Shown here in pieces: positions 1-64,000 of a DNA stretch of 64,000 nucleotides (positions are counted from its first letter, which is position 1; each line of letters begins with the position of its first letter). The notes beneath the pieces were generated by a model that made no database searches, was not told the origin of the DNA, and saw nothing but the letters and a program-made list of their open reading frames with translations. The DNA comes from Bradyrhizobium sp. CCGUVB1N3. Lineage in GTDB: Bacteria > Pseudomonadota > Alphaproteobacteria > Rhizobiales > Xanthobacteraceae. The DNA lies in contig NZ_JANADR010000001.1 in NCBI RefSeq assembly GCF_024199925.1, positions 6,513,501-6,577,500 of the forward strand, read 5' to 3'. The position numbers and the translations under genes are program-made.

Positions 1-359
1 GTCACCTCGAGCGCCGGATAGATCGTGTCGTCGGCGAACACCGGCATGAGAAAGCGGCTTGACTGCTCGAGGAAGCCGACCAGCGACTCCTCGACCATGA
101 AGGGGAACAGGCCCGCGCCGGGTGCGGTGTGGATCAGCGTCTGGAAGCCGTGGGCGAGCAGATGCGGCATGCCGCGGGCGCGGCAATACTCCACGTCGTA
201 ATGCACCGGATGGGTGTCGCCGCTCGCGGTCTGGAATGCGGCGAATACGGCCGAGGTCTGCGTGCGGCTCGGCAGCACGAAGCGTTCGCCAAGGACGAAA
301 TCCTCAAACCAGCGTTGCGTGGGGATCATGCGATGCCGGGCCGGATCGAACGCGGTCAT
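1..359 (-). CDS. MaoC-family (R)-hydratase-like protein, C-terminus cut by window edge
   Basis: Only the first 119 codons are present; the gene runs off the left edge. The reading begins at an ATG (357-359 on the complement) and gives MTAFDPARHRMIPTQRWFED..., then a hot-dog-fold style segment with SGDTHPVHYDVEYCRARG followed by a Met-Pro and a His-Gly. This SGD-x-(N/H)P-h-H motif is the usual active-site signature of MaoC/(R)-specific enoyl-CoA hydratase domains, where Asp and His catalyse addition of water to a CoA-thioester double bond. Substrate cannot be told. The upstream neighbour (EamA exporter) is divergent, so no operon partner is visible here. Confidence 0.75.
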   Translation of the reverse strand, partial: MTAFDPARHRMIPTQRWFEDFVLGERFVLPSRTQTSAVFAAFQTASGDTHPVHYDVEYCRARGMPHLLAHGFQTLIHTAPGAGLFPFMVEESLVGFLEQSSRFLMPVFADDTIYPALEV

Positions 360-432
360 ATCTGCCTCTCTCTTGCCGGAGATATCAATCGCTACCGCGA
401 TGCGAAGAGTGCGACAATACGTTCAATTGGTC

Positions 433-465
433 ATGACCGGGCTTGTCCCAGGCGTCCACGTCATT
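433..465. repeat. Short interspersed repeat fragment (gggcttgtccc type)
   Basis: The segment reads catgaccgggcttgtccc followed by aggcgtccacgtc, with an internal ggg/ccc dyad. It resembles half of a common bradyrhizobial intergenic palindrome. It lies between the MaoC-like gene and the next repeat, outside coding sequence. Family assignment is from general recollection only. Confidence 0.35.
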
Positions 466-514
466 AAAACAACCGTCAGCGAGTCTATTCGCCGGTTCCT
501 GACGCTTCCCTCCG

Positions 515-604
515 CCCGTCATTGCGAGCGAAGCGAAGCAATCCAGCCTGTCTCCGCAGAAGCAGTCTGGATTGCTTCGTCGCTTCGCTCCTCGCAATGA
601 CGGG
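515..604. repeat. Interspersed palindromic repeat, about 90 bp
   Basis: The left arm (515-546) begins cccgtcattgcgagcgaag and ends in caatccag. The right arm (566-604) is its near-perfect inverse and ends gctcctcgcaatgacggg. The two arms flank a 19-nt loop, so the transcript would fold into one long hairpin. It sits directly in front of the EamA gene start at 624. Read through, it produces a spurious N-terminal extension of that gene. Confidence 0.8.
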
Positions 605-623
605 GTCTCTACGAACGACAGCA

Positions 624-1538
624 ATGCCTCTCTTCAAGAAACTCTCCGCCTATGACGAGCGCTCGGCGCGGCTGGCCGGCATCGCGCTGATGGTGTTGTC
701 GATCTTCCTGTTCTCGTTCGGCGATGCTATGGGCAAGTTCATCGTCGCGACCTATTCGGTGGGGCAGCTCTTGTTTCTGCGCGCCTGCGCCGCCTTGCTC
801 GTGCTGGCGCCGTCGATCTGGCGGCAGCGTCACGAATTCACCCATCTGGAGCGGCCGTGGTTGCAGCTCTTCCGCGTGGTGCTCTCGACGCTGGAGGTGG
901 CGGCCTTCTTCGTGGCGACGGTCTACCTGCCGCTCGCCGACGTCATCACCTATTATCTCGCCGGTCCCATTTTCGTCACCGCGCTGTCGGCGATCTTCTT
1001 AGGCGAGCAGGTCGGCTGGCGGCGCTGGACGGCGATCCTGATCGGCTTCTGCGGCGTCCTGATCGCGCTCCGCCCGTCGGCGCAGACGGTGAGCCTGCCG
1101 GCGCTGATCGCGCTCGGCGGCAGCCTGTCGTTTGCGACGCTGATGCTGGTCACGCGGTCCTTGCGCGAGACGCCCGACATCGTGATGGCCTCCTCGCAGT
1201 TCGGCGGCACGTTCTTGCTCGGGCTCGCACTTTCCCTGTTCCACTGGGTGCCGCCGAGCGCGGGCAGTCTCGTGGTGTTCGTGCTGGCCGGCTGCACCTC
1301 GGTCGCCGCGCTTCTGTGCGTCAACCGCTCGCTCAAGCTTGCGCCTGCGAGCGTGGTCGTGCCCTATCAATATTCGATGATCGTCTGGGCCGTGATCTTC
1401 GGCTTCGTCGTGTTCGGCGACGTCCCCTCGATCGCCACCATCATCGGCGCCGCCATCATCATCGGCGCCGGCTTCTACATCTATCTGCGCGAACGGGATT
1501 TGGGACGGCAGGACACGCAGGTGAATCCGCCTGTGTGA
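624..1538 (+). CDS. EamA/DMT-family transporter
   Basis: This 304-aa integral membrane protein has about ten hydrophobic helices in two similar halves, the layout of EamA (drug/metabolite transporter) proteins. The first half starts GIALMVLSIFLFSFGDAMGK and the second follows an ALGGSLSFATLMLVTRSL stretch. A typical LGEQVGWRRWTAILIGFCGV segment closes the first half. Members export metabolites or take up small solutes; the substrate cannot be inferred. I start at ATG 624 (MPLFKKLSAYDERSARLAG), because the open frame upstream is made of the palindromic repeat at 515-604. It is monocistronic as far as can be seen. Confidence 0.85.
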   Translation: MPLFKKLSAYDERSARLAGIALMVLSIFLFSFGDAMGKFIVATYSVGQLLFLRACAALLVLAPSIWRQRHEFTHLERPWLQLFRVVLSTLEVAAFFVATVYLPLADVITYYLAGPIFVTALSAIFLGEQVGWRRWTAILIGFCGVLIALRPSAQTVSLPALIALGGSLSFATLMLVTRSLRETPDIVMASSQFGGTFLLGLALSLFHWVPPSAGSLVVFVLAGCTSVAALLCVNRSLKLAPASVVVPYQYSMIVWAVIFGFVVFGDVPSIATIIGAAIIIGAGFYIYLRERDLGRQDTQVNPPV

Positions 1539-1551
1539 GTGCAAGTGCGAT

Positions 1552-1689
1552 CGTCGTCCCGGGGCGCGCGAAGCGCGAGCCCGGGACCCATAACCACAGG
1601 GAGTGGTTTGGCGAAGACTGGCGGTTGCCAGATCGCGCCATAACTCCTCCCTGGGATTATGGGTCCCGGCCTCCGCCGGGACGACGACT
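1552..1689. repeat. Interspersed repeat, 'gtcccgg...gacccataacc' family, copy 1
   Basis: The ends are inverted (cgtcgtcccgggg... and ...ccgccgggacgacga) and the interior contains gggacccataaccacaggg and ggtttggcgaagactgg. The same interior words recur at 35920-36061 and 52858-52986, which defines a dispersed family with about 130-140 bp copies. It lies between the convergent EamA and GNAT genes and may serve as a bidirectional hairpin. Confidence 0.75.
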
Positions 1690-1712
1690 GTGATTGCGGC
1701 GCCGCTCGCGCC

Positions 1713-2306
1713 TTACCGCACTCTTCTCGCGCTGCTCCAGCTCTTCAGCGACGACCACACCCCGCGCGACAGGCGGAAGCAGTCGACGGGGGTCGAGGAT
1801 CCCAGGGCGTAGAAGCGGTGCAGCTGGACGCCGCTCCACTGGAAGCCGCACTTCTCCAGCACGTTGCGCGAGGCCGGATTGGTGACGCGCGCGCCGGCGT
1901 AGAGATGGTCTTCCGAGAACTCCTCGAAGAAGAAGTCGATCGCGCCGCGCGCAGCCTCGGTGGCAAAGCCTTTTCCCCAATGCTCGACGCCGAGCCAGTA
2001 GCCGAGCTCGGCATTGTCAGGCGTCGAGCAGTCGATCCCGATCATGCCCACGGGCGCATTGTCATGCTCGATCAGGAACACGGTCTCGCTGCCCAGCTCT
2101 GCGGTGGCGCGGACGAATGCCACGGCGTCCTCGTGCGAATAGGGATGCGGCAGGCGACGCGTGTTCTCGGCGATGCGGCGGTCGTTGGCGAGGCGCGCGA
2201 TCGCCTTGACGTCGGCGAGCGTCGGCTTGCGCAAGGTCAACCGCTCGGTGGCGACGACATCGGGCCTCGCCTCGCGCAAATGGGTGCTCGAAAAGTCCTG
2301 CAACAT
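1713..2306 (-). CDS. GNAT-family N-acetyltransferase (RimJ/RimL type)
   Basis: This 197-aa protein has the RimJ/RimL-like order: ERLTLRKPTLADVKAIARL at the start, then a beta-strand GMIGIDC, an ELGYWLGVEHWGKGFATEA stretch carrying the acetyl-CoA pyrophosphate-binding loop (W-G-K-G-F-A-T-E-A), and a C-terminal NPASRNVLEKCGF, the usual RimJ ending. The family transfers acetyl groups from acetyl-CoA to amines or to N-terminal/side-chain amino groups. The substrate is unknown. I chose ATG 2306 because a GGAG lies six bases upstream; an in-frame TTG at 2321 would add five residues. It is convergent with the EamA gene and follows the rpmA terminator in the same direction. Confidence 0.85.
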   Translation of the reverse strand: MLQDFSSTHLREARPDVVATERLTLRKPTLADVKAIARLANDRRIAENTRRLPHPYSHEDAVAFVRATAELGSETVFLIEHDNAPVGMIGIDCSTPDNAELGYWLGVEHWGKGFATEAARGAIDFFFEEFSEDHLYAGARVTNPASRNVLEKCGFQWSGVQLHRFYALGSSTPVDCFRLSRGVWSSLKSWSSARRVR

Positions 2307-2332
2307 GTCCGGCTCCGTCAAAGACTTGAGTC

Positions 2333-2368
2333 AAAACGAAAATGGGGAGGCCGGTTTCCCGCCTCCCC
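2333..2368 (-). terminator. Rho-independent terminator after rpmA
   Basis: On the minus strand the RNA folds into a hairpin with arms GGGGAGGC and GCCTCCCC (2344-2368 on the plus strand), followed by a U-rich run (attttcgtttt). It lies 80 bases past the rpmA stop and closes the rplU-rpmA transcript. Confidence 0.8.
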
Positions 2369-2447
2369 TGGAGCCTTCGATCTTTTGATCTTAAGGACTC
2401 CGCCGGTTTGGTCAGGACCCGGCGGACTCCAAATTTGATCCACCGTG

Positions 2448-2717
2448 TTATTCAGCCGCCTCTGCGATCGGAAGTACCGATACGAATGTGCGGCCGTTGG
2501 CTTTAGCCTGGAACGCAACGCGACCTTCGACCTTCGCGAACAGAGTGTGGTCAGTGCCCATGCCCACATTAAGGCCGGGATGCCAGGTGGTGCCGCGCTG
2601 GCGCGCGATGATGTTGCCGGGAATCACATGCTCCCCGCCGAACACCTTGACGCCGAGGCGCTTGCCCTTCGAATCGCGGCCGTTACGCGATGAACCGCCT
2701 GCTTTTTTGTGAGCCAT
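2448..2717 (-). CDS. rpmA: 50S ribosomal protein L27
   Basis: This 89-aa protein starts [20 protein letters not shown] and continues [20 protein letters not shown], which is diagnostic for bacterial L27. L27 is a large-subunit protein whose flexible N-terminus reaches the peptidyl-transferase centre. The N-terminus begins directly with the Ala-His-Lys-Lys form, with no cleavable extension as found in Firmicutes. It lies 103 bases downstream of rplU on the same strand, the usual bacterial order, and is followed by a strong terminator at 2333-2368. Confidence 0.98.
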
Positions 2718-2781
2718 GGCTCGTCTCCGAAATCCTGCGTATTTCTAGATCAATTCCTTGACGGAATCATTTCACTTTTTC

Positions 2782-2809
2782 TCACGCATCAATTTGTGAA
2801 TTGGCGTGA
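2782..2809 (-). other. Hairpin in the rplU-rpmA spacer
   Basis: Two nested perfect stems are visible: tcacgc/gcgtga (2782-2787, 2804-2809) and caatt/aattg (2790-2794, 2799-2803), with a tgtg loop. On the minus-strand transcript it is followed by gaaaaagtg, not a U run, so it is unlikely to be a full terminator. It could act as an RNA processing or stability element between the two ribosomal genes. Confidence 0.5.
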
Positions 2810-2820
2810 TCAAAGTTTCG

Positions 2821-3195
2821 CTATTCAGCGGCTTCCTTTGCCACCTTCTCCTTCTTCGGACGCGGCCCCTTGGTGGGCTTGGCGTTGCCGGTCAGGATCT
2901 CGGTGACGCGGAGCACGGTGATCTCGTCGCGATAGCCGCGCTTGCGGCGCGAATTCTTGCGGCGGCGCTTCTTGAACGCGATGACCTTCGGCCCGCGCTT
3001 GTGCTGGAGCACCTCGGCTGCCACGGACGCGCCCGCAACCGTCGGGGCACCCAGGACCGGCGTGTCACCGCCGACCAGCAAAACTTCACTCAGCTGCACG
3101 ATCGTGCCGACTTCGCCGGCGATCTTGCCAATTTCCAGGACATCATCCGCAACGACCCGGTACTGCCGGCCGCCGGTTTTGATGACTGCGAACAT
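2821..3195 (-). CDS. rplU: 50S ribosomal protein L21
   Basis: This 124-aa protein starts [20 protein letters not shown] and contains [15 protein letters not shown] and [25 protein letters not shown], the conserved L21 core and basic RNA-binding loop. L21 binds 23S rRNA in the large subunit. The C-terminus carries an extra tail ([23 protein letters not shown]), as in other alphaproteobacterial L21 proteins. It is the first gene of the rplU-rpmA operon; its leader (3196-3360) contains small hairpins. Confidence 0.97.
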
Positions 3196-3532
3196 CGTTC
3201 TCTTCCTTCGTGTTCAATCCCGGTCTTTCGGACTTTCGTCCGGGCCGGCTTTTTGTCAGTCGCTATGGGTTTTCAGCGTTCTGCGCGGGTGGGGTATGAC
3301 CCTCAAAATCCACGCAAAAACAAGCGGCGCGAGAAACGCCCCGCGCCGGCTGGGGGACTTATAGCGGCCGAGAGCCCCGAGTCAAGGAAAACCGGGCTGA
3401 AAAAGCCCCGAATTTGAAGGATTTGGCTGGTTCTTGCCGCAAGGCCCGGGACCTTCGGATAGTTGGCAGCAGCTGCAACCATTGAGTTCCCCCGCCGTTG
3501 TCATCCCGAATTTCAAAGCGGGCAAGGGCTCC
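3196..3532. promoter_or_regulatory. Divergent leader region between rplU and the ROK-like gene
   Basis: This non-coding stretch of 337 bases holds the leaders and promoters of two divergent genes. On the rplU side the RNA can form a five-pair stem cggac/gtccg closed by a GAAA tetraloop (3229-3242), inside a longer ccgg-rich pairing. No textbook -35/-10 pair could be assigned with confidence. A TTG-started extension of the ROK-like frame from 3434 is possible but not favoured. Confidence 0.4.
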
Positions 3533-4678
3533 ATGGCAGACGAGCTGGTTTTGACGACGGGGATCGCGCAGCACGGCGCTTCCCGCCTGCCGTCGGTGGA
3601 CGTCGACAGTTTTAACGCCGAGCTGAAGGACGAGGACGGCTTTCTCGGCGACCGCGCCAGCAAGGGCGCGTTCCGGGCCATCCTGGACCATTGGCGCAAG
3701 CCGCTGCGCAAGACCGGCGAGGACCCCTTCGGCGACGAGCCCTCGGAGAAGATAGCCAAGAAGACGCTGGACGAGATGCTGGTCGGCGACGACACCGAGG
3801 CCTCCGCCGTGGTGCACAGCGCGATCGAGGATTTTGCCCAGGAGCTCGCTTACGTCACCCGCCGTTTCCTGAAGACGAAGGCCTGGGCGAAGACCGAACG
3901 CATCGTGGTTGGCGGCGGTTTTCGCGATTCCAGGCTCGGCGAACTGGCCATCGCGCGTGCCGACATCGTCCTGAAGGCCGAGGGTTTCAGGGGCGACATG
4001 CTGCCGATCCGCTTCCACCCGGACGAGGCGGCCCTGATCGGCGCGCTGCATCTGGCGCCGTCCTGGATTTTCGAGGCCCATGACAGCATCCTCGCGGTCG
4101 ATATCGGCGGCACCAATATCCGCTGCGGCGTGGTCGAGACCCGTTGGAAGAAAGCGAAGGACCTTTCCAAGGCCTGCGTCCGGAAGTCCGATCTGTGGCG
4201 TCACGCCGACGACGAGCCGACCCGCGAAGGCGCGGTGAAGCGGCTCACCAAGATGCTGAAGGAGCTGATCGCGGAGGCCGACACCGAGGGGTTGAGGCTC
4301 GCGCCCTTCATCGGCATCGCCTGTCCCGGCGTGATCAAGGAGGACGGCTCGATCGAGAAGGGCGCGCAAAATCTCCCCGGCAATTGGGAGAGCAGCAAGT
4401 TCAACCTGCCGGCGAGCCTCGTCGAGGGCATCCCCGCGATCGGCGAGCACGACACCGCGATCCTGATGCACAATGACGGCGTGGTGCAGGGGCTTTCCGA
4501 GGTGCCATTCATGCAGGACGTCGAGCGCTGGGGCGTCCTCACCATCGGCACCGGGCTTGGCAATGCGCGCTTCACCAACCGCCGCAAGGAGGCCAACGGC
4601 AAGGACCGTGACTCTACGGACGGGAAGAAGAAGGCCAAGGAAAGCAACAAGGAAAGCAAGCAAACCGACAAGGAGTAA
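3533..4678 (+). CDS. ROK-family sugar-kinase-like protein with permuted motif order
   Basis: This is a 381-aa protein. The ROK nucleotide-binding motif DIGGTNIRCG lies at residues 190-199, in the middle rather than at the N-terminus. After it come GIACPG (261-266), HND (313-315) and LTIGTGLG (336-343), the normal order of a ROK N-terminal half. The segment that usually forms the C-terminal half (ERIVVGGGF at 122-130, then DEAALIGALHLAP at 164-176) lies before the DIGGT motif. The usual CxCGxxGC zinc motif is absent. The C-terminus is a Lys-rich tail. ROK proteins phosphorylate sugars with ATP or act as repressors; no HTH is seen, so a kinase-like role is likelier. Start ATG 3533 is preceded by a purine-rich aaggg. 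Confidence 0.75.
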   Translation: MADELVLTTGIAQHGASRLPSVDVDSFNAELKDEDGFLGDRASKGAFRAILDHWRKPLRKTGEDPFGDEPSEKIAKKTLDEMLVGDDTEASAVVHSAIEDFAQELAYVTRRFLKTKAWAKTERIVVGGGFRDSRLGELAIARADIVLKAEGFRGDMLPIRFHPDEAALIGALHLAPSWIFEAHDSILAVDIGGTNIRCGVVETRWKKAKDLSKACVRKSDLWRHADDEPTREGAVKRLTKMLKELIAEADTEGLRLAPFIGIACPGVIKEDGSIEKGAQNLPGNWESSKFNLPASLVEGIPAIGEHDTAILMHNDGVVQGLSEVPFMQDVERWGVLTIGTGLGNARFTNRRKEANGKDRDSTDGKKKAKESNKESKQTDKE

Positions 4679-5027
4679 CCTTGATCGGTTAGGTTAAGGC
4701 ACGGATTGCGTTGCGGGGTGCCGTGCGCGCGCTACGGTCCGGCCCGTCGCCTCACGCCGGCCGGCGAAGCCGCCCTTCTCGGCCTGCAATTTCAATGAGC
4801 GGCAACGGGACCGCCAGTGTTTACCGCGTCTGGCGGTCCCACCCGTCGGGCCGTCGCCGTGCCGGCCCGTCTCTATCTCGGCCCAAGACCTCGGCCCAAG
4901 ACGTCGGCCCAAGACCTAGGCCCATGTGATTCGCGTCGGCCGGGCTCGGCTGCGCGCTCCGCCAGGTTCGGGAAGTTTTGGCACAAACTGCTCTTTGCAC
5001 CCGTTCTGCCCGGTCTAATATTACCGC
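4679..5027. other. Intergenic stretch with a 13-bp tandem repeat
   Basis: No convincing gene was found here. The one structured element is a tandem repeat at 4878-4924: three copies of tcggcccaagacc (one with a terminal g) followed by a partial copy taggccca. The longer open frame crossing this region (4817-5542) runs through the tRNA gene and is not real. Confidence 0.5.
4878..4924. repeat. 13-bp tandem repeat, about 3.6 copies
   Basis: Units tcggcccaagac(c/g) lie at 4878-4890, 4891-4903 and 4904-4916, then taggccca. The 13-bp period is not a multiple of three and there is no supporting coding frame, so this is probably a simple slippage repeat. Confidence 0.8.
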
Positions 5028-5129
5028 ATGGGGAACGATCTGGTGTTTCGTATCACGGTCATCGTCCTGGGAACGCTGCCGGTCGTACTGACGGCTTTGG
5101 CCGTCCTCGGCGCGCCGTTTGGAGACTGA
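5028..5129 (+). CDS. Possible 33-aa single-span membrane peptide
   Basis: The frame reads MGNDLVFRITVIVLGTLPVV, then LTALAVLGAPFGD and stop. Almost all of it is one hydrophobic helix flanked by a charged N-terminus and a short acidic end. Small peptides like this are often missed by gene callers. There is no strong Shine-Dalgarno sequence in front of the ATG, so this is only a candidate. It lies 197 bases upstream of the tRNA-Ser gene. Confidence 0.35.
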   Translation: MGNDLVFRITVIVLGTLPVVLTALAVLGAPFGD

Positions 5130-5326
5130 GCGCCCGAACCCGGCGCCGGTGCAGGACCACGCAAATCGGCGCGGAACCGGCTCTCAGCCCGGTTTCGGCT
5201 GCGTCTTTCCTGCGCGCACCATTCACGAGGCGCGGGATTTTCGTCCCGCCCGCCTTGTCTGGCCCGCCATCCTCGCCTAGAACACGCCCCGACCGCACGG
5301 GGCTACCCCCCGATCAGGCGCCTTCA

Positions 5327-5416
5327 GGAGAGGTGGCAGAGTGGTTGAATGCACCGCACTCGAAATGCGGCATAGGTGCAAGCCTATCGGGGGTTCGAAT
5401 CCCTCCCTCTCCGCCA
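5327..5416 (+). tRNA. tRNA-Ser (anticodon CGA)
   Basis: This 90-nt gene includes an encoded CCA end. The acceptor arms ggagagg and cctctcc pair perfectly, with G as discriminator base. The anticodon stem ccgca/tgcgg encloses ct-CGA-aa, and the T arm contains ggttcgaatcc. A long variable arm (between the anticodon and T arms) is typical of tRNA-Ser. CGA reads UCG codons. No integrase or duplicated 3' end is seen beside it, so it is not an obvious island attachment site. Confidence 0.97.
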
Positions 5417-5478
5417 TGCTCACGACATTCCAGTAAGCGCCTTCGCCCTTCGGGCTCCAGCTGCCCGAACGCCTTGCC

Positions 5479-6501
5479 TCACCGCCACCCGAGCGCGGGA
5501 GCGACGTGCTTCAGGATCGCTTCGATCGCATGGGCGCAGTAGGCGACGCCCAGCTGGTTGGGGATGGTCAGCAGCAACGTGTCCGCTTCGGTGATGGCGT
5601 CGTCCGCCCGGAGCTGCTCGATCAGGACGTCCGGCTCGGCGGCATAGCTGCGGCCGAAGATCGCGCGCGTCTGCGGATCGATGAAACCGATCTGGTCCTC
5701 GGATTCGCCGCCGCGTCCGAAATAGGCGCGATCGCGATCATCCATCAGCGCGAAGATGCTGCGGCTGACCGAGACGCGCGGCTCTCGGACATGGCCGGCC
5801 TCCTTCCAGGCAGCACGGTAGGCGCGGATCTGCGCGGCCTGCTGCACGTGGAAGGCTTCGCCGGTCTCGTCGTTCTTCAACGTCGAGCTTTGCAGGTTCA
5901 TGCCGAGCCTGGCCGCCCAGACGGCGGTGGCGTTCGAGCCGGCGCCCCACCAGATCCGCTCGCGCAGGCCCTCCGAATGCGGCTCGAGGCGCAGTAGGCC
6001 GGGCGGGTTTGGAAACATCGGCTGCGGATTGGGCTTTGCAAAACCTTCGCCACGCAAGAGGTCGAGGAAAACCTCGGCATGACGCCGGCCCATGTCGGCG
6101 TCATCAGCGCCCTCGGCCGGCTGATAGCCGAAATAGCGCCAGCCATCGATCACCTGCTCGGGCGAGCCGCGGCTGATGCCGAGCTGCAGCCGTCCGCCGG
6201 CGATCAGATCGGCGCTGCCTGCGTCCTCCACCATATAGAGTGGATTCTCGTAGCGCATGTCGATGACCGCGGTGCCGATCTCGATACGGCGGGTCCTCGC
6301 ACCGACCGCCGCCAGCAGCGGAAAGGGCGAGGCGAGCTGGCGCGCGAAATGATGGACGCGGAAATAGGCCCCGTCGGCGCCCAGTTCTTCGGCGGCGACC
6401 GCGAGCTCGATGGATTGCAACAGCGTATCCCCAGCCGAGCGGGTCTGCGATTGCGGCGAGGGCGTCCAGTGCCCGAACGAGAGAAAGCCGATCTTTTTCA
6501 T
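5479..6501 (-). CDS. Luciferase-like (LLM class) flavin-dependent oxidoreductase
   Basis: This 340-aa protein matches the bacterial luciferase-like TIM-barrel family. It begins MKKIGFLSFGHWTPSPQSQTR, then LAVAAEELGADGAYFRVHHFARQLASP, RRIEIGTAVIDMRYENPLYMVEDAG and GGRLQLGISRGSPEQVIDG. These are the usual strands around the flavin (reduced FMN or F420) and substrate pocket. LLM enzymes oxidise organic substrates using reduced flavin supplied by a separate reductase; none is adjacent. It is convergent with the tRNA gene and divergent from the membrane-anchored gene at 6674. Confidence 0.88.
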   Translation of the reverse strand: MKKIGFLSFGHWTPSPQSQTRSAGDTLLQSIELAVAAEELGADGAYFRVHHFARQLASPFPLLAAVGARTRRIEIGTAVIDMRYENPLYMVEDAGSADLIAGGRLQLGISRGSPEQVIDGWRYFGYQPAEGADDADMGRRHAEVFLDLLRGEGFAKPNPQPMFPNPPGLLRLEPHSEGLRERIWWGAGSNATAVWAARLGMNLQSSTLKNDETGEAFHVQQAAQIRAYRAAWKEAGHVREPRVSVSRSIFALMDDRDRAYFGRGGESEDQIGFIDPQTRAIFGRSYAAEPDVLIEQLRADDAITEADTLLLTIPNQLGVAYCAHAIEAILKHVAPALGWR

Positions 6502-6673
6502 GCTGCCAATCTAGTTATGTCCGGGCTGGTTTACGATGGTCAATGTGAACGACTGGTTCGGGCTTGCTTGACGTGGGCGGCTCCAGCTATTTTCAACCTC
6601 CGGTGTTGCTCCTCCAAGCGCGACTTGGCGCGCAAGCTCACCACGGTTTGCCTGGCGGTCCAGGAACTATGCG

Positions 6674-7189
6674 ATGGCGGACTGGCTTACTCACTTTTTC
6701 TATTCGTTTGCGAACCAGGCCGGTGCCTGGTTCGTCGGCATCGTCTTGACCGTGCTCGGACTGTTTTCGGCGCGGCTTGTGGAGAAAATAAAGTTCGCCC
6801 TGAACCGGGCCGACATGCGCGCCAAGTACTATGAAGAAATGGCGATCGATATCAGTCATTTCGTCTTTATCATCGATCGGCTCGTGAAGGTCTATTACGG
6901 CAGCACATGGGCCAGTGACGACGACAAGAGCGCTATTGCGCAAGAGTACAATGAGGTGATGAACACGATTTCAAGGAAGGAATACGTCTACCGCTCATGG
7001 GTCCAGCGCTTCTGGGACAAGGAAACTGCAGCCGCCTTCGATCTGACCATGGAAAAGATGAAGGCCGTCGACCGTCTCCTGATTCTGATCAACGAGGGCG
7101 GCAACCAGAAGGATAATCTGGAAAAACTCAATGTCGCGTTTCGCGACCTCCGCCAGACAGCCTCTGACCTGCTTGCGGCAAGCGTTTAG
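6674..7189 (+). CDS. Membrane-anchored protein of unknown function
   Basis: I do not recognise this 171-aa protein. One N-terminal transmembrane segment (about residues 12-32, FANQAGAWFVGIVLTVLGLF) is followed by about 135 mainly helical, charged residues, with motifs such as RADMRAKYYEEMAIDISHF and AAFDLTMEKMKAVDRLLILI. The soluble part is likely cytoplasmic and could be helical-bundle or coiled-coil in nature. An AGGA precedes the ATG. Codon use is noticeably less GC-rich at third positions than in its neighbours (for example aagtactatgaagaaatg), which may hint at later acquisition. A shared terminator follows at 7198-7224. Confidence 0.7.
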   Translation: MADWLTHFFYSFANQAGAWFVGIVLTVLGLFSARLVEKIKFALNRADMRAKYYEEMAIDISHFVFIIDRLVKVYYGSTWASDDDKSAIAQEYNEVMNTISRKEYVYRSWVQRFWDKETAAAFDLTMEKMKAVDRLLILINEGGNQKDNLEKLNVAFRDLRQTASDLLAASV

Positions 7190-7197
7190 GTGAACGC

Positions 7198-7224
7198 AAA
7201 GCCCGCTAACCTCTGCGGGCTTTT
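7198..7224. terminator. Bidirectional terminator
   Basis: Arms aaagcccgc (7198-7206) and gcgggcttt (7215-7223) flank an 8-nt loop, with A and T runs on the outer sides. It lies between the convergent ends of the 6674-7189 gene and the MocR-type gene, whose stop codon falls inside the left arm. It can work on both strands. Confidence 0.85.
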
Positions 7225-8666
7225 GGCGCGGCAATATCCGCGTCCCGATGACGTCGCTTCGCGCTCAACGCGCGGTGCAGCACATCCCAGATTCGCGGCT
7301 CCGTCGACTGAGCCGCATTGAAACGCAGGAAGGCGCTGGCGGTCTGCGACGCGCTGAAGACATTCCCCGGCGCAAGCACCACGTCTTCGGCAAGCGCCGC
7401 GCGGGCGATTTCCGCCGAATCCAGTCCGTCGGGCAGGCGGCACCACAGAAAGAATCCGCCGCGCGGCATCAGCCAGGGTTCGAGGCCGAGCGCCCCGAGC
7501 TTCTTCGCCACGTCACGTCGCGTGCGCGAGAGCCTTTGCCTCAGCTCATCCATGTGCTTGCGGTAGCTGCCGCCCGCGAGCACCTTCGCAATCACGTCGG
7601 TCGCAACCGGGCTCGGGCCGCCAAAGCTGGTTGCGACCTGGAGATCGACGAGATGCTCGATCCAGTCGGCGCGCGCGGCGATATAGCCGCAGCGTACCGA
7701 GGCGGAGAGCGTCTTGGAAAAGCTGCCGATGCGGATGACGTTGCAGAGGCCGTCGAGCGCGGCGAGGCGCGGCGACCGCTCGGGCTCGAGATCGGCAAAG
7801 ATGTCGTCCTCGATGATTACCAGCCCATGTGCAGCGGCGGCGCTCAGCACGCGGTGCGCGGTTTGCAGCGACAGCGTCGCGCCGGTCGGGTTGTGGAGCG
7901 CGGAATTGGTGATGTAGAGGCGCGGCCGCATCGCGCTGAGGATCGCTTCGAAACGCGCGACTTCCGGACCTGACGGCGTGTAGGGCACGCCGATGATTTT
8001 CACCTGATGCGCGCGCAGCAGCGCGCGAAAATTGAAGTAGCAGGGATCGTCGACCAGCACGGTGTCGCCGGGCCGCAGCAGGAAACGGCAGACGAGGTCG
8101 GCTGCTTGCGTGCCCGAACCCGTGAGCAGGAGCTGGTCGATCGAGGCCGCGATGCCATCCTCGGCAAAGCGGGCCAGCAGATAGCGGCGCAGCGCAAGCG
8201 AGCCGCGCGTAGAGCCATAGTCCGCGAGCACGCTGTCATCGCTCCTGGCGACCGCGCGAAAAGCGCGGCGCAAGGCGGCCTCCGGCATCCAGTCCGCCGG
8301 CAGCCAGCCGCAGCCGGGCTTGAGCGTGGCGGAATCGGCATCGAGCGATTGCCGTGACACCCAGAACGGATCGACGGCGCGGTCGCGGCGCGGCTCGACA
8401 TCGGTGAGCGCGAGCGGCGGCATGGAGGTCGCGGAGACGTAGAAGCCGGAGCCGCGCCGCGCCCGGATCAAGCCTTCGGCAGCCAGCCGATCATAGGCTT
8501 CAACCACGGTGGAGGGCGAAACACCCATGCTCGCGGCGAGCTTGCGGATCGATGGCAAGCGATCGCCGGCGCCGAGCACGCGGCCCGCGACCTTGGCGCG
8601 GATGGCGCTCATCACCTCGAGGGTGCGCGCCCCGCCGCGGCCTTTGGTTGTTGCCGTCTGGTCCAA
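7206..8666 (-). CDS. MocR-type regulator: GntR HTH fused to PLP aminotransferase-like domain
   Basis: The N-terminal winged helix contains AGDRLPSIRKLAASMGVSPSTVVEAYDRL and ARRGSGFYV, typical of GntR/MocR proteins. The rest is a fold type I aminotransferase domain with NPTGATLS, a VIIEDDIFADL strand and SFSKTLSASVRCGY, where the Lys should bind PLP. Such proteins sense PLP or amino compounds and control nearby genes. The divergent EamA exporter at 8773 is the probable target. The start is uncertain. TTG 8666 is used here, but the family's typical W-K-P residues lie just upstream (after 8680), where no normal start codon exists until ATG 8774, which would overlap the exporter's start. Confidence 0.85.
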   Translation of the reverse strand: MDQTATTKGRGGARTLEVMSAIRAKVAGRVLGAGDRLPSIRKLAASMGVSPSTVVEAYDRLAAEGLIRARRGSGFYVSATSMPPLALTDVEPRRDRAVDPFWVSRQSLDADSATLKPGCGWLPADWMPEAALRRAFRAVARSDDSVLADYGSTRGSLALRRYLLARFAEDGIAASIDQLLLTGSGTQAADLVCRFLLRPGDTVLVDDPCYFNFRALLRAHQVKIIGVPYTPSGPEVARFEAILSAMRPRLYITNSALHNPTGATLSLQTAHRVLSAAAAHGLVIIEDDIFADLEPERSPRLAALDGLCNVIRIGSFSKTLSASVRCGYIAARADWIEHLVDLQVATSFGGPSPVATDVIAKVLAGGSYRKHMDELRQRLSRTRRDVAKKLGALGLEPWLMPRGGFFLWCRLPDGLDSAEIARAALAEDVVLAPGNVFSASQTASAFLRFNAAQSTEPRIWDVLHRALSAKRRHRDADIAAPKARRG

Positions 8667-8730
8667 GTGTATGGGCTTCCATATCGATACAGTTTCGCCA
8701 GATTGTATGGAATTGTCGCTGGTTTCGCCA
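8664..8730. promoter_or_regulatory. Candidate MocR operator region with repeated words
   Basis: The divergent spacer carries repeated words. Gtgtatgg (8667-8674), ccatatcgatac (8679-8690, the inverse orientation) and ttgtatggaatt (8703-8714) share a TGTATSG core. Gtttcgcca occurs twice, at 8692-8700 and 8722-8730, spaced by exactly 30 bp (about three helical turns). Repeated sites on one face of the helix are what MocR dimers commonly bind. Confidence 0.45.
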
Positions 8731-8772
8731 CTGCCAAAAGGCCAGGGTCGCGATTGGGGAAAGCGAGGCGAC

Positions 8773-9633
8773 ATGCAAGCGGCCGGCAACGGATGGGGTA
8801 ACGGGCTCCTGGGCGTCGTCATCTTCAGCGGTTCGCTGCCGGCGACGCGCGTCGCGGTCGGCGGCTTTTCCGCAACCTTCCTGACCTCGGCGCGCGCGGT
8901 GATTGCGGCCCTGTTGGGGGCAGCGCTGCTTGCCCTGCTTCATCAGCAGAGACCCGCGCGAAAAGACCTTGCCTCGCTCGCCATCGTTTCGATGGGCGTC
9001 GTGATCGGCTTCCCGCTGCTGACGGCGCTGGCGCTGAAGCACATCACCTCGGCACATTCGATCGTCTTCGTCGGCCTGTTGCCGCTGGCGACCGCAATCT
9101 TCGCCGTGCTGCGCGGTGGCGAGCGGCCGCGCCCCCTGTTCTGGTTGTTCTCGATCGTCGGCAGCGCGACGGTTGCCGGCTTTGCGCTGTCGGGCGGCGG
9201 CGCGGGCTCGCTCACCGGCGATCTGCTGATGGTCGCAGCGATCCTGCTCTGCGGCCTCGGTTACGCCGAAGGCGCGACGCTGTCGCGCCGGCTCGGCGGC
9301 TGGCAGGTCATCTCATGGGCGCTGATCCTTGCCTTGCCGCTGATGCTGCCGGTCGCGATCCTGTCGTTGCCGCCGACATGGGACGGCATCGGCGCGCCGG
9401 CCTGGATCGGCCTTGCCTACGTCTCCGTCTTCAGCATGTTCGTCGGCTTCGTGTTCTGGTACCGCGGCCTCGCCCTCGGCGGCACCGCCAGTGTCGGTCA
9501 GCTGCAACAGGTTCAGCCGTTCCTTGGCCTCGCGCTCGCCGGTCTCGTCCTGCACGAGCCGGTGGCGTGGAGCATGATCGCAGCAACCGCGCTCGTGGTC
9601 GTCTGCGTCGCCTTTGCGCGGCGGTTTGCGTGA
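8773..9633 (+). CDS. EamA/DMT-family transporter, divergent from MocR regulator
   Basis: This 286-aa protein has about ten hydrophobic segments in two EamA repeats: LLGVVIFSGSLPATRVAVGGF at the start, GVVIGFPLLTALALKHITSAH, and a C-terminal VQPFLGLALAGLVLHEPVAWS with the family's typical E-P pair. The ATG at 8773 is preceded by GCGAGG. Pairing of a MocR regulator with a divergent DMT exporter is a recurring layout in Proteobacteria, where the regulator controls efflux of a metabolite or amino compound. The substrate is not evident from sequence. The EAL-domain gene lies convergently, ten bases away. Confidence 0.88.
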   Translation: MQAAGNGWGNGLLGVVIFSGSLPATRVAVGGFSATFLTSARAVIAALLGAALLALLHQQRPARKDLASLAIVSMGVVIGFPLLTALALKHITSAHSIVFVGLLPLATAIFAVLRGGERPRPLFWLFSIVGSATVAGFALSGGGAGSLTGDLLMVAAILLCGLGYAEGATLSRRLGGWQVISWALILALPLMLPVAILSLPPTWDGIGAPAWIGLAYVSVFSMFVGFVFWYRGLALGGTASVGQLQQVQPFLGLALAGLVLHEPVAWSMIAATALVVVCVAFARRFA

Positions 9634-9643
9634 GGCCGCCGCC

Positions 9644-10858
9644 TCACCCCTGTCCCATCACCGTCCGCGTCAGCGCGCTCCTCGCAAACTTCTTCAGCGG
9701 CATCGGCTTGCCGAACAGATAGCCCTGCACGAGGTCGAAGCCGATCTCGTTGGCGGCGACGAGATCGGCACGGGTTTCGATGCCTTCGGCGACGCTGCGC
9801 GCGCCGTAATCCCGGGCTAGCTCGACGATGTGGCGGCACACGTTGCGCTTCAGCGCATCGTTGCTGCTGCCGGTGACGAAGTGCCGGTCGGCCTTGAGCT
9901 TGACGAAGGGAAACCGGTCGAGCCCCATCAGCTCCGGCCAGTTGGTGCCGACATTGTCGATGGCGAGGCCAATGTTGTGGAAGCGCACGTCGGATGCGAC
10001 GTCGAGCAGCAGGTCGAGATCCCGGATCACCTCGGAGCTCTCGATCTCGATCGTCAGCCCGCCGAAGGCGGGATGGGCGGGCATGCATTGGCAGAGATCG
10101 CGTACGGCCTGGGGCTCGCGCAGGAACGAGGCTGGCAGGTTGATGGAGAGATCGACCGGGCTCTGCCGTTCCACCAGATAGTGCCAGTCCTGCAGGACGC
10201 GCTCGATCACGAACTCGGAGAGTTCGCGGAAGTGCGGATCGCGCTCCTCCGGAATGAAATAGGCCGGCGGCACCACGCCCCAGGTCGGATGCCGCATCCG
10301 CACCAGCGCCTCGGCGCCGCAGCGGATCAGCGTGCGCGCGTCGATCTTCGGCTGGTACCAGAGCTCGAGCCAGCCCGCATGCAAGGCTTCGCCGACATGC
10401 ACGGCAGGGCTCGGCGCCGGCTCGTCCGGCAGCAGCATCGCAATGCGGTCGCGCAGCGTCTCGGCGGCAAACGGCGTCGTCAGCGGCGGCAGCATGGCAA
10501 GGCCATATTCCTCGCCGACCTGCTGCACCGCCTTGACGATGATCGACTCGCGCGCGCCGACGGCCAAAACCTTGCCGCCGAATTCCTCGCGCACCAAAAT
10601 CTCCAGAAATCTTCCCGGCTCGATGCCGTCGGCGGCAATGCCGAGCAGTATGAGATCGGGGAGTTCCGTGGCGAGCACGCCACGCAGCTCGTCGGCATTG
10701 GCGCATTCGCTGGTGACGAAGCCGAGATCCTCGAGCACCTCGCTCATGAAGGCACGCAGGTGCCGCTTGCCGTCAGCCACGCAAGCGCGCGGCGTCACCT
10801 TTCGCCGTCCAAAGGTTACAGTCTTCCGTCCAACGAGCTCGCCCAGCCCCTCGTCCAT
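9644..10858 (-). CDS. Degenerate receiver + EAL-domain protein
   Basis: This is a 404-aa protein. Residues ~20-140 resemble a response-regulator receiver, but the expected phospho-Asp position reads LILLGIAADG (Gly in place of Asp) and the conserved Lys is missing. Residues ~160-400 form an EAL domain, the c-di-GMP phosphodiesterase fold: GAEALVR, SINLPAS, EIESSE, LKADRHFV, SVAEGIET and VQGYLFGKP are all recognisable. The loop-6 motif DDFG reads DNVG, so the second metal-linked Asp is Asn. Phosphorylation is therefore unlikely and catalysis doubtful; it may bind c-di-GMP or a partner. Start ATG 10858 follows GGGGAG by nine bases; longer in-frame starts exist up to 10933. Confidence 0.8.
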   Translation of the reverse strand: MDEGLGELVGRKTVTFGRRKVTPRACVADGKRHLRAFMSEVLEDLGFVTSECANADELRGVLATELPDLILLGIAADGIEPGRFLEILVREEFGGKVLAVGARESIIVKAVQQVGEEYGLAMLPPLTTPFAAETLRDRIAMLLPDEPAPSPAVHVGEALHAGWLELWYQPKIDARTLIRCGAEALVRMRHPTWGVVPPAYFIPEERDPHFRELSEFVIERVLQDWHYLVERQSPVDLSINLPASFLREPQAVRDLCQCMPAHPAFGGLTIEIESSEVIRDLDLLLDVASDVRFHNIGLAIDNVGTNWPELMGLDRFPFVKLKADRHFVTGSSNDALKRNVCRHIVELARDYGARSVAEGIETRADLVAANEIGFDLVQGYLFGKPMPLKKFARSALTRTVMGQG

Positions 10859-11145
10859 CGCACAGCACTCCCCGTTCCGTGACAACTTCATAACGGCGTG
10901 CGCGGCTCCAAATATGGAGAGCTTCAGCATCATTGTTGAATTATTTGGGTAACGTTAAAGCCCTCATCATATGTAAAATTGTACGGATCCTGTTGAAGAA
11001 GACTTCACACCCGCGTCCGTCGCGCGCGGGTGGCGCTGCAATCGTTGCGATATCGGCAATGCCGCGCACGCGATGCGGCAACTCATCTGACCCAGCGATG
11101 AGGCGACGTCGCGCGCGATGTCGCCTCATTCGATAACGCCGGTAA
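10859..11145. other. Intergenic region, no gene supported
   Basis: This stretch lies between two minus-strand genes. It includes an AT-richer part (10930-10990) that probably holds the promoter of the EAL-domain gene, and a GC-rich inverted arrangement around 11092-11128 (aggcgacgtcgc and gcgatgtcgcct), which can fold as a hairpin. Confidence 0.4.
11092..11130. terminator. Hairpin downstream of the secreted 141-aa protein gene
   Basis: The plus strand reads gcgatgaggcgacgtcgcgcg and then cgatgtcgcctcattcg. The words atgaggcgac and gtcgcctcat are exact inverses and form a ten-pair stem. It follows the stop of the minus-strand gene (11146), so it probably ends that transcript. There is no long U run. 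Confidence 0.6.
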
Positions 11146-11571
11146 TCAGTTGCTGGCAGCCTTGTCGTGCTTCGCCATGCCGACCGCCTTGTAGTCGTAG
11201 GTCGGATAGAACTCGGTCCGGTACGGCCCCCACGCGCTGTCCTCGATGATGCGATTGACCTCGCGCAGCTGCGAGGCTGGAAGCCTGAGCGTGACCACCT
11301 GGCCGATGCCCATCATCACGTACCAGCTCACCACCTCGACGCCCGGCGGCGGGAAGGATTTGTAGTAGCCCTGCTTCTCGAGCTGGGCGTTCAGTTCGTG
11401 CACAGGGCGCGACTGGTCGTGCTTGAAGAACACCGTGAGCATGACGGCATTGTCGGCGGTCGGCGCGGCGCTCTCCGGCGGCGGCGCGGTCTGCGCAATG
11501 GCCGCGGACTTGATCGCCAAAGCGCCGGCCAGCAATGCAGCCGCGGTCAACGTCGTTCGCACTGATCTCAT
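11146..11571 (-). CDS. Secreted protein of unknown function
   Basis: This is a 141-aa protein with a clear Sec signal peptide (MRSVRTTLTAAALLAGALAI... ending near AIAQ at residue 27), so it is predicted to be periplasmic. The mature part has a compact alpha/beta pattern: AVMLTVFFKHDQSRPVHEL, GVEVVSWYVMMGIGQVVTLRL, and NRIIEDSAWGPYRTEFYPTYDY. The spacing resembles a ferredoxin-like or dimeric alpha-beta barrel unit, but I cannot assign a family. No operon partner is close. A stable stem downstream (11092-11130) likely ends the transcript. Confidence 0.75.
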   Translation of the reverse strand: MRSVRTTLTAAALLAGALAIKSAAIAQTAPPPESAAPTADNAVMLTVFFKHDQSRPVHELNAQLEKQGYYKSFPPPGVEVVSWYVMMGIGQVVTLRLPASQLREVNRIIEDSAWGPYRTEFYPTYDYKAVGMAKHDKAASN

Positions 11572-11635
11572 TTGCGAGGTCCTTCCTTCTCACGTGATGT
11601 CGTCGCTGAACAGAATCGATTGGGCCGCAGGCTCG

Positions 11636-11790
11636 CTTTACCTCTCCCGCCTGCGGGGGAGGTCGCGCCGAAGGCGCGGGTGGGGGCTCTCTCCACTCGG
11701 GGGCTCTCCCGGTAAGACAGTCGACGCTCTCCTTCGTGGAGGCACCCTCACCCCAGCCCTCTCCCGCAAGCGGGAGAGGGAGCGCAGCTT
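11636..11790. repeat. Interspersed repeat, 'cctctcccgcctgcggg' family
   Basis: The left part contains cctctcccgcctgcggg, gaggtcgcgccgaaggcgcg and ggtgggggctctc. The right part contains accctcaccccagccctctcc and cgcaagcgggagaggg. The two halves are inverted relative to each other (gggtgggg versus ccctcacccc, ctctcccgc versus gcgggagag). This is a dispersed palindromic element seen in many Rhizobiales genomes. Confidence 0.7.
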
Positions 11791-11828
11791 CGTTCGCGGC
11801 TTGCAAAGAAGCTCAATCTCATCATGCC

Positions 11829-13160
11829 TCAGCCCACCCTATACTCGCCCGAGATGTTCTTGCCAGTGTAGTCGGTCATCGCCGCGGTCGCGATCAGGCT
11901 GATCACGGCGCACAGCGCGACATAGGCAGCGATGGCGGTTGCCGACTGGAAGGCGCCGAACAGCCAGGCCGCGATCAGAGGCGCAGGACCTCCGGCGATG
12001 ACGGAGGCGAGCTGATAGCCGAGCGAGGCGCCGCTGTAGCGCAGGCGTCCGGTGAAGCTTTCAGCGATCAGCGCGGCCTGCGGGCCGTACATCATGTCAT
12101 GCGGGATCAGCGACAGGATGATGGCGAGGAAGATGACCGGCTGCGATCCGGTGTCGAGCATGCGGAAATAGATGAAGCCGAACACGCCGGTCACGGCCGC
12201 GCCGATCATGTACATGTTCTTGCGCCCGATGCGGTCGGACAAATGGCCGAACAGCGGGATCGAGACGAAGGACAGCACCGAGGCTGCGAGCACCGCGGTG
12301 AGCAGGAAGTCGCGCGACACGTTCAGCGTCTTGACGCCATAGGCGAAGATGAAGGCGGTGAAGATGTAGAACGGCGCCTGCTCGGCCATGCGGGCAAAGG
12401 CCGACAGCAGGATCTCCTTCGGATGCTCCTTGATCACTTGCAGCATCGGCGTGCGCTCGACCTTTCGCTCCGCGACCAGCCTGGAAAACACTGGCGTCTC
12501 CAGAATGCCGAGCCGGATGTAGAGGCCGACGCCGACCAGGATGAGGCTCAGCGCAAAGGGCACGCGCCAGCCCCATGACAAGAACTGCTCGCCGGACATC
12601 TGGCTGAAGGCGAGCACGGCGAGGTTCGCGAGGAACAGCCCGCAGGGCACGCCGAATTGCGGCCATGAGGCGATAAATCCGCGGGAGTGATCGTTGCGCG
12701 CCCATTCCATCGACATCAGCACCGAGCCGCCCCATTCGCCGCCGACGCCCACGCCCTGGACGAAGCGCAGCACGGTCAGGGCGACCGCGCCCCAGATTCC
12801 GATGCTCTCATAGGTCGGGACCAGCGCCACCGCGAAGGTCGCGAGCCCCATCAGGAGCAGCGTGGCGATCAGCGTCGATTTGCGGCCGATGCGGTCGCCG
12901 TAATGGCCGAAAATGGCCGCGCCGACGGGGCGGGCGATAAAGCCGACGGCGTAGATCGCGAAGGCCTCGAGCGTGCCAACCCACGGATCGGAATGCGGAA
13001 AGAACAGTTTTGCGAAAACCAGGCCAGTGACGGTCGAATAGAGGAAGAAATCGTACCACTCGATGGCGGTGCCGATGGTGGAGGCGATCACGGCGCGGCG
13101 CAGCTGAAGCTGGTGCTCGCTGTCGGGCAGCGAGGCCGGGTCGACATGGGACAGGGACAT
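11829..13160 (-). CDS. MFS transporter, metabolite:H+ symporter (MHS) type
   Basis: This 443-aa permease has about 12 transmembrane segments. Signature stretches are ASTIGTAIEWYDFFLYSTVTG in the first helix, the loop GHYGDRIGRKSTL, RFVQGVGVGGEWGGSVLMSMEW, and GHLSDRIGRKNMYMIGA between the halves. This set defines the MHS branch (relatives carry citrate, proline/betaine, shikimate or alpha-ketoglutarate with protons). The ligand cannot be told. I use ATG 13160; 52 upstream codons in the same frame lack a good ribosome site. A CRP-like palindrome lies at 13302-13317, about 150 bp upstream. Confidence 0.88.
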   Translation of the reverse strand: MSLSHVDPASLPDSEHQLQLRRAVIASTIGTAIEWYDFFLYSTVTGLVFAKLFFPHSDPWVGTLEAFAIYAVGFIARPVGAAIFGHYGDRIGRKSTLIATLLLMGLATFAVALVPTYESIGIWGAVALTVLRFVQGVGVGGEWGGSVLMSMEWARNDHSRGFIASWPQFGVPCGLFLANLAVLAFSQMSGEQFLSWGWRVPFALSLILVGVGLYIRLGILETPVFSRLVAERKVERTPMLQVIKEHPKEILLSAFARMAEQAPFYIFTAFIFAYGVKTLNVSRDFLLTAVLAASVLSFVSIPLFGHLSDRIGRKNMYMIGAAVTGVFGFIYFRMLDTGSQPVIFLAIILSLIPHDMMYGPQAALIAESFTGRLRYSGASLGYQLASVIAGGPAPLIAAWLFGAFQSATAIAAYVALCAVISLIATAAMTDYTGKNISGEYRVG

Positions 13161-13301
13161 GACGGGAGCCTTTCCTTGGAGGCCGCCCCCTACTTTGCAT
13201 GGGGTTGTTTTCACGAAAAACATTCGAGGCGGCGTGACGGTTCCAAGGCCGCCGGGCAGCGTGGTTCCACATCCGGCCGTGGCGGTCCGCCGCAGGGCGA
13301 C

Positions 13302-13317
13302 TGTGAAGCAGTTCACA
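13302..13317. promoter_or_regulatory. CRP-like site TGTGA-N6-TCACA
   Basis: The site reads tgtgaagcagttcaca, exactly matching TGTGA-N6-TCACA. It lies 142 bp before the MFS start (minus) and 67 bp before the small frame at 13384 (plus). It is the same pattern as at 42564-42579 and close to that at 57817-57832. Confidence 0.5.
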
Positions 13318-13383
13318 TGCGTCTTGCCGCACCTGCGCTATGAATGCGCTTATCCGGTGATGGGCTGCGTAAGGATCGCAGCG

Positions 13384-13482
13384 ATGACGACACGGCGTAT
13401 GATGGCTTGGTGGTTCTGGTTCGTGCTGTCGGGACGATTTCTCGATCGTTTCCTGAGCCTGCCGCGCGTGCCGCGGAACTAG
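13384..13482 (+). CDS. Possible 32-aa Trp/Arg-rich peptide
   Basis: The frame reads MTTRRMMAWWFWFVLSGRFL, then DRFLSLPRVPRN and stop. It has a short hydrophobic, tryptophan-rich core with basic ends, as in small membrane-associated peptides. The ATG is preceded by AAGGA ten bases upstream, better than expected by chance, and a CRP-like palindrome lies 67 bp upstream. It is convergent with the next gene, whose stop is at 13492. Coding status is unproven. Confidence 0.4.
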   Translation: MTTRRMMAWWFWFVLSGRFLDRFLSLPRVPRN

Positions 13483-13491
13483 CCGCAAAGC

Positions 13492-14655
13492 TCAGCTCTG
13501 CCCGATCAGCTTCCGGAACACGGCCGCGCCGTCCTGCACGGCATCGCGTCCCTTCCAGGCCAGATAGGTCAGCTTGCCCGCGAGCGAGTCGTGGTTGCGC
13601 AGGCGGCGCGAACCGAGGATGTGACCGACATTGTCCGGGAAGCGGCTGACCTCGGTGGCGACGAGCGCGGCGATCGCGTCCATCAATTGCTGGAGGCGAA
13701 TGCCCCACTCGGACGACTCGATCTCGTCAATGCGGACCTTGAGCGCATATTCGACGTCATAGATTTCCGCGAGCAGATCGCGAGCGATCAGCACCCGGTT
13801 GTTTTTCAGCGCGAACCGCAGCGCGAGGCGCTTGTCGTCGATCCGGTCGAGCACCATCGGAACCGTGATGGCATAGGGCGTGGCGGCGACGTCGGCGGCG
13901 GTTTTGGTCGGCGCGGCCCTGGTCGCGAGGCGGATCAGGTGCCAGGGCGTCTTCAGCCGCCGTGCCACCAGCGCCAGCGCAAAGGGCAGCGCCTCGGGAT
14001 TGGCCTTCCTGAAGGCATCGAGGCGCGCGGTGATCTGCTTCACCAGGCCGTCGTCGAATTTCGAGATCTTCTCGGGCAGCTTTTCGTTGAACTTCGCCAA
14101 AGCGTTGTGGGCGCGCAGCACCTGCAGCATCTTGGTCACGTCGTCGAAGGCGAAGCGCGAGGCGGTGTATTGCCCGAGCTTGGCGCGGGCGAGCTCGGTG
14201 CCGTCGGCCGAAGCGAGCGTGTTCTCGAGGACCTTGACGACCTTGATCTGGAACGCGGCCGCGGTCTTCTGCACGTCCTTCGGGTTATTGGCGGCGACCT
14301 GGTCGTTGATCGCCTTGATGTAGTCGCGCGCCATGGTCGGCAGCAGGTCGCGGCAGATCCACTCCCAGATCGGCGTCAGCGTGTTGCGCGAGATTCGCCC
14401 CATATTGGCGTGCTCGGGCGCGCCGTCGATCAGAAGCAGCTCGAGCGGAGCGAAGAAGGAGTTCGACGGATTGGGGGCGCGCGCCTGGGTCGATCCGTCC
14501 TTGCGGAATTCGGCGCGCAGCTTCGCCAGGATGTCGGGCGAGCCCGGCATATCGATGCCGCACAGCTCCAGCCGCTCGAGCTCGCTGAGCAGACAGCTCC
14601 GCGACAGCGGCGTCAGCCGCTGCAGGAATTCCCAGAGCTGTTCGACCTGGCTCAT
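13492..14655 (-). CDS. Conserved-looking protein of unknown function (387 aa)
   Basis: I do not recognise this protein. It is mostly helical with no signal peptide or membrane span, so it is probably cytoplasmic. Recognisable stretches include LWEFLQRLTPLSRSCLLSEL, NTLTPIWEWICRDLLPTMAR, and a C-terminal DNVGHILGSRRLRNHDSLAG. Base composition and codon use look like the neighbouring genes, so it is likely a genuine native gene. The start is ATG 14655 (MSQVEQLWEF); an in-frame TTG at 14664 adds three residues. It stands alone between a convergent small frame and a divergent LuxR-type gene. Confidence 0.75.
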   Translation of the reverse strand: MSQVEQLWEFLQRLTPLSRSCLLSELERLELCGIDMPGSPDILAKLRAEFRKDGSTQARAPNPSNSFFAPLELLLIDGAPEHANMGRISRNTLTPIWEWICRDLLPTMARDYIKAINDQVAANNPKDVQKTAAAFQIKVVKVLENTLASADGTELARAKLGQYTASRFAFDDVTKMLQVLRAHNALAKFNEKLPEKISKFDDGLVKQITARLDAFRKANPEALPFALALVARRLKTPWHLIRLATRAAPTKTAADVAATPYAITVPMVLDRIDDKRLALRFALKNNRVLIARDLLAEIYDVEYALKVRIDEIESSEWGIRLQQLMDAIAALVATEVSRFPDNVGHILGSRRLRNHDSLAGKLTYLAWKGRDAVQDGAAVFRKLIGQS

Positions 14656-14995
14656 GGCACGCAATTTTTCGCAACTTTTCCGGAACTGTTACTGGTTCGT
14701 CGCGTGGAGGCATTTGCGCGCTCTCAACTGCGCTCCAGAGAAGCAAGTCACCGTTAATTAATTGGTAAAGTCGTACGGCGCGGCCGCCCGACGCCCGCCC
14801 TGACGTTAAGAAGGGATTTCGGGAGATGCCTGGGATTTAGGCAGAATTTGCAACCGATGCGCGGTCCGCGGGCCATCACGGCAAGCATGAATTGTGCCGA
14901 CGCCGGAGATCTCGCACAAAACCGTCAAAATCACCGTAGTCTTACGGAACAAAAAGTTAACCACGATTCCCCCCGGGTTCCGCTAAACGAATCAC
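14656..14995. promoter_or_regulatory. Divergent promoter region, 340 bases
   Basis: No gene fits here. The segment is AT-richer around 14745-14775 (accgttaattaattggtaaag) and 14925-14970 (accgtcaaaatcaccg, acaaaaagttaacc), as expected for promoters of the divergent genes at 14655 and 14996. A small dyad ccgta/tacgg lies at 14934-14947. No sure -35/-10 pair can be named. Confidence 0.4.
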
Positions 14996-15610
14996 ATGGG
15001 GCATGAGAATGATCCGATCGCTGATTCGCGATCGTCGGCTTGGTACGAAAGCAGCACTTCTCCGCACGAAGAGCTCGAACTCGCCCGGTTGAAAGCCGCC
15101 CGTGCCAAGGCTTCCGAGGAGACCGCTGCTGCGATCGCCCGCGAGCTGAACGGCCCCCTGACCGCCCTTCTCCTCTACATGGGCGAGATCAAGCATCACA
15201 GCGACCAGCTTTCCCCGGTCTCCGCCGACCGGGCCTATTTGCAGCGCGTTGTCGAGAATGCGCTGGCGCAGACCGAGCGCGTCTGCACGCTGGTCAAGCA
15301 GCTTGACGGCGCGCCGCGGAACGGAGCGTCAGGGATCGACGACACCGAGGCGAGTGCCGGACGCGCGCCGCTCGCTTTGCGCCCGGCCGGCAGCGAGCTC
15401 TCCGGCCCGCATGGCTCGAAGCGGTTGACCAGGCGCGAACGCGAGGTGCTGCGGCTGATCAGCGAAGGCTATTCGAACAAGCAGGGCGCGCTGCGGATGC
15501 AGATCAGCCCGCGCACCTTCGAGAGCCATCGCGCGGAGGCTATGCGCAAGCTCGGGGCGCGCAACACCGCGGATCTGGTCCGCGCGGCGCTGCTGCATTC
15601 GATCGATTGA
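14996..15610 (+). CDS. LuxR-type regulator fused to a degenerate histidine-kinase dimerisation domain
   Basis: This is a 204-aa protein. Residues ~25-105 look like a histidine-kinase DHp helical hairpin: IARELNGPLTALLLYMGEI (47-65) aligns with the usual H-box A-H-E-L-N-Q-P-L-T-A, but the phospho-accepting His is Arg49. There is no ATPase domain and no receiver. Residues ~138-200 form a LuxR/FixJ-type HTH: LTRREREVLRLISEGYSNKQ, then ISPRTFESHRAEAMRKLGARN. It is closely similar to the HTH of the response regulator at 25122. It probably binds DNA as a dimer, using the helical domain for dimerisation or for contact with a kinase rather than as a phosphorylation switch. Confidence 0.8.
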   Translation: MGHENDPIADSRSSAWYESSTSPHEELELARLKAARAKASEETAAAIARELNGPLTALLLYMGEIKHHSDQLSPVSADRAYLQRVVENALAQTERVCTLVKQLDGAPRNGASGIDDTEASAGRAPLALRPAGSELSGPHGSKRLTRREREVLRLISEGYSNKQGALRMQISPRTFESHRAEAMRKLGARNTADLVRAALLHSID

Positions 15611-15653
15611 GGCGGGCTGTGACGGGCGGCGGCGGACTGTCTGCTGTGTCGTC

Positions 15654-15902
15654 TCAGTAATAGTCGTCCGCGAAGGGGCGCGCGCGCGAGTTCGGACGCC
15701 GCGGCTTCACCTCGTCCTTCGGCGCGCTCGGGATGATCGTGACGGTCCAGCGCTGCGGGATGCTCGATTCCTGTTCCAGCACGGAGCGCACGAAGCCGGT
15801 CACCGTCGCCTCGCCCGATTTCACCGTCGCCATGCGGCCGTTGAACTGGGCAATGCGGAAGCGGCGGACTTCCTTCTGGTCCGCAGTTTCAAAGGTGAAC
15901 AT
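15654..15902 (-). CDS. Small protein of unknown function (82 aa)
   Basis: This compact beta-rich protein begins MFTFETADQKEVRRFRIAQF, continues GRMATVKSGEATVTGFVRSV and IPQRWTVTIIP, and ends in a basic tail (KPRRPNSRARPFADDYY). The strand pattern resembles small OB/SH3-like folds, but no family is recognised. Upstream of its start is an imperfect 15-bp direct repeat (15941-15970). It is convergent with the LuxR-type gene. Confidence 0.65.
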   Translation of the reverse strand: MFTFETADQKEVRRFRIAQFNGRMATVKSGEATVTGFVRSVLEQESSIPQRWTVTIIPSAPKDEVKPRRPNSRARPFADDYY

Positions 15903-15940
15903 GGAAACCCTCCTGGTCTCGCGCGACTATCGTCGCCTAT

Positions 15941-15970
15941 GATTAGCCAAGTGTTGATTAGCCATGTGTG
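15941..15970. repeat. 15-bp tandem direct repeat
   Basis: The units are gattagccaagtgtt (15941-15955) and gattagccatgtgtg (15956-15970), differing at two bases. It lies 39 bp upstream of the 82-aa gene start, in the position of a promoter or regulator site. Confidence 0.6.
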
Positions 15971-16004
15971 AAAATCCCAAGCCGTAGAAGTACGGCGGGA
16001 TTTT
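15971..16004 (-). terminator. Terminator after the Hpt gene
   Basis: Nested arms aaaatccc/gggatttt (15971-15978, 15997-16004) and ccgta/tacgg give a strong hairpin with A and T runs on the outside. It starts ten bases after the Hpt stop codon and ends that minus-strand transcript. Confidence 0.8.
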
Positions 16005-16014
16005 GCGCGAGGGA

Positions 16015-16389
16015 TCAGGCGTCCTCGTCGCGCGCCGCGGCGTAGGCTTTCGTCATCGCGTCCAGCAGCTTGCGATAGGCGACGTCATCGAGCGCCGCCG
16101 CGTTTCGCTCGAGCTGCTGGGCGAGCGCCGCGAGCCGCTGATAGCCGAAGGTACGCGCCGCGCTCTTCAGCGAATGGGCTTCGCGCTCGATCCGAGCGCG
16201 CTGCTGCGCGAGCGCAAGATCGCCGAACAGCTTCAGGCGCGCATCGGTCTCGCTCCAGAACACGGCGCGGACCTCGCCGGCCCCGTGTTCTCCGATCTCG
16301 CGCACCAGCGCCTGGAATGCACCGGGATCCCGCGCCGGCTCGGCGGCGAGGGAGGATTCGAAAGACGACCGGGCGGCAGCTTCGCGCAT
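16015..16389 (-). CDS. Stand-alone Hpt phosphotransfer protein
   Basis: This 124-aa, largely helical protein contains the Hpt motif EREAHSLKSAARTFGYQRLA, with the phospho-accepting His at residue 72 and the usual H-S-L-K-S-A-A and Gly spacing. It continues with LAQQLERNAAALDDVAYRKL. Hpt proteins relay phosphate between hybrid kinases and response regulators. The hybrid kinase at 25933-29439 ends in a receiver domain and lacks its own Hpt, so this protein is one possible partner; that link is an inference. A terminator follows at 15971-16004. Confidence 0.85.
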   Translation of the reverse strand: MREAAARSSFESSLAAEPARDPGAFQALVREIGEHGAGEVRAVFWSETDARLKLFGDLALAQQRARIEREAHSLKSAARTFGYQRLAALAQQLERNAAALDDVAYRKLLDAMTKAYAAARDEDA

Positions 16390-16476
16390 GAGACGGTTCT
16401 ATCGGCCGAACGTCTACGCCGTGTAAATGTCATGCCTGGGGACAATACGCATGATCGGGCGGCAGCGGGCAGCGGA

Positions 16477-17175
16477 TCATCGCGGCCCGAGCAACCGGTC
16501 GTACTGCGCCTTCACCGTGGCGTAGCATTCGCAGGCGGTCTGGCGCAGCCCGTCGAGATTGTTGATCTGGATATGGCCGCGGCTGTAGTGGATGAAATTG
16601 GCCTGTTGCAGCGTGTTGGCGACCAGCGAGACGCTGTTGCGCCGCGCGCCGATCATCTGCGCCAGATTTTCCTGGGTCAGCAGCAGCCTGACGTCGCCCG
16701 ACAGGTCATGGATCTGCAACAGGCACCGCGACAGCCGCGACTCCACGGGATGGGCGGCATTGCAGCCGGCGGTCTGTTGGACCTGCGCATAGACCGCAAG
16801 CGCATGGCGCGTCAGCAAGGTCCGCAGGGAGGAACTTTGGTCGGCCGCGGCGCGCAAACGGTCGAGATCCATCACCGAGGCCATGCCGCCGACGAGCACC
16901 ACCGCGCTGTTCAGCGCGCTCGCATCACCCATCGCCGACAAGGCTCCGAGCAGACTGTCGCGGCCGATCATCGCGACCTGCACATGCTCGCCCTTGGCGA
17001 GTTCCACGACCAGCGAGATCACGCCGCGATGCAGGAAATAGGCGCGCTTGAGCGCTTCGCCCGTCTCCACCAGTACGGTCTCATGGGGCAGATCGGTGAT
17101 GCGTAAGTGCGGGCGGATCAACTCGTAATCATCCGCCGACAGCGCAGACAGGAAACCATTGGATGGACGCACCAT
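16477..17175 (-). CDS. Crp/Fnr-family transcription regulator (paralogue A)
   Basis: This is a 232-aa protein. The N-terminal cyclic-nucleotide-binding-like jelly roll includes FLHRGVISLVVELAKGEHVQ and AMIGRDSLLGALSAMG. It is followed by a dimer helix and a C-terminal winged helix, LLLTQENLAQMIGARRNSVSLVANTLQQANF, and then IHYSRGHIQINNLDGL. The recognition helix reads ARRNSVSL, unlike the RETVGR of CRP, so its DNA site should differ. The cAMP-binding Arg-Ser pair is absent, and no Cys cluster for FeS is seen. ATG 17175 is used; an ATG at 17235 is also possible. It is similar throughout to the next gene upstream, suggesting an old duplication. Confidence 0.85.
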   Translation of the reverse strand: MVRPSNGFLSALSADDYELIRPHLRITDLPHETVLVETGEALKRAYFLHRGVISLVVELAKGEHVQVAMIGRDSLLGALSAMGDASALNSAVVLVGGMASVMDLDRLRAAADQSSSLRTLLTRHALAVYAQVQQTAGCNAAHPVESRLSRCLLQIHDLSGDVRLLLTQENLAQMIGARRNSVSLVANTLQQANFIHYSRGHIQINNLDGLRQTACECYATVKAQYDRLLGPR

Positions 17176-17325
17176 CGTTTCCAAAGCTGCCTCCCGTCTT
17201 TCCCGGCCGGCGAAGCGCTGTCGTGCGTTCGCCATCCCTCGCACGGGTCCATGACGCCCATCATGTGCCTCCCGGGATATGTTGGCAATTGGACATATAG
17301 CGTCCTGAAGGTCGTAAGGAGCCTG

Positions 17326-17345
17326 TGTGCACGTCGGCATGCACA
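17326..17345. promoter_or_regulatory. Inverted repeat upstream of Crp/Fnr paralogue A
   Basis: Arms tgtgca and tgcaca are separated by 8 nt. The element lies about 150 bp upstream of the 17175 start and 34 bp past the stop of paralogue B. It could be a binding site for one of these regulators. No match to a known consensus is claimed. Confidence 0.35.
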
Positions 17346-17378
17346 TGAAGTTGCGTCACCACGACGCAGCCTGCCGGC

Positions 17379-18089
17379 TCACGGAGCGGATACCAGTAGC
17401 CGTGCATAGGCATTTTTCACCGCGCCGTGACACGCGCAGCATGTTGCCTCCAACGCATGCGCGTCGGTAATCTCGATGTGGCCTCGGCTGTAACGGATGA
17501 TGCCGGCCCGCTGTAGCGAATGCGCCACCAGCGAGATCGCATTGCGCCGAACGCCGATCATCTGCGCCAGCAGCTCCTGTGTCAGCGGAACGGTTGCGCT
17601 GTCGCAGAGGTCGCGGGCGCGCAGCAGCCAGCGCGCAAGCTTGGCTTCGACCGGATGCAACGTGTTGCAGAGCACGGATTGTTGCGCGTGGGCCAGCAGC
17701 GCCTGCTCGTGGCGAACCATCAGGCGACGGAACCGCGGGCTTCTGTCGGCGATACGGCGAAACGCGGCGCAGTCCAGGCTCACGGCCGTGCCTGGAAACA
17801 ACACGACCGCGTCCGCCAGTGCAGCCCAGCCGGCCAGTGCCGCGCCGCCGCCGATGACGCTGTCGCGGCCCAGCATCGCCACCTCGATCGTCTGTCCGTC
17901 TGCGAGATTGACCGTTATCGAGACCGCGCCGCGAAGCGGGAAGTAGACCTGCTTCGGCGGAGCTCCGTCCACCCCGAGGGACATCTCCCTGACCAGCTCG
18001 ACAGTCGCGAGATGGGGCTCCAGCAGCGCGAAGTCCGCCGCATCGAGCGTCCTGAGCAATTGATTGGGCGGGCGACCGCTGGCAGTCAT
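17379..18089 (-). CDS. Crp/Fnr-family transcription regulator (paralogue B)
   Basis: This 236-aa protein has the same architecture as its downstream neighbour. It has a beta-roll with VYFPLRGAVSITVNLADGQT and EVAMLGRDSVIGGGAALAG, then TVPLTQELLAQMIGVRRNAISLVAHSLQRAG and IIRYSRGHIEITDAHALE as HTH and wing. The recognition helix VRRNAISL matches paralogue A (ARRNSVSL), so both may read related sites. The usual cAMP residues are not kept. Proteins of this subgroup with an RRN helix are common as stress or general regulators in Bradyrhizobium; the actual ligand is unknown. Confidence 0.85.
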   Translation of the reverse strand: MTASGRPPNQLLRTLDAADFALLEPHLATVELVREMSLGVDGAPPKQVYFPLRGAVSITVNLADGQTIEVAMLGRDSVIGGGAALAGWAALADAVVLFPGTAVSLDCAAFRRIADRSPRFRRLMVRHEQALLAHAQQSVLCNTLHPVEAKLARWLLRARDLCDSATVPLTQELLAQMIGVRRNAISLVAHSLQRAGIIRYSRGHIEITDAHALEATCCACHGAVKNAYARLLVSAP

Positions 18090-18907
18090 GCGAAATCAAT
18101 CCGGCTGCTGTCCGTCATCATGCTGCACATGGTGCTTCGTGATGCAGTTGCACGGCTTGACCTAATGTACAACAAAGGTTGCGCGCGGGTCTATATGCAC
18201 GTTATGGGGCAAGCACGTTGCCGCCCTCGAGCGCGCCCGGTTGATCTGATGATCGTCGACATCTTCATGCCGCACATGCGCGGCTTCGAGTCGGTCCGCA
18301 TCTTCCACAAGCGCGCGCCCGCTATGCCGCTGATCGCGATGTCCGGCTATGACTTCGCTAATCGAACCACGTCGGCAAAACGTCCGGTCGCGCGGTTGGG
18401 TTAGCGCGCTCTCGGTCGACGCGCTCATGGGGTAAGGGTCTGTTTACCTCAAAGGCCCATCGCGTGCGTCGCGGTCGGGGCAGCAATCGCCCACCTCACG
18501 GGCGATGACGGATGCGGAAGATTTGATTCAACCCGCGCGGCGCCGGCATAGCGCCTTTCACCGCCGAGGCTTTCCTTTACAGCGCGTGCCGCGACATGCG
18601 GCGCGCCGACCGTTTGCGTCATCGCCGCGACGCCTGCGGCCGGTTTTGTCGAAAGCCGCCAGGGCGCTGCGCCAAACGACAAAGTTGTCTTCAATATCCG
18701 TATTAGCACGGAGGTCGAAATTAACGCGGCCGTGAAATGCGATGTCTAACGATTGAAGGGAGCGCACTGCGTCGATTGTGAGAAGGCGGATCGGCGTCAC
18801 CACGACACATCCGCTTGGCGAAGATGCTGGTCGTGAAGGGCCGTCAGGCAAGTCGCGATCAAGGCCGGGAAGCCGGTGGCGAGTCCAAGGTTGGTAAGGC
18901 GTATTCC
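18090..18907. other. Long intergenic region before the che operon
   Basis: Apart from the decayed receiver fragment at 18208-18404, no gene is supported in these 818 bases. Part of it (18690-18750) is AT-richer, with caatatccgtattagcacgg, and may hold the che promoter. The cheA frame is open upstream to 18815 (TTG), but the real start is judged to be 18908. Confidence 0.45.
18208..18404 (+). pseudogene. Frameshifted fragment of a single-domain response regulator
   Basis: In one frame (18211-18240) the DNA reads KHVAALERAR. In a second frame, from 18237, it reads PVDLMIVDIFMPHMRGFESV, then RIFHKRAPAMPLIAMSGYDF and soon a stop. Together these match the middle of a CheY-like receiver, including the phospho-Asp in VDIFMP. 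The expected start (acidic pair) and end (conserved Lys) are missing, and the two parts are out of frame. It is therefore a remnant, not a working gene. Confidence 0.75.
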
Positions 18908-21763
18908 ATGGATGATCTGTTGCGGGAGTTTTTGACGGAGACCAGCGAGAGCCTGGACACCGTCGACAATCAGCTGGTGAAGTTCGAGCAGGAGCCGAAC
19001 AACGCCAAGATCCTGGATAACATCTTCCGCCTGGTTCACACCATCAAGGGGACGTGCGGCTTTCTGGGATTGCCGCGGCTCGAAGCGCTGGCGCATGCCG
19101 GCGAGACGCTGATGGGCAAATTCCGTGACGGCATGCCGGTGACCGCCGAGGCGGTGACGGTGATCCTGTCGTCGATCGACCGCATCAAGGAGATTCTGGC
19201 CGGGCTCGAGGCGACCGAAGCCGAGCCCGAGGGCACCGACCGCGATCTCATCGACAAGCTGGAAGCGATGGTCGAGCAGGGCATGGCGGCTATGTCAGCG
19301 TCGGCGCAGCCGATCGCGTCAGCGTCGGCGCAGCCGATGCCGGCGGCAGGTAGCGCTGCGCCCGTTGCCGAAGCCCCGCCGCTGGTGCCGGAAGTCCCTG
19401 TTGCGGCTGCGCCCGCGCCCGCAAAAGAGATGACCACGGGTTCGCTGATCGACCAGACGCTGGAGCGGCCGCTGCGTCCGGGCGAAGTGTCGCTGGACGA
19501 GCTCGAGCGCGCCTTCCGCGAGACCGCGATCGAAGCGCCTGCGCCCGCTGCCAAGGCCGAGGTGAAGGCGCCCGCGGCCTCTCCGGCAGCTGCGGTCGCC
19601 AAGGAAGCCGTCAAGGAAGCCGCCAAGGACGCCAAGGCGCCCAAGGAGAAGGCCGCGCCGAAGAAGTCGATGGCCGACGAGGGGGCCAGCGAAGGCGACC
19701 GCGTCGCCAACCAGTCGATCCGCGTCAACGTGGATACGCTGGAGCATCTGATGACCATGGTCTCCGAGCTGGTCCTGACCCGCAACCAGCTTCTGGAGAT
19801 CTCCCGCCGCAACGAGGACACCGAGTTCAAGGTGCCGTTGCAGCGGCTGTCCAACGTCACCGCCGAGCTGCAGGAAGGCGTCATGAAGACGCGCATGCAG
19901 CCGATCGGCAATGCCTGGCAGAAGCTGCCGCGCATCGTCCGCGATCTCTCGAGCGAACTCGGCAAGCAGATCGAGCTGGAGATGCACGGCGCCGACACCG
20001 AGCTCGACCGCCAGGTGCTCGACCTGATCAAGGACCCGCTCACCCATATGGTGCGCAACTCCGCCGACCATGGCCTGGAGACCCCGGCCGAGCGCACGGC
20101 GAGCGGCAAGGGCGAGCAGGGCACCATTCGGCTGTCCGCCTATCACGAGGGCGGCCACATCATCATCTGCATCGCCGACAACGGCAGAGGCCTCAACACC
20201 GAGAAGATCAAGGCCAAGGCGCTCTCGAGCGGTCTCGTCACCGAGGCCGAGCTGGAGAAGATGAGCGAAGCCCAGATCCACAAGTTCATCTTCGCGCCGG
20301 GCTTCTCGACCGCGGCCGCCATCACCTCGGTCTCGGGCCGCGGCGTCGGCATGGACGTGGTGCGCACCAATATCGACCAGATCGGCGGCACCATCGACAT
20401 CAAGAGCGTCGCCGGTGAAGGCTCGTCCGTCACCATCAAGATCCCGCTGACGCTGGCCATCGTCTCCGCGCTGATCGTGGAAGCCGCCGGCGACCGCTTT
20501 GCCATTCCGCAGCTCTCGGTCGTCGAGCTGGTGCGGGCCCGCGCCAACTCCGAGCACCGCATCGAGCGCATCAAGGACACCGCGGTCTTGAGGTTGCGCA
20601 ACAAGCTGCTGCCGCTGATCCACCTCAAGAAGCTCCTCAAGATCGACGACGGCGCAGCCTCCGATCCCGAGAACGGCTTTATCGTGGTCACCCAGGTCGG
20701 CAGCCAGACCTTCGGCATCGTGGTCGACGGCGTGTTCCACACCGAAGAAATCGTGGTCAAGCCGATGTCGACCAAGCTGCGCCACATCGACATGTTCTCG
20801 GGCAATACGATCCTGGGCGATGGCGCCGTCATCATGATCATCGACCCCAACGGCATTGCCAAGGCGCTCGGCGCCTCCGGCTCCTCGGCCCATGACATGA
20901 CCGACGAGAATGCCGGCCATCACATCGGAAGTGGCGAGCAGACCACCTCGCTGCTGGTGTTCCGCGCCGGCTCCAGCCAGCCCAAGGCGGTCCCGCTCGG
21001 CCTCGTCACGCGCCTGGAGGAGCTGCCGGCCGACAAGATCGAGTTCAGCAACGGCCGTTACATGGTGCAGTACCGCGAGCAGCTGATGCCGCTGGTCGCC
21101 ATCGAGGGCGTCACCATCGCCGCCCAGGGCGCCCAGCCGATCCTGGTGTTTGCCGATGACGGCCGCTCCATGGGCCTCGTCGTCGACGAGATCATCGACA
21201 TCGTCGAGGAGCGCCTCAACATCGAGGTCGGCGGCTCCAGCGCCGGCATTTTGGGCTCGGCCGTGATCAAGGGCCAGGCCACCGAGGTGATCGACGTCGG
21301 CCACTTCCTGCCGATGGCGTTCGCCGACTGGTTCACCCGCAAGGAGATGAAGCCGTCGATGGCCTCGCAGTCGGTGCTGCTGGTCGACGACTCGGCCTTC
21401 TTCCGCAACATGCTGGCGCCGGTGCTGAAGGCGGCCGGCTACCGCGTCCGTACCGCGCCGACCGCGCAGGAGGGCCTGGCTGCGCTGCGCGCGCAGAGCT
21501 TCGACGTCGTGCTGACCGACATCGAGATGCCCGACATGAACGGGTTCGAGTTCGCCGAAACGATCCGCTCCGACCACAATCTCGGCGCGATGCCGATCAT
21601 CGGGCTCTCGGCGCTGGTCTCGCCGGCGGCGATCGAGCGCGGCCGGCAGGCCGGCTTCCACGACTATGTCGCCAAGTTCGACCGTCCCGGTCTGATCGCG
21701 GCGCTGAAGGAACAGACGGCAGGTGCCGCCGGCGCCTCCGAGCTGAGCCGGGCGGCGGCGTAG
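18908..21763 (+). CDS. cheA: Chemotaxis histidine kinase CheA with two CheW-like domains and a C-terminal receiver
   Basis: This is a 951-aa protein. P1 Hpt domain at the N-terminus: FRLVHTIKGTCGFLG with phospho-His at residue 44. An Ala/Pro/Lys-rich linker (~115-260) replaces a recognisable P2. P3/P4: VDTLEHLMTMVSELVLTRNQ, then HMVRNSADHGLETP (N box), IADNGRGLN and GRGVGMDVVRTNI (G boxes). Then come two CheW-like parts: ALIVEAAGDRFAIPQLSVVE and, later, LVFRAGSSQPKAVPLGLVTR. The last ~125 residues are a receiver, SVLLVDDSAFFRNML ... LTDIEMPDMNGFEF ... VAKFDR. It phosphorylates CheY in response to receptors; the receiver may act as a phosphate sink. It is the first gene of cheA-cheW-cheY-cheR-PilZ. 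ATG 18908 gives the standard N-terminus. Confidence 0.95.
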   Translation: MDDLLREFLTETSESLDTVDNQLVKFEQEPNNAKILDNIFRLVHTIKGTCGFLGLPRLEALAHAGETLMGKFRDGMPVTAEAVTVILSSIDRIKEILAGLEATEAEPEGTDRDLIDKLEAMVEQGMAAMSASAQPIASASAQPMPAAGSAAPVAEAPPLVPEVPVAAAPAPAKEMTTGSLIDQTLERPLRPGEVSLDELERAFRETAIEAPAPAAKAEVKAPAASPAAAVAKEAVKEAAKDAKAPKEKAAPKKSMADEGASEGDRVANQSIRVNVDTLEHLMTMVSELVLTRNQLLEISRRNEDTEFKVPLQRLSNVTAELQEGVMKTRMQPIGNAWQKLPRIVRDLSSELGKQIELEMHGADTELDRQVLDLIKDPLTHMVRNSADHGLETPAERTASGKGEQGTIRLSAYHEGGHIIICIADNGRGLNTEKIKAKALSSGLVTEAELEKMSEAQIHKFIFAPGFSTAAAITSVSGRGVGMDVVRTNIDQIGGTIDIKSVAGEGSSVTIKIPLTLAIVSALIVEAAGDRFAIPQLSVVELVRARANSEHRIERIKDTAVLRLRNKLLPLIHLKKLLKIDDGAASDPENGFIVVTQVGSQTFGIVVDGVFHTEEIVVKPMSTKLRHIDMFSGNTILGDGAVIMIIDPNGIAKALGASGSSAHDMTDENAGHHIGSGEQTTSLLVFRAGSSQPKAVPLGLVTRLEELPADKIEFSNGRYMVQYREQLMPLVAIEGVTIAAQGAQPILVFADDGRSMGLVVDEIIDIVEERLNIEVGGSSAGILGSAVIKGQATEVIDVGHFLPMAFADWFTRKEMKPSMASQSVLLVDDSAFFRNMLAPVLKAAGYRVRTAPTAQEGLAALRAQSFDVVLTDIEMPDMNGFEFAETIRSDHNLGAMPIIGLSALVSPAAIERGRQAGFHDYVAKFDRPGLIAALKEQTAGAAGASELSRAAA

Positions 21764-21811
21764 AGCATGATCCGGAAAAGTGTGAAGCGGTTTTCCGACA
21801 AGATCATACTC
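21763..21811. repeat. Rhizobial palindromic repeat inside the che operon
   Basis: The element starts gagcatgatccggaaaag and ends ttttccgacaagatcatactc. The arms gagcatgatc/gatcatactc and cggaaaa/ttttccg pair into a long hairpin. It begins at the last base of the cheA stop codon and ends 24 bases before the cheW start. This sequence is a widely dispersed repeat in Rhizobiales genomes. Confidence 0.8.
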
Positions 21812-21834
21812 ATAAAGAACCAGGGGAAACACAG

Positions 21835-22308
21835 ATGAGCAGCAAGACGCAAAGCAGCGAAGGCGCCATGGTCGAATACGTCACCGCGATGATCGGCGGC
21901 CAGCTGTTCGGCCTGCCGATCTCGCGCGTCCAGGACGTGTTCATGCCCGAGCGCGTCACCCGCGTTCCCCTGGCCTCGCGCGAGATCGCGGGGGTCTTGA
22001 ACCTGCGCGGCCGCATCGTCACCGTCGTCGACATGCGCGCCCGCCTCGGCCTGCCGCGGCCCGAGGACGGCAAGGTGCCGATGGCGGTCGGCGTCGACCT
22101 GCGCGGCGAGTCCTATGGCCTCCTGATCGACACGATCGGCGAAGTGCTGCGCCTGCCCGTGGACGGCAAAGAGGAAAACCCCGTCAACCTCGACCCCCGC
22201 ATGGCCAAGCTCGCCGGCGGCGTCCACCGCCTCGACGGCCAGCTCATGGTCGTCCTCGACGTCGATCGCGTCCTCGAGCTCGAAACCAAAGTGCAAATGG
22301 CTGCGTGA
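21835..22308 (+). CDS. cheW: Chemotaxis coupling protein CheW
   Basis: This 157-aa single CheW domain reads EYVTAMIGGQLFGLPISRVQ, DVFMPERVTRVPLASREIAG, VLNLRGRIVTVVDMRARLGL and YGLLIDTIGEVLRLP. CheW links CheA to chemoreceptors at the inner membrane. It lies 71 bases after cheA, separated by a palindromic repeat, and 30 bases before cheY. The start ATG follows an AGGGGA sequence with normal spacing. Confidence 0.96.
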   Translation: MSSKTQSSEGAMVEYVTAMIGGQLFGLPISRVQDVFMPERVTRVPLASREIAGVLNLRGRIVTVVDMRARLGLPRPEDGKVPMAVGVDLRGESYGLLIDTIGEVLRLPVDGKEENPVNLDPRMAKLAGGVHRLDGQLMVVLDVDRVLELETKVQMAA

Positions 22309-22338
22309 GCCCAACAACATCGAAGCCGGAGAACTAAA

Positions 22339-22725
22339 ATGAAGACATGTTTGGTCGTCGATGATTCCAGCGTCGTGCGCAAGATCGCGCGCCGCATCCT
22401 GGAAGGCCTCGAATTCGAAGTGACTGAAGCCGAGGACGGCTCGAAGGCGCTGGAGGTCTGCCGGCAGAAGCTGCCCGATGCCGTGCTGCTCGACTGGAAC
22501 ATGCCGGTCATGGACGGCTTCGAGTTCATGGGCCACATGCGCCGCCTGCCCGGCGGCGACCAGCCCAAGGTCGTGTTCTGCACCACCGAGAACAACGTCG
22601 CCCACATCGCCCAGGCGCTCAGCGGCGGCGCCAATGAATACATCATGAAGCCGTTCGACAAGGACATCATCGCCGACAAGTTCGCTGAAGTCGGTTTGAT
22701 CCCTGTCGGACAAGCCTTTGCTTAA
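22339..22725 (+). CDS. cheY: Chemotaxis response regulator CheY
   Basis: This 128-aa single receiver domain has the acidic pair D8-D9 (CLVVDDSSVVRK), the phospho-Asp at residue 52 (VLLDWNMPVMDGFEFM), the Thr in VVFCTTENN and the Lys in MKPFDKD, so all active-site residues are present. It should be phosphorylated by CheA and act on the flagellar motor or as a phosphate sink. It sits between cheW and cheR, with about 30-50 base spacing. A GGAG precedes the ATG. Confidence 0.93.
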   Translation: MKTCLVVDDSSVVRKIARRILEGLEFEVTEAEDGSKALEVCRQKLPDAVLLDWNMPVMDGFEFMGHMRRLPGGDQPKVVFCTTENNVAHIAQALSGGANEYIMKPFDKDIIADKFAEVGLIPVGQAFA

Positions 22726-22772
22726 GTCTTCCTGGCCTGAGTGTTTCCGGTAATCCTGCGAGAGGCTGCCCA

Positions 22773-23657
22773 GTGACCCCGCCCGAGTATGAGTATCTGC
22801 GGAAGTTCTTGAGAGACCATTCCGGTCTCGACCTGTCTGCCGACAAGCAATATCTGATCGAGAGCCGGTTGCTGCCGCTCGCGCGCAAGGCCGGACTCTC
22901 CGGCATCGGTGACCTCGTCCAGAAGCTGCAAGCTGGATCGAGCGCGCTGATCACCAGCGTGGTCGAAGCCATGACCACCAACGAAACCTTCTTCTTTCGC
23001 GACAAGGTTCCGTTCGACCATTTCCGCGAAACGATCATGCCGGAGGTGCTGAAGGCGCGCGCGGCGCGCCGGAGCGTGCGCATCTGGTGCGCCGCCGGCT
23101 CGACCGGTCAGGAGCCCTATTCGCTGGCGATGTGCCTGAAGGAGATGGGTGCCGCGCTCACCGGCTGGCGGGTCGAGATCATTGCCACCGACCTGTCGCA
23201 GGAGGTTTTGGAGAAATCCAAGTCCGGCGTCTACAGCCAGTTCGAGGTGCAGCGCGGCCTGCCGATTCAGCTACTGGTCAAACATTTCAAGCAGACCGGC
23301 GAGACTTGGCAGATCAATCCCGAACTGCGGGCCATGATCCAGCATCGGCAGCTCAATCTGCTGCACGACTTCTCCCAGCTCGGCACCTTCGACGTGATCT
23401 TCTGTCGCAACGTGCTGATCTATTTCGATCAGGAGACCAAGATCAACATCTTCAACCGCCTCGCCCGTCAGATCGAGGGGGACGGCTTCCTGGTGCTCGG
23501 CGCAGCGGAAACCGTGGTCGGACTGACCGACACGTTCCGTCCGATTCCGGAACGGCGCGGCCTCTACAAGCCCAATGACGCGCGCGGCGCCGGCGCAAAG
23601 CCCGCGATCGCCGCGGCGCCTCCGAGGGCCGCTGCAATGGCAGGACTGCGCGTATGA
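22773..23657 (+). CDS. cheR: Chemotaxis protein methyltransferase CheR
   Basis: This 294-aa protein starts with GTG at 22773 after a GAGAGG. The N-terminal helical domain (MTPPEYEYLRKFLRDHSGLD) precedes the S-adenosylmethionine-binding part: TTNETFFFRD, RIWCAAGSTGQEPYSLAM, EIIATDLSQEVLEKSKSGVYSQ shortened to its core, and FDVIFCRNVLIYFDQETK. CheR methylates Glu residues of chemoreceptors to set adaptation. The stop overlaps the next start by four bases (ATGA), so the PilZ-like gene is translationally coupled. No cheB methylesterase is found in the operon. The tail is Ala-rich. Confidence 0.95.
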   Translation: MTPPEYEYLRKFLRDHSGLDLSADKQYLIESRLLPLARKAGLSGIGDLVQKLQAGSSALITSVVEAMTTNETFFFRDKVPFDHFRETIMPEVLKARAARRSVRIWCAAGSTGQEPYSLAMCLKEMGAALTGWRVEIIATDLSQEVLEKSKSGVYSQFEVQRGLPIQLLVKHFKQTGETWQINPELRAMIQHRQLNLLHDFSQLGTFDVIFCRNVLIYFDQETKINIFNRLARQIEGDGFLVLGAAETVVGLTDTFRPIPERRGLYKPNDARGAGAKPAIAAAPPRAAAMAGLRV

Positions 23658-23968
23658 GCGAGGATGGCAAGGGTGCGGAACGCGTGACGTTCAGTCGCGG
23701 CTATGATGTCTGCATCATGGCGATCGACGGGACCTGGCGTCGCGATTGCAAGCTCAACGCCATTTCCGACACCGATGCCATCCTTACGGTCGAAGGTTCG
23801 ATCCAGGGCCTGAACCTCAAGGAATTCTTTCTCCTGTTGTCCTCGACAGGTCTTGCCTATCGCCGTTGCGAGCTGGTGCGCGTCAACGGCGCGGAAATGG
23901 ACATCCAGTTCCTGCGCGGCAAGAACAAGAAGAAGCGCGCCGCCGCGGGCCATGACGCGACGGTTTGA
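23654..23968 (+). CDS. PilZ-like small protein coupled to cheR
   Basis: This 104-aa protein has the strand pattern of a PilZ domain: RVTFSRGYDVCIMAIDGTWR, then RRDCKLNAISDTDAILTVEG, and a C-terminal LVRVNGAEMDIQFLRGK. PilZ domains bind c-di-GMP through RxxxR and (D/N)xSxxG. Here the RxxxR is not seen and the second motif is imperfect (NAISDTDA), so binding is doubtful; it may be a structural adaptor. It overlaps cheR by four bases, implying joint expression and a role connected to motility or receptor signalling. Confidence 0.65.
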   Translation: MSEDGKGAERVTFSRGYDVCIMAIDGTWRRDCKLNAISDTDAILTVEGSIQGLNLKEFFLLLSSTGLAYRRCELVRVNGAEMDIQFLRGKNKKKRAAAGHDATV

Positions 23969-24111
23969 GGACTGCGGCGTCCTCCCGTTCGCTTTCTTAA
24001 TGCGTTGTGTCGGATTTGCTGGAAACATCCGGTTGAATTCGCGGCCTCCGTTTTACCTGGCCTAAGCGCGTGCGATGTATGAATCGCCGGTCTCAATCGC
24101 AGGACCCGGTA

Positions 24112-24615
24112 ATGCCAAGAAGCTCCTTCTCCTCCCTCCCGTCGAACCTGTCCGATGCCGGCGAACGGCGCCCGCTGCAGCTTCTGGTCGTCGATGACGA
24201 CGCGACGCAGCGCAGCCTGATCACGGTCGCAGCCAAGCAGGCCGGGCATGAGGTGACCGTGGCGCCCTCCGTTTCGGAGGCGATCAGCAAGCTTCGCTCC
24301 GGACGCTTCGACTGTGTGACGCTCGATCTCGTGCTGGAGGACGGCGACGGCATCGAGGTGCTGCGCGTGATGTCGGAGGCGAAATTCGCGGGCTCCGTGA
24401 TCGTCATCAGCGGCATGGATGGCCGGCGCCGCAGCGCCGCCCGCCACTTTGCCCGCTCCGTGGGTATCGAACTCCAGAGCCTGCCGAAGCCGCTCGACCT
24501 CGCGGCGCTGCGTATCAGCCTCGCCAATCTCGGCAAGACCGCGATGGGTCTGCCGACGATGCACACCTGGGGCGGCGTCGCCACCGATGCCATCGTGGCG
24601 CGTCATCGCGCTTGA
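24112..24615 (+). CDS. Single-domain response regulator
   Basis: This 167-aa protein has a receiver from residue ~22: LQLLVVDDDATQRSLITVAA (acidic pair), FDCVTLDLVLEDGDGIEVLR (phospho-Asp, with L-V-L-E-D-G rather than the usual M-P), VIVISGMDG (Ser) and LPKPLDL (Lys). All the phosphorylation residues are kept. It has no output domain, only a ~25-residue tail. I start at ATG 24112, which has AGGA eight bases upstream; a longer frame starts at 24070. It lies 143 bases after the PilZ-like gene, so it may belong to the che transcript or have its own promoter. Confidence 0.85.
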   Translation: MPRSSFSSLPSNLSDAGERRPLQLLVVDDDATQRSLITVAAKQAGHEVTVAPSVSEAISKLRSGRFDCVTLDLVLEDGDGIEVLRVMSEAKFAGSVIVISGMDGRRRSAARHFARSVGIELQSLPKPLDLAALRISLANLGKTAMGLPTMHTWGGVATDAIVARHRA

Positions 24616-24637
24616 GACGCGCGGAATGCGCGCGGCC

Positions 24638-24970
24638 TCAGCCGATCAGGCGCTGCTGCCGCGCCGCCGCGGTCGCGGTTTCGGTCAATTTGCCGGAATC
24701 AGAGAGCGATTTTAAGGCGAGGCCGAGGCCGGCCCTGCACGCACCGAGCGCCGCGCTTGCCGTGGCGTAGCGGGGCGTGACATCATCCAGCACGAAGACG
24801 TCGGTGGAACCCGGCGGATCGCAGGCGTCCTCCAGCGTGATCGCGGCCTCGATCAGGCGTATGCTGGTCTCGATCTGCGCGATCAGAGAGCGAAGATCGG
24901 TAGCGATCAACTGACGGCTGTCGGAAATGGCCGCTGCGACACGCGGGTCGGTGCCAGCAAAATTTTGCAT
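24638..24970 (-). CDS. Helical protein of unknown function (110 aa)
   Basis: This is not a recognised family. The protein begins MQNFAGTDPRVAAAISDSRQ, has helical stretches (LIATDLRSLIAQIETSIRLI) and ends TETATAAARQQRLIG. It has no signal peptide or membrane span. ATG 24970 is chosen because GGAG precedes it; GTG at 25000 is an alternative. It lies between two response-regulator genes on the opposite strand, converging on the one at 24112 and divergent from the one at 25122, which suggests but does not prove a signalling link. Confidence 0.65.
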   Translation of the reverse strand: MQNFAGTDPRVAAAISDSRQLIATDLRSLIAQIETSIRLIEAAITLEDACDPPGSTDVFVLDDVTPRYATASAALGACRAGLGLALKSLSDSGKLTETATAAARQQRLIG

Positions 24971-25121
24971 GGATATTCTCCGTCCCCAGTCATTAGGCAC
25001 TACGCCGCTACTTGTGCGTTAACTTCATGTCCCGTACAAATGCGGGGTGGGCCGAATCCGTGCCGAACGCCAAAACGCTTGGCGCGGACACAAGTCTTCT
25101 CATGCCGGATGGACGTGGCAC

Positions 25122-25757
25122 ATGGCCGAAAAAACCTCCCGTGGCGAGATCTTCGTGGTCGACGACGACCCTGCTGTTCGCGACACACTGTCGATGGTGT
25201 TGAAGGCGGCGAGCTATGAGGTGATCTGTTTTGCCGACGGCGCCGCGTTGCTCGCGGTCGCGCGAAATCGCACACCGGCCGCGATCCTGCTCGACGTTCA
25301 CATTCCCGGCAAGTCGGGCCTCGACATCTTGAGGGAGCTGCACGGCGAGGATTATCCCGCGCCGATCTTCATGATCTCCGGGCAGGGCGATATCTCGATG
25401 GCGGTCAGCGCCATCAAGAACGGCGCGCTCGATTTCATCGAGAAGCCGTTCCGCGGCAGCGAGATCGTCAACCGGCTCGACGAGGCGATCGGGGCTTATG
25501 CACGTCGGCAGGCAGAGAGCGCCTCGCCCAAGTTCGGCCAGCTCCACTTCCCTGGACGCGAGCCCCTGACCCGGCGTGAGCGCGAGGTGCTCGAGCAGTT
25601 CGCCGCGGGCGCTTCCAACAAGGAAGCCGGCCGCACGCTCGGGATCAGCCCGCGCACCATCGAGGACCATCGCGCCAACATCATGAAGAAGCTCGGCGCC
25701 CGGAACGCCGCCGACCTGATCCGTATCGTGATGACGGCCGCCCAGCGCGCGTCGTAA
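25122..25757 (+). CDS. FixJ/NarL-type response regulator (receiver + LuxR HTH)
   Basis: This is a 211-aa protein. The receiver at residues ~9-125 reads EIFVVDDDPAVRDTLSMVLK, AAILLDVHIPGKSGLDILRE with the phospho-Asp, IFMISGQGDI (Ser) and DFIEKPFRG (Lys). The C-terminal HTH at ~150-205 reads PLTRREREVLEQFAAGASNK and ISPRTIEDHRANIMKKLGAR. It resembles FixJ-class regulators that activate transcription when phosphorylated. Its HTH is closely similar to that of the LuxR-type protein at 14996. ATG 25122 is chosen; an ATG at 25047 is in frame but lacks conserved sequence. The large hybrid kinase at 25933 is convergent and is a plausible partner. Confidence 0.88.
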   Translation: MAEKTSRGEIFVVDDDPAVRDTLSMVLKAASYEVICFADGAALLAVARNRTPAAILLDVHIPGKSGLDILRELHGEDYPAPIFMISGQGDISMAVSAIKNGALDFIEKPFRGSEIVNRLDEAIGAYARRQAESASPKFGQLHFPGREPLTRREREVLEQFAAGASNKEAGRTLGISPRTIEDHRANIMKKLGARNAADLIRIVMTAAQRAS

Positions 25758-25770
25758 GGGAGCGCTCTCT

Positions 25771-25914
25771 CGTGCCCCGGACGCAGCGCGTCACGCGGTG
25801 ATGCGCTGCTGAGCCGGGGCCCATGTCTCGGCATCCTGCGTCTCAGCCTACTGCACCATGCCTCGGTTCCGGCTCTGCGACGCAGCGTTGCACGCCGCAT
25901 CGCGTCCGGGACAC
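25771..25914. repeat. Interspersed repeat, 'cgtgccccggacgc...gcgtccgggacacg' family, copy 1
   Basis: The ends (cgtgccccggacgcagcgcg and gcatcgcgtccgggacacg) are inverted. The interior contains gatgcgctgctgagccggggc and a gcccatgtct stretch. Related copies lie at 38270-38390, 40563-40702, 43744-43876 and 49119-49186. It sits between convergent genes and can form long hairpins. Confidence 0.8.
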
Positions 25915-25932
25915 GCGCGCCTGCGCGCAGTC

Positions 25933-28900
25933 TCAGCCCTCGAGCGCCTTGCGCAGGATCCGCGCGAGGTCCGACTTGCGGTAGGGCTTTGCCAGGAGGC
26001 GAACGCCGGAATCCAATCGTCCGTGATGGATGATCGCGTTCTCGGTATAGCCTGATGTGTAGACCACCTTGAGATCGGGCCTGGTCTTCAGGATCTCGTC
26101 GGCAAGCTGCCGGCCGTTCATCTTGCCCGGCATGATCACGTCGGTGAACAGGAGGTCGAACGGCTTTCCGGCCGCAACGATCGCCAGCGCTTCAGCCGCA
26201 TTGGCCGCCTCCAACGTCGCGTAGCCCAGCGAATGCAGCTGCGCCAGCACATAGTCGCGCACCAGGCGATCGTCCTCGACCACCAAAATCGTCTCGTCCC
26301 CGCCCTCGATCGCAGCCGGCGTCACACCCTCGCCGCTTGCAGTCGCCGTCATGCCAGGCGGCAGGTACATCTTGATCGTGGTCCCGTGTCCTTCCTCGCT
26401 GTAGATCCTGACATGGCCGGCGGACTGCTTGATGAAGCCATAGACCATGGAAAGGCCGAGCCCGGTGCCCTTGCCGGGTCCCTTCGAGGTGAAGAAGGGA
26501 TCGAAGACCCGGTCCAGGAGCTTCGCCGGAATCCCGGCGCCGGTGTCGCTGACCGCGATCAGCACGTAGTGGCCGGGGCGGATGTCGTTGATGTTGGCGT
26601 AGGCCTCGTCGAGATAGGCCGCTCCCGTCTCCAGGATCAGCTTGCCGCCGTTCGGCATGGCGTCACGGGCGTTGAGCGCCAGGTTGAGAAGGGCGGTGGT
26701 GAGCTGGTTGGGATCGACGATCGCTACGCAGCTTTCCGTCTCGAACACGGATTCGATCTGGATCTGCTCGCCCAGCGTCGGGCGCAAGAGCTTGGCCGTG
26801 TCGACGATCAACGAATTGACGTCGATCTCGCGCGGTTGCAGCGGCTGCTTGCGCGCAAAGGCGAGCAGGTGCTGGGTGAGCTCGGCGCCGCGGGCTGCTG
26901 CCTCGTCGATCATCCTGGTGATGGCGGCGAGCTGCGGCTCCTTCTCGACCGCATCCGCCAGGATCTCGATCGTCCCGGTGATGACGGTGAGGATGTTGTT
27001 GAAGTCATGCGCCACGCCCCCGGTGAGCTGGCCGACCGCCTCCATCTTCTCGGCGTGGCGGATGCGCTCGTCGGCCGCGATCTTGTCGGTGAGGTCGCGG
27101 TAGAAGACGTTGAACAGCAGTCCTTCGCGACGGTTCAGCGCAGTGACGCTCAGCTCGGCCGTGAATTCCTTGCCGTCACGCCGGCGGACGATCATTTCGC
27201 GCCGACGTTCGAGGAGCCTGCCGTCTCTCGAGCTCACGAAGCCTTGCAGGCCGCCCCTGATCGTTTCGCGTTCGCTCTCGGCGACGATCAGGTCGATGTT
27301 GTTCTTGCCCAGCGCCTGGTCGCGCCGCCAGCCGAACAGCCTTTCAGCCTGCGAGTTCCAGGCTAGGATGGTGCCGTTCTCGTCGGTCTGAACGAACGCG
27401 TCGAGCGATGTCTCGATGATGTTGCGGGCGAGCTGCTCGCTTTCCCGCAGCGATTCCTGTGCAAGCCGGGCTTCGGTCATGTCGCGACCGACGAAGTAGA
27501 AACGCTTCATCTCGGCAGACCACGTCCCGAGCCAGGAGAGCCAGACCTCGTGCCCGTCCTTGTGGAGGCAGCGGCTGTCGGCGAGCTTGGGCCGATCGCC
27601 GCGCCGCAAGGCCCGCATGTCCTCGCGTGACCGCTCCAGATGATCGGGATGGATGAAGTCGGCGCCGCTGCGGCCGACCATCTCCTGCGGCTGAAAGCCG
27701 AGGATGGTTTCCGAGCTCGGGCTGATCTGGGCGACATATCCCCTCGCGTCCATGATCATGATCAGGTCCTGCGAGGCGTCGAAGATCAGCCGGCGCTCCT
27801 CGCGTTGCTGTTGCAGCGCGCGCTCGGTGCGTCTGGCTTCGGTGATATCGCGGGCCGAGCCGGACGCGCCGATGATTGCGCCGTCGGGACCCTTGATCGG
27901 CGACAGGCTGAGGGCGATCTCCACGGGGCTGCCGTCCTTGCGCACGCGCACCGTCTCGAAGCGTTCGATCGGCTCGCCGCGCGCGATCCGTCCCAAATAA
28001 TCCTTACCCTGCTCGCGGCGGTCCGGAGGCACGATGATCGAGGTATGCTTGCCGATCGCCTCGTCCGCCGAATAGCCATAGAGCCGTTCCGCCGCCGGAT
28101 TCCAGCCGGTGATGATGGCGTCGAGCGACTGCATGACGATCGCATCGTCGGACGACTCGACGGCGGCGCTGAAGAGCTGCTCGCGCTCAGCATGATGGCT
28201 TCGTGCGGCTTCGGTACGGCGGTGCTCGCGAACCTCGCGTTCGAGAGCCGCGGTCTTGGCCTGCACCTCCGCGACCATGCGCGCGAAAGCCCGTGCCAGT
28301 GCGCCGGTCTCGCCCGGCGCATCGACAGGGATGTCCGCCGGCCGCCCGCTGCCGATTGCCTCCACCGCCGTCGTCAGACGCCCGATCGGACGAGTCAATG
28401 AGCGGGCCACGAGCACCGCAAGCGAAGCCGCGGCGAGGACCGCAAGCACGCCGACCAGCAAGGATGTTTTTTGAATGGCCGCCGGCACGCGGCTGAATAC
28501 GGACGGGGGAATGGTCTCGATGATTGCGACCCACTCCTTGCCCGCAAGCAGCGCCGGCGCGAGCGCCGCGCCGCTTGGCCGGCCTGACCTGTCGGTCAGG
28601 AGCTGCGTGGATCCTTCCGTCGTTCCGATCAGGGCCGTAAAATATGGAAAGTCATTGCGCCAGTTGTCGGGCCGGCCATGCAGTGAGCCGAATTCTCGTG
28701 TGCGATTGGGATGGACGAGATAGTCGCCGCGCGAATTCACGACGTAGATCTGCCCTCCCGAGCCGGAAGCCGAGCGAATGCGCTCGAGAGCCGGATGCAT
28801 GTCGATATTGGCGATGATGATGCCGAACGGCTTGCCGTCCGGTGTGAACAGCGGCGCTGCAACCCGCAAAGTCGGCATGTGAGAGGCCGTGGTCCCCCCC

Positions 28901-29439
28901 TGGCGGGTCGCGAGATCGATCGGCGACACATAAATCTCGCCGGGCGCCAGGCGAATCGTTTCCTGAAAGTAGATTCGCTCGCTCTTGTGCTCCAGTTCGC
29001 TGTTGGGAACGATCCGGGCTGCTCCATTCGGGCCGGATCGGTCGACGCGGACCAGCTCGCGCTGGTCGTCGTCGACACCGATGACTCGAAATTGCGCATA
29101 GCTGGGTTTGGCCTCGATCTCGGCCGCGAGGCGCGTTGCGATGCGCTCGCGCCAGGTCTGCTCCGAAACGCCGTCAAGAGCGTCAATGCCGCCGCCGATA
29201 TGGGCGCGGATCAGGCCATTGATGCCCGCGGCGGAGCGATAGCCGAGGAGATCGCCGCGAGCGCCCGCAACGTAGGATTCGAGATTGGTAGCCAGCAGGT
29301 GTGACTGGGCTTCGACGCGTTCCAGGACCCGTGGAATGACCGCCTGCGTGAGGTTGCGATAGCCGAGCCAGCCGACTGCGGCCACGGTAACCGCCACCAG
29401 CAGGATCATCGCGATGGCCAGCCGCGTTGCGAGCGTCAT
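25933..29439 (-). CDS. Membrane hybrid histidine kinase: Cache, HAMP, three PAS, HisKA/HATPase, receiver
   Basis: This protein is 1168 aa from ATG 29439. TM1 (LAIAMILLVAVTVAAVGWLG) and TM2 (SLLVGVLAVLAAASLAVLVA, ~residue 325) flank a ~280-residue double-Cache sensor containing GGQIYVVNSRGDYLVHPNRT. Then follow HAMP and three PAS domains (DAIVMQSLDAIITGWNPAAE; DLIMIMDARGYVAQISPSSE; DAFVQTDENGTILAWNSQAE). The kinase core has H-box GQLTGGVAHDFNNILTVITG, N box LLNLALNARDAMPNGG and G boxes SDTGAGIP and GKGTGLGLSMVYGF. A receiver ends the protein (ILVVEDDRLVRDY ... LLFTDVIMPGKMNG ... LAKPY). It senses a periplasmic ligand. A longer start at ATG 29517 is possible and would overlap the receiver remnant upstream. 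Confidence 0.92.
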   Translation of the reverse strand: MTLATRLAIAMILLVAVTVAAVGWLGYRNLTQAVIPRVLERVEAQSHLLATNLESYVAGARGDLLGYRSAAGINGLIRAHIGGGIDALDGVSEQTWRERIATRLAAEIEAKPSYAQFRVIGVDDDQRELVRVDRSGPNGAARIVPNSELEHKSERIYFQETIRLAPGEIYVSPIDLATRQGGTTASHMPTLRVAAPLFTPDGKPFGIIIANIDMHPALERIRSASGSGGQIYVVNSRGDYLVHPNRTREFGSLHGRPDNWRNDFPYFTALIGTTEGSTQLLTDRSGRPSGAALAPALLAGKEWVAIIETIPPSVFSRVPAAIQKTSLLVGVLAVLAAASLAVLVARSLTRPIGRLTTAVEAIGSGRPADIPVDAPGETGALARAFARMVAEVQAKTAALEREVREHRRTEAARSHHAEREQLFSAAVESSDDAIVMQSLDAIITGWNPAAERLYGYSADEAIGKHTSIIVPPDRREQGKDYLGRIARGEPIERFETVRVRKDGSPVEIALSLSPIKGPDGAIIGASGSARDITEARRTERALQQQREERRLIFDASQDLIMIMDARGYVAQISPSSETILGFQPQEMVGRSGADFIHPDHLERSREDMRALRRGDRPKLADSRCLHKDGHEVWLSWLGTWSAEMKRFYFVGRDMTEARLAQESLRESEQLARNIIETSLDAFVQTDENGTILAWNSQAERLFGWRRDQALGKNNIDLIVAESERETIRGGLQGFVSSRDGRLLERRREMIVRRRDGKEFTAELSVTALNRREGLLFNVFYRDLTDKIAADERIRHAEKMEAVGQLTGGVAHDFNNILTVITGTIEILADAVEKEPQLAAITRMIDEAAARGAELTQHLLAFARKQPLQPREIDVNSLIVDTAKLLRPTLGEQIQIESVFETESCVAIVDPNQLTTALLNLALNARDAMPNGGKLILETGAAYLDEAYANINDIRPGHYVLIAVSDTGAGIPAKLLDRVFDPFFTSKGPGKGTGLGLSMVYGFIKQSAGHVRIYSEEGHGTTIKMYLPPGMTATASGEGVTPAAIEGGDETILVVEDDRLVRDYVLAQLHSLGYATLEAANAAEALAIVAAGKPFDLLFTDVIMPGKMNGRQLADEILKTRPDLKVVYTSGYTENAIIHHGRLDSGVRLLAKPYRKSDLARILRKALEG

Positions 29440-29494
29440 GGGGATTCCCGAATGGCCGCGCGTGTTCTGGCCCGGAACAGAACGGAGGTCTTTG

Positions 29495-29647
29495 TCATCG
29501 GCGGCCGGTGCTGACATCCGGATTCCCCCGCGATGCCATCTGCGTCGCGTCCAGGCAGATCGTCGCGCGATGGCCGGCCCCCTCCAGCAGCAGCCGGATC
29601 GTCATCTGCACGGCCGGATCGTCATCCACGATCAGGATGTTGGCCAA
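29495..29647 (-). pseudogene. 5' stump of a response regulator directly upstream of the hybrid kinase
   Basis: From a TTG (29645-29647) preceded by GGGGGA, the minus strand reads LANILIVDDDPAVQMTIRLL, then LEGAGHRATICLDATQMASR and a stop at 29495. This is the first ~36 residues of a CheY-like receiver, with the acidic DDD triad. It breaks off before the phospho-Asp strand and runs into the kinase's 5' end. It looks like a response-regulator gene whose remainder was deleted, leaving its start and ribosome site next to the kinase. Confidence 0.75.
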
Positions 29648-29840
29648 GTTCCAGTCCCCCGAGCCCGGTCCAGGTCGACCCTGTCGGTCGAAGCAGGGAA
29701 TAGGAAATTGTTGCGCGGATTCCGCGCAACCTGCAAGCGCTTCGCGACGATGGAATGGGCCTTGTGGCGCGGCTCGGACGTGACCGTCCTATATGCATGA
29801 TTGCATGCATAATATCATACAGCCTGCGGCTGCGCCGCGT

Positions 29841-30557
29841 CTAGTCGCTGAGATACTCCGGATGGCGCGTCCGGATCCTGTCGAGCTCGCTGAGCGTGCC
29901 CGACAGATGCGTGCGCAAGTGCTGCTGCGCGGCATCGGCGTCGCCGGCTTCGATCGCGCGGGTGATCAGTCTGTGGTGTCGCACGATGTTCTGGGCCTTG
30001 CCCGGCGAGGGCAGGTGTAACCGCCGCAAACGGTCGATATGTCCGCTGCGGCTGCGCACCAGCGTCCAGAGCTCCTGCTTGCCGGCGGCCGCGTAGAGCT
30101 GGGCGTGGAATTCATTGTCGCCGGCGATGAAGCTCTCGAAGTCTCCGGCCCTGGCGAATTGCTGCTGGAGTGCGATCGCCTGGTCCAGGCGGATGATCAG
30201 GGCTTCGTCGTGGCTTTCCGCAAGCAGTCGCACGATTTCGAGCTCCAGCGCCTGGCGCAGGAAATGCGCCTGCTGGGCGCGGCCGACATCGACCCGGCTG
30301 ACCACCGTCGCATGCTGCGGAAAGACGTCGACGAGCCCTTCTTCCTCCAATCGCATCAAGGCGTCGCGGATCGGCGTCGAGCTGACGCCGAATTGCGCGG
30401 CAAGATCGGCGCGCGACAGCGGCGAGCCCGGCGGCAGCTCCAGCGCGAGAATGGCGTTGCGCAGCCGCTCGAACACCTGTGGCGCGGCCTGCCGGGCGCG
30501 GTCGAGCCGCCTGCCGGGGCGGGACGCCGCGCGGGGCCCGGTATGGGACACTTCCAT
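29841..30557 (-). CDS. GntR-family regulator, FCD/FadR subgroup
   Basis: This is a 238-aa protein. The N-terminal winged helix (~25-95) reads QVFERLRNAILALELPPGSP, LSRADLAAQFGVSSTPIRDA and LMRLEEEGLVDVFPQHATVV. The C-terminal all-helical FCD domain includes RQALELEIVRLLAE, DNEFHAQLYAAAGKQELW and HRLITRAIEAGDADAAQQHL; the Asp/His residues for metal or acid ligand are in place (D-x-x-F-H ... H-x-x-I). Such repressors bind a palindrome at their own promoter and release it with an organic acid. Here a 26-bp palindrome (30584-30609) lies 26 bases upstream, in the spacer to the divergent ABC operon. Confidence 0.9.
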   Translation of the reverse strand: MEVSHTGPRAASRPGRRLDRARQAAPQVFERLRNAILALELPPGSPLSRADLAAQFGVSSTPIRDALMRLEEEGLVDVFPQHATVVSRVDVGRAQQAHFLRQALELEIVRLLAESHDEALIIRLDQAIALQQQFARAGDFESFIAGDNEFHAQLYAAAGKQELWTLVRSRSGHIDRLRRLHLPSPGKAQNIVRHHRLITRAIEAGDADAAQQHLRTHLSGTLSELDRIRTRHPEYLSD

Positions 30558-30583
30558 GGCTTGCTGTCCGGAGCGCTTGCCTT

Positions 30584-30609
30584 TGATGCACTAATGCATT
30601 AGTGCATCA
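30584..30609. promoter_or_regulatory. Perfect 26-bp palindrome, probable GntR operator
   Basis: The left arm tgatgcactaatg is followed at once by its exact inverse cattagtgcatca. It lies between the gntR-type gene (start 30557) and the ABC substrate-binding gene (start 30652). A site that can block both promoters is the standard layout for FCD-type GntR autorepression and operon control. Confidence 0.85.
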
Positions 30610-30651
30610 GTAACGCCGCGCGTCAATGCCGGCCAGAGGAAACGAACAACA

Positions 30652-31671
30652 ATGATCAAGCAGGTCCAGCACGGCCTCGCCGCCGTCGCCACGATCGTCG
30701 CCCTGGCGCTGTCGGCGCCCCCGGCAGAAGCGCAGCAGAAATCCGAGATCGCGCTGTCGCGGCAGCCCGGCATCTTCTACATGCCGAGCCACATTATGGA
30801 GAAGCTGAAGCTGATCGAGAAGCACGCGGCTTCGCTCGGTGTATCCGGCGTTACCACAAAATGGATCACCTTCTCCGGCGGCGGCGCGCAGACCGACGCG
30901 CTGCTCGCGGGCGGCGTCGACATCCTCAACACCGGCACCGGCAATCTCCTGCTGCTGTGGGATCGCACCCGCGGCGGCGTGAAGGGCATCGTCGCAACGT
31001 CGGCGCAGCCGATGACGCTGATCAGCCGCGACCCCAACATCAAGTCGATCAAGGACTTTGGCCCGACCGACAAGATCGCGGTGCCGACGGTGAAGGTCTC
31101 GACCCAGGCCATCGTGCTGCAGATCGCAGCCGCCGAAGCCTTCGGTGCCGATCAGTGGTCGAAGCTGGACGCCAACACGGTGCAGCTCGGCCATCCCGAT
31201 GCCTATGCCGCGCTCGCCAATCCCAAGCACGAGGTGCACAGCCATTTTTCGATTCCGCCGTTCAGCTTCCTGGAGCTGAAGAACGTGTCGGGCGCGCATG
31301 TGGTGCTGAATTCACCCGACGTGATGGGCGGGCCGTTGAGCCAGGCGCAGTTCTTCACCACGACCAAATTCGCCGACGCCAATCCAAAGATCATCCAGGC
31401 CGTGCGCGACGCGACCAAGGAAGCGCAGGATCTGATCCGCAGCGATACCAGGCAGGCGGTCGAGATCTACAAGGAGATCACCGGCGACAAGACCTCGGTC
31501 GAGGAGCTGCTGGATCTGCTCAAGGAGCCCGGCATGATGGAGTGGAATCTCGAGCCGCAGGGCACGATGAAGTTCGCCGCGCACCTGTTCAAGACCGGCA
31601 CGCTGAAGATGCAGCCCAAGGCATGGACGGACTATTATCTCCCCGTCGCGCACGACCTGAAGGGCAGCTGA
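30652..31671 (+). CDS. ABC transporter substrate-binding protein, NitT/TauT-like
   Basis: This is a 339-aa protein with an N-terminal signal peptide (MIKQVQHGLAAVATIVALAL, cleavage near PAEAQ). The mature part has the SsuA/TauA-like fold: FYMPSHIMEKLKLIEKHAAS, GAQTDALLAGGVDILNTGTG, IKSIKDFGPTDKIAVPTVKV and a late QAKAWTDYYLPVAHDL-type end (PKAWTDYYLP). It captures a small ligand in the periplasm. The ligand is not nitrate or sulfonate by context but probably the acid metabolised by the downstream enzymes. It is the first gene of a five-gene unit behind the GntR palindrome. AGAGGA precedes the ATG. Confidence 0.9.
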   Translation: MIKQVQHGLAAVATIVALALSAPPAEAQQKSEIALSRQPGIFYMPSHIMEKLKLIEKHAASLGVSGVTTKWITFSGGGAQTDALLAGGVDILNTGTGNLLLLWDRTRGGVKGIVATSAQPMTLISRDPNIKSIKDFGPTDKIAVPTVKVSTQAIVLQIAAAEAFGADQWSKLDANTVQLGHPDAYAALANPKHEVHSHFSIPPFSFLELKNVSGAHVVLNSPDVMGGPLSQAQFFTTTKFADANPKIIQAVRDATKEAQDLIRSDTRQAVEIYKEITGDKTSVEELLDLLKEPGMMEWNLEPQGTMKFAAHLFKTGTLKMQPKAWTDYYLPVAHDLKGS

Positions 31672-31675
31672 GCCC

Positions 31676-32437
31676 ATGGCGCTGCTCGATGTCAGCGGGG
31701 TGACGCTGCGCTACAAGACCTCGAGCGCCGTCGTGACGGCCACCGAAAAGGTCTCCTTCACCGTCGACAAGTCCGACCGCTTCGTGCTGCTCGGACCGTC
31801 CGGCTGCGGCAAGTCGACCCTGCTCAAGGCGGTCGGCGGCTACATGGTGCCGAGCGAGGGGCGGATGACGATCCAGGGACGCAATATCGTCGGTCCCGGC
31901 GCCGACCGCATGATGATCTTCCAGGAGTTCGACCAGCTCCTGCCCTGGAAGAGCGTGCTCGCCAACGTGATGTTTCCGCTCCTGACCGCGCGGCGGCTGC
32001 CGCGCAAGGAGGCCGAGGCGCGTGCGCGGGCCTATATCGAGAAGGTCGGCCTCACCCGCGTGGTCGATGCCTACCCGCACACGCTGTCGGGCGGCATGAA
32101 GCAGCGCGTCGCCATCGCCCGCGGCATGGCGATGGAGCCGGACATTCTCCTGATGGACGAGCCGTTCGCCGCGCTCGATGCGTTGACGCGGCGAACCTGC
32201 CAGGACGAATTGCTCCAGCTCTGGAGCGAGACCAAGTTCACCGTGCTGTTCGTGACCCATTCGATCGCGGAGGCGATCCGGATCGGCAACCGCATCCTGC
32301 TGCTGTCGCCGCATCCCGGGCGCGTCAAGGCGGAGGTGGTCGATGTCGACAAGGTCAGCAATGACGACGGCAGTGCCGGACGGCTGGAGAAGGAGATTCA
32401 TGATCTCCTGTTCTCATCCGCCGTAACGGCGCATTGA
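31676..32437 (+). CDS. ABC transporter ATP-binding protein, NitT/TauT-like
   Basis: This is a 253-aa protein with Walker A (LGPSGCGKSTLLKAVGG), Q loop (FQEFDQLLPWKSV), ABC signature LSGGMKQRVAIARG, Walker B ILLMDEPFAALDALTR and the switch His in VLFVTHSIAEAIRI. It powers import through the adjacent permease from the cytoplasmic face. It starts four bases after the substrate-binding gene's stop and ends 11 bases before the permease start, so the three are co-transcribed. The sequence fits the nitrate/sulfonate/taurine-type branch. Confidence 0.94.
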   Translation: MALLDVSGVTLRYKTSSAVVTATEKVSFTVDKSDRFVLLGPSGCGKSTLLKAVGGYMVPSEGRMTIQGRNIVGPGADRMMIFQEFDQLLPWKSVLANVMFPLLTARRLPRKEAEARARAYIEKVGLTRVVDAYPHTLSGGMKQRVAIARGMAMEPDILLMDEPFAALDALTRRTCQDELLQLWSETKFTVLFVTHSIAEAIRIGNRILLLSPHPGRVKAEVVDVDKVSNDDGSAGRLEKEIHDLLFSSAVTAH

Positions 32438-32448
32438 GGGAGCTTCTC

Positions 32449-33312
32449 ATGGGCGAAGCGAGAATCTTGCTGCGAGCCGCGCCGGCTGCGGACGCCGTCA
32501 GCGCCGGGGAGGTCGAACGCAAGCTGAGCGTGGCCGAGCTCTTGTGGAACGACGGTTTTGTCCGCAAGGCCGTCATCATCCTGTTTCTTGCGGCTGTCTG
32601 GGAGGCCTACGGCGTCTACCTCGACAATCCCCTGCTGTTCCCGACGCTGCACGATACCTTCGTCACGCTGATCGAGCGCGTCAAGGACGGCACCATTCCG
32701 ATGCGCGCCTGGACTTCGCTGAAGGTGCTGTTCATGGGCTATTCGGCGGGCATCGCGCTCGCTGCCATCTTCACGGTGCTCGCGATCTCGACCCGCATCG
32801 GCACCGATTTCCTGGAGACGGTGACAGCGATGTTCAACCCGCTGCCGGCGATCGCGTTGTTGCCGCTGGCGCTGATCTGGTTCGGGCTCGGCAATGGCAG
32901 CCTCGTCTTCGTGCTGATCCATTCGGTGCTGTGGCCGGTCGCGCTCAACACCCATTCCGGCTTCAAGAGCGTGTCCAACACGCTGCGCATGGTCGGGCGC
33001 AACTACGGCCTGCGCGGATTGCCTTATGTCGCAAGGATCCTGATCCCGGCCGCTTTCGGCTCGATCCTCACGGGCCTCAAGATCGGCTGGGCTTTCGCCT
33101 GGCGCACGCTGATCGCGGCCGAGCTGGTGTTCGGCGTGTCCTCGGGGCAGGGCGGGCTCGGCTGGTTCATCTTCGAGAATCGCAACCTGCTCGACATTCC
33201 CGCGGTCTTCGCAGGACTGTTGACCGTCATTATCATCGGGCTCTTTGTCGAGAACCTGATCTTCCGCGCCATCGAGCGGAATACCGTCCAGAAATGGGGT
33301 ACCCAATCATGA
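32449..33312 (+). CDS. ABC transporter permease, NitT/TauT-like
   Basis: This 287-aa inner-membrane protein has about six spans. It contains the binding-protein-dependent permease signature region (FLETVTAMFNPLPAIALLPL) and GLKIGWAFAWRTLIAAELVF, the coupling-helix segment that docks onto the ATPase. ATG 32449 is selected because GGGAG lies six bases upstream; a TTG at 32434 would overlap the ATPase gene. The stop overlaps the dehydratase start (ATGA at 33309-33312), so transporter and enzyme are translationally coupled. Confidence 0.92.
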   Translation: MGEARILLRAAPAADAVSAGEVERKLSVAELLWNDGFVRKAVIILFLAAVWEAYGVYLDNPLLFPTLHDTFVTLIERVKDGTIPMRAWTSLKVLFMGYSAGIALAAIFTVLAISTRIGTDFLETVTAMFNPLPAIALLPLALIWFGLGNGSLVFVLIHSVLWPVALNTHSGFKSVSNTLRMVGRNYGLRGLPYVARILIPAAFGSILTGLKIGWAFAWRTLIAAELVFGVSSGQGGLGWFIFENRNLLDIPAVFAGLLTVIIIGLFVENLIFRAIERNTVQKWGTQS

Positions 33313-35045
33313 CCAAGAAAAAGACGCCCGATCAGCTCCGCAGTGCGCGCTGGTTCGCCCCTGACGACCTGCGCTCGTTCGGGCACCGCTCCCGCACCAT
33401 GCAGATGGGCTATGCGCCGGAGGAGTGGAAGGACCGGCCGATCATCGCCATCCTCAACACCTGGTCGGATGCGCAACCCTGCCACATGCACTTCAAGTCG
33501 CGCGTCGACGACGTCAAGCGCGGTATCCTGATGGCCGGCGGTCTGCCGATCGAATTGCCGGCGCTGTCGCTGTCGGAATCGCTGCTCAAGCCGACCACCA
33601 TGCTCTATCGCAACCTGCTGGCGATGGATGCGGAGGAGCTGTTGCGCAGCCATCCCGTCGACGGCGTCGTGCTGATGGGCGGCTGCGACAAGACCACACC
33701 GGCGCTGCTTTTGGGCGCCACCTCGATGAACATCCCGGCGATCTATCTGCCGGCAGGTCCCATGCTGCGCGGCAACTGGAAGGGCAAGACGCTGGGCTCC
33801 GGCTCCGACGGCTGGAAGTACTGGGACGAGCGGCGCGCCGGAAGGATCTCCGACAAGGACTGGGTCGACATCGAAGCCGGCATCGCCCGCAGCTACGGCA
33901 CCTGCATGACGATGGGCACGGCGTCGACCATGACGGCGATCGCAGAAGCGATCGGCATGACGCTGCCCGGCGCCTCCTCGATTCCCGCCGCCGACGCCAA
34001 CCATATCCGCATGGCCAGCGAATGCGGCCGCCGCATCGTCGAGATGGTGTGGGAGGATCTGACGCCGAAGACGATCCAGACGCGCAAGGCGTTCGAGAAC
34101 GCCATCGCGGTCGCAATGGCGATGGGCTGTTCGACCAATGCGATCATCCACCTGATCGCGCAGGCGCGCCGCGCCGGCCAGGACATCGGCCTCGACGATT
34201 TCGAGAAGGCCAGCCGCAAGGTACCGGTCATTGCCAACGTGCGGCCGAGCGGCGATGCCTATCTGATGGAGGACTTTTTCTATGCCGGCGGGCTGCCGGC
34301 GCTGATGGAGCAGATCAAGCAGCATCTGCATCTGGATTGCATCACGGTCACCGGGAAGTCTCTTGGCGAGAACATCGCGGGCGCCGAGGTTCACAATGAC
34401 GACGTGATCCGCTCGGTCGACAATCCCATCTACAAAGAGGGGGCGCTCGCCGTGCTCAAGGGCAATCTTGCGCCGGACGGTTGCGTGATCAAGCCGAGCG
34501 CCTGCGCGCCGCGCTTCCTCAAGCACACAGGACCAGCGCTGGTATTCGACGACTATCCGTCAATGAAGAAGGCGGTCGACGATCCCAATCTCGACGTCAC
34601 CGAGGACCATATCCTCATCCTGCGCAATGCCGGGCCGCAGGGCGGGCCGGGCATGCCGGAATGGGGCATGCTGCCGATCCCGACGAAGCTCGTGAAGCAG
34701 GGCGTGCGCGACATGGTGCGCATCTCGGATGCGCGCATGAGCGGCACCAGCTATGGCGCCTGCATCCTGCACGTCGCGCCGGAATCTTATGTCGGCGGCC
34801 CGCTCGCGCTGGTGAGGAACGGCGACCGCATCACGCTCGACGTCGCCGCACGCACCATCAATCTGGATGTGCCGGAGGTCGAGCTCGCCAAACGTCGTGC
34901 GGAATGGAAGCAGCCCGAGCGCCGCTTCGAGCGCGGCTATGGCTGGATGTTCTCGAAACACATCATGCAGGCCAACGATGGCTGCGACTTCGATTTCCTG
35001 GAGACCGGCTTTGGCGCGCCGATCGGCGAGCCGTCGATTTACTAG
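33309..35045 (+). CDS. IlvD/Edd-family dehydratase (sugar-acid dehydratase type)
   Basis: This is a 578-aa protein. The [Fe-S] ligand motifs are visible: NTWSDAQPCHMHFKSR, LMGGCDKTTPALLLGA, and YGTCMTMGTASTMTAIAEAI. The C-terminal domain carries VRISDARMSGTSYGACILHV with the catalytic Ser region. The family includes dihydroxy-acid dehydratase, phosphogluconate dehydratase and arabonate/xylonate/fuconate dehydratases. The absence of other branched-chain genes and the coupling to an importer favour a catabolic aldonate-type enzyme, giving a 2-keto-3-deoxy acid. The exact substrate is not readable. It overlaps the permease by four bases and is followed by a repeat and the RraA-like gene. Confidence 0.88.
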   Translation: MTKKKTPDQLRSARWFAPDDLRSFGHRSRTMQMGYAPEEWKDRPIIAILNTWSDAQPCHMHFKSRVDDVKRGILMAGGLPIELPALSLSESLLKPTTMLYRNLLAMDAEELLRSHPVDGVVLMGGCDKTTPALLLGATSMNIPAIYLPAGPMLRGNWKGKTLGSGSDGWKYWDERRAGRISDKDWVDIEAGIARSYGTCMTMGTASTMTAIAEAIGMTLPGASSIPAADANHIRMASECGRRIVEMVWEDLTPKTIQTRKAFENAIAVAMAMGCSTNAIIHLIAQARRAGQDIGLDDFEKASRKVPVIANVRPSGDAYLMEDFFYAGGLPALMEQIKQHLHLDCITVTGKSLGENIAGAEVHNDDVIRSVDNPIYKEGALAVLKGNLAPDGCVIKPSACAPRFLKHTGPALVFDDYPSMKKAVDDPNLDVTEDHILILRNAGPQGGPGMPEWGMLPIPTKLVKQGVRDMVRISDARMSGTSYGACILHVAPESYVGGPLALVRNGDRITLDVAARTINLDVPEVELAKRRAEWKQPERRFERGYGWMFSKHIMQANDGCDFDFLETGFGAPIGEPSIY

Positions 35046-35049
35046 TTCA

Positions 35050-35152
35050 CCGTCGTTCCGGGATGGTCCGAAGGACCAGGCCTCCGAGCGCAATTGCGCT
35101 TCGGGGAATCTCGAGATTCCGGGTTCGATGCTGCGCATCGCCCCGGAATGAC
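35050..35152. repeat. Interspersed palindromic repeat between dehydratase and RraA-like genes
   Basis: The ends are ccgtcgttccgggatggtcc and catcgccccggaatgac. Internal dyads include gagcgcaattgcgcttc and aatctcgagatt. This family of 'gttccggg...ccggaatgac' hairpins is common between bradyrhizobial genes. It lies inside an apparent operon, so it may modulate the downstream message level. Confidence 0.7.
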
Positions 35153-35168
35153 AACAGAGGACGCACCA

Positions 35169-35888
35169 ATGACAAAACTCAGCGACGCCACCCGCAACAA
35201 GCTCAAGTCTGTCTCCACCGCCACCGTCGCCACCGCCTTGTTCAAGCGTGGCCTGCGCATCCAGATGATTCAGGATGTGCACCCGCTCGGTGCGGACCAG
35301 CCGACCATGGTCGGCGAGGCGTTCACGCTGCGCTACATGCCGGCGCGCGAGGATCTCAACACCATCGAGGTGTTTCGCGATCACTCGCATCCGCAGCGCA
35401 AGGCGGTGGAGGATTGCCCGCCCGGTGCCGTGCTGGTGATGGACAGCCGCAAGGACGCGCGCGCCGCATCCGCCGGCGCGATCCTGGTGACGCGACTGAT
35501 GAAGCGCGGCGTCGCCGGCGTCGTCACCGACGGCGGCTTTCGTGATTCCGCGGAGATCGCCAAGCTCGGCATTCCCGCCTACCATCACCGCCCGAGCGCG
35601 CCGACCAACCTCACGCTGCACCAGGCGATCGAGATCAACGTCCCGATCGGCTGCGGCGATGCGCCGGTGTTCCCCGGCGACGTCATTCTTGGTGACAGTG
35701 ACGGCGTGATCGTCATCCCCGCGCATCTCGCCGACGAGATCGCCAACGAGACCTTCGAGATGACTGCATTCGAGGACTTCGTCACCGAGGAAGTCGGCAA
35801 GGGCCGCGGCATCTTCGGGCTCTATCCGGCCACTGATCCGCAGACGCTGACCGACTTCGCAGCCTGGCGGAAGGCGAACGGAAGGTAG
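35169..35888 (+). CDS. RraA/HMG-aldolase-family protein
   Basis: This is a 239-aa protein. It begins MTKLSDATRNKLKSVSTATV and contains HPLGADQPTMVGEAFTLRYM and GVAGVVTDGGFRDSAEIAKL, where Arg125 and Asp126 match the catalytic Arg-Asp of 4-hydroxy-4-methyl-2-oxoglutarate/oxaloacetate class II aldolases. A later VPIGCGDAPVFPGDVILGDS closes the fold. The family also includes RNase E inhibitors, but the bacterial RraA proper is shorter (~160 aa). With the dehydratase upstream, a pyruvate-releasing retro-aldol step is the likely role (inference). ATG 35169 follows AGAGGA. Confidence 0.85.
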   Translation: MTKLSDATRNKLKSVSTATVATALFKRGLRIQMIQDVHPLGADQPTMVGEAFTLRYMPAREDLNTIEVFRDHSHPQRKAVEDCPPGAVLVMDSRKDARAASAGAILVTRLMKRGVAGVVTDGGFRDSAEIAKLGIPAYHHRPSAPTNLTLHQAIEINVPIGCGDAPVFPGDVILGDSDGVIVIPAHLADEIANETFEMTAFEDFVTEEVGKGRGIFGLYPATDPQTLTDFAAWRKANGR

Positions 35889-35919
35889 CAGATCCGAGAG
35901 TGGCGCCATAACTTCCGCT

Positions 35920-36061
35920 GTCGTCCCGGCGCAGGCCGGGACCCATAACCCCAGGGAGGAGTTTGGCGAAGACTGGTAGTTAAAAGGTCTTCCTGCGGTA
36001 CTGCTACCTGCGATTCACCGAAAGATCACGCGGTATGGGTCCCGGCCTGCGCCGGGACGAC
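35920..36061. repeat. Interspersed repeat, 'gtcccgg...gacccataacc' family, copy 2
   Basis: The ends gtcgtcccggcgcaggccggg and cccggcctgcgccgggacga pair. The inner words ggacccataaccccagggag and gagtttggcgaagactgg match the copies at 1552 and 52858. The right end supplies the last codons of the prolyl oligopeptidase gene that starts on the opposite strand. Confidence 0.8.
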
Positions 36062-38188
36062 CCCGGGGAGGGTTTCGGGCAAAGCCATCGCCTCTGTCAT
36101 CCCAACTGCCCACAGTGCAAACGCATAGACGATAGCCACCTCATCCAGGCGGTCGAAGCGGCCGGAGGCGCCGCCGTGGCCGGCGCCCATGTTGGTGCGG
36201 AGCAGGACCGGGCCGCCGCCGCTCATGGTGGCGCGCAGGCGCGCGATCCATTTGGCGGGCTCCCAATAGGTGACTCGGGGATCAGTAAGCCCGCCCATCG
36301 CCAGGATCGCGGGATAGTCCTGCGCCGCGACATTGTCATAGGGCGAGTAGGACAGGATGGTGCGAAAATCCTTCTCGCTCTCGATCGGGTTGCCCCATTC
36401 CGGCCACTCCGGCGGCGTCAGCGGCAGCGTGTCGTCGAGCATGGTGTTGAGCACATCGACGAACGGTACCTCGGCAACGATCCCTGTGAACAGCTCGCCG
36501 GCGCGGTTTGCGACCGCGCCCATCAGCATGCCGCCGGCCGAACCGCCGTGGCCGACGATGCGTTTCGCGCTCGTATACCTCGCCGCGATCAGCGCGCGTG
36601 CGCTCGCGGCGAAATCGTCGAACGTGTTGGTCTTCTTCTCGCGCTTGCCGTCGAGATACCAGCCCCAGCCCTTGTCGGCGCCGCCGCGGATATGGGCGAT
36701 GGCGTAGACGAAGCCGCGGTCGACCAGCGACAGGCGGTTGGCGTTGAAGGAGGCCGGCATCGCCGCGCCGTAGGAGCCGTAGCCATAGAGCAGCAGCGGC
36801 GCCGTGCCGTCGAGCTTGAGCCCGCGGCGATACAGGATCGAAACCGGCACCTCGGCGCCGTCATGCGCCTTCGCCATGATGCGGGTGGTGACGTAGTCGG
36901 CCGCGTCGTGGCCGGACGGAATCTCCTGGCGCTTGCGAAGCACGCGCGAGCGCTTGGCCATGTCGTAGTCGTAGACCTCCGACGGCGTCGTCATCGACGA
37001 ATAGGAGAAGCGCAAGTTCGTCGTCTCGAACTCGTAGGAGCCCATCGTGTCGAGCGAATAGGCGGCTTCGTCGAAGGCGATGGCGTGCTCTTCGCTGCTG
37101 CCGAGATCGCGGATCACGATCGCCGGCAGCGCGTTGGCGCGCTCCAGCCGTACCAGATGGCCGGCATAGAGATCGATGTCGATGATGTAGATGCTGGGGC
37201 GATACGGGATCAGATCGCGCCAATTCTTGCGCTCGGGCGACGCGAGCGGCGCGGTGACGATCTTGAAGTCGATGGCGTCATCAGCATTGGTGAGGATGAA
37301 GAGCTCGTCGCCGCGATCGGCGAGCGAATATTGCACGCCCTCCTGCCGTGTCGCGACCAGTCGCGGCGGCGCGTCCGGGTTGGCGAGATCGATCAGCCGT
37401 TGTTCCGATGTTTCATGGTCGCCGCCGGCGATCACGCAAAAGCGCCCGCTGGTGCTCTCGTGCAGATGGGTGAACCAGCCGGAGTCCTGCTCCTCATAGA
37501 TCAGGATGTCGTCGGCCTGCTTCGTGCCGAGCCGGTGCCGCCACACCTGCATCGGCCGGTGATTGTCGTCGAGCTTCACATAGAAGAAGCTCTTGGCGTC
37601 CTTGCTCCAGACCACGCCGCCGTCAGTCTCCTCGACGAGGTCGTCGAGATCAGCCCCGGTTGCCCAATCGCGCACGCGGATCGAAAAATATTCCGAGCCC
37701 TTGGTGTCGGCGGTCCAGGCCTGCAGCTTGTGATCTGGCGAATGCCGGCTGCCGCCGAACCTGAAATATTTGTGGTCCTTTGCGAGCGCATCGCCGTCGA
37801 GCACGATGTGGCTGTCGCCGCCATTGCGCGGCATGCGGCCGAACAGCTCATGCTGCCCGCCTTCGCGGAACTTGCGGAAGTAGGCGAACGCGCCGTCCGG
37901 CGAGGGCACGCTCGAATCGTCCTCCTTGATCCGGGAGCGCATCTCGCGCACCAGCGTCTTCTGGAGGGCTGCGGTGTGGCCGAGCAGGCTCTCGGTATAG
38001 ACGTTCTCTTCGTCGAGATATTTGCGGATGTCGGGATCGAGCACGGCGGGATCGCGCAGCACCTCCTGCCATTTCGCATCCTTCAACCAGGCATAGTCGT
38101 CGCTCACGGTGATGCCGTGCCGGGTGAAAGAATGCGGCCGGCGAGGAGCGACGGGGGCGGCTTGGACTTTGCGGGCGATGTCGGTCAA
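36026..38188 (-). CDS. S9-family prolyl oligopeptidase / oligopeptidase B-like
   Basis: This is a 720-aa protein. The N-terminal beta-propeller (~1-430) contains DDYAWLKDAKWQEVLRDP and RYFSI-like strands. The C-terminal alpha/beta hydrolase has RGGADKGWGWYLDGKREKKT, the nucleophile Ser550 in GHGGSAGGMLMGAVANR, Asp636 in GGLTDPRVTYWEPAKW and His671 in GAGHGGASGRF, a full catalytic triad. It cleaves short peptides after basic or Pro residues in the cytosol; there is no signal peptide. The start is a TTG at 38188 with GAGG upstream. The final ~12 residues (GVVPAQAGTHTA) are encoded by the intergenic repeat at 35920-36061. Confidence 0.92.
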   Translation of the reverse strand: MTDIARKVQAAPVAPRRPHSFTRHGITVSDDYAWLKDAKWQEVLRDPAVLDPDIRKYLDEENVYTESLLGHTAALQKTLVREMRSRIKEDDSSVPSPDGAFAYFRKFREGGQHELFGRMPRNGGDSHIVLDGDALAKDHKYFRFGGSRHSPDHKLQAWTADTKGSEYFSIRVRDWATGADLDDLVEETDGGVVWSKDAKSFFYVKLDDNHRPMQVWRHRLGTKQADDILIYEEQDSGWFTHLHESTSGRFCVIAGGDHETSEQRLIDLANPDAPPRLVATRQEGVQYSLADRGDELFILTNADDAIDFKIVTAPLASPERKNWRDLIPYRPSIYIIDIDLYAGHLVRLERANALPAIVIRDLGSSEEHAIAFDEAAYSLDTMGSYEFETTNLRFSYSSMTTPSEVYDYDMAKRSRVLRKRQEIPSGHDAADYVTTRIMAKAHDGAEVPVSILYRRGLKLDGTAPLLLYGYGSYGAAMPASFNANRLSLVDRGFVYAIAHIRGGADKGWGWYLDGKREKKTNTFDDFAASARALIAARYTSAKRIVGHGGSAGGMLMGAVANRAGELFTGIVAEVPFVDVLNTMLDDTLPLTPPEWPEWGNPIESEKDFRTILSYSPYDNVAAQDYPAILAMGGLTDPRVTYWEPAKWIARLRATMSGGGPVLLRTNMGAGHGGASGRFDRLDEVAIVYAFALWAVGMTEAMALPETLPGVVPAQAGTHTA

Positions 38189-38269
38189 ATCGATCCTCGA
38201 CTCATGAGTGTGCCTCGCCCCTATATCGGATCGAATGTGGGGGATTTAAAGAAGTAGCAAACACCGCGC

Positions 38270-38390
38270 TCGTGTCCCGGACGCGGCGCGGCACGAAAGT
38301 GACGCGACGCAGAGCCGGGACCCATTGCCGGCATCTGGGCCCCGGCTCAGCAGCGCATCACTGCGTGCTGCGCTGCGTCAGGGGCACGAG
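38270..38390. repeat. Interspersed repeat, 'cgtgtcccggacgc' family, copy 2
   Basis: The left end is tcgtgtcccggacgcgg and the right end is gctgcgtcaggggcacga, inverted relative to each other. The interior has agagccgggacccattg and ccccggctcagcagcgcatca. It lies between the oligopeptidase gene and the aminotransferase gene, both on the minus strand. Confidence 0.75.
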
Positions 38391-38397
38391 ATGGGTA

Positions 38398-39585
38398 TTA
38401 CGCCCCGACCTGCTCGCCGAGATATGCGACCGCCGCCTCCAGGCCGCCCTTGCCGTGCGGGATCTTCAGCGCGTTGAGGCCGACCTCGATCACGCCGAGC
38501 GTGCCGAGCAGCATCGGTGCGTTGACGTGGCCCATATGGGCGATGCGGAAGGCCTGGCCCTCGAGATCGCCGATGCCGGTGCCGAGCACTACGCCGCATT
38601 TGTCCTTGCAATAGCGCTGCAGCACCGCGGGATCATGTCCATTGCCCACGGTCACGGTCGTCACCGTGTTCGAGCGCTCGCTGTTCTCCAGAATATTGAA
38701 GCCGAGCACCTGTCCCTCCGACCACACCGCGACCGCGCGGCGCGCGGCTTCGCCGAGCAGGCTATGTCGACGGAACGCGTTCTCGAGGCCCTCATCGTGC
38801 AGGAGGTCGATTGCCTGGCGCAGCGCGAACAACAGATGCACCGGCGCGGTGCCGGCATATTTGCGATAATGCTCGGTGCCTTCGCGCTCGCTCCAGCTCC
38901 AATAGGGCGTCGCCATGTTCGCCTTCTTGTGTGCCTCGAGCGCGCGATCATTCGCCGCGACGAAGCCGAGGCCGGGCGGCGTCATCAGGCCCTTCTGCGA
39001 GCCGGACATCGCGACGTCGATGCCCCATTTGTCCATCTCGAACGGCATGCAGCCGAGCGACGCCACGGTGTCGACCATGTACAGCGCGGGGTGGCCGCTC
39101 GCCTTGATCGCCTTGCCGATCGCCTCGATGTCGTTCTGCACGCCCGAGGCGGTGTCGACCTGCACGACGACCACGGCCTTGATCTTGTGCTCCTTGTCGC
39201 GGCGCAGGCGCTCCTCGACCTCGTGCGGGCGCACCGCGCGGCGCCAGTCACCCCTGAGCACCTCGACCTCGGCGCCCATCAAGGATGCCGCATGGCCCCA
39301 GCCGATCGCGAAGCGGCCGCTTTCCAGCACCAAAAGCTTGTCGCCGCGCGACAGCACGTTGCTGAGCACGGCTTCCCAGGCGCCGTGGCCATTGGCGATG
39401 TAGATGTAGGACTTGCCCTTGGTCGCGAACAGCTTTGAGAGGTCGCCGATCAGGCTCTCGGTCAGATCGGTCATCTGCTTGGAGTAGATGTCGATCGCCG
39501 GACGATGCATCGCCCGCAGCACCTCGTCGGGCATCGTGGTGGGCCCGGGGATGGCCAGAAATTCCCGGCCCGCGCGAACGGTCAT
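38398..39585 (-). CDS. Serine-glyoxylate / alanine-glyoxylate-type aminotransferase
   Basis: This is a 395-aa PLP enzyme of the class V aminotransferase family. Features are LAIPGPTTMPDEVLRAMHRP at the start, a cofactor loop YIANGHGAWEAVLSNVLSRG, VQVDTASGVQNDIEAIGKAI, LYMVDTVASLGCMPFEMDKW and the PLP-binding Lys in SGSQKGLMTPPGLGF. The C-terminal domain contains LGTGIGDLEGQAFRIAHMGH. The family transfers amino groups between serine or alanine and glyoxylate, acting in the serine cycle, photorespiration-like routes or glyoxylate detoxification. It stands alone; no glycerate or hydroxypyruvate genes are near. Confidence 0.92.
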   Translation of the reverse strand: MTVRAGREFLAIPGPTTMPDEVLRAMHRPAIDIYSKQMTDLTESLIGDLSKLFATKGKSYIYIANGHGAWEAVLSNVLSRGDKLLVLESGRFAIGWGHAASLMGAEVEVLRGDWRRAVRPHEVEERLRRDKEHKIKAVVVVQVDTASGVQNDIEAIGKAIKASGHPALYMVDTVASLGCMPFEMDKWGIDVAMSGSQKGLMTPPGLGFVAANDRALEAHKKANMATPYWSWSEREGTEHYRKYAGTAPVHLLFALRQAIDLLHDEGLENAFRRHSLLGEAARRAVAVWSEGQVLGFNILENSERSNTVTTVTVGNGHDPAVLQRYCKDKCGVVLGTGIGDLEGQAFRIAHMGHVNAPMLLGTLGVIEVGLNALKIPHGKGGLEAAVAYLGEQVGA

Positions 39586-39715
39586 TGTTGTTCTTCCTTA
39601 TGTGATGAAGACGATCTGGAGGGTCATCGGCCTACGCTTGTACGCGCCGTGGGGCCCTAAGAAAAGCACGTAAAACGCAGGATAATCATGCAAGAAGCCG
39701 ATCGTCCGGACGTCG

Positions 39716-40441
39716 CTATCGCTTCGTCTCGCGGCATCCGGCGGCTTCGGCTTCCTCGACGGAGCAGAACCAGCGGGTGCCCTTGCTGATCTTCATCTTG
39801 ATCTGCGCGTACCAGCGGCTGGTCGGCTGGTGAAAGATGCATTCGCCGGCGCTGTTGACGTTGCCCTTGATGGTGCAATCCGGCGAGGGCGCGACGGCGC
39901 CCGACGCCGAGGCGAGCAGGATCGCATGCGCCCCTTCGGGCGGCTTGGTGGCGCCGAGGATCGCGGTCTTCTTGTTGCGCACGCGCCAGTCCCACGGCGC
40001 GATGAAGGCGCCCTGCCACATGCCGGCCTTGGCTTCGCGCGCGGCAGCTTCGTCGGCTTCATAGTCGTGGGAGATGCGGGTGAAGGCCAGCGCCCAGCCG
40101 TTCCGCACCAGCCATTTCTGGATGTCCTCGCCATCGACCTCGCAGCGCGCCACCGTGCGGCCGCGCCGGTCGATCGACCGCGCATGGCAGACCCAGTTCT
40201 TGCCCTCGGCGTATTTGGCGAGCTCTTCGCGCGCTGCCAGGCCGCAGGTCCAACGCTCGCCCTTGGTGTTGAGGCAGAGCTGGTCGGTCGACGGCGCGTC
40301 GATGCCGCCGAGGCGGACGCGGGTGTTGCCGATCTGGACGGAATCGCCGTCACGGACCTTTGCCGTGCCCGTGATGTCGGCAGCCTGTGCCAGCGACGGC
40401 AAGGCGAGGAGGAAAATCAAGCCAAGAAATGTTCGCGACAT
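39716..40441 (-). CDS. Secreted thermonuclease-like (SNase) protein
   Basis: This is a 241-aa protein. Its signal peptide is MSRTFLGLIFLLALPSLAQA. The SNase OB-fold follows: GTAKVRDGDSVQIGNTRVRL, GGIDAPSTDQLCLNTKGERW, SIDRRGRTVARCEVDGEDIQ and LVRNGWALAFTRISHDYEAD. The Arg of VRLGGIDAP and the one in DRRGRTVA correspond to the two catalytic arginines, so nuclease activity is possible. About 85 further residues, with several Cys (CTIKGNVNSAGECIFH, RWFCSVEEAEAAGC), form a second small disulfide-like domain. It is probably periplasmic or extracellular. ATG 40441 is chosen from the signal peptide. Confidence 0.85.
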   Translation of the reverse strand: MSRTFLGLIFLLALPSLAQAADITGTAKVRDGDSVQIGNTRVRLGGIDAPSTDQLCLNTKGERWTCGLAAREELAKYAEGKNWVCHARSIDRRGRTVARCEVDGEDIQKWLVRNGWALAFTRISHDYEADEAAAREAKAGMWQGAFIAPWDWRVRNKKTAILGATKPPEGAHAILLASASGAVAPSPDCTIKGNVNSAGECIFHQPTSRWYAQIKMKISKGTRWFCSVEEAEAAGCRETKR

Positions 40442-40562
40442 GCCGGTCCGCGTCTGATGAAAAATCCCGATAAGCAGCGCAATTGTGGTCGGTATTTGGC
40501 CGCCGGGCCAGCCGCTGCCTAACGGATAGGCTTTCAACTTCCCGTCATCGTGATTCGAGGCT

Positions 40563-40702
40563 CCGTGTCCCGGACGCGGTGCGGCGTGAAACGCCGCTCC
40601 GCAGAGCCGGGACCCAGAGATCTCGGGCGCTTTCTCGGTGGCATGGGCCCCGGCTCAGCAGCGCACCGCTGAAGAAGCGCTGCGCTGCGTCCGGGGCACG
40701 AG
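40563..40702. repeat. Interspersed repeat, 'cgtgtcccggacgc' family, copy 3
   Basis: The left end ccgtgtcccggacgcggtg and the right end gctgcgtccggggcacgag are inverted. Inside are cagagccgggacccagag and gccccggctcagcagcgcacc. It lies between two minus-strand genes. Confidence 0.75.
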
Positions 40703-40720
40703 AGAGCGGGAGTTGCACCG

Positions 40721-42451
40721 CTACCCCCGCCCCGCCATCACCTTCCGCGCCACCGCCAGGCCCATCAGCACGAAGGCCGACGTCACCTCCGGCCCGCCGA
40801 CCAGGATCCGCGTCGGGGTCTTCATCTTGTTCCATTCATAGGCGCGGAACGGGCCGCGGCGGCCGCCTTCGCCAAGGGCTCTGAGGATGCAGTTCAGCGC
40901 CGGCGCGAAGGTCTTGGGATCGGCGCCGAGATGGCCGAGCGCGATCAAGGCGAGGGCCGCGTCGAATGCGTTCATCTCGGCGACGAGCATCTCGCCCTGG
41001 ACATAGCCGAGCACGCGGGCGCGGATAAAATCGAAGGTGCCGTCGGGATCGATCGCGGCCTGGGCTGCCAGCGGCAGCGACAGGAAGGCGGCGTAGCAGC
41101 GGCCGAAATAGGCGCTGTAGAGCTCGGGCAGATAGTAGATGTGCGAGCGCGGATTGGCGAAGCTGCCGCTCGCCGCAAGCCGCTTCTGGAAGGCGATGAT
41201 GCGATGTACGGTGGCAAGCCGCGCCGGAGTCTCCAGGATCTTCCAGCGCTTCAGATTGCGGAAGGACACTTCGAGGATGTCGAGGTTGAGCGTCGGATCG
41301 AGATCGTTGCCATAGGGCCGCTCGCCGGCGAGATTGTCGATCCAGGTGGCGACGCCGCCTTCGTAATCGATATTGTCGTTGAGCGGCACGGTAACGCGCG
41401 GCTCGTTGACGCCCTCGCGCACCTGATAGCCGGCGTAGAAGTCAAGCAACGGCTGGGCGAGGATCGGATCCTCGCAGCCGGCCTGTGTCGCCGCCGAGAA
41501 CGAGCACGCCGTGGTGTCGCAGTCCGGCACGTAGACGCCAAAGCCGAGGTCCTGCTTGATCTGCGCGAAGAAGCGGGAGAAGCGCGGATGCGGCGGCGGT
41601 GCCAGCGCGGTGATGACGTCGAAGCGCGCGCCGTCGCTGCCCTTCACCTCCTCGCGGCTGATGTTGATGCAGAAATCGACCATGTCGGCGATCGCGGTCT
41701 TCGCGGCAGCGGCGTCGGCGGGCGAGGCGAGGCCGGTCTCGCCATAGGCGAGCAACGCCTCGATGAAGAAGGCGTCGTAATAGGCCGAGCGGTGGCGGAT
41801 CTGCACCGGCTCCCACATCGGCTCGGCGATGCCTCTCCAGGGCGGATTGATGATGGCGCCTGCGCTCGAGCGCGCGATGAAGACGCGCGCCAGGTTGAAC
41901 AGCAGCGAGGAGTTCTTGTAGCCGCGCGAGTTCAGGCCGGTCAGCGCCATGATCAGCTCGCGACCGCGCAGGTCGGGATCGCCGATCAGGTTGAAAGCGG
42001 CATAGGTCGGCAGAAAGCCGTTCTGGCGGTAGCTGCGGAGCAGATGATGTGCGCAGTCGCGGATCACCTTGTCGATCTCCGCCAGCGCCGGCGCCGTACC
42101 GTTGAACGGCATCGGTGGCGGCTTGGGGTGGTCGAGCGTGATGGTGTCGAGCAGGTCGGCGACGGGACGGCCGACCGCCTCCCAGTCGGGCTCGGCATCG
42201 TCACGGGCGCGGGTCAGTGCCGCGCGCAGCCGGGTCAGCCTCGTCTCATCGCGCAGCTCGGGCAGACCGGCGCGACGGAGCAGCGCCCGCAGGGCCGGAT
42301 TGCCGAGCGCGGTCTTGTAGAACTTTGCCAGATGCGGATCACCGGTAGCCGGGCCCGCCAGCACGGGATCGCAGACGTCGTAAAGCGAGGGGCCGTCCTT
42401 CCGTGCCGTCAGGGCGCGGAAGGCGTGACCGGCGAAATAATGAAAGCTCAT
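40721..42451 (-). CDS. Large all-helical protein of unknown function (576 aa)
   Basis: I cannot assign a family. There is no signal peptide, and hydrophobic stretches are short, so it is probably cytoplasmic. The sequence is rich in paired helices, for example DSPADAAAAKTAIADMVDFC-like (SPADAAAAKTAIADMVDFCI), LPELYSAYFGRCYAAFLSLP and VLGYVQGEMLVAEMNAFDAA. The acidic/aromatic stretches VPLNDNIDYEGGVATWIDNL and YVPDCDTTACSF recall alpha/alpha-toroid enzymes such as polyprenyl- or terpene-related proteins; this is only a resemblance. It is divergent from the pseudo-caspase gene, with a CRP-like palindrome 113 bp upstream of its start. Confidence 0.8.
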   Translation of the reverse strand: MSFHYFAGHAFRALTARKDGPSLYDVCDPVLAGPATGDPHLAKFYKTALGNPALRALLRRAGLPELRDETRLTRLRAALTRARDDAEPDWEAVGRPVADLLDTITLDHPKPPPMPFNGTAPALAEIDKVIRDCAHHLLRSYRQNGFLPTYAAFNLIGDPDLRGRELIMALTGLNSRGYKNSSLLFNLARVFIARSSAGAIINPPWRGIAEPMWEPVQIRHRSAYYDAFFIEALLAYGETGLASPADAAAAKTAIADMVDFCINISREEVKGSDGARFDVITALAPPPHPRFSRFFAQIKQDLGFGVYVPDCDTTACSFSAATQAGCEDPILAQPLLDFYAGYQVREGVNEPRVTVPLNDNIDYEGGVATWIDNLAGERPYGNDLDPTLNLDILEVSFRNLKRWKILETPARLATVHRIIAFQKRLAASGSFANPRSHIYYLPELYSAYFGRCYAAFLSLPLAAQAAIDPDGTFDFIRARVLGYVQGEMLVAEMNAFDAALALIALGHLGADPKTFAPALNCILRALGEGGRRGPFRAYEWNKMKTPTRILVGGPEVTSAFVLMGLAVARKVMAGRG

Positions 42452-42563
42452 GGATTACCTGGTCGCGCGGGGCCTTGCCGAGGTTCACCGCACGCCGTCC
42501 CGGCAGCGCGCCAATGCCCCCGCAAGTGATTGAAAAGTGTCACGAATTCGCAGGGAACACAAA

Positions 42564-42579
42564 TGTGACCGATATCACA
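42564..42579. promoter_or_regulatory. CRP-like site TGTGA-N6-TCACA
   Basis: The site reads tgtgaccgatatcaca, an exact match to the E. coli CRP core with a 6-bp spacer (ccgata). It lies 113 bp before the 576-aa gene's start and 293 bp before the pseudo-caspase gene's start. Confidence 0.55.
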
Positions 42580-42696
42580 GAAAAAGCCGGCATAAAAGCG
42601 GCCGGATCGGCCCTCAAAAGGGGGCCGAGCGACGAAAAAACTCGCATCCGTGGCGCTTCATATTAACTAGTATATTCAGTGGTTTAGCTAAAAAGA

Positions 42697-42714
42697 GGGG
42701 CAATCTATTGCCCC
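42697..42714. other. Short perfect dyad in the leader of the pseudo-caspase gene
   Basis: Arms ggggcaat and attgcccc are separated by ct. There is no U run on either side, so it is not a standard terminator. It could be an operator or an RNA stem in the 5' leader, about 160 bases before the start codon. Confidence 0.5.
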
Positions 42715-42871
42715 GGGGGCGATATCCGGTTAAGGGTTTGTTTGGTGCGGCGCCGCAAATTGCGCGCAATTCGGGGACACATCCCCGGCCAATCCCTCAA
42801 ACCTAAAGACGCCATCGCGCTACTCAAACAAGTACGCGCGCCGCGATGGCTCCTGACAGGAATGAACCGAG

Positions 42872-43720
42872 ATGAATGTAAGGCAGCTCGACATTTCCCG
42901 ACGCACCATTGCGGTCGCCGCCGCTCTGATCGGCACGGTGTCGCTGGCGATCGGTGCCCACGCTGCCCTGAACATGCGCGCCCTCGATGCCGCCAAGGCG
43001 GTCTCGACCGCTGAGGTCACCGGTTCCGTCGGCCACACCTCGCGCCTCGCCCTCGTCATCGGCAATGGTCATTATCCCGACGCCAATGCGCCGCTGGCGC
43101 AGTCGGTCAACGACGCGCGCGCGCTGTCGTCCTCGCTGCGCAAAGGCGGCTTCGACGTCGACATGGTGGAAGACGCCAGCAAGGACGACATGGTCCGCGC
43201 CGTCAGCCGCCTGAAGTCGAAGATCACGCGCGACAGCGTCGTCATGCTGTTCTTCGGCGGCTACGGCGTGCAGGCCGGCCGCGAGAGCTACATGCTGCCG
43301 GTCGACGCCGTGATCTGGAAGGAAAGCGACGTCCGCCGACACGGCGTCTCGATCGAGAGCGTGCTCGAGATGATGAAGGAGCAGGGCGCCAAGGCCAAGC
43401 TCGTCGTCGTCGATGCCTCGCGCCGTAACCCCTATGAGCGCCGCTTCCGCTCCTACAGCCACGGGCTTGCGCCGATCAGCGCGCCCGACAACGCGCTGAT
43501 CCTCTCCTCCGCCTCGCCCGGCAAGGTCGCCGACGACGGCAAGGGCGAGCACAGCGTGCTGGTCAGCGAACTCCTGAACAACCTCAATGCGCAGGGCAGC
43601 GCTGAAAGCGTCTTCAACAAGACCCGTGTCGCGATCTCCCGCGCATCCGAAGGCGATCAGGTCCCGACCGTCTCCTCCTCGCTCCTGGAAGACGTCCAGT
43701 TCGACCAGGCCGGCGGTTAG
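42872..43720 (+). CDS. Caspase-fold (C14-like) protein with both catalytic residues replaced
   Basis: This is a 282-aa protein with a membrane anchor or signal (TIAVAAALIGTVSLAIGAHA, residues 12-31). The caspase-like domain is residues ~57-230: RLALVIGNGHYPDANAPLAQ, SVNDARALSSSLRKGGFDV (the typical N-D-A), MLFFGGYGVQAGRESYMLPV and LVVVDASRRNPYERRF. In active prokaryotic caspase homologues these last two motifs read GHG and DAC; here Tyr131 replaces His and Ser183 replaces Cys. Proteolysis is therefore not expected and a binding or scaffold role is likelier. YS-type variants are known in prokaryotic caspase families. It is predicted to face the periplasm. It stands alone. Confidence 0.88.
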   Translation: MNVRQLDISRRTIAVAAALIGTVSLAIGAHAALNMRALDAAKAVSTAEVTGSVGHTSRLALVIGNGHYPDANAPLAQSVNDARALSSSLRKGGFDVDMVEDASKDDMVRAVSRLKSKITRDSVVMLFFGGYGVQAGRESYMLPVDAVIWKESDVRRHGVSIESVLEMMKEQGAKAKLVVVDASRRNPYERRFRSYSHGLAPISAPDNALILSSASPGKVADDGKGEHSVLVSELLNNLNAQGSAESVFNKTRVAISRASEGDQVPTVSSSLLEDVQFDQAGG

Positions 43721-43743
43721 TTCTTCACATCCTGTAAGGTCTC

Positions 43744-43876
43744 GTACCCCGGACGCGGCGCATCATGAAATGATGCGCTGCTGAGCCGGGGCCCATGCCT
43801 TTATGCGGAGCTTTCGGGAGAGATGGGTCCCGGCTCAGCGCAGCAGCGTTGCACGCTGCAGCGCGTCCGGGACAAG
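43744..43876. repeat. Interspersed repeat, 'gtaccccggacgc' family, copy 4
   Basis: The left end gtaccccggacgcggcg and the right end gcagcgcgtccgggacaag are inverted. The inner part has gatgcgctgctgagccggggc and tcccggctcagcgcagcagc. It separates the convergent pseudo-caspase and adaptor genes. Confidence 0.75.
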
Positions 43877-43892
43877 AGCCCTTCTTACGCGT

Positions 43893-44789
43893 CTACTTCG
43901 TCTCCGCGCTCGCCATCACCGGGCGAACGGGATCGCCTTCGCGCAAGAGCGCGCCGGCGCGCGCGACGACGATGTCGCCTTCATTGACGCCGTCGCGGAT
44001 CTCGATATTGCCGCCGGACATCAGCCCGATCTCGACGCGCTTGGTCTCGACGCGGTTGCGGCGGATGATCTGCACGACGGTGCCCGCGGGGCTGTATTGC
44101 ACGGCGGTGAGCGGGACCGCGACATTGCAGCTTTGCCCGGTCTTGATCAGCGCGCGCGCGCTGGAATTCAGCAGCAGCCGCCGCGGCGTCGAGATGCCGA
44201 TATAGACCATGCCCTGCTGGATGTTCGGCTCGACCGTCGGTCCGATCTTGCGCACCTTGCCGTCGATGTCGCCGGCGCCCGCGACACGCACGGTGGCCGG
44301 CTGGTTCACTGCGAGCTTCTTGATGTCGGCGGTGGCGACGAGGCCGACGAGGTCATATTCGCTGCGCGCCACGATCGAGAACAGCGCTTCGCCGCGCGCC
44401 GAGGCCGGCGCGCCGATCTGCGCGGTCGAGGCCGAGATCACGCCGGCGACCGGCGCGGTCACTTGGACTGTGCCGCCTTCGGGCAAGGCCAGCCGCGCCA
44501 GCACCTGGCCGGCGGTGATGGTGTCGCCGGCTTCCGCCAGCACCTCCGTCACCTTCAATCCGGGACGCTCGGGCCGCACCGAGGTCTCCTCGCGCGCGAT
44601 GATCGTGCCGCTGGCCTCCACGATGTCGGAGAAACAGGACTTTGCCGCCTTCAGCACCGTGACCGCCGGTCCCTTGGGCGCCTCCTCATCGGCAGCGCGG
44701 GCCGGGGGGAGGCCAAGAAAAAGGCCAAGCCCCAGTAAGGTGGCCGCGGGAAACAGGGCTTTGCGAGGTTTGCGGGTGCAATGACGCAT
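43893..44789 (-). CDS. HlyD-type membrane-fusion adaptor, orphan
   Basis: This 298-aa protein has an N-terminal signal or anchor (LFPAATLLGLGLFLGLPPARA). The biotinyl-lipoyl-like motif follows: SGTIIAREETSVRPERPGLK, then VLAEAGDTITAGQVLARLAL, VTAPVAGVISASTAQIGAPA and a C-terminal IEIRDGVNEGDIVVARAGAL. Such adaptors bridge an inner-membrane pump to an outer-membrane channel. No pump gene is adjacent. The sequence aligns along its length with the adaptor at 61786 (shared C-F-S-D at the start, VTAPVAG-like core, and -V-x-x-G-D- end), so the two are paralogues. ATG 44789 is chosen; longer starts exist to 44900. Confidence 0.85.
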   Translation of the reverse strand: MRHCTRKPRKALFPAATLLGLGLFLGLPPARAADEEAPKGPAVTVLKAAKSCFSDIVEASGTIIAREETSVRPERPGLKVTEVLAEAGDTITAGQVLARLALPEGGTVQVTAPVAGVISASTAQIGAPASARGEALFSIVARSEYDLVGLVATADIKKLAVNQPATVRVAGAGDIDGKVRKIGPTVEPNIQQGMVYIGISTPRRLLLNSSARALIKTGQSCNVAVPLTAVQYSPAGTVVQIIRRNRVETKRVEIGLMSGGNIEIRDGVNEGDIVVARAGALLREGDPVRPVMASAETK

Positions 44790-44953
44790 CGGACTAATCC
44801 ACGGGATCAAACGCTTCTCTCGATAGCAGATGGCGGGGGCACAGACCATGGCGCCCCGATGCCAAGGCGGGATGGATTGCCGCAGGTGCGTCCACAGCAA
44901 GCCTTTGATTAGTCGCGGGATTGAAGATCAGGTTCGGCGCCTGGTGCGATCCG

Positions 44954-45130
44954 TCAGCCGCGGCGTTCGCCGAGCAGCCTGCCGGTCGTGCGATTGATCA
45001 GGTGCAGACGCGCGCACGCCGGACACGTCACCGAGTCGTGCGTATCCTTGGCATCGGTCGGCTCGGCCATAAGCCGATGCTGAACGTTCATGCCGGTCTG
45101 CGGGCATTTGAAGACAATATGACGGTCCAT
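44954..45130 (-). CDS. Small zinc-ribbon-like protein (58 aa)
   Basis: On the minus strand an ATG at 45128-45130 opens the frame MDRHIVFKCPQTGMNVQHRL, then MAEPTDAKDTHDSVTCPACA and RLHLINRTTGRLLGERRG, ending with TGA at 44954. A C-P-x-T-G near the start and C-P-A-C-x-x-x-H in the middle supply three Cys and one His, as expected for a one-zinc knuckle. Small proteins of this pattern are common in Bradyrhizobium. It has no other name that I can give. An overlapping plus-strand frame is its shadow. Confidence 0.75.
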   Translation of the reverse strand: MDRHIVFKCPQTGMNVQHRLMAEPTDAKDTHDSVTCPACARLHLINRTTGRLLGERRG

Positions 45131-45207
45131 CGCGTGCCGGAATATGACGGCAACGAGCCGCGACCGAAACTACGGATGATTGCGTAGGTCGGTCGCGGCC
45201 GGCGCTC

Positions 45208-46323
45208 TCACGGCAGGCTGATGAACTCGACCCAGTTCGGCTTCTTGCCGGTCGGATAGGACTTCAGCTTGGTTAACGCGCCGCTGGTCTGGTCGATCGC
45301 GTAGACCGTCAGGCCGTCGGACAACTCGCCGACGGCGGCGACATAGCGTCCGGTGGGATCGATGTTGAAGCCGCGCGGCTGCTTCTCGGTCGGCACCGTG
45401 CCGACCGTGCTGAGCTTGCCGCTTGCGGGATCGATCTTGTAGGCCGTGAGCGTGTTGGTGGTTCGCTCCGAGGCATAGAGGAAGCGGCCGTCAGGTGTGA
45501 CGTGGATGTCGGCGGCCCAGGGCTTTCCGGTGAACCCTTCCGGCAGCGCCGTGGTCCGCTGGATCTCGCTCCACGCGCCGCTCTTCGCGTCATAATTGAA
45601 GGCTGCGACGTCGCCGTTCAGCTCGTGGATCAGATAGACATAGCTGCCGTTCGGGTGGAACACGAAGTGCCGTGGGCCTGATTTCTCCGGCAGCTTGTGG
45701 ATCGGCGGATCGCTCGGCGTCAACTCGCCGGTGGTGGCATTGAAGGCGAAGGCCAGCACCTGGTCGGAGCCGAGATTGGTCGCGAACGCAAAACGGTTGT
45801 CGGGTGAGGGGATAAAGGCGTGCGCATTGAGCCCGGTCGGGATCACCTGCTTGGGTTCGCCGACGACGCCGGTGTCCGACAGCGGGTTGAGCGCGACCTT
45901 GTTGCCGCCATAGGAGGCGCTGAGCACGAACTTTCCGGTACGGTCGGTCATGACATAGGCCATGCTGTCGGCGAGCGGCCCGTTGCCGATGTGCTTGAGC
46001 GTGCCTGTCTTCTGATCGATCGCAAAGCTCACGGCCGAGAACGGCTGCGAGCGGACGCCGGCGATCAGTACGCGGTGATCGGGCGTCACCGCCAGCGGCG
46101 TCGAAGAGCCGGGCTTCTCGATGCCTACGAATGGCGCGGTCTGCACCGGGCTCATCTCGCCCCTGTCGTCGATGCGGAAGACCGAGATGTCGTTGCTGTC
46201 GGCATTGCCGACATAGGCAAATGTGTCGGCCATGCCGGCGCGAACTCCGAATTGGGTGGCGAGAATGACGGCGCATGCCGCAAGCGGCAATTGCAGGGCC
46301 GTACGGCGGGTCGGTCGAGACAT
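45208..46323 (-). CDS. Lactonase-family beta-propeller protein, exported
   Basis: This is a 371-aa protein. The N-terminus has a twin-arginine-like start (MSRPTRRTALQLPLAACAVI) and a hydrophobic stretch, ending near AGMA, so it is likely exported. The rest is a seven-bladed propeller of the 6-phosphogluconolactonase type: TFAYVGNADSNDISVFRIDD, GLNAHAFIPSPDNRFAFATN, GPRHFVFHPNGSYVYLIHEL, GKPWAADIHVTPDGRFLYAS and QPRGFNIDPTGRYVAAVGEL. Cytoplasmic relatives hydrolyse sugar lactones. An exported member may act on lactones in the periplasm or only bind. ATG 46323 has GGAGGAAAG upstream. Confidence 0.88.
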   Translation of the reverse strand: MSRPTRRTALQLPLAACAVILATQFGVRAGMADTFAYVGNADSNDISVFRIDDRGEMSPVQTAPFVGIEKPGSSTPLAVTPDHRVLIAGVRSQPFSAVSFAIDQKTGTLKHIGNGPLADSMAYVMTDRTGKFVLSASYGGNKVALNPLSDTGVVGEPKQVIPTGLNAHAFIPSPDNRFAFATNLGSDQVLAFAFNATTGELTPSDPPIHKLPEKSGPRHFVFHPNGSYVYLIHELNGDVAAFNYDAKSGAWSEIQRTTALPEGFTGKPWAADIHVTPDGRFLYASERTTNTLTAYKIDPASGKLSTVGTVPTEKQPRGFNIDPTGRYVAAVGELSDGLTVYAIDQTSGALTKLKSYPTGKKPNWVEFISLP

Positions 46324-46716
46324 CAGGCTTTCCTCCAGCTTTCCAAAATCGCCCTTGCCGTCCGGCACGGCTTTTCTTGGTTGCCGCGAGGATACAGGGC
46401 TCCCCGCCATTCCACCAAAATCCACTTTGGATCGATCGATGTCGAATTTGTATCGGTCGGCGTCGACACAGCCGGCCAGCCTAAATCTGCGCCATGCTCA
46501 AAAACGAGCCAGCGCGATGCGGACGTGGTGATAAAGCAGCACGCCGATCAAACCGATCGCAAGCCGCAGCCGACCAACAAGAGATAGTTCAGCAAGATAT
46601 TGGCCCCAGGATAGTGGCCTTGGGTGCGCCGACACGCCGCAGCAGAAGAGGAACGGCATCGTCGTTCGGCTGTTCTAGAATTCCTGCGTGTGGCGGAGGC
46701 TTTTGCGGAGGCTGAC
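46324..46716. other. Intergenic region, no gene supported
   Basis: No convincing frame fills these ~390 bases. A minus-strand 53-aa frame at 46498-46659, containing a hydrophobic stretch, is the best candidate but has mixed codon use. The rest probably holds the promoter of the lactonase-like gene. Confidence 0.4.
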
Positions 46717-46836
46717 GTGTTTTGGATTTATTGGGACACCGCCTGGTCGATCATCATCAGCGGGATCATGTTCGCGACCATCGTCGCGCATCCCGACGCC
46801 GAGTTCGCGGAAGTGCGCGCGGCAAAACGGTCCTGA
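46717..46836 (+). CDS. Possible 39-aa membrane peptide
   Basis: From a GTG the frame reads MFWIYWDTAWSIIISGIMFA, then TIVAHPDAEFAEVRAAKRS and stop. There is one hydrophobic span near the N-terminus and a charged tail. A strong Shine-Dalgarno (GGAGG) lies five bases before the GTG, which is the main reason to list it. It precedes the chemoreceptor gene by ~160 bases on the same strand. No family is known to me. Confidence 0.5.
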   Translation: MFWIYWDTAWSIIISGIMFATIVAHPDAEFAEVRAAKRS

Positions 46837-46998
46837 GGGTCGGCGCTACTTGCGGGCTGCGTGTCTCCGTAGTTCTGCGGAGTTTGCACCGCCGCGCGTC
46901 ATTATCTGATGCGACGGCCTTTGCCGGTATCGAGGTGAACCAAATCTTAGGAGCGCGACGGTAATTTTCTGCATCTTTTTAAAGGATGCGGCCTCACA

Positions 46999-49098
46999 AT
47001 GAAATTGTTCGGCAATCCCTCCATTCGTTCGGTTCTCGGCGCCATCATCGGCATTCTCGGCCTGTTTCTGATCGCCCAGCTCGCGACCGGGCTTTATGGC
47101 GCCGTCGAGCGCAACGCCGCAGCGCAGAAGCTCGAGCGCTTTGCCGGCACCGACCAGCAGCTGTTTGCGAACCTGCTCGGCTTTCGCCTGGAGCGCGGCA
47201 CCTTCCTGTCGGCGCTGCTCGCGGAGGGGCCGGCCAACGCCAATGCCGACACCCGCATCGCCACCAACCGGCAATTGTCGGAAGCCGCCTATAAGAGCGT
47301 GCTCGAGCGTCTCGACGGCGTGACCGATTCCCGTCTCGCCGGTGCCCTGAGCCGGCTGGTCGCAATCCATGACGCGCTCGTGCCGCTCCGGCCCAAGGCG
47401 GAAGCCGCCATCCACCAGGCGAAGGCCGAGCGCGACACGAAGCTCGCCGACGAATTCCGCAAGACCGCGCAGGATTATCTCGACGGGATTCTGTCGCTGA
47501 CGGGCGAGCTCGAGAACGCGCTGAAGCTCAGCGATCCCGTGGTCGATCATCTCCTGGGGGTGAAGCAGTCGGCCTGGGCCGCGCGCAATTTCGGCGGCCT
47601 GATCGCGATCCGCCTGGAAGCCGCTGCGGCCAGCGCCAAGCCCTGGAGCCCCGCCGACATGGTCGGCGCCGCCGAGGATACCGGCCGTGCCAAGCAGGCC
47701 TGGAGCCAGGTGCTGGATGCGGCCGGCCGCACCGACGCGCCCGCCAGCCTCACCGATGTGATCGCGCGCTCCAAGCAGGGCGAAGCCGCTTCCATGGTCG
47801 AGCGCCAGCAGGGTTTCATCAAGGCGCTGAGCAACAACCAGACGATCGACATCAAGATCGAGGACCTCGCCAAGCTCAACACCGCGATCCTCAACTCCAG
47901 CGTCGAGGCCGGCCAGGTCGCACTGGCCGAGATGGTCGCGCGCGCCGGGCAGCAGATGAGTTCGGCGAAGTGGAGCCTGGCGTCCAACGGCGCGATGATG
48001 CTGGTCGCGCTCGCCATCACCGCGTTCGGCTTCATCCTCGTCAACCGCCGCGTCAGCGTCCCGATCCGGAAATTGACCCAGGCGATGCAGCGCCTCGCCG
48101 AGCGCGACTATGCGATCGAGCTCGCCGGCATCGAGCGCGGCGACGAGATCGGCGAGATGTCGCGCGCGGTGTCGGTCTTCAGGGAGAACATGATCGCGGG
48201 CGATCGCCTCGCCGAGGAGCAGGCGGCCGAGCAGGGCCGAAAAGAGCGGCGCCAGCTTGCCGTCGAGCGGCTGATCGGAGAGTTCGAGAAGACGGTCACG
48301 GAATCGCTGCATACGCTCGCCTCGGCGTCCGGCGAGCTGAACGCCACCGCGCACTCGATGTCGTCGACCGCCGAGCAGGGCTCGTCGAAAGCGGCCTCCG
48401 TTGCGTCCCTGTCGGGCGACGCGTCGTCCAATGTGCAGACCGTTGCCGCCGCCACGGAAGAGCTGTCGGCCTCGATCGCCGAGATCAGCCGCCAGGTCGC
48501 GGAATCCTCGAACATCGCCGGGGCCGCCGCGGCGGAAGCCGATCGCACCAATGGCGAGGTTCAGGCGCTGGCGGACGCGGCCCAGCGCATCGGCGATGTC
48601 GTCGAACTGATCACGGGCATTGCCGAGCAGACCAACCTGTTGGCGCTCAACGCCACCATCGAGGCCGCGCGCGCCGGCGAAGCCGGCCGCGGCTTTGCCG
48701 TGGTCGCCGCCGAGGTGAAGAATCTCGCCACGCAAACCGCGAAGGCGACCGAGGAGATCACCGGTCAGGTCGCCGCCATCCAGGGCGCGACGCGTTCATC
48801 CGTGACCGCGATCCAGTCGATCGGCACCACCATCGAGCGCGTCAACGAGATTGCGGCCGCGATCGCTGCCGCGGTCGAGGAGCAGGGCGCCGCCACGCGC
48901 GAGATCGCCCGCAACGTGCAGCAGGCCTCCCAGGGCACCACGGAAGTCTCGCGTCACATCTCCGGCGTCTCGCAGGCCGCCGGCGAGACGGGTGCGGCCG
49001 CTGGCGAGGTGCTCGATTCCGCCAAGATGCTGGGGCGCCTGTCGGACGATCTGAAGCGCGAGGTCGACCGCTTCGTCGAAGATCTCAGGGCGGCGTAG
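46999..49098 (+). CDS. Methyl-accepting chemotaxis protein
   Basis: This is a 699-aa protein. TM1 ([20 protein letters not shown]) and TM2 ([14 protein letters not shown], ~residue 340) flank a ~300-residue periplasmic all-helical sensor domain. A HAMP domain ([20 protein letters not shown]) follows, then the signalling domain with the conserved hairpin [20 protein letters not shown] and [20 protein letters not shown], and a ANL-rich C-terminus. It feeds the CheA/CheW complex; the only che operon here is at 18.9-24 kb. No C-terminal CheR-binding pentapeptide is seen. The ligand is unknown. It is monocistronic. Confidence 0.95.
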
Positions 49099-49470
49099 CG
49101 CGACTCCGCTCCACTCTTCGTGCCCCGGATGCCACGCAGCGCGCCGCGCTTTTGCGGCGCGATACGATGCTGATCCGGGGCCCAGAGTTCCCAACCCTCA
49201 CGTCATGTTCGCACGCAACAAGACCCTCCGGGCGCAAGGCCCGGCGCGCACGTGATGCATTTTGAGCTGACACCATCAGCGATTGCGACAACCCGTTGGC
49301 CGAAGGTTTGATCCTATTCGGGAACGCGCACCATTGCGGTCCTATCGGTCAGAAGCTGTGACCGATTGCCGATAGCCCATTTGCCGACTTGATGCGGGAG
49401 CGAATTGAGCGCAGTTTGCGGACGTGATTTGTCGTGAAGAGGCTTTGCTTTAAAGGGGCTTTGGGATTTC
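49099..49470. other. Intergenic region with a repeat and a promoter-like stretch
   Basis: The first half holds a half-length copy of the 'ccccggac' repeat (49119-49186). The second half is AT-richer in parts and probably carries the promoter of the LysM gene. It includes gaagctgtgaccgattgcc at 49361-49379, which matches one half of the CRP-like site. Confidence 0.45.
49119..49186. repeat. Half copy of the 'cgtgccccggac' repeat family
   Basis: It begins cgtgccccggatgccacgca and ends gatgctgatccggggccca. Only the first half of the longer element (as at 25771) is present. The inner dyad gcgccgcgcttttgcggcgc is a strong hairpin just after the chemoreceptor stop, where it could end transcription. 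Confidence 0.65.
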
Positions 49471-50415
49471 ATGGTGATCGCGTCGAAAGCGACAATTGCC
49501 GTTTGCTCGTTCCTGCTGGTTGCGGCCGGCGGGGCCGCGATCGTCGTCGGTACCGGCGGGCTGTGGCAGGCGGTGCGCGGCGGGCCCGAGGTCAAGGTCG
49601 CCGACGGCAAAGCCAAGGTCGAAGCCAAGCCGGAAGCCAAGACTGCGCTCGCGGCGCCGAGCGCGCCGTCCGTCGCACCGTCAGCGGCGCCCAGCAATGA
49701 CATCGCCACCGCGCTCGGCAAAGCCCAGACCGCGCTCGCCGATCTGCCGGCGCCAACGGCTCCGCCGCCGGCTACCAGCGAGGAAACCGGGCCGCGATTC
49801 GACGTCGCCCGCGTCGATGACGACGGCGAGGCGGTCATCGCCGGCCGCGCCGCGCCGGGCGCGCGCGTCGAATTGCTGCGCGACGGCGAGAGCCATGCCT
49901 CCGCGGTCGCCGATGCGTCCGGCCTGTTCGTGATGACCCCGCCGAAGCTGCCGCCGGGCAGCTACAAGCTCAGCCTGCAATCGACGGCACCGGACGGGAG
50001 CGTAGCGAAATCAAGAACCGACGTTCCCGTGACGCTGAACGCCATGGCCCAGCCGCCGCGCGCCACAGCAGCGCGCACCGATGTCGCCAAGGTCGCGAAA
50101 GAAACGCCAGCCAAGGAAACGTCTGCCAAGGATGACAGCTCGGCCGCGCCGCCGAGCACCGCACAATCGGTTCTGGCGCTCGCTGCCGCACCGCCCGTCG
50201 AGAGAGGTCCGTTGCGTTCCAAGGCGGAGACGACGGGTTCGATTACCGCCAGCCGCATCGTCATCCGGGGCGACAGCCTCTGGCAGATCAGCCGCCGCGC
50301 CTACGGCGACGGCCTCAGCTACGCCCTGATCTACAACGCCAACCGCGACAAGATCCACAACCCGGACCGGATCTATCCCGGCCAGACATTCGTCTTGCCG
50401 CGCAAGGCAAGGTGA
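49471..50415 (+). CDS. LysM-domain protein, membrane-anchored
   Basis: This is a 314-aa protein. An N-terminal hydrophobic segment (ATIAVCSFLLVAAGGAAIVV) acts as anchor or signal. The middle is low-complexity Ala/Pro/Lys-rich, and around residues 110-195 there is an Ig-like or carbohydrate-binding-like beta domain (AVIAGRAAPGARVELLRDGE). The C-terminal LysM domain (~265-312) reads IVIRGDSLWQISRRAYGDGL, then YALIYNANRDKIHNPDRIYP and GQTFVLPRK. LysM binds peptidoglycan, so the protein likely sits in the periplasm attached to the wall. It is the first of two plus-strand genes, but spacing and repeats make an operon uncertain. Confidence 0.85.
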   Translation: MVIASKATIAVCSFLLVAAGGAAIVVGTGGLWQAVRGGPEVKVADGKAKVEAKPEAKTALAAPSAPSVAPSAAPSNDIATALGKAQTALADLPAPTAPPPATSEETGPRFDVARVDDDGEAVIAGRAAPGARVELLRDGESHASAVADASGLFVMTPPKLPPGSYKLSLQSTAPDGSVAKSRTDVPVTLNAMAQPPRATAARTDVAKVAKETPAKETSAKDDSSAAPPSTAQSVLALAAAPPVERGPLRSKAETTGSITASRIVIRGDSLWQISRRAYGDGLSYALIYNANRDKIHNPDRIYPGQTFVLPRKAR

Positions 50416-50508
50416 GGGGTTCTCGATCCCGCAAATTGTAGGGTGGGGTACCTGGGCGCGGGAACTTTCTGTTCCACCGCGCGTCATCCTCATTGCGACG
50501 AGATGCGG

Positions 50509-50560
50509 CTTGGCGCAGGGGACTTGACGCAGGCGACTTGGCGCAGGGGACTTGGCGCGA
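50509..50560. repeat. 14-bp tandem repeat, about 3.7 copies
   Basis: Units cttggcgcagggga lie at 50509-50522, 50523-50536 (as cttgacgcaggcga), 50537-50550 and 50551-50560 (partial). It is in the leader just before the next gene's start and is not a multiple of three bases. Confidence 0.75.
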
Positions 50561-50574
50561 AGGAGGGAGCCAAG

Positions 50575-51840
50575 GTGACCATCATGTCGAAATCCCGCCT
50601 GGGAATTGCGGCCGCGGGGATCGTGCTGGTCATTCTCGCGATGCTGCCTGACGTCGCCGAGGCCGGCTTCCGCCTGCGGGTCGGCGGTCCGCTCGGCGTC
50701 GCGCGCTTCGCGATGGCGAGCGTGCTCGGGGTTGCCGGCGTCCGCCATATGCGCATGGCCGCGCGGCACGGTCGTGCCCGGATGGCCGCGCTGCGCCCGC
50801 AAGACCTCCGCTCCACCGCGGACGCGGTCCGCCCGACGGTGCGCGCTCAGCTCACGGCGGTTGCGGCGCTCGCCGGCTGGCGCGGTGGCCGCGCCGAGCA
50901 GGGCTGGTGGCAGCACGCCGACGGCACTTATGGCTGGGTCGGCCCGCTGTTCTGGCCGTTCGCCGATGACGACATCACTGACTTCACGATGCGCGGCGAC
51001 GGCACGGCGCTGTGGGCCTATGGCTACGGCGATCTCTATGCCGCGATCTTCGCGCCCTACGCCCCGACCGAGCTCGCCGCCTATACGGCGCCCGGCCGCC
51101 GTCATCGCAGGGTCCCCGAGCTCCAGCAGCTCTGCGATACCGGCGATGCCGTAGGCCTTCCGATCGATGCGATCCTGCGCACGGTGCAGCCCAACGAAGT
51201 TCAGCGCGCCGGCCTCGACGAGCTCGCCACCGCCTGGGCATCGGCGGGCGCGACCATCCGCGCCTCTTGCCCGACTGAGGTGGCCGCCAATGCGCTCGAC
51301 CGCTTCGCGCTGATGCAGCGTCGCCTCGAGGCGATGATCAACGCAGTGGATGCGGTCGCGCCGCGGCTTGCAAAGTTCTACGGCCTGCTCGACGACGAGC
51401 AGAAGTCGCGGCTCAATGCGCTCGGCAAGGACGGCCGCGCGAACGCCGCCGAGACCAAGCGCAAGGAGATGCAGGCCGCAGCCTGCAAGGCGCCCAGTGA
51501 GCCCCCGAGCGATGAGCAGGCCCAGCGCCAGTACGAGCAGCTCGTGAAGCAGCAATGGCCGGCGGACGACATCGCGACCGCCCTTCGACTCGACGACACC
51601 AAGCGCGCCGCGCTGGAGGTGCTGCAAGACACCACCATGGGCACCATGGAAGCCTTGCTCCCCTGTCCGCCGCAGAACCTGCGTACCCCGCAAGCCCGCC
51701 TCCAAGCCGTGAAGGCGCGATTGGATACCATGCTCGAAGCGGTGAAGAGCGTCGGCGATGCGCTCGACGATTTCGAGTGGGGCCTCTCCGACGAGCAGAA
51801 GGCGCAGTTCGAGGCGATGGGGCTGAAGCGGGGCGTGTGA
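50575..51840 (+). CDS. Exported protein with Spy/LTxxQ-like region, unknown function
   Basis: This protein is 421 aa from GTG 50575, which has GGAG five bases upstream; ATG 50584 is the alternative. It has an N-terminal signal or anchor (GIAAAGIVLVILAMLPDVAE). A middle segment is rich in Trp/Tyr/Gly (GGRAEQGWWQHADGTYGWVG). The rest is helical with repeated LTxxQ-like units: DELATAWASAGATIRASCPT, FYGLLDDEQKSRLNALGKDG, and EWGLSDEQKAQFEAMGLKRG. This spacing recalls Spy/CpxP-like periplasmic chaperones, but the match is only partial. Four Cys could form disulfides. Role unknown; likely in envelope homeostasis. Confidence 0.7.
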   Translation: MTIMSKSRLGIAAAGIVLVILAMLPDVAEAGFRLRVGGPLGVARFAMASVLGVAGVRHMRMAARHGRARMAALRPQDLRSTADAVRPTVRAQLTAVAALAGWRGGRAEQGWWQHADGTYGWVGPLFWPFADDDITDFTMRGDGTALWAYGYGDLYAAIFAPYAPTELAAYTAPGRRHRRVPELQQLCDTGDAVGLPIDAILRTVQPNEVQRAGLDELATAWASAGATIRASCPTEVAANALDRFALMQRRLEAMINAVDAVAPRLAKFYGLLDDEQKSRLNALGKDGRANAAETKRKEMQAAACKAPSEPPSDEQAQRQYEQLVKQQWPADDIATALRLDDTKRAALEVLQDTTMGTMEALLPCPPQNLRTPQARLQAVKARLDTMLEAVKSVGDALDDFEWGLSDEQKAQFEAMGLKRGV

Positions 51841-51869
51841 TCAGCGGAGGGGAGAGCCGCTGTCGCGTG

Positions 51870-52736
51870 CTACCCGCACGCCCAGTCGAACCTCATGTCC
51901 CTGAAATCGAGCTGCGCATTCCCGCCGCCGAAATTATAGCCGCCGAAATACTCCTCGAACTCGACGTAGAACGGACTCATCTCCGGCACCGCCTGGCAGG
52001 GCCGCATGGTGCCGCCGAGATGGTTGGGCGCGTGGTCCTTGCTCCACTCGTGCAGGCGGAAATTGTCACGGCTCACGACGCCGCCGGCATAGTAGTAATA
52101 GGGCTGGTAACCGGTCGGCGGCCCGCGCTTGACATGGGCGTCCTGCGGGCCTTTGCCGGCGTTGGGATCGCTGGAGCGCGGCGTCAGCACGATCGCGCGG
52201 TTCTCGGCGAGATCGGCGCGGGGAATGCTCGCCAGCATCTTCTTGGCGTAAGCCGGTGCGGATTCGTGAAACGCGCTCGCGCCGCCGACGTCGAGCCAGC
52301 GCGGCCGCTCCGCGGTCGCAAGGCTCAAGGGGTTTGGCGGGGTCGCGAAGGGGCCGGCATATTCGCGCGCCGTCAGCAGCAGCGCGGCATATTCGTAATC
52401 GAGAATATCCGTCATGCGGGCGAGGCGCGAATGTGAAGGCCGTGCCAGCACCGCCTCGCGGACTTCAGGATCGTCGGGCGCGCCGCCGTCATTGTGGTCG
52501 GGAGCGGTGGCGAAGAACGATACCGCGACGATGTCCTCGCCATGCACCCGATAGTCGTCCGGCAGCTTCAAGGTGAAGCCGTGCATCAGCGGATAGCCGG
52601 AGACGGGATCGAGCGGCCATTGTTCGCTCGTGATGCCCGGCGGCAGGCCGAACACCCAGCCATGGTCGCTTTGCCGATCGGCGGGGCGATCCAGCATCTG
52701 CAAATCATAGGCGCGCGAAGGCGGGGCAAGCGTCAC
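51870..52736 (-). CDS. Cytoplasmic protein of unknown function (288 aa)
   Basis: I do not recognise it. There is no signal peptide. Conserved-looking stretches include GWVFGLPPGITSEQWPLDPV, GYPLMHGFTLKLPDDYRVHG and DIVAVSFFATAPDHNDGGAP. The C-terminal half has aromatic-rich motifs (GYQPYYYYAGGVVSRDNFRL) and ends YFGGYNFGGGNAQLDFRDMR. The pattern suggests a beta-rich, water-soluble fold related to other 'PPGIT-x-EQWPLDP' proteins of unknown function. It is convergent with the 50575 gene, and there is no operon partner. Confidence 0.7.
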   Translation of the reverse strand: MTLAPPSRAYDLQMLDRPADRQSDHGWVFGLPPGITSEQWPLDPVSGYPLMHGFTLKLPDDYRVHGEDIVAVSFFATAPDHNDGGAPDDPEVREAVLARPSHSRLARMTDILDYEYAALLLTAREYAGPFATPPNPLSLATAERPRWLDVGGASAFHESAPAYAKKMLASIPRADLAENRAIVLTPRSSDPNAGKGPQDAHVKRGPPTGYQPYYYYAGGVVSRDNFRLHEWSKDHAPNHLGGTMRPCQAVPEMSPFYVEFEEYFGGYNFGGGNAQLDFRDMRFDWACG

Positions 52737-52857
52737 GATCGTCTCCGTCCAAACTTGAGCCTCGTCACCGAGGCGATGGTTAGTCGTGAGAAGGAGAGAT
52801 GTGGTTCGTGGGAGGGGGAAATCTCATGGTGCCGTTGCTGGCGCATCGATCTCAGCC

Positions 52858-52986
52858 GTCGTCCTGGCGTAAGCCAGGACCCATAACCACAGGGAGAAGT
52901 TTGGCGAAGACTATTCGTCCGGTACAATGACCATCCGCGATTGATAGATTCCGCGGTATGGGTCCTGGCTTTCGCCAGGACGACGC
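52858..52986. repeat. Interspersed repeat, 'gtcctgg...gacccataacc' family, copy 3
   Basis: The ends gtcgtcctggcgtaagccag and tggctttcgccaggacgac pair. The interior words ggacccataaccacaggga and agtttggcgaagact match copies at 1552 and 35920. It lies between two minus-strand genes. Confidence 0.8.
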
Positions 52987-53032
52987 TGGGGGACGATCTT
53001 GCGCTCTTCACGGCTGAGGGAGCCGCAATAGC

Positions 53033-55480
53033 TCACATCCTCCGCCGCGCCGCCAATGCATCCACGACGTTGTCGACCTCCTCGCGCCAGCTCAAGATCT
53101 CCATCGCGAGCACGGGGTGGTTGAAGCCCTTGAGCTGGAGATCGTCGAGCGGGCGGGCTTCGACCCAGGGCTCGACGATGCCGTAGACGCGCCGCGCGAC
53201 CACGACCTGGCCGGCCTTGGCCTCGTCGCACAGGCGCGAGGCGAGGTTGGTGACGCTGCCGATCGCGGCATATTCCAATCGCTGCTCGAAGCCGATCTGG
53301 CCGAGCGTGGCATAGCCGAGCGCGACGCCGACGCCGAAGCCGAGCGAATGGCCGCGGTTCTTCCACTTCTCGGTCAGCTTGGCGATCGCATCGCGCATCT
53401 CGACCGCCATCTTCACCGCGCGCTTGGTGTGGTCGGAAAATTGGATCGGCGCGTTGAACAGGATCATCACGCCGTCGCCAGCGAAGCGGTCGAGCGTACC
53501 CTCATAGCGGTGGATCAATTCGCCGAGCGCTGCGTGGTATTCGCGCAGCACGTTCATCGCCTCTTCCGGCTCGGTCGTTTCGGTGAACGAGGTGAAGCCG
53601 CGCAGATCGCAGAACACGACGGTGACCTCGCGGCGGTGACTGTCGAGCAAGGCGTCATGGCCGTCGGAGGAGGCGATGAGCTGCGCGACCTGCGGGGCGA
53701 GGAAGCGTTCGAGGCGCTTGATGCGGCCGATCTCGCCGAGCTGCTTCTCGACGCGTTCCTCCAGCGAGCGGTTCCAGTTGCGGAGCTGCTCGGTCTGCTC
53801 CTGAAGCTTCGCGGCTTGCTGCTGTACCGTCTCATGGGCGGCCGCAAGCTCGCGGCCCTTGTGATCGACCTCGGTGAAGAGGCGCGCATTGCGCATCGCC
53901 AGCACGGCCTGGTGCGCGAAGGTGCGCATCAATCCGGTGAGGCTGCTTGCGAACTCGCCAGCCGCGCGGCGCAGCACCACCAGCGAGCCGAGCGTGCCCT
54001 GCTGGTCGACCAGCGGCACCACGAGCACGGAGTGGAAGCCGGCATTGACGGCGACATCGCGCAAGGGCTGCTCGGCCGCCTCGTCGAGATCGGGAAGCGC
54101 GATGGGCTCGCCGCTCCGCGCGGCGTCGCTGAGCAGGCTCGTGCCCTCGTCGATGGTGACGTGCGCGCCGTCGGCGGACTTGTCGATGCCATTGGCCTCG
54201 ACCAGGTTGAACCGGTGCTTGTCGGCATCGTAGCCATAGATCAAGACCGCATCGGCATGGGTGATCTCGAGCGCGCGGGCGGCGATCGTCGGCAAGACCG
54301 CATCGAGATCGAGCGAGGAGGCGACCGCGCGGCCGACCTCTTCCAGCACCTTGAGCTCGTTGATCGACTGCGCGAGGTCGCGCGTGCGCTCTTCAACCTT
54401 CGTCTCCAGGCTCGAATAGGTCTCCTGGATCTGGTTCGCCATGCTGTTGAACTGATTGGCCAGCCCCTCCAGCTCGTCGGAGGTGCGCACGTCGATGCGG
54501 TGGCTGAAATCGCCCTCGCCGAGCCGGTGTGCGCCGGCGCTGAGCGCGGTGATCGGGATCAGCATGCGACGCGCCAAAAGCGTGCCGGCGAGGATCGCGA
54601 CCAGCAGGCCCATGCCGATCAAAAGTCCGATCCGCACCAGCTGGTCGCGGATCGGGGTCAGCGCCTGTGCGGTCGGCTGCTCGAACAGCACGGTCCAGCC
54701 GAGCTTCGGCACCTCGCTTGCGGCCGTCAGCACCGCATGTCCGTTGAAGTCGGTGCCGGAGGACGCGCTGTCGCGGTCGGAAGCGATCGCGGCTGCGACC
54801 TGCGGCAGCTTCGAAAGGTCGGCGGCGACTTCCGGCCCCTTCGACGCCGCCGCCAGCACTCTGCCATGCGAATCGACCACATAGGCAAACGCAACCTTGC
54901 CGACCTGGGCGTCGGACAGGAAGTCGGCGAGGAAGCCGAGGTCGACCTCGGCCAGCGTGACGCCGGGCTTGAAGCCGGAATGCGCGACCGAGATCGACAT
55001 GAACGGCTGCTGGTCGACGAAATGAGCCGGCGCGTAACTGGTGCCGCGGGCGACGGCGTCGGTGAAGCGTATGTCGCGCGCATAGTCCGTGCTGCTGCCG
55101 CTGGAGACCGCGCCGCGCGACACGCGCTGCACCACATGGCCCTCGCCGTCGAGCTGGGTGAGCCGGCTCACGGCCGAGACCTGGTTCAGGAGCTGGACAT
55201 AGTCGGCGCGACGCTTCTCGATGGTGTCCTGCGAGGCGCGCGTCACCCAGCTGATCTGGCGCTCGAGATCGGACATCGATTGCTCGATGCGCTTGGAGAC
55301 GGCCTGCGCCTTCTCCTCGAGGCCGTCGGTCAGACTTGTCCTGGTCGCCCGGTAGGAGATCCAGGTCTCCATCGCGCCGTTGACCGCGAGCACGAACACG
55401 ACGAGGCCGACGAGGGAGACGACATATTTGGCGAACAGGCCCTCGCGGAAAAACCAGCTCTTGTCTTTCGCTCCCGTCAT
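53033..55480 (-). CDS. Class III adenylate/guanylate cyclase with Cache, HAMP and GAF domains
   Basis: This is an 815-aa protein. TM1 (FAKYVVSLVGLVVFVLAVNG) and TM2 (LIGMGLLVAILAGTLLARRM, ~residue 300) flank a double-Cache-like sensor. Then follow a HAMP domain, a GAF domain (DLDAVLPTIAARALEITHAD), a coiled coil and the cyclase domain (~600-770): EVTVVFCDLRGFTSFTETTE with the metal Asp, GTLDRFAGDGVMILFNAPIQ with the second metal Asp, and RLEYAAIGSVTNLASRLCDE. Base-recognition positions are Arg (DRF) and Ser (IGS) instead of Lys/Asp, as in some bacterial cyclases. It should make cAMP in response to a periplasmic signal. The CRP-like gene at 57937 may be a receiver of that cAMP. ATG 55480 follows GAGG. 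Confidence 0.92.
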   Translation of the reverse strand: MTGAKDKSWFFREGLFAKYVVSLVGLVVFVLAVNGAMETWISYRATRTSLTDGLEEKAQAVSKRIEQSMSDLERQISWVTRASQDTIEKRRADYVQLLNQVSAVSRLTQLDGEGHVVQRVSRGAVSSGSSTDYARDIRFTDAVARGTSYAPAHFVDQQPFMSISVAHSGFKPGVTLAEVDLGFLADFLSDAQVGKVAFAYVVDSHGRVLAAASKGPEVAADLSKLPQVAAAIASDRDSASSGTDFNGHAVLTAASEVPKLGWTVLFEQPTAQALTPIRDQLVRIGLLIGMGLLVAILAGTLLARRMLIPITALSAGAHRLGEGDFSHRIDVRTSDELEGLANQFNSMANQIQETYSSLETKVEERTRDLAQSINELKVLEEVGRAVASSLDLDAVLPTIAARALEITHADAVLIYGYDADKHRFNLVEANGIDKSADGAHVTIDEGTSLLSDAARSGEPIALPDLDEAAEQPLRDVAVNAGFHSVLVVPLVDQQGTLGSLVVLRRAAGEFASSLTGLMRTFAHQAVLAMRNARLFTEVDHKGRELAAAHETVQQQAAKLQEQTEQLRNWNRSLEERVEKQLGEIGRIKRLERFLAPQVAQLIASSDGHDALLDSHRREVTVVFCDLRGFTSFTETTEPEEAMNVLREYHAALGELIHRYEGTLDRFAGDGVMILFNAPIQFSDHTKRAVKMAVEMRDAIAKLTEKWKNRGHSLGFGVGVALGYATLGQIGFEQRLEYAAIGSVTNLASRLCDEAKAGQVVVARRVYGIVEPWVEARPLDDLQLKGFNHPVLAMEILSWREEVDNVVDALAARRRM

Positions 55481-55655
55481 CCAGATCCTCACGCGCCGCG
55501 GCCGACGCTGGCGCTGCAGGCCGTTCTAGCACAGTTCAGCCGCCATGGCGGCAAGCTCGGCCGGCGTGGTTACCCGTTGTGGGCGAGGAAAGCCTTCCCG
55601 AGGCCCGAATTGTCGCAGCAAACCGAGTTTTTCCGAGGCGCGCCGCCCGCAAAAA

Positions 55656-57686
55656 TCACCGGTTAAAGAGCTGGCGCAGCACGTCATTCATCGGCTGGCT
55701 ATCCTGCTGCTCGGCGGACGGGTCGGCCTGGGCAGGCGGCGCGGGCGAGGCTTGAGGTGCCGGTTGTGTCGGCGATCCCGGCAGGCTCCGGGTACGGCCG
55801 GTGCTGGTCCCGGCGGCGCCGCCGGACAGGCCCTGCTGGATCAGATTGCCGATCGCCTCGCCCAGCGCCCCGCCGAGCGGATTGTTTTGCGACGGCTGTC
55901 CCTGCTGATTGCCGTTACCCGCGGCTGCGCCCGGCGCAGCGCCGCCGAGACCGAGGCTGCCCAAAATGTTGCCGAGGCCGGCGCCGTCGGGACCGAACAG
56001 GCCCTTGCCCATCTCGCGCAGCTTTGCATAGGCGGCCTCCGGATTGTCGAGCACACCCGCCATGTCCGGGTAGATTTTTGGCTGCGACCAGGAGCCCTCG
56101 ATCATCACGGGAATGCCGAAGCCGACGGGATCGGAGGCGCGGCCCTGACCCTCGGTGGTCATCACGAGTTTCGGCTCGACGCGAAAACCCATCATCTTGG
56201 TGTCGAGCGCGATCGTGCCGGCGCCGGTGACACGCACCAGCGGGCCGACGAGATTGAGATCGGTCGTCACCGCCTGTCCCTTGTCGATGCGGAACGAGGC
56301 GGAGAGCTGCGTCAGGTCCGTGCTTTGCTCCTGGCTGTCCTGCCAGCCGGACAATGTGGACGTGGTCAGCGAGCGGATCATCTGCGCGACGTTGATGCCG
56401 CGGATGGCGCCGTCCTGGAAATTGGCGAACACCGTGCCTTGCATGTTCGCCATCAGCGCGCGCTGGCTGGCGCCTGCCGAGCGCACCGCGATCTTCGCCT
56501 GCAGCTTGCCGTCGAGCCGGTCGAAATCGGCGAGCCCCTTGAGCAGCGGCAATGCACGCACGCCGACGAGGTCGGAGTGCATGGCAAAGCCCGGTGCGCC
56601 GCTGGTCGCATCCAAGATCACCTCGCCGGAGACCTGGCCGCCATAGGCGCCGAGATTGGCGGTGCCGGCCTTCAGCACGCCGCCGGCAAGCTTTGCATCG
56701 AGCGCAAGAGGCGCGAAATGCGCTTCGCCGATATTGGCCTCGGTCGCCGAGACCCTCATCTGCGCGTCGACATAGTTGAGCCCGGAGACGCTGATCGGTG
56801 CATCGCTCCAGGGCTGGGCGGCGGCACCGTCGGCGGATTTCGACAGGGGAATGTCGAGCCGCTGGAGGTCCAGATCGAGCTTGACGAGCGGCTTGCTGGC
56901 GATGTCGACCGAGGCCCAGCCGTTGAAGGCGCCGTCGCCGAGCGTGCCGTTGATGCCGTTGATCATCACGACCGAGCCGTTCAGCCGCGCCTCGGCGTGG
57001 CCGCTGAGTTGCGATTGCAGCAGGCTCGGCGCGTCGATGGCGAAGTCGAGCGGAATTGTCTGCCGCTCGACCGGTGCTGCGGGCACCAATGACTTGACGT
57101 CGAACTTGATGCCGTGATCGCCGGCCCGCGCCGTGCCCTTGAAATTGACCTTGCGATCCGCATTCACGGTCGCGTCCGCGTTGATCGCGCTGAGCCGGCT
57201 TTCGACACGGTCGCGCGCGACCGAGAACGCCACTTCGCCGTTTGTGATGGTGGCATGCTCGATGCTGGCGCCGCCTGCGTCGAACGACATCGCCGGCTTC
57301 GCTGCGGAAGCACCTGTCGGCATGCGCTCGCGCAACAGCGGCTGGTAGAGCACGGGGTGGGTGATGAGGAGATCGGAGATCTTCGGCTGTCCCGACCACA
57401 CGCTCGAGAGCGACATGTCGGCCTGCACGCTGTCGACGGTGAGGCGGGCGATGCCGGTGCGGTCCTTCGGATCCTGCAGCGTGAGGTCGTTCAGGGTTAC
57501 GTTCAGCGTCGGCCACAGGCTGACCTTCGTGGTGCCGGCGATCGTCAGGCGGTAGCCGGTCGCGCTTTCCACCCGCGAGGTGATCGCCGAGGTCAGGAAT
57601 CCGGAGGGGATGCCGATCACCAGCAGAAGCGTGATGACGATGATGACGGCGGCGACCGCAGCGCCGGCGAATTTCACTGCTCTCAT
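55656..57686 (-). CDS. AsmA-family protein
   Basis: This is a 676-aa protein with an N-terminal membrane anchor (GAAVAAVIIVITLLLVIGIP), then the AsmA-like repeating beta-strand domain: SATGYRLTIAGTTKVSLWPT, LNVTLNDLTLQDPKDRTGIA and, late, LVMTTEGQGRASDPVGFGIP. The last ~140 residues are Gly/Gln/Pro-rich (GNGNQQGQPSQNNPLGGALG) and probably unstructured. AsmA-like proteins bridge the inner and outer membranes and are linked to phospholipid traffic. It is divergent from the Crp-type gene, so the region 57687-57936 holds promoters for both. Confidence 0.88.
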   Translation of the reverse strand: MRAVKFAGAAVAAVIIVITLLLVIGIPSGFLTSAITSRVESATGYRLTIAGTTKVSLWPTLNVTLNDLTLQDPKDRTGIARLTVDSVQADMSLSSVWSGQPKISDLLITHPVLYQPLLRERMPTGASAAKPAMSFDAGGASIEHATITNGEVAFSVARDRVESRLSAINADATVNADRKVNFKGTARAGDHGIKFDVKSLVPAAPVERQTIPLDFAIDAPSLLQSQLSGHAEARLNGSVVMINGINGTLGDGAFNGWASVDIASKPLVKLDLDLQRLDIPLSKSADGAAAQPWSDAPISVSGLNYVDAQMRVSATEANIGEAHFAPLALDAKLAGGVLKAGTANLGAYGGQVSGEVILDATSGAPGFAMHSDLVGVRALPLLKGLADFDRLDGKLQAKIAVRSAGASQRALMANMQGTVFANFQDGAIRGINVAQMIRSLTTSTLSGWQDSQEQSTDLTQLSASFRIDKGQAVTTDLNLVGPLVRVTGAGTIALDTKMMGFRVEPKLVMTTEGQGRASDPVGFGIPVMIEGSWSQPKIYPDMAGVLDNPEAAYAKLREMGKGLFGPDGAGLGNILGSLGLGGAAPGAAAGNGNQQGQPSQNNPLGGALGEAIGNLIQQGLSGGAAGTSTGRTRSLPGSPTQPAPQASPAPPAQADPSAEQQDSQPMNDVLRQLFNR

Positions 57687-57816
57687 GTCGACTTTCCAAA
57701 AGGATAGCGGTGTCGAACCCGGCCAGGCCCGATCACCCGTCCGTTGCCCGTCAGTCTATCCCGGGAGGGGAAACCGCTCCAAGCGGCCAAAAATAAACAG
57801 GGGTGCTGCAAAGTTA

Positions 57817-57832
57817 TGTGACTTATGACACA
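57817..57832. promoter_or_regulatory. CRP-like site upstream of the Crp-type gene
   Basis: The site reads tgtgacttatgacaca. It matches TGTGA-N6-TCACA at nine of ten core bases (A instead of T at the second half's first base). It lies 105 bp before the Crp gene start and 131 bp before the AsmA gene start, consistent with autoregulation. Confidence 0.5.
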
Positions 57833-57852
57833 CTTCTCTCCGCGGGTTTTCC

Positions 57853-57936
57853 GTGACTCTGATGTTCGATGGTTCCAAGGGAATTGCCAAGGGTACTACC
57901 AAGCGCACGACCAAGGGATCTGCAAAGGGAATTGCG
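57853..57936 (+). other. Repeated purine-rich leader before the Crp-type start
   Basis: Words aagggaattgc (57879-57889), aagggtactacc, aagggatctgc and aagggaattgc again precede the ATG. Each contains an AAGGG/A Shine-Dalgarno-like core. The frame is open and would encode KGIAKGTTKRTTKGSAKGIA. Either it is an N-terminal extension or an array of ribosome-site-like repeats. Confidence 0.5.
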
Positions 57937-58611
57937 ATGAGCAAACAGGCCGAATTTGCGGTCATTCTGAAAATGAATCCGATGTTCGCCGACCTCGGTA
58001 CGGACGAACTGCAGCGCTTGTCCAATCTCTGCCACACCCAGCATTTGGCGAATGGTGAAGTGCTGTTCCAGAAGGGCGATCCCGGCGATGCGCTGTTCGG
58101 CGTCCGCCGCGGCCAGGTCCGGATCGAAACCGGCGCCTCCGACGGCAGCCGGCTGACGCTGAATTTCATGGGGCCGGGCGACCTGTTCGGCGAGGTCGCC
58201 GTGCTCGACGGCCAGAACCGCACCGCGGATGCGACCGCGGGCGAGGCCAGCGAGCTGTTCGTGCTGCGACGCGAGGATTTCCTCGCCTTCCTGGAGCGCG
58301 AGCCAAAGGTCGCTGTCAAGATCATCATGCTGCTGTGCCAGCGCATCCGCTGGCAGAGCGAGCGCATGGAAGAGTCCATGCTCCAGCCCCTGCCGGTGCG
58401 GCTTGCCCGCAGGCTCTGCGCGCTCGCCGCCGATTTCGGTTCGGAGGTCCATATCTCGCAGGAGCAGCTCGGCATCTTCGTCGGCGCCGCCCGCGAAAGC
58501 GTCAACCGTCAGCTCCAGGCCTGGCGCAAGGAAGCGATCCTCGACCTGCAGCGCGGGCGGATCCTTCTCAAGAACATGACCAAGCTGACGTCGATCGCGA
58601 GGAATGAGTAG
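57937..58611 (+). CDS. Crp-type cyclic-nucleotide-responsive transcription regulator
   Basis: This is a 224-aa protein. The beta-roll reads LANGEVLFQKGDPGDALFGV, RRGQVRIETGASDGSRLTLN, and MGPGDLFGEVAVLDGQNRTA, where G-E and R-T align with the cAMP-contacting G71-E72 and R82-S83 of E. coli CRP. The HTH reads EVHISQEQLGIFVGAARESV, NRQLQAWRKEAILDLQRGRI. Arg-Glu-x-x-x-Arg in ARESVNR corresponds to R180, E181 and R185 of CRP, the residues that read TGTGA. It is probably a true CRP-like regulator. A near-perfect CRP site lies at 57817. The frame is open upstream to 57853, but GGGA just before ATG 57937 supports this start. Confidence 0.88.
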   Translation: MSKQAEFAVILKMNPMFADLGTDELQRLSNLCHTQHLANGEVLFQKGDPGDALFGVRRGQVRIETGASDGSRLTLNFMGPGDLFGEVAVLDGQNRTADATAGEASELFVLRREDFLAFLEREPKVAVKIIMLLCQRIRWQSERMEESMLQPLPVRLARRLCALAADFGSEVHISQEQLGIFVGAARESVNRQLQAWRKEAILDLQRGRILLKNMTKLTSIARNE

Positions 58612-58624
58612 GGCTGGATAAACC

Positions 58625-61600
58625 CTACTCTGCCGCCGGGTGCACGATGTTCTTCGGCATCGGGGTGGCTTCCGCAGGCGTAGCTCCGGCTGACGGCTTC
58701 GCGTCGTGCTCGGCCTCCGCATCGGCGCTGTGCACGATCAGGCGCTTGCCGAAGCGCCAGATCAGGGCGCCGATGTCGTCCATCACCATGAACATCGCGG
58801 GCACGAACACCAGCGACAGCACGGTCGAGAAGATCAGGCCGCCGATCACCGCGAGCGCCATCGGCGAGCGGAACTCGCCGCCGGCGCCGACCGCGAGCGC
58901 ACTCGGCATCATGCCGGCGACCATCGCGATCGTGGTCATCACGATCGGGCGGGCGCGCTTCATGCCGGCGTCGATCATGGCTTCATCGCGCGGCTTGCCT
59001 GCGTGGATCGCTTCGATCGCAAACTCGACCAGCATGATCGCGTTCTTGGTCACGATGCCCATCAGCATCAAAATGCCGATCCACACCGGCGTGGTGAGTT
59101 GCTTGCCGGTCACGAGCAGCGCCGCGATCGCGCCGCCGATCGAGAGCGGCAGCGAGAACAGGATGGTGATCGGCTGGAGGAAGGTGCCGAACAGCAGCAC
59201 CAGCACGGCATAGACCATCATCAGGCCGGCGGTGATGGCGGTGGCGAAACCATCCGACAGCTCGTTCAGGCTTTCGGCGTCGCCGGAGGGGCTGACCTTC
59301 ACGCCCTTCGGCAGGCTCTTCATCACCGGCAGCTCGTAGATCTTCTTGGTGGCATCGCCGAGCGCCGCGGAACCGACGAGATCGGCGGCGACGGTTGCCT
59401 GGCGTTCGCGGTCGTAGCGGTTGATGCTGGTCGGGCCCTGGTCGAGCTTGACGTCGGCGATGACCGAGAGCGGCACGCCGCCCTTCTCGCCGTGCTCACC
59501 GAGCGGCACGCGCAACTGCTCGAGCGTCTTCAGATTGCCGCGCGCGGCATCTTCGAGCTGCACCCGGATCGGTACCAGGCGGTCGCCGACGTCGAATTTT
59601 GCGAGCGCAGGCCCGACATCGCCGATGGTCGCGACGCGGATGGTCTGCGACAGGCTTTCGGTCGAGACGCCGAGGCGGGCTGCGAGCTCCGCGCGCGGCT
59701 GGATGCGCAGCTCGGGACGTTCGAGCGCGGTTTCCGAGATGACGTTGGAGATGGTCGGGATCCGCTTCATCTGCGTCGCGAGCTCGCTTGCGACGTTGTT
59801 GACGATGTTGGCATCGACGCCGGTGACGACCAGCGAGATCGCGCGCAGGCCATTCTCGTCGAGGAACCAGAACCGTATGTCGGGGATGTTCTCCAGCTCC
59901 TGGCTGATCGAGAACTCGAGCTCGCGCTGGGTGATCTTGCGGTCGTGCTTCGGAGTATAGTTGATGATCAGGGAGGCGCGCCGCACCTCCTGCGTGCCGG
60001 GCGGGACACGCCCGCCGTCGACGAAGATGCTCTTCACCTCCGGCCGCTTGCGCAGTTGCGCGACGATGTCCTCGGTGACCTTCTCGGTATAGGAGAGCTG
60101 GGTGCCGGGCGGCAGCTCGATCGCCAGCAGTGATCGCGCGCTGTCCTGCGCCGGCAGGAAGCCCTGCGGCAGCAGCGTGATGCTCCAGATCGAGGCGGCG
60201 AAGATGCCGAACCCGATCAGCACGGTGATGAAATAGTGCTTCACCGACCACGCCACGATCTTGTGATAGGTCCGCAGCACGCGGCCCGGCGGCGGCTCCT
60301 CATGATTGTGGTGCTTGAGGAAATAGGCGGCCAGCATCGGTGTCACCAGGCGCGCCGCGAGCAGCGAGAAGAACACCTGCACGGAGACGGTGATACCGAA
60401 TTGCTTGAAGAACTGGCCGGCGATGCCGGACATGAAGCTCGCAGGCGCAAAGATCGCGATGATCGTCAGCGAGATCGCGATGACCGCGAGACCGATCTCG
60501 TCGGCAGCTTCGAGTGCGGCACGATAAGGCGACTTGCCCATGTTCATGTGGCGCACGATGTTCTCGATCTCGACGATGGCGTCGTCGACCAGAATACCTG
60601 TCGACAGCGTAATGGCGAGGAAGCTGACGAGATTCAGGGAGAAGCCGAGGAGGTCCATCACCCAGAAAGCCGGGAAGATCGACAGCGGCAGCGAGATCGC
60701 GGCGATCATGGTGGCGCGCAGATCGCGCAGGAACAACAGCACGATGACGACCGCGAGAATGGCGCCTTCGAACAGGGTCGAGATCGCCGCCTCGTAATTG
60801 CCCTTGGTGTATTCGACCGAGGTATCGATCAGCTTGAGGTCGACGTCGGGATAGGCGTTCTTGAGCGCATCGATGCGCTTCTGCACGGCGGCGGCGACCA
60901 CCACGTCGCTGGCGCCCTTGGAGCGCTTGATGCCGAGCGCGACCACCGGTTCGCCGTTGAAGCGGGCGAAGGTGCGGCGGTCGGCGATGGTATCGGTGAC
61001 GGTGCCGAGATCGTCGAGCCGGACCTCGCCGCCGCCGAACAGCGGGATCATGGTGCCGGCCAGATCGCTCAGCGTCTTGGCGCCGGCGAGCGTGCGAATC
61101 GCCTGATCGTTCTTGCCGATCTCGGCGCGGCCGCCGGCGACGTCGACATTGGTGCCGCGCAGGCTCTGGCTGACATTGACGGCCGTCAGCCCCATGGCCT
61201 GGAGCCGGTCCGGATCGAGCGAGACCAGAATCTCGCGCTCGACACCGCCGATGCGCTCGACCTGGGCGACGCCGCGCACGCCCTGCAGCGCGCGCTTGAC
61301 CACGTCGTCGACGAAATAGGAGAGCTGTTCCGGCGTCTTGCCGGGCGAGATCGCGGCATAGGTCACAATCGGCAGACCGATGACGTCGACGCGCTGGATC
61401 AGGGGCTCGGTGACGTTCTGCGGCAGGTTGGAGCGCACCCGCGTCACCGCGTCCTTGACGTCGTTCAGCGCGCGGTCGGTATTGGTCTCGAGCGCGAACT
61501 GGATCGTGGTCACCGACAGGCCGTCGGTGATCTGCGACGTGATGTGCCGTACACCTTCGACGCCGGAGACGGCGTCTTCAACCGTCTTGGTGACCTGGGA

Positions 61601-61786
61601 TTCAAGCTCGGCGGGAGCTGCGCCGAATTGCGACACCGCGACCGAGATCACGGGGATGTCGGCCGACGGCAGCCGCGTCACCGCGAGCTTGGTGAAGGAC
61701 ACCCAGCCCAGGATCAGGAGGATAATGGAAAAGACGACCGACGGCAGCGGATTGCGGATCGACCATGCCGAGATATTGAGAGCCAT
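58625..61786 (-). CDS. RND-family multidrug/solute efflux permease (HAE1 type)
   Basis: This is a 1053-aa inner-membrane pump with 12 spans and two large periplasmic loops. Motifs: TKTVEDAVSGVEGVRHITSQ in the first porter loop, STGILVDDAIVEIENIVRH with the proton-relay Asp-Asp in TM4, GEALFMMLAL-like stretches in the second half (GAIAALLVTGKQLTTPVWIG), and AMIDAGMKRARPIVMTTIAM. It exports compounds across both membranes with the adaptor encoded just upstream and an outer-membrane channel elsewhere. The start codon overlaps the adaptor's stop by one base (TGATG), so the two are coupled. A ~60-residue acidic/Ala tail ends the protein. Confidence 0.95.
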   Translation of the reverse strand: MALNISAWSIRNPLPSVVFSIILLILGWVSFTKLAVTRLPSADIPVISVAVSQFGAAPAELESQVTKTVEDAVSGVEGVRHITSQITDGLSVTTIQFALETNTDRALNDVKDAVTRVRSNLPQNVTEPLIQRVDVIGLPIVTYAAISPGKTPEQLSYFVDDVVKRALQGVRGVAQVERIGGVEREILVSLDPDRLQAMGLTAVNVSQSLRGTNVDVAGGRAEIGKNDQAIRTLAGAKTLSDLAGTMIPLFGGGEVRLDDLGTVTDTIADRRTFARFNGEPVVALGIKRSKGASDVVVAAAVQKRIDALKNAYPDVDLKLIDTSVEYTKGNYEAAISTLFEGAILAVVIVLLFLRDLRATMIAAISLPLSIFPAFWVMDLLGFSLNLVSFLAITLSTGILVDDAIVEIENIVRHMNMGKSPYRAALEAADEIGLAVIAISLTIIAIFAPASFMSGIAGQFFKQFGITVSVQVFFSLLAARLVTPMLAAYFLKHHNHEEPPPGRVLRTYHKIVAWSVKHYFITVLIGFGIFAASIWSITLLPQGFLPAQDSARSLLAIELPPGTQLSYTEKVTEDIVAQLRKRPEVKSIFVDGGRVPPGTQEVRRASLIINYTPKHDRKITQRELEFSISQELENIPDIRFWFLDENGLRAISLVVTGVDANIVNNVASELATQMKRIPTISNVISETALERPELRIQPRAELAARLGVSTESLSQTIRVATIGDVGPALAKFDVGDRLVPIRVQLEDAARGNLKTLEQLRVPLGEHGEKGGVPLSVIADVKLDQGPTSINRYDRERQATVAADLVGSAALGDATKKIYELPVMKSLPKGVKVSPSGDAESLNELSDGFATAITAGLMMVYAVLVLLFGTFLQPITILFSLPLSIGGAIAALLVTGKQLTTPVWIGILMLMGIVTKNAIMLVEFAIEAIHAGKPRDEAMIDAGMKRARPIVMTTIAMVAGMMPSALAVGAGGEFRSPMALAVIGGLIFSTVLSLVFVPAMFMVMDDIGALIWRFGKRLIVHSADAEAEHDAKPSAGATPAEATPMPKNIVHPAAE

Positions 61787-62715
61787 CAGCGTACCCGCGA
61801 TCGATCGAGTTCATCGGCGAAGACGGTCTTGATCTGGTCGCCGTCATGGAGCGAAGAGCCGGCGTCGGCCACGACGATTTCACCGACGTCGAGACCTTCC
61901 AGGATTTCCGTTGCGGTGTCGGACGTCAGCCCGACCCGCACCCGTCGCGTCTCGACCGTGTTTCCTTTGACCACCTGGACGGTGAGATGGTCAATGGCGG
62001 TCTTGGGAACCGCAACGCCGCAGCTGCGCTTGGCGTCGATGGAGGCGCGGGCGAACATGCCGACCTTCAGCGATGGATTGTTGGCGACGCTGATCCGGAC
62101 GCGGCCGAGCTGCGTGGCGCGGTCGATCTCGGGCGAGACCAGCCGGACGCGCCCGATCAGGTCGGGGGCGTCGTCCCGGCTGATCCGCACCGTCGCGCCG
62201 GGATTGAGTTTTGGCATATGCACGGCCGGCACCTGCGCATCGAGCTCGATCTCGCCGCCCACGGCGATGCGGAACATCGGGCCTGCCTGCGGCGAGGCCG
62301 GGGCGCCGACGACGGTGCGGACTTCGGTGACGAGCCCTGCGGCCGGCGCCTTGAGCGAGATCGGTCCTTGCGGTCCCGGCCGCGCCGGCTGGCCCGGCGT
62401 CTGCGGAGGCGGGCTCAGCCGCGCCAGTTCCTGATTCTCGGTGACGGTGGCGCCTTCGGCGACGAAGAGGTCGGTGACGCGCGATCCTTCCTGGTCGGCG
62501 GTCACCACGGCCTCGCGGCGCGGCACGAAGAAACCGGTCACGCGCACCAGATCGGAGAAGCAGGCATTGGTCGATTTGGTCACGACCACGACGGCTTCGC
62601 CCGGCGTCTCCTTTGCTTCCGGGCGGTGGCGGTTCTCGAACCAGTAATAGCCGACGCCGAGCACGACGATGAATGCCACGGTTCCCGCAGGCTTGAGATA
62701 TTCGGTGATGTTCAT
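61786..62715 (-). CDS. RND efflux periplasmic adaptor (HlyD/AcrA-like)
   Basis: This is a 309-aa protein with an N-terminal membrane anchor (TVAFIVVLGVGYYWFENRHR). It then has the adaptor fold: DLVRVTGFFVPRREAVVTAD, FVAEGATVTENQELARLSPP, LKAPAAGLVTEVRTVVGAPA, and the C-terminal beta-barrel and membrane-proximal parts ending RVGLTSDTATEILEGLDVGE, IVVADAGSSL. It forms the periplasmic link of the RND system with the downstream permease. It is paralogous to the orphan adaptor at 43893-44789. Confidence 0.92.
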   Translation of the reverse strand: MNITEYLKPAGTVAFIVVLGVGYYWFENRHRPEAKETPGEAVVVVTKSTNACFSDLVRVTGFFVPRREAVVTADQEGSRVTDLFVAEGATVTENQELARLSPPPQTPGQPARPGPQGPISLKAPAAGLVTEVRTVVGAPASPQAGPMFRIAVGGEIELDAQVPAVHMPKLNPGATVRISRDDAPDLIGRVRLVSPEIDRATQLGRVRISVANNPSLKVGMFARASIDAKRSCGVAVPKTAIDHLTVQVVKGNTVETRRVRVGLTSDTATEILEGLDVGEIVVADAGSSLHDGDQIKTVFADELDRSRVR

Positions 62716-62873
62716 CGCCGGATCATCCTGCCTGGCTGATAGCCCGCGAGCTCGCGGCCGCTATTGGAAGAGTTTCCCCGAAACGAAGCTGCGTCCCGCA
62801 AGGTTTGCGGGACGCGCGTCGGACACACGAATTTACAGACATTACGACCGGTCACCTGAACAATGTGTCGCCT

Positions 62874-63548
62874 TCACTTGGACGCGGTGGTCTTGTTTTC
62901 CATATTGACGACCTGCACCCGGCGATTGACCTCCGCCATCGGCTGGCTCGGATCCTTCAGCTTGCTCTTGCCATAGCCGACGGTGACGAGATCGGCTGCG
63001 GAAATGCTGTACTTGTCGACGAGATAGCGCTTGATCGAGTCAGCGCGGCGCTCCGACAGGTCCTGGTTGTAGCCCTCGCCGCCGGCGGCGTCGGTGTGGC
63101 CGGCGACGACGAAGGTCGAGCCCTTGAGGTCGGGATTGGTCAGCGCGCGGCCGAGCGCCTGCACGGACGGCATCGACTTGGCGCTGATGTTGGCCGAGTT
63201 GTAGTCGAAGGTGATCTCGAGATCGATATTCGGCTTGTCCTTGGCGGCGGTTGCGATTTCCTCGCGTTCGGTCACCGAGAGCGAGCGTGTGGCGCGGCCG
63301 CGGACGCTCTGCAGCAATTTGGTCTCGGCGGCGCTCGGCGCCGGATCCGTGGTTTGCGGTCCGATCGAGAGGCCGCGCGTCAGGGGCTTCTTCGGCGGCG
63401 CCAGCGCCCGCACGATCTGGTCCTCGGTGACGTTGTTGCTGGTATCCTTGTCGTCGCCCGCGAATGCGCTTCCCAGCGGCAGCGTCAGTGCGGCGCCGAT
63501 CGTGAGGACCGAGAGGATCGCGGTCACACCCTTTGCAGCCAATCTCAT
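62874..63548 (-). CDS. OmpA-like C-terminal domain protein, exported
   Basis: This is a 224-aa protein with an N-terminal signal peptide (GVTAILSVLTIGAALTLPLG, cleaved near AFAGDD). The OmpA-like peptidoglycan-binding domain (~120-220) includes FDYNSANISAKSMPSVQALG, VVAGHTDAAGGEGYNQDLSE and RRADSIKRYLVDKYSISAAD, with the NxDLSxRRA pattern whose Asp and Arg bind the peptidoglycan meso-diaminopimelate. It is likely an outer-membrane-associated or periplasmic wall anchor. ATG 63548 is chosen from the signal peptide; a longer frame begins at 63605. It is on the same strand as the TPR gene but not clearly co-transcribed. Confidence 0.88.
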   Translation of the reverse strand: MRLAAKGVTAILSVLTIGAALTLPLGSAFAGDDKDTSNNVTEDQIVRALAPPKKPLTRGLSIGPQTTDPAPSAAETKLLQSVRGRATRSLSVTEREEIATAAKDKPNIDLEITFDYNSANISAKSMPSVQALGRALTNPDLKGSTFVVAGHTDAAGGEGYNQDLSERRADSIKRYLVDKYSISAADLVTVGYGKSKLKDPSQPMAEVNRRVQVVNMENKTTASK

Positions 63549-63671
63549 TGCCAGTCCCTCCTGCAAAAAATTCCTGCAACAAGCCCGGAAGGGCCCCTGC
63601 GGCATCCTTGCGTTGGTCTCCGCGGGGCTCTCGGGGGTTCGAGGCGCGGCGCCCCGAATCTCAAAAAAATA

Positions 63672-64000
63672 TCAACGTACTCCGTAACTTGCGAACTCCT
63701 GGACGATGTTCGGATCCATCGCCTTGGCGTTCGCAATGTCGAGTGCGCCTTCCGAGGCCGAGCCATTGCGCTGCTTGGCAAGCCCCCGACCATAGAGCGA
63801 TGAGGTCAGGCGCGGGTTGATCTTCAGCGCCGCATCGAAATCCGAGATGGCGTTCTTCACCGCCCCCGATTTCAGGTTGACCAGGCCGCGGCTGTCCAGC
63901 GCGTCGACGAAGTTCGGGCGCAGCCGCAGGGCCTCGTTGCAATCCTTCAGCGCGCCCTGGAGGTCGCCGATCACGGTGCGGGTCCAGCAACGGTTGTTCA
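63672..64000 (-). CDS. Tetratricopeptide-repeat protein, N-terminus beyond window
   Basis: The visible C-terminal part is an open frame to the right edge (NNRCWTRTVIGDLQGALKDC) and ends EFASYGVR. The repeats GALKDCNEALRLRPNFVDAL and AISDFDAALKINPRLTSSLY carry the TPR pattern of W/Y-x-x-L-G-x-Y/A-x-x-A and P at ~34-residue spacing. TPRs mediate protein-protein binding. The beginning of the gene, including any export signal, lies outside the window. Confidence 0.8.
   Translation of the reverse strand, partial: NNRCWTRTVIGDLQGALKDCNEALRLRPNFVDALDSRGLVNLKSGAVKNAISDFDAALKINPRLTSSLYGRGLAKQRNGSASEGALDIANAKAMDPNIVQEFASYGVR

Follow-up and report, generated by a model that had tools for sequence, protein, structure and literature searches.

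ROK kinases (PF00480), among them the N-acetylmannosamine kinase domain of GNE (2yhy), consist of two RNase H-like domains and carry phosphate-1, ND, and GTG motifs, all of which are shared by the protein described here. A zinc-binding Cys motif is typical of the family, but not universal, and the ROK repressors have an N-terminal helix-turn-helix. Searches of an open-access library turned up no account of a naturally permuted ROK kinase. Permutation is treated only as a rule for fold groups in PMC1079889, the kinases concerned are others in PMC2213659, permutation is not mentioned in PMC12696579, both terms have a different sense in PMC6200981, and PMC1976428 is unrelated.

The gene considered here lies in Bradyrhizobium sp. 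CCGUVB1N3, within a window of 64,000 nucleotides (the whole stretch of DNA that was analyzed). A first-pass annotation had read it as a ROK-like kinase with a permuted order of motifs. Sequence profiles, the predicted structure of the separate halves, and the order shared by relatives all support this reading, and it is nearly certain that the protein is a natural circular permutant of a ROK kinase.

The Gene and Its Protein

The motif positions proposed for the protein agree with the translation: GGG at residues 127–129, DEAALIGALHLAP at 164–176, DIGGTNIRCG at 190–199, GIACPG at 261–266, HND at 313–315, and TIGTGLG at 337–343. In alignments GGG precedes DIGGT, which in turn precedes GTG, unlike the usual ROK order in which phosphate-1 comes first and GGG last. 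The features are listed in Table 1.

Table 1. Features of the permuted ROK gene and its flanks, in window coordinates.
Feature	Residues	Positions	Strand	Remarks
rplU		2821–3195	-	flanks the permuted ROK gene
Permuted ROK protein gene	1–381	3533–4678	+	381 aa; ATG start; stop 4676–4678
Equivalent of ROK C-terminal half	20–176	3590–4060	+	strand 3, helices, GGG strand, last helix
GGG, end of C-lobe strand	127–129	3911–3919	+	395/395 rows; presumably near the adenosine, as in ROK kinases
DEAALIGALHLAP, last helix of ROK C-lobe	164–176	4022–4060	+	35-row alignment; helix 163–174 in model
Join, old C-terminus to old N-terminus	177–185	4061–4087	+	
ROK N-terminal half plus first two C-lobe strands	182–350	4076–4582	+	
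DIGGT phosphate-1 motif	190–194	4100–4114	+	D190, G192, G193 in 395/395
HND	313–315	4469–4477	+	D315 in 394/395; taken to hold the place of the ROK catalytic base
TIGTGLG phosphate-2 motif	337–343	4541–4561	+	G339, T340, G341, G343 in 395/395
Variable Lys-rich tail	354–381	4592–4675	+	low pLDDT; missing from most rows
tRNA-Ser (anticodon cga)		5327–5416	+	flanks the permuted ROK gene

The PF00480 match to this open reading frame (26.7 bits, against a Pfam gathering score of 22.9) extends over residues 187–349 and covers only positions 2–141 of the 294 in the profile, so that standard annotation reads about half of the protein; no Pfam family was found in the N-part. The best NCBIfam matches were polyphosphate glucokinase and beta-glucoside kinase, both far below their cut-offs. 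Three further PF00480 matches occur in the same Bradyrhizobium genome, all at other places.

The Lys-rich tail that the annotation had counted as an addition is indeed present (~354–381), but as a variable extension and not as part of the permutation. Its pLDDT is 42–53 per 10-residue block from residue 351 onward, it is missing from most of the 34 other rows of the 35-row alignment, and the length from GTGL to the C-terminal end among 395 sequences ranges from 12 to 70 residues, with a median of 18. Given this low model confidence and this variability among relatives, a functional role for the tail is unsupported, and the tail is incidental.

Permutation in Profiles and in the Predicted Structure

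A profile of the permuted family (35 rows, the query and 34 relatives at 47–86% identity to it) was aligned by hhalign with a ROK profile built from 63 ordinary ROK open reading frames, a few of them identical. With a NagK/Mak-like master row, residues 1–181 matched the ROK C-terminal half (score 52.8, E = 2.9e-8) and gave no match to the N-terminal half (14.1); residues 182–355 matched the N-terminal half (85.6, E = 3.7e-14) and gave none to the C-terminal half (15.8). When compared with the ROK profile in full, the N-part scored 51.5 (E = 3.3e-7) and was placed on ROK positions 197–300. A chance match of motifs was ruled out by 200 column shuffles (mean 14.5, SD 2.7, maximum 29.5) and by the reversed profile (14.8). 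The match of the N-part was weaker with a PPGK-like master row (37.9, E = 3.6e-5, residues 110–176).

On a doubled ROK profile (two copies in tandem), the protein aligned in a single run that crosses the join, with residues 66–349 on positions 197–446 of 604 or, with the PPGK-like master, residues 110–349 on positions 172–380 of 488. Both segments are thus homologous to one parent, stand in swapped order, and are contiguous on the doubled parent, which is what defines a circular permutant. Residues 1–66 alone gave no match, and the assignment of the stretch nearest the new N-terminus therefore rests on the structure model.

The model of the full-length monomer has a pLDDT of 89.4 and a pTM of 0.85, with pLDDT above 90 across the join. 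The annotation had expected residues ~100–180 to pack as the ROK C-terminal half would, and in the model the N-part does supply the rest of the ROK C-terminal domain. When the two halves were compared separately, 2yhy, 6q26, 1z05, 7p7w, and 2hoe matched both of them, in swapped order, and ROK proteins headed the list of structural matches for the N-part. Foldseek returned nothing at E <= 0.001 for the N-part; for the full model it gave partial matches (TM to the query <= 0.35 among the 50 rows shown), as is expected from a sequential aligner. Strand 22–27, present in the full-length model, is absent when the N-part is modeled alone, as would be expected if it needs strands 332–349.

The C-terminal RNase H-like domain is interrupted in the predicted structure between its strands 2 and 3 and is therefore built from both ends of the chain. 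The chain would start at strand 3 and complete the remainder of the C-terminal domain (~20–176), then form the whole N-terminal domain (182–321), and finally return to the C-terminal domain with its strands 1 and 2 (332–349), the two chain ends together closing one domain. Such an arrangement may have arisen through duplication and trimming of a ROK gene.

Distribution and Conservation

Searches of three genome samples gave matches in 40 of 297 from the order, 17 of 385 from the class, and 25 of 398 from the phylum; the samples overlap and include the genome of the window. Among the matching genomes, G230 and G227 hold pieces only, and in G582, G695, G798, and G886 the match is confined to the ROK part that both forms share. 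The permuted form occurs in Hyphomicrobiales, other Alphaproteobacteria, and Xanthomonadaceae, and the named carriers are Bradyrhizobium; Phreatobacter and Labrys; and Pseudoxanthomonas, Luteimonas, Lysobacter, Stenotrophomonas, and Vulcaniibacterium. Matches were also present in 207 of 72,556 plasmid records (in 204, across 80% of the query or more), from Rhizobium, Sinorhizobium, Shinella, Bradyrhizobium, Phyllobacterium, Methylobacterium, Roseateles, Ensifer, and Bosea.

For the 35-row alignment, 44 loci (L006–L049) were considered, from which L041 (read by rule as a protein ending before the GTG motif, at the end of a short contig), L042 (read by rule as a 63-aa frame only), L048 (an ordinary ROK), and L049 (a fragment) were left out. 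The 35-row alignment holds the query (P0001) and 34 of the remaining 40 loci, six near-copies (L008–L012 and L019) being omitted; start codons of the relatives were set by rule. A larger set of 395 sequences combines these 34 alignment rows with 361 proteins, includes the query and near-copies, and was drawn by similarity to three permuted queries (the best 120 of thousands for each).

Homologues in the normal order, which would have spoken against the annotation, were not seen: all 395 sequences have the permuted order, although, as they were picked through permuted queries, a normal-order sister may still exist elsewhere. A strict pattern for the order was passed by 377 of them, and the other 18 are letter variants whose columns show the same order. 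A sequencing or assembly artifact was ruled out, since the same order recurs in many genomes. In a quick tree of the shared N-lobe, from which five of the 63 ordinary ROK rows were dropped for want of a DxGG match, 20 permuted rows formed one group (SH-aLRT 99) apart from the 58 ordinary rows. The permuted clade adjoins three PPGK-like rows on this tree (support 78, long branches), a tentative placement.

Several genomes carry additional or partial copies. Partial copies of the permuted gene, which may have decayed or been truncated, were seen in G574 (L228, 1866–2201), which also has a full copy, in G227 (L229, 7367–7720), and in G230 (L230). Two long copies are found in G194 (L225, L226) and in G171, both of the genus of the window; only one of those in G194 is next to rplU, and G171 has a short extra piece. 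An 81% identical gene was seen in L096, titled Frankia sp. RB7, which may be a mislabeled or contaminated assembly.

No variation is seen within the 395 rows at G39, D40, G127–129, G170, D190, G192, G193, R197, P265, G266, N280, W285, H313, G339, T340, G341, and G343; N314 and D315 each occur in 394, and residue 194 is T in 333, S in 60, and K in two. As the annotation had stated, the zinc Cys motif is missing: the translation has no Cys in residues 1–181, and the classic place of the motif is taken by GFxGDRAS (36–43), in a weakly matched region of the reordered alignment. The near-invariance of the kinase residues, together with the lack of Cys at the zinc place, suggests that this is probably a working kinase without the structural zinc. 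In addition, purifying selection acts on both halves, with dN/dS over 12 pairs (12 of 80 loci) of 0.10–0.29 for the N half and 0.05–0.18 for the C half.

Genomic Neighborhood and a Possible Link to Trehalose

In Bradyrhizobium no operon was seen; the solitary gene has rplU, a GNAT gene, and an EamA transporter gene on one side, and tRNA-Ser and a luciferase-like gene on the other. No sigma-70-like promoter was found between 3180 and 5400. The rplU gene adjoins the permuted gene in L226 and L231 too, and is ~4 kb away in L224.

Other carriers have different neighbors. A cluster containing otsB was found in five of 38 regions (L196, L197, L205, L208, L229); in four of these five, otsA and a GH15 gene lie alongside, and in two a PfkB kinase gene. 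Pfam, applied to one of each, gave GT20 (L196) and GH15 with a trehalase-like N-domain (L197). In one genome (G152; L208, 7980–13259), a single strand carries the whole set: otsA, a PPGK-like ROK of normal order, a PfkB kinase gene, otsB, and the permuted ROK gene. A targeted search then covered 49 genomes carrying the permuted gene, leaving aside the genus of the window and G230, G582, G695, G798, and G886 (pieces or ordinary ROK matches). It found otsB in 46 of the 49, and in 11 it lies <= 0.75 kb from the permuted gene (between match ends): divergent in G019, G065, G101, G132, G227 (a gene fragment), G246, G263, and G281, and on the same strand in G124, G152, and G090, the last with an opposite-strand gene between. 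These 11 genomes are not independent and span three of 20 families; a rough, after-the-fact estimate of the chance of at least three families under random placement is ~6e-7.

Among plasmids, otsB is divergent and 123 bases off in Rhizobium leguminosarum WSM1689, and adjoins the permuted gene in Shinella sumterensis. The neighbor is named haloacid dehalogenase in R. leguminosarum CB782, an aldolase in Phyllobacterium, and in Sinorhizobium meliloti and S. medicae it is named for the NAGGN osmoprotectant system and is not otsB. Elsewhere, genes for a sugar-binding protein, an ABC ATPase, and a permease precede the permuted gene and one for an HAD phosphatase follows it (G099, L207), with a similar HAD phosphatase after it in G087 (L203). 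What these neighborhoods share is a connection with sugars and, more loosely, with osmoprotection. Trehalose matters in rhizobia for osmotic stress and symbiosis. An open-access library yielded nothing that links the ROK family, trehalose, and otsB.

Function and Alternative Explanations

If the protein is a permutant, it is highly likely to be an active sugar kinase, which would act on a hexose with D315 as the base, bind the phosphates through its DIGGT and GTG loops, and function without structural zinc. Leaving the trehalose step aside, a circular permutant that is a kinase is a likely description of this protein. It could instead be a regulator or a pseudoenzyme that keeps the fold and the sugar and nucleotide pockets and senses a sugar, as some ROK proteins do; the ROK repressors 5f7r, 5f7q, 1z05, and 3bp8 are among its structural matches, and the zinc motif is gone. 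This is unlikely, however, since Pfam finds no DNA-binding domain and hardly any variation is seen in the presumed catalytic Asp or in the two phosphate loops. Somewhat less probable is a swapped dimer, in which the N-part of one chain would complete the C-terminal domain of its partner and the active site would be shared between chains. The chain ends would have to meet at a strand edge, which we infer to be a usual place for swapping, and the model covers a monomer only; against this, the single-chain model is confident and the join is short and well ordered. Strongly disfavored, and scarcely credible, is a ROK N-terminal half fused to a foreign domain in which GGG and DEAALIGA would be chance motifs: the absence of Pfam and Foldseek hits for the N-part would fit it, but not its profile score, well above every shuffle, nor the ROK proteins that head its structural matches.

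For a kinase, the proximity of otsB in 11 of the 49 genomes makes a sugar-kinase role tied to trehalose the best guess. The linkage to otsB, with otsA and GH15 in some regions, suggests that the enzyme would serve trehalose turnover, for which phosphorylation of the glucose released is the simplest reading; a trehalose-linked glucose kinase is a tentative assignment, a little short of an even chance. The boldest reading is a trehalose kinase: the zinc-free permuted ROK, working against a phosphatase of sugar phosphates (OtsB in several lineages, an HAD-IIB enzyme in two others), would phosphorylate trehalose or a related disaccharide and form a kinase/phosphatase switch on trehalose-6-phosphate, perhaps under osmotic stress. 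We regard this as very improbable.

Overall, a common enzyme fold seems here to have been genuinely rearranged in nature. So widespread a permutant supplies many sequences for asking how a cut and a re-join can be accommodated by the two lobes of the actin fold and by its nucleotide site. It also means that, for a large group of proteins, the current name ("ROK family protein" or "glucokinase") reflects about half of the sequence, and the otsB linkage in some lineages offers a testable metabolic role in rhizobia.

Comparison with Known Systems

Compared with ROK kinases, the permuted protein has its segments swapped, lacks the zinc Cys motif, and has its chain ends inside the C-terminal domain; its equivalent of the N-terminal half is 26% identical to 2yhy over 147 aligned residues. 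The best match by NCBIfam and PDB sequence is to the polyphosphate/ATP glucomannokinase and polyphosphate glucokinase (1woq, NF045942), from which it differs in its permuted order and in scoring 24.9 bits, below the equivalog cut-off of 250 for polyphosphate glucokinase. By our own reading, it has GTGxGxA after the phosphate-2 loop, like enzymes of the polyphosphate glucokinase type, whereas NagK-type enzymes have GTGxGGG. The short ROK beside otsA in G152 (L208, 10950–11732), in the same cluster as a permuted copy, is PPGK-like (107 bits, also below that cut-off) but, unlike the permuted protein, has 260 aa and the ordinary motif order.

The tandem hexokinases I and II, in which a unit of normal order is duplicated in eukaryotes, are an illustration and not a relative. 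Sequential aligners cross both of their units (model residues 33–335 to 2nzt 288–675; ~400 columns with 5hfu), with an rmsd of ~29–34, as each lobe comes from a different unit. Read as the C-lobe of the first unit followed by the N-lobe of the second, they display the kind of layout that could be trimmed to give a permutant.
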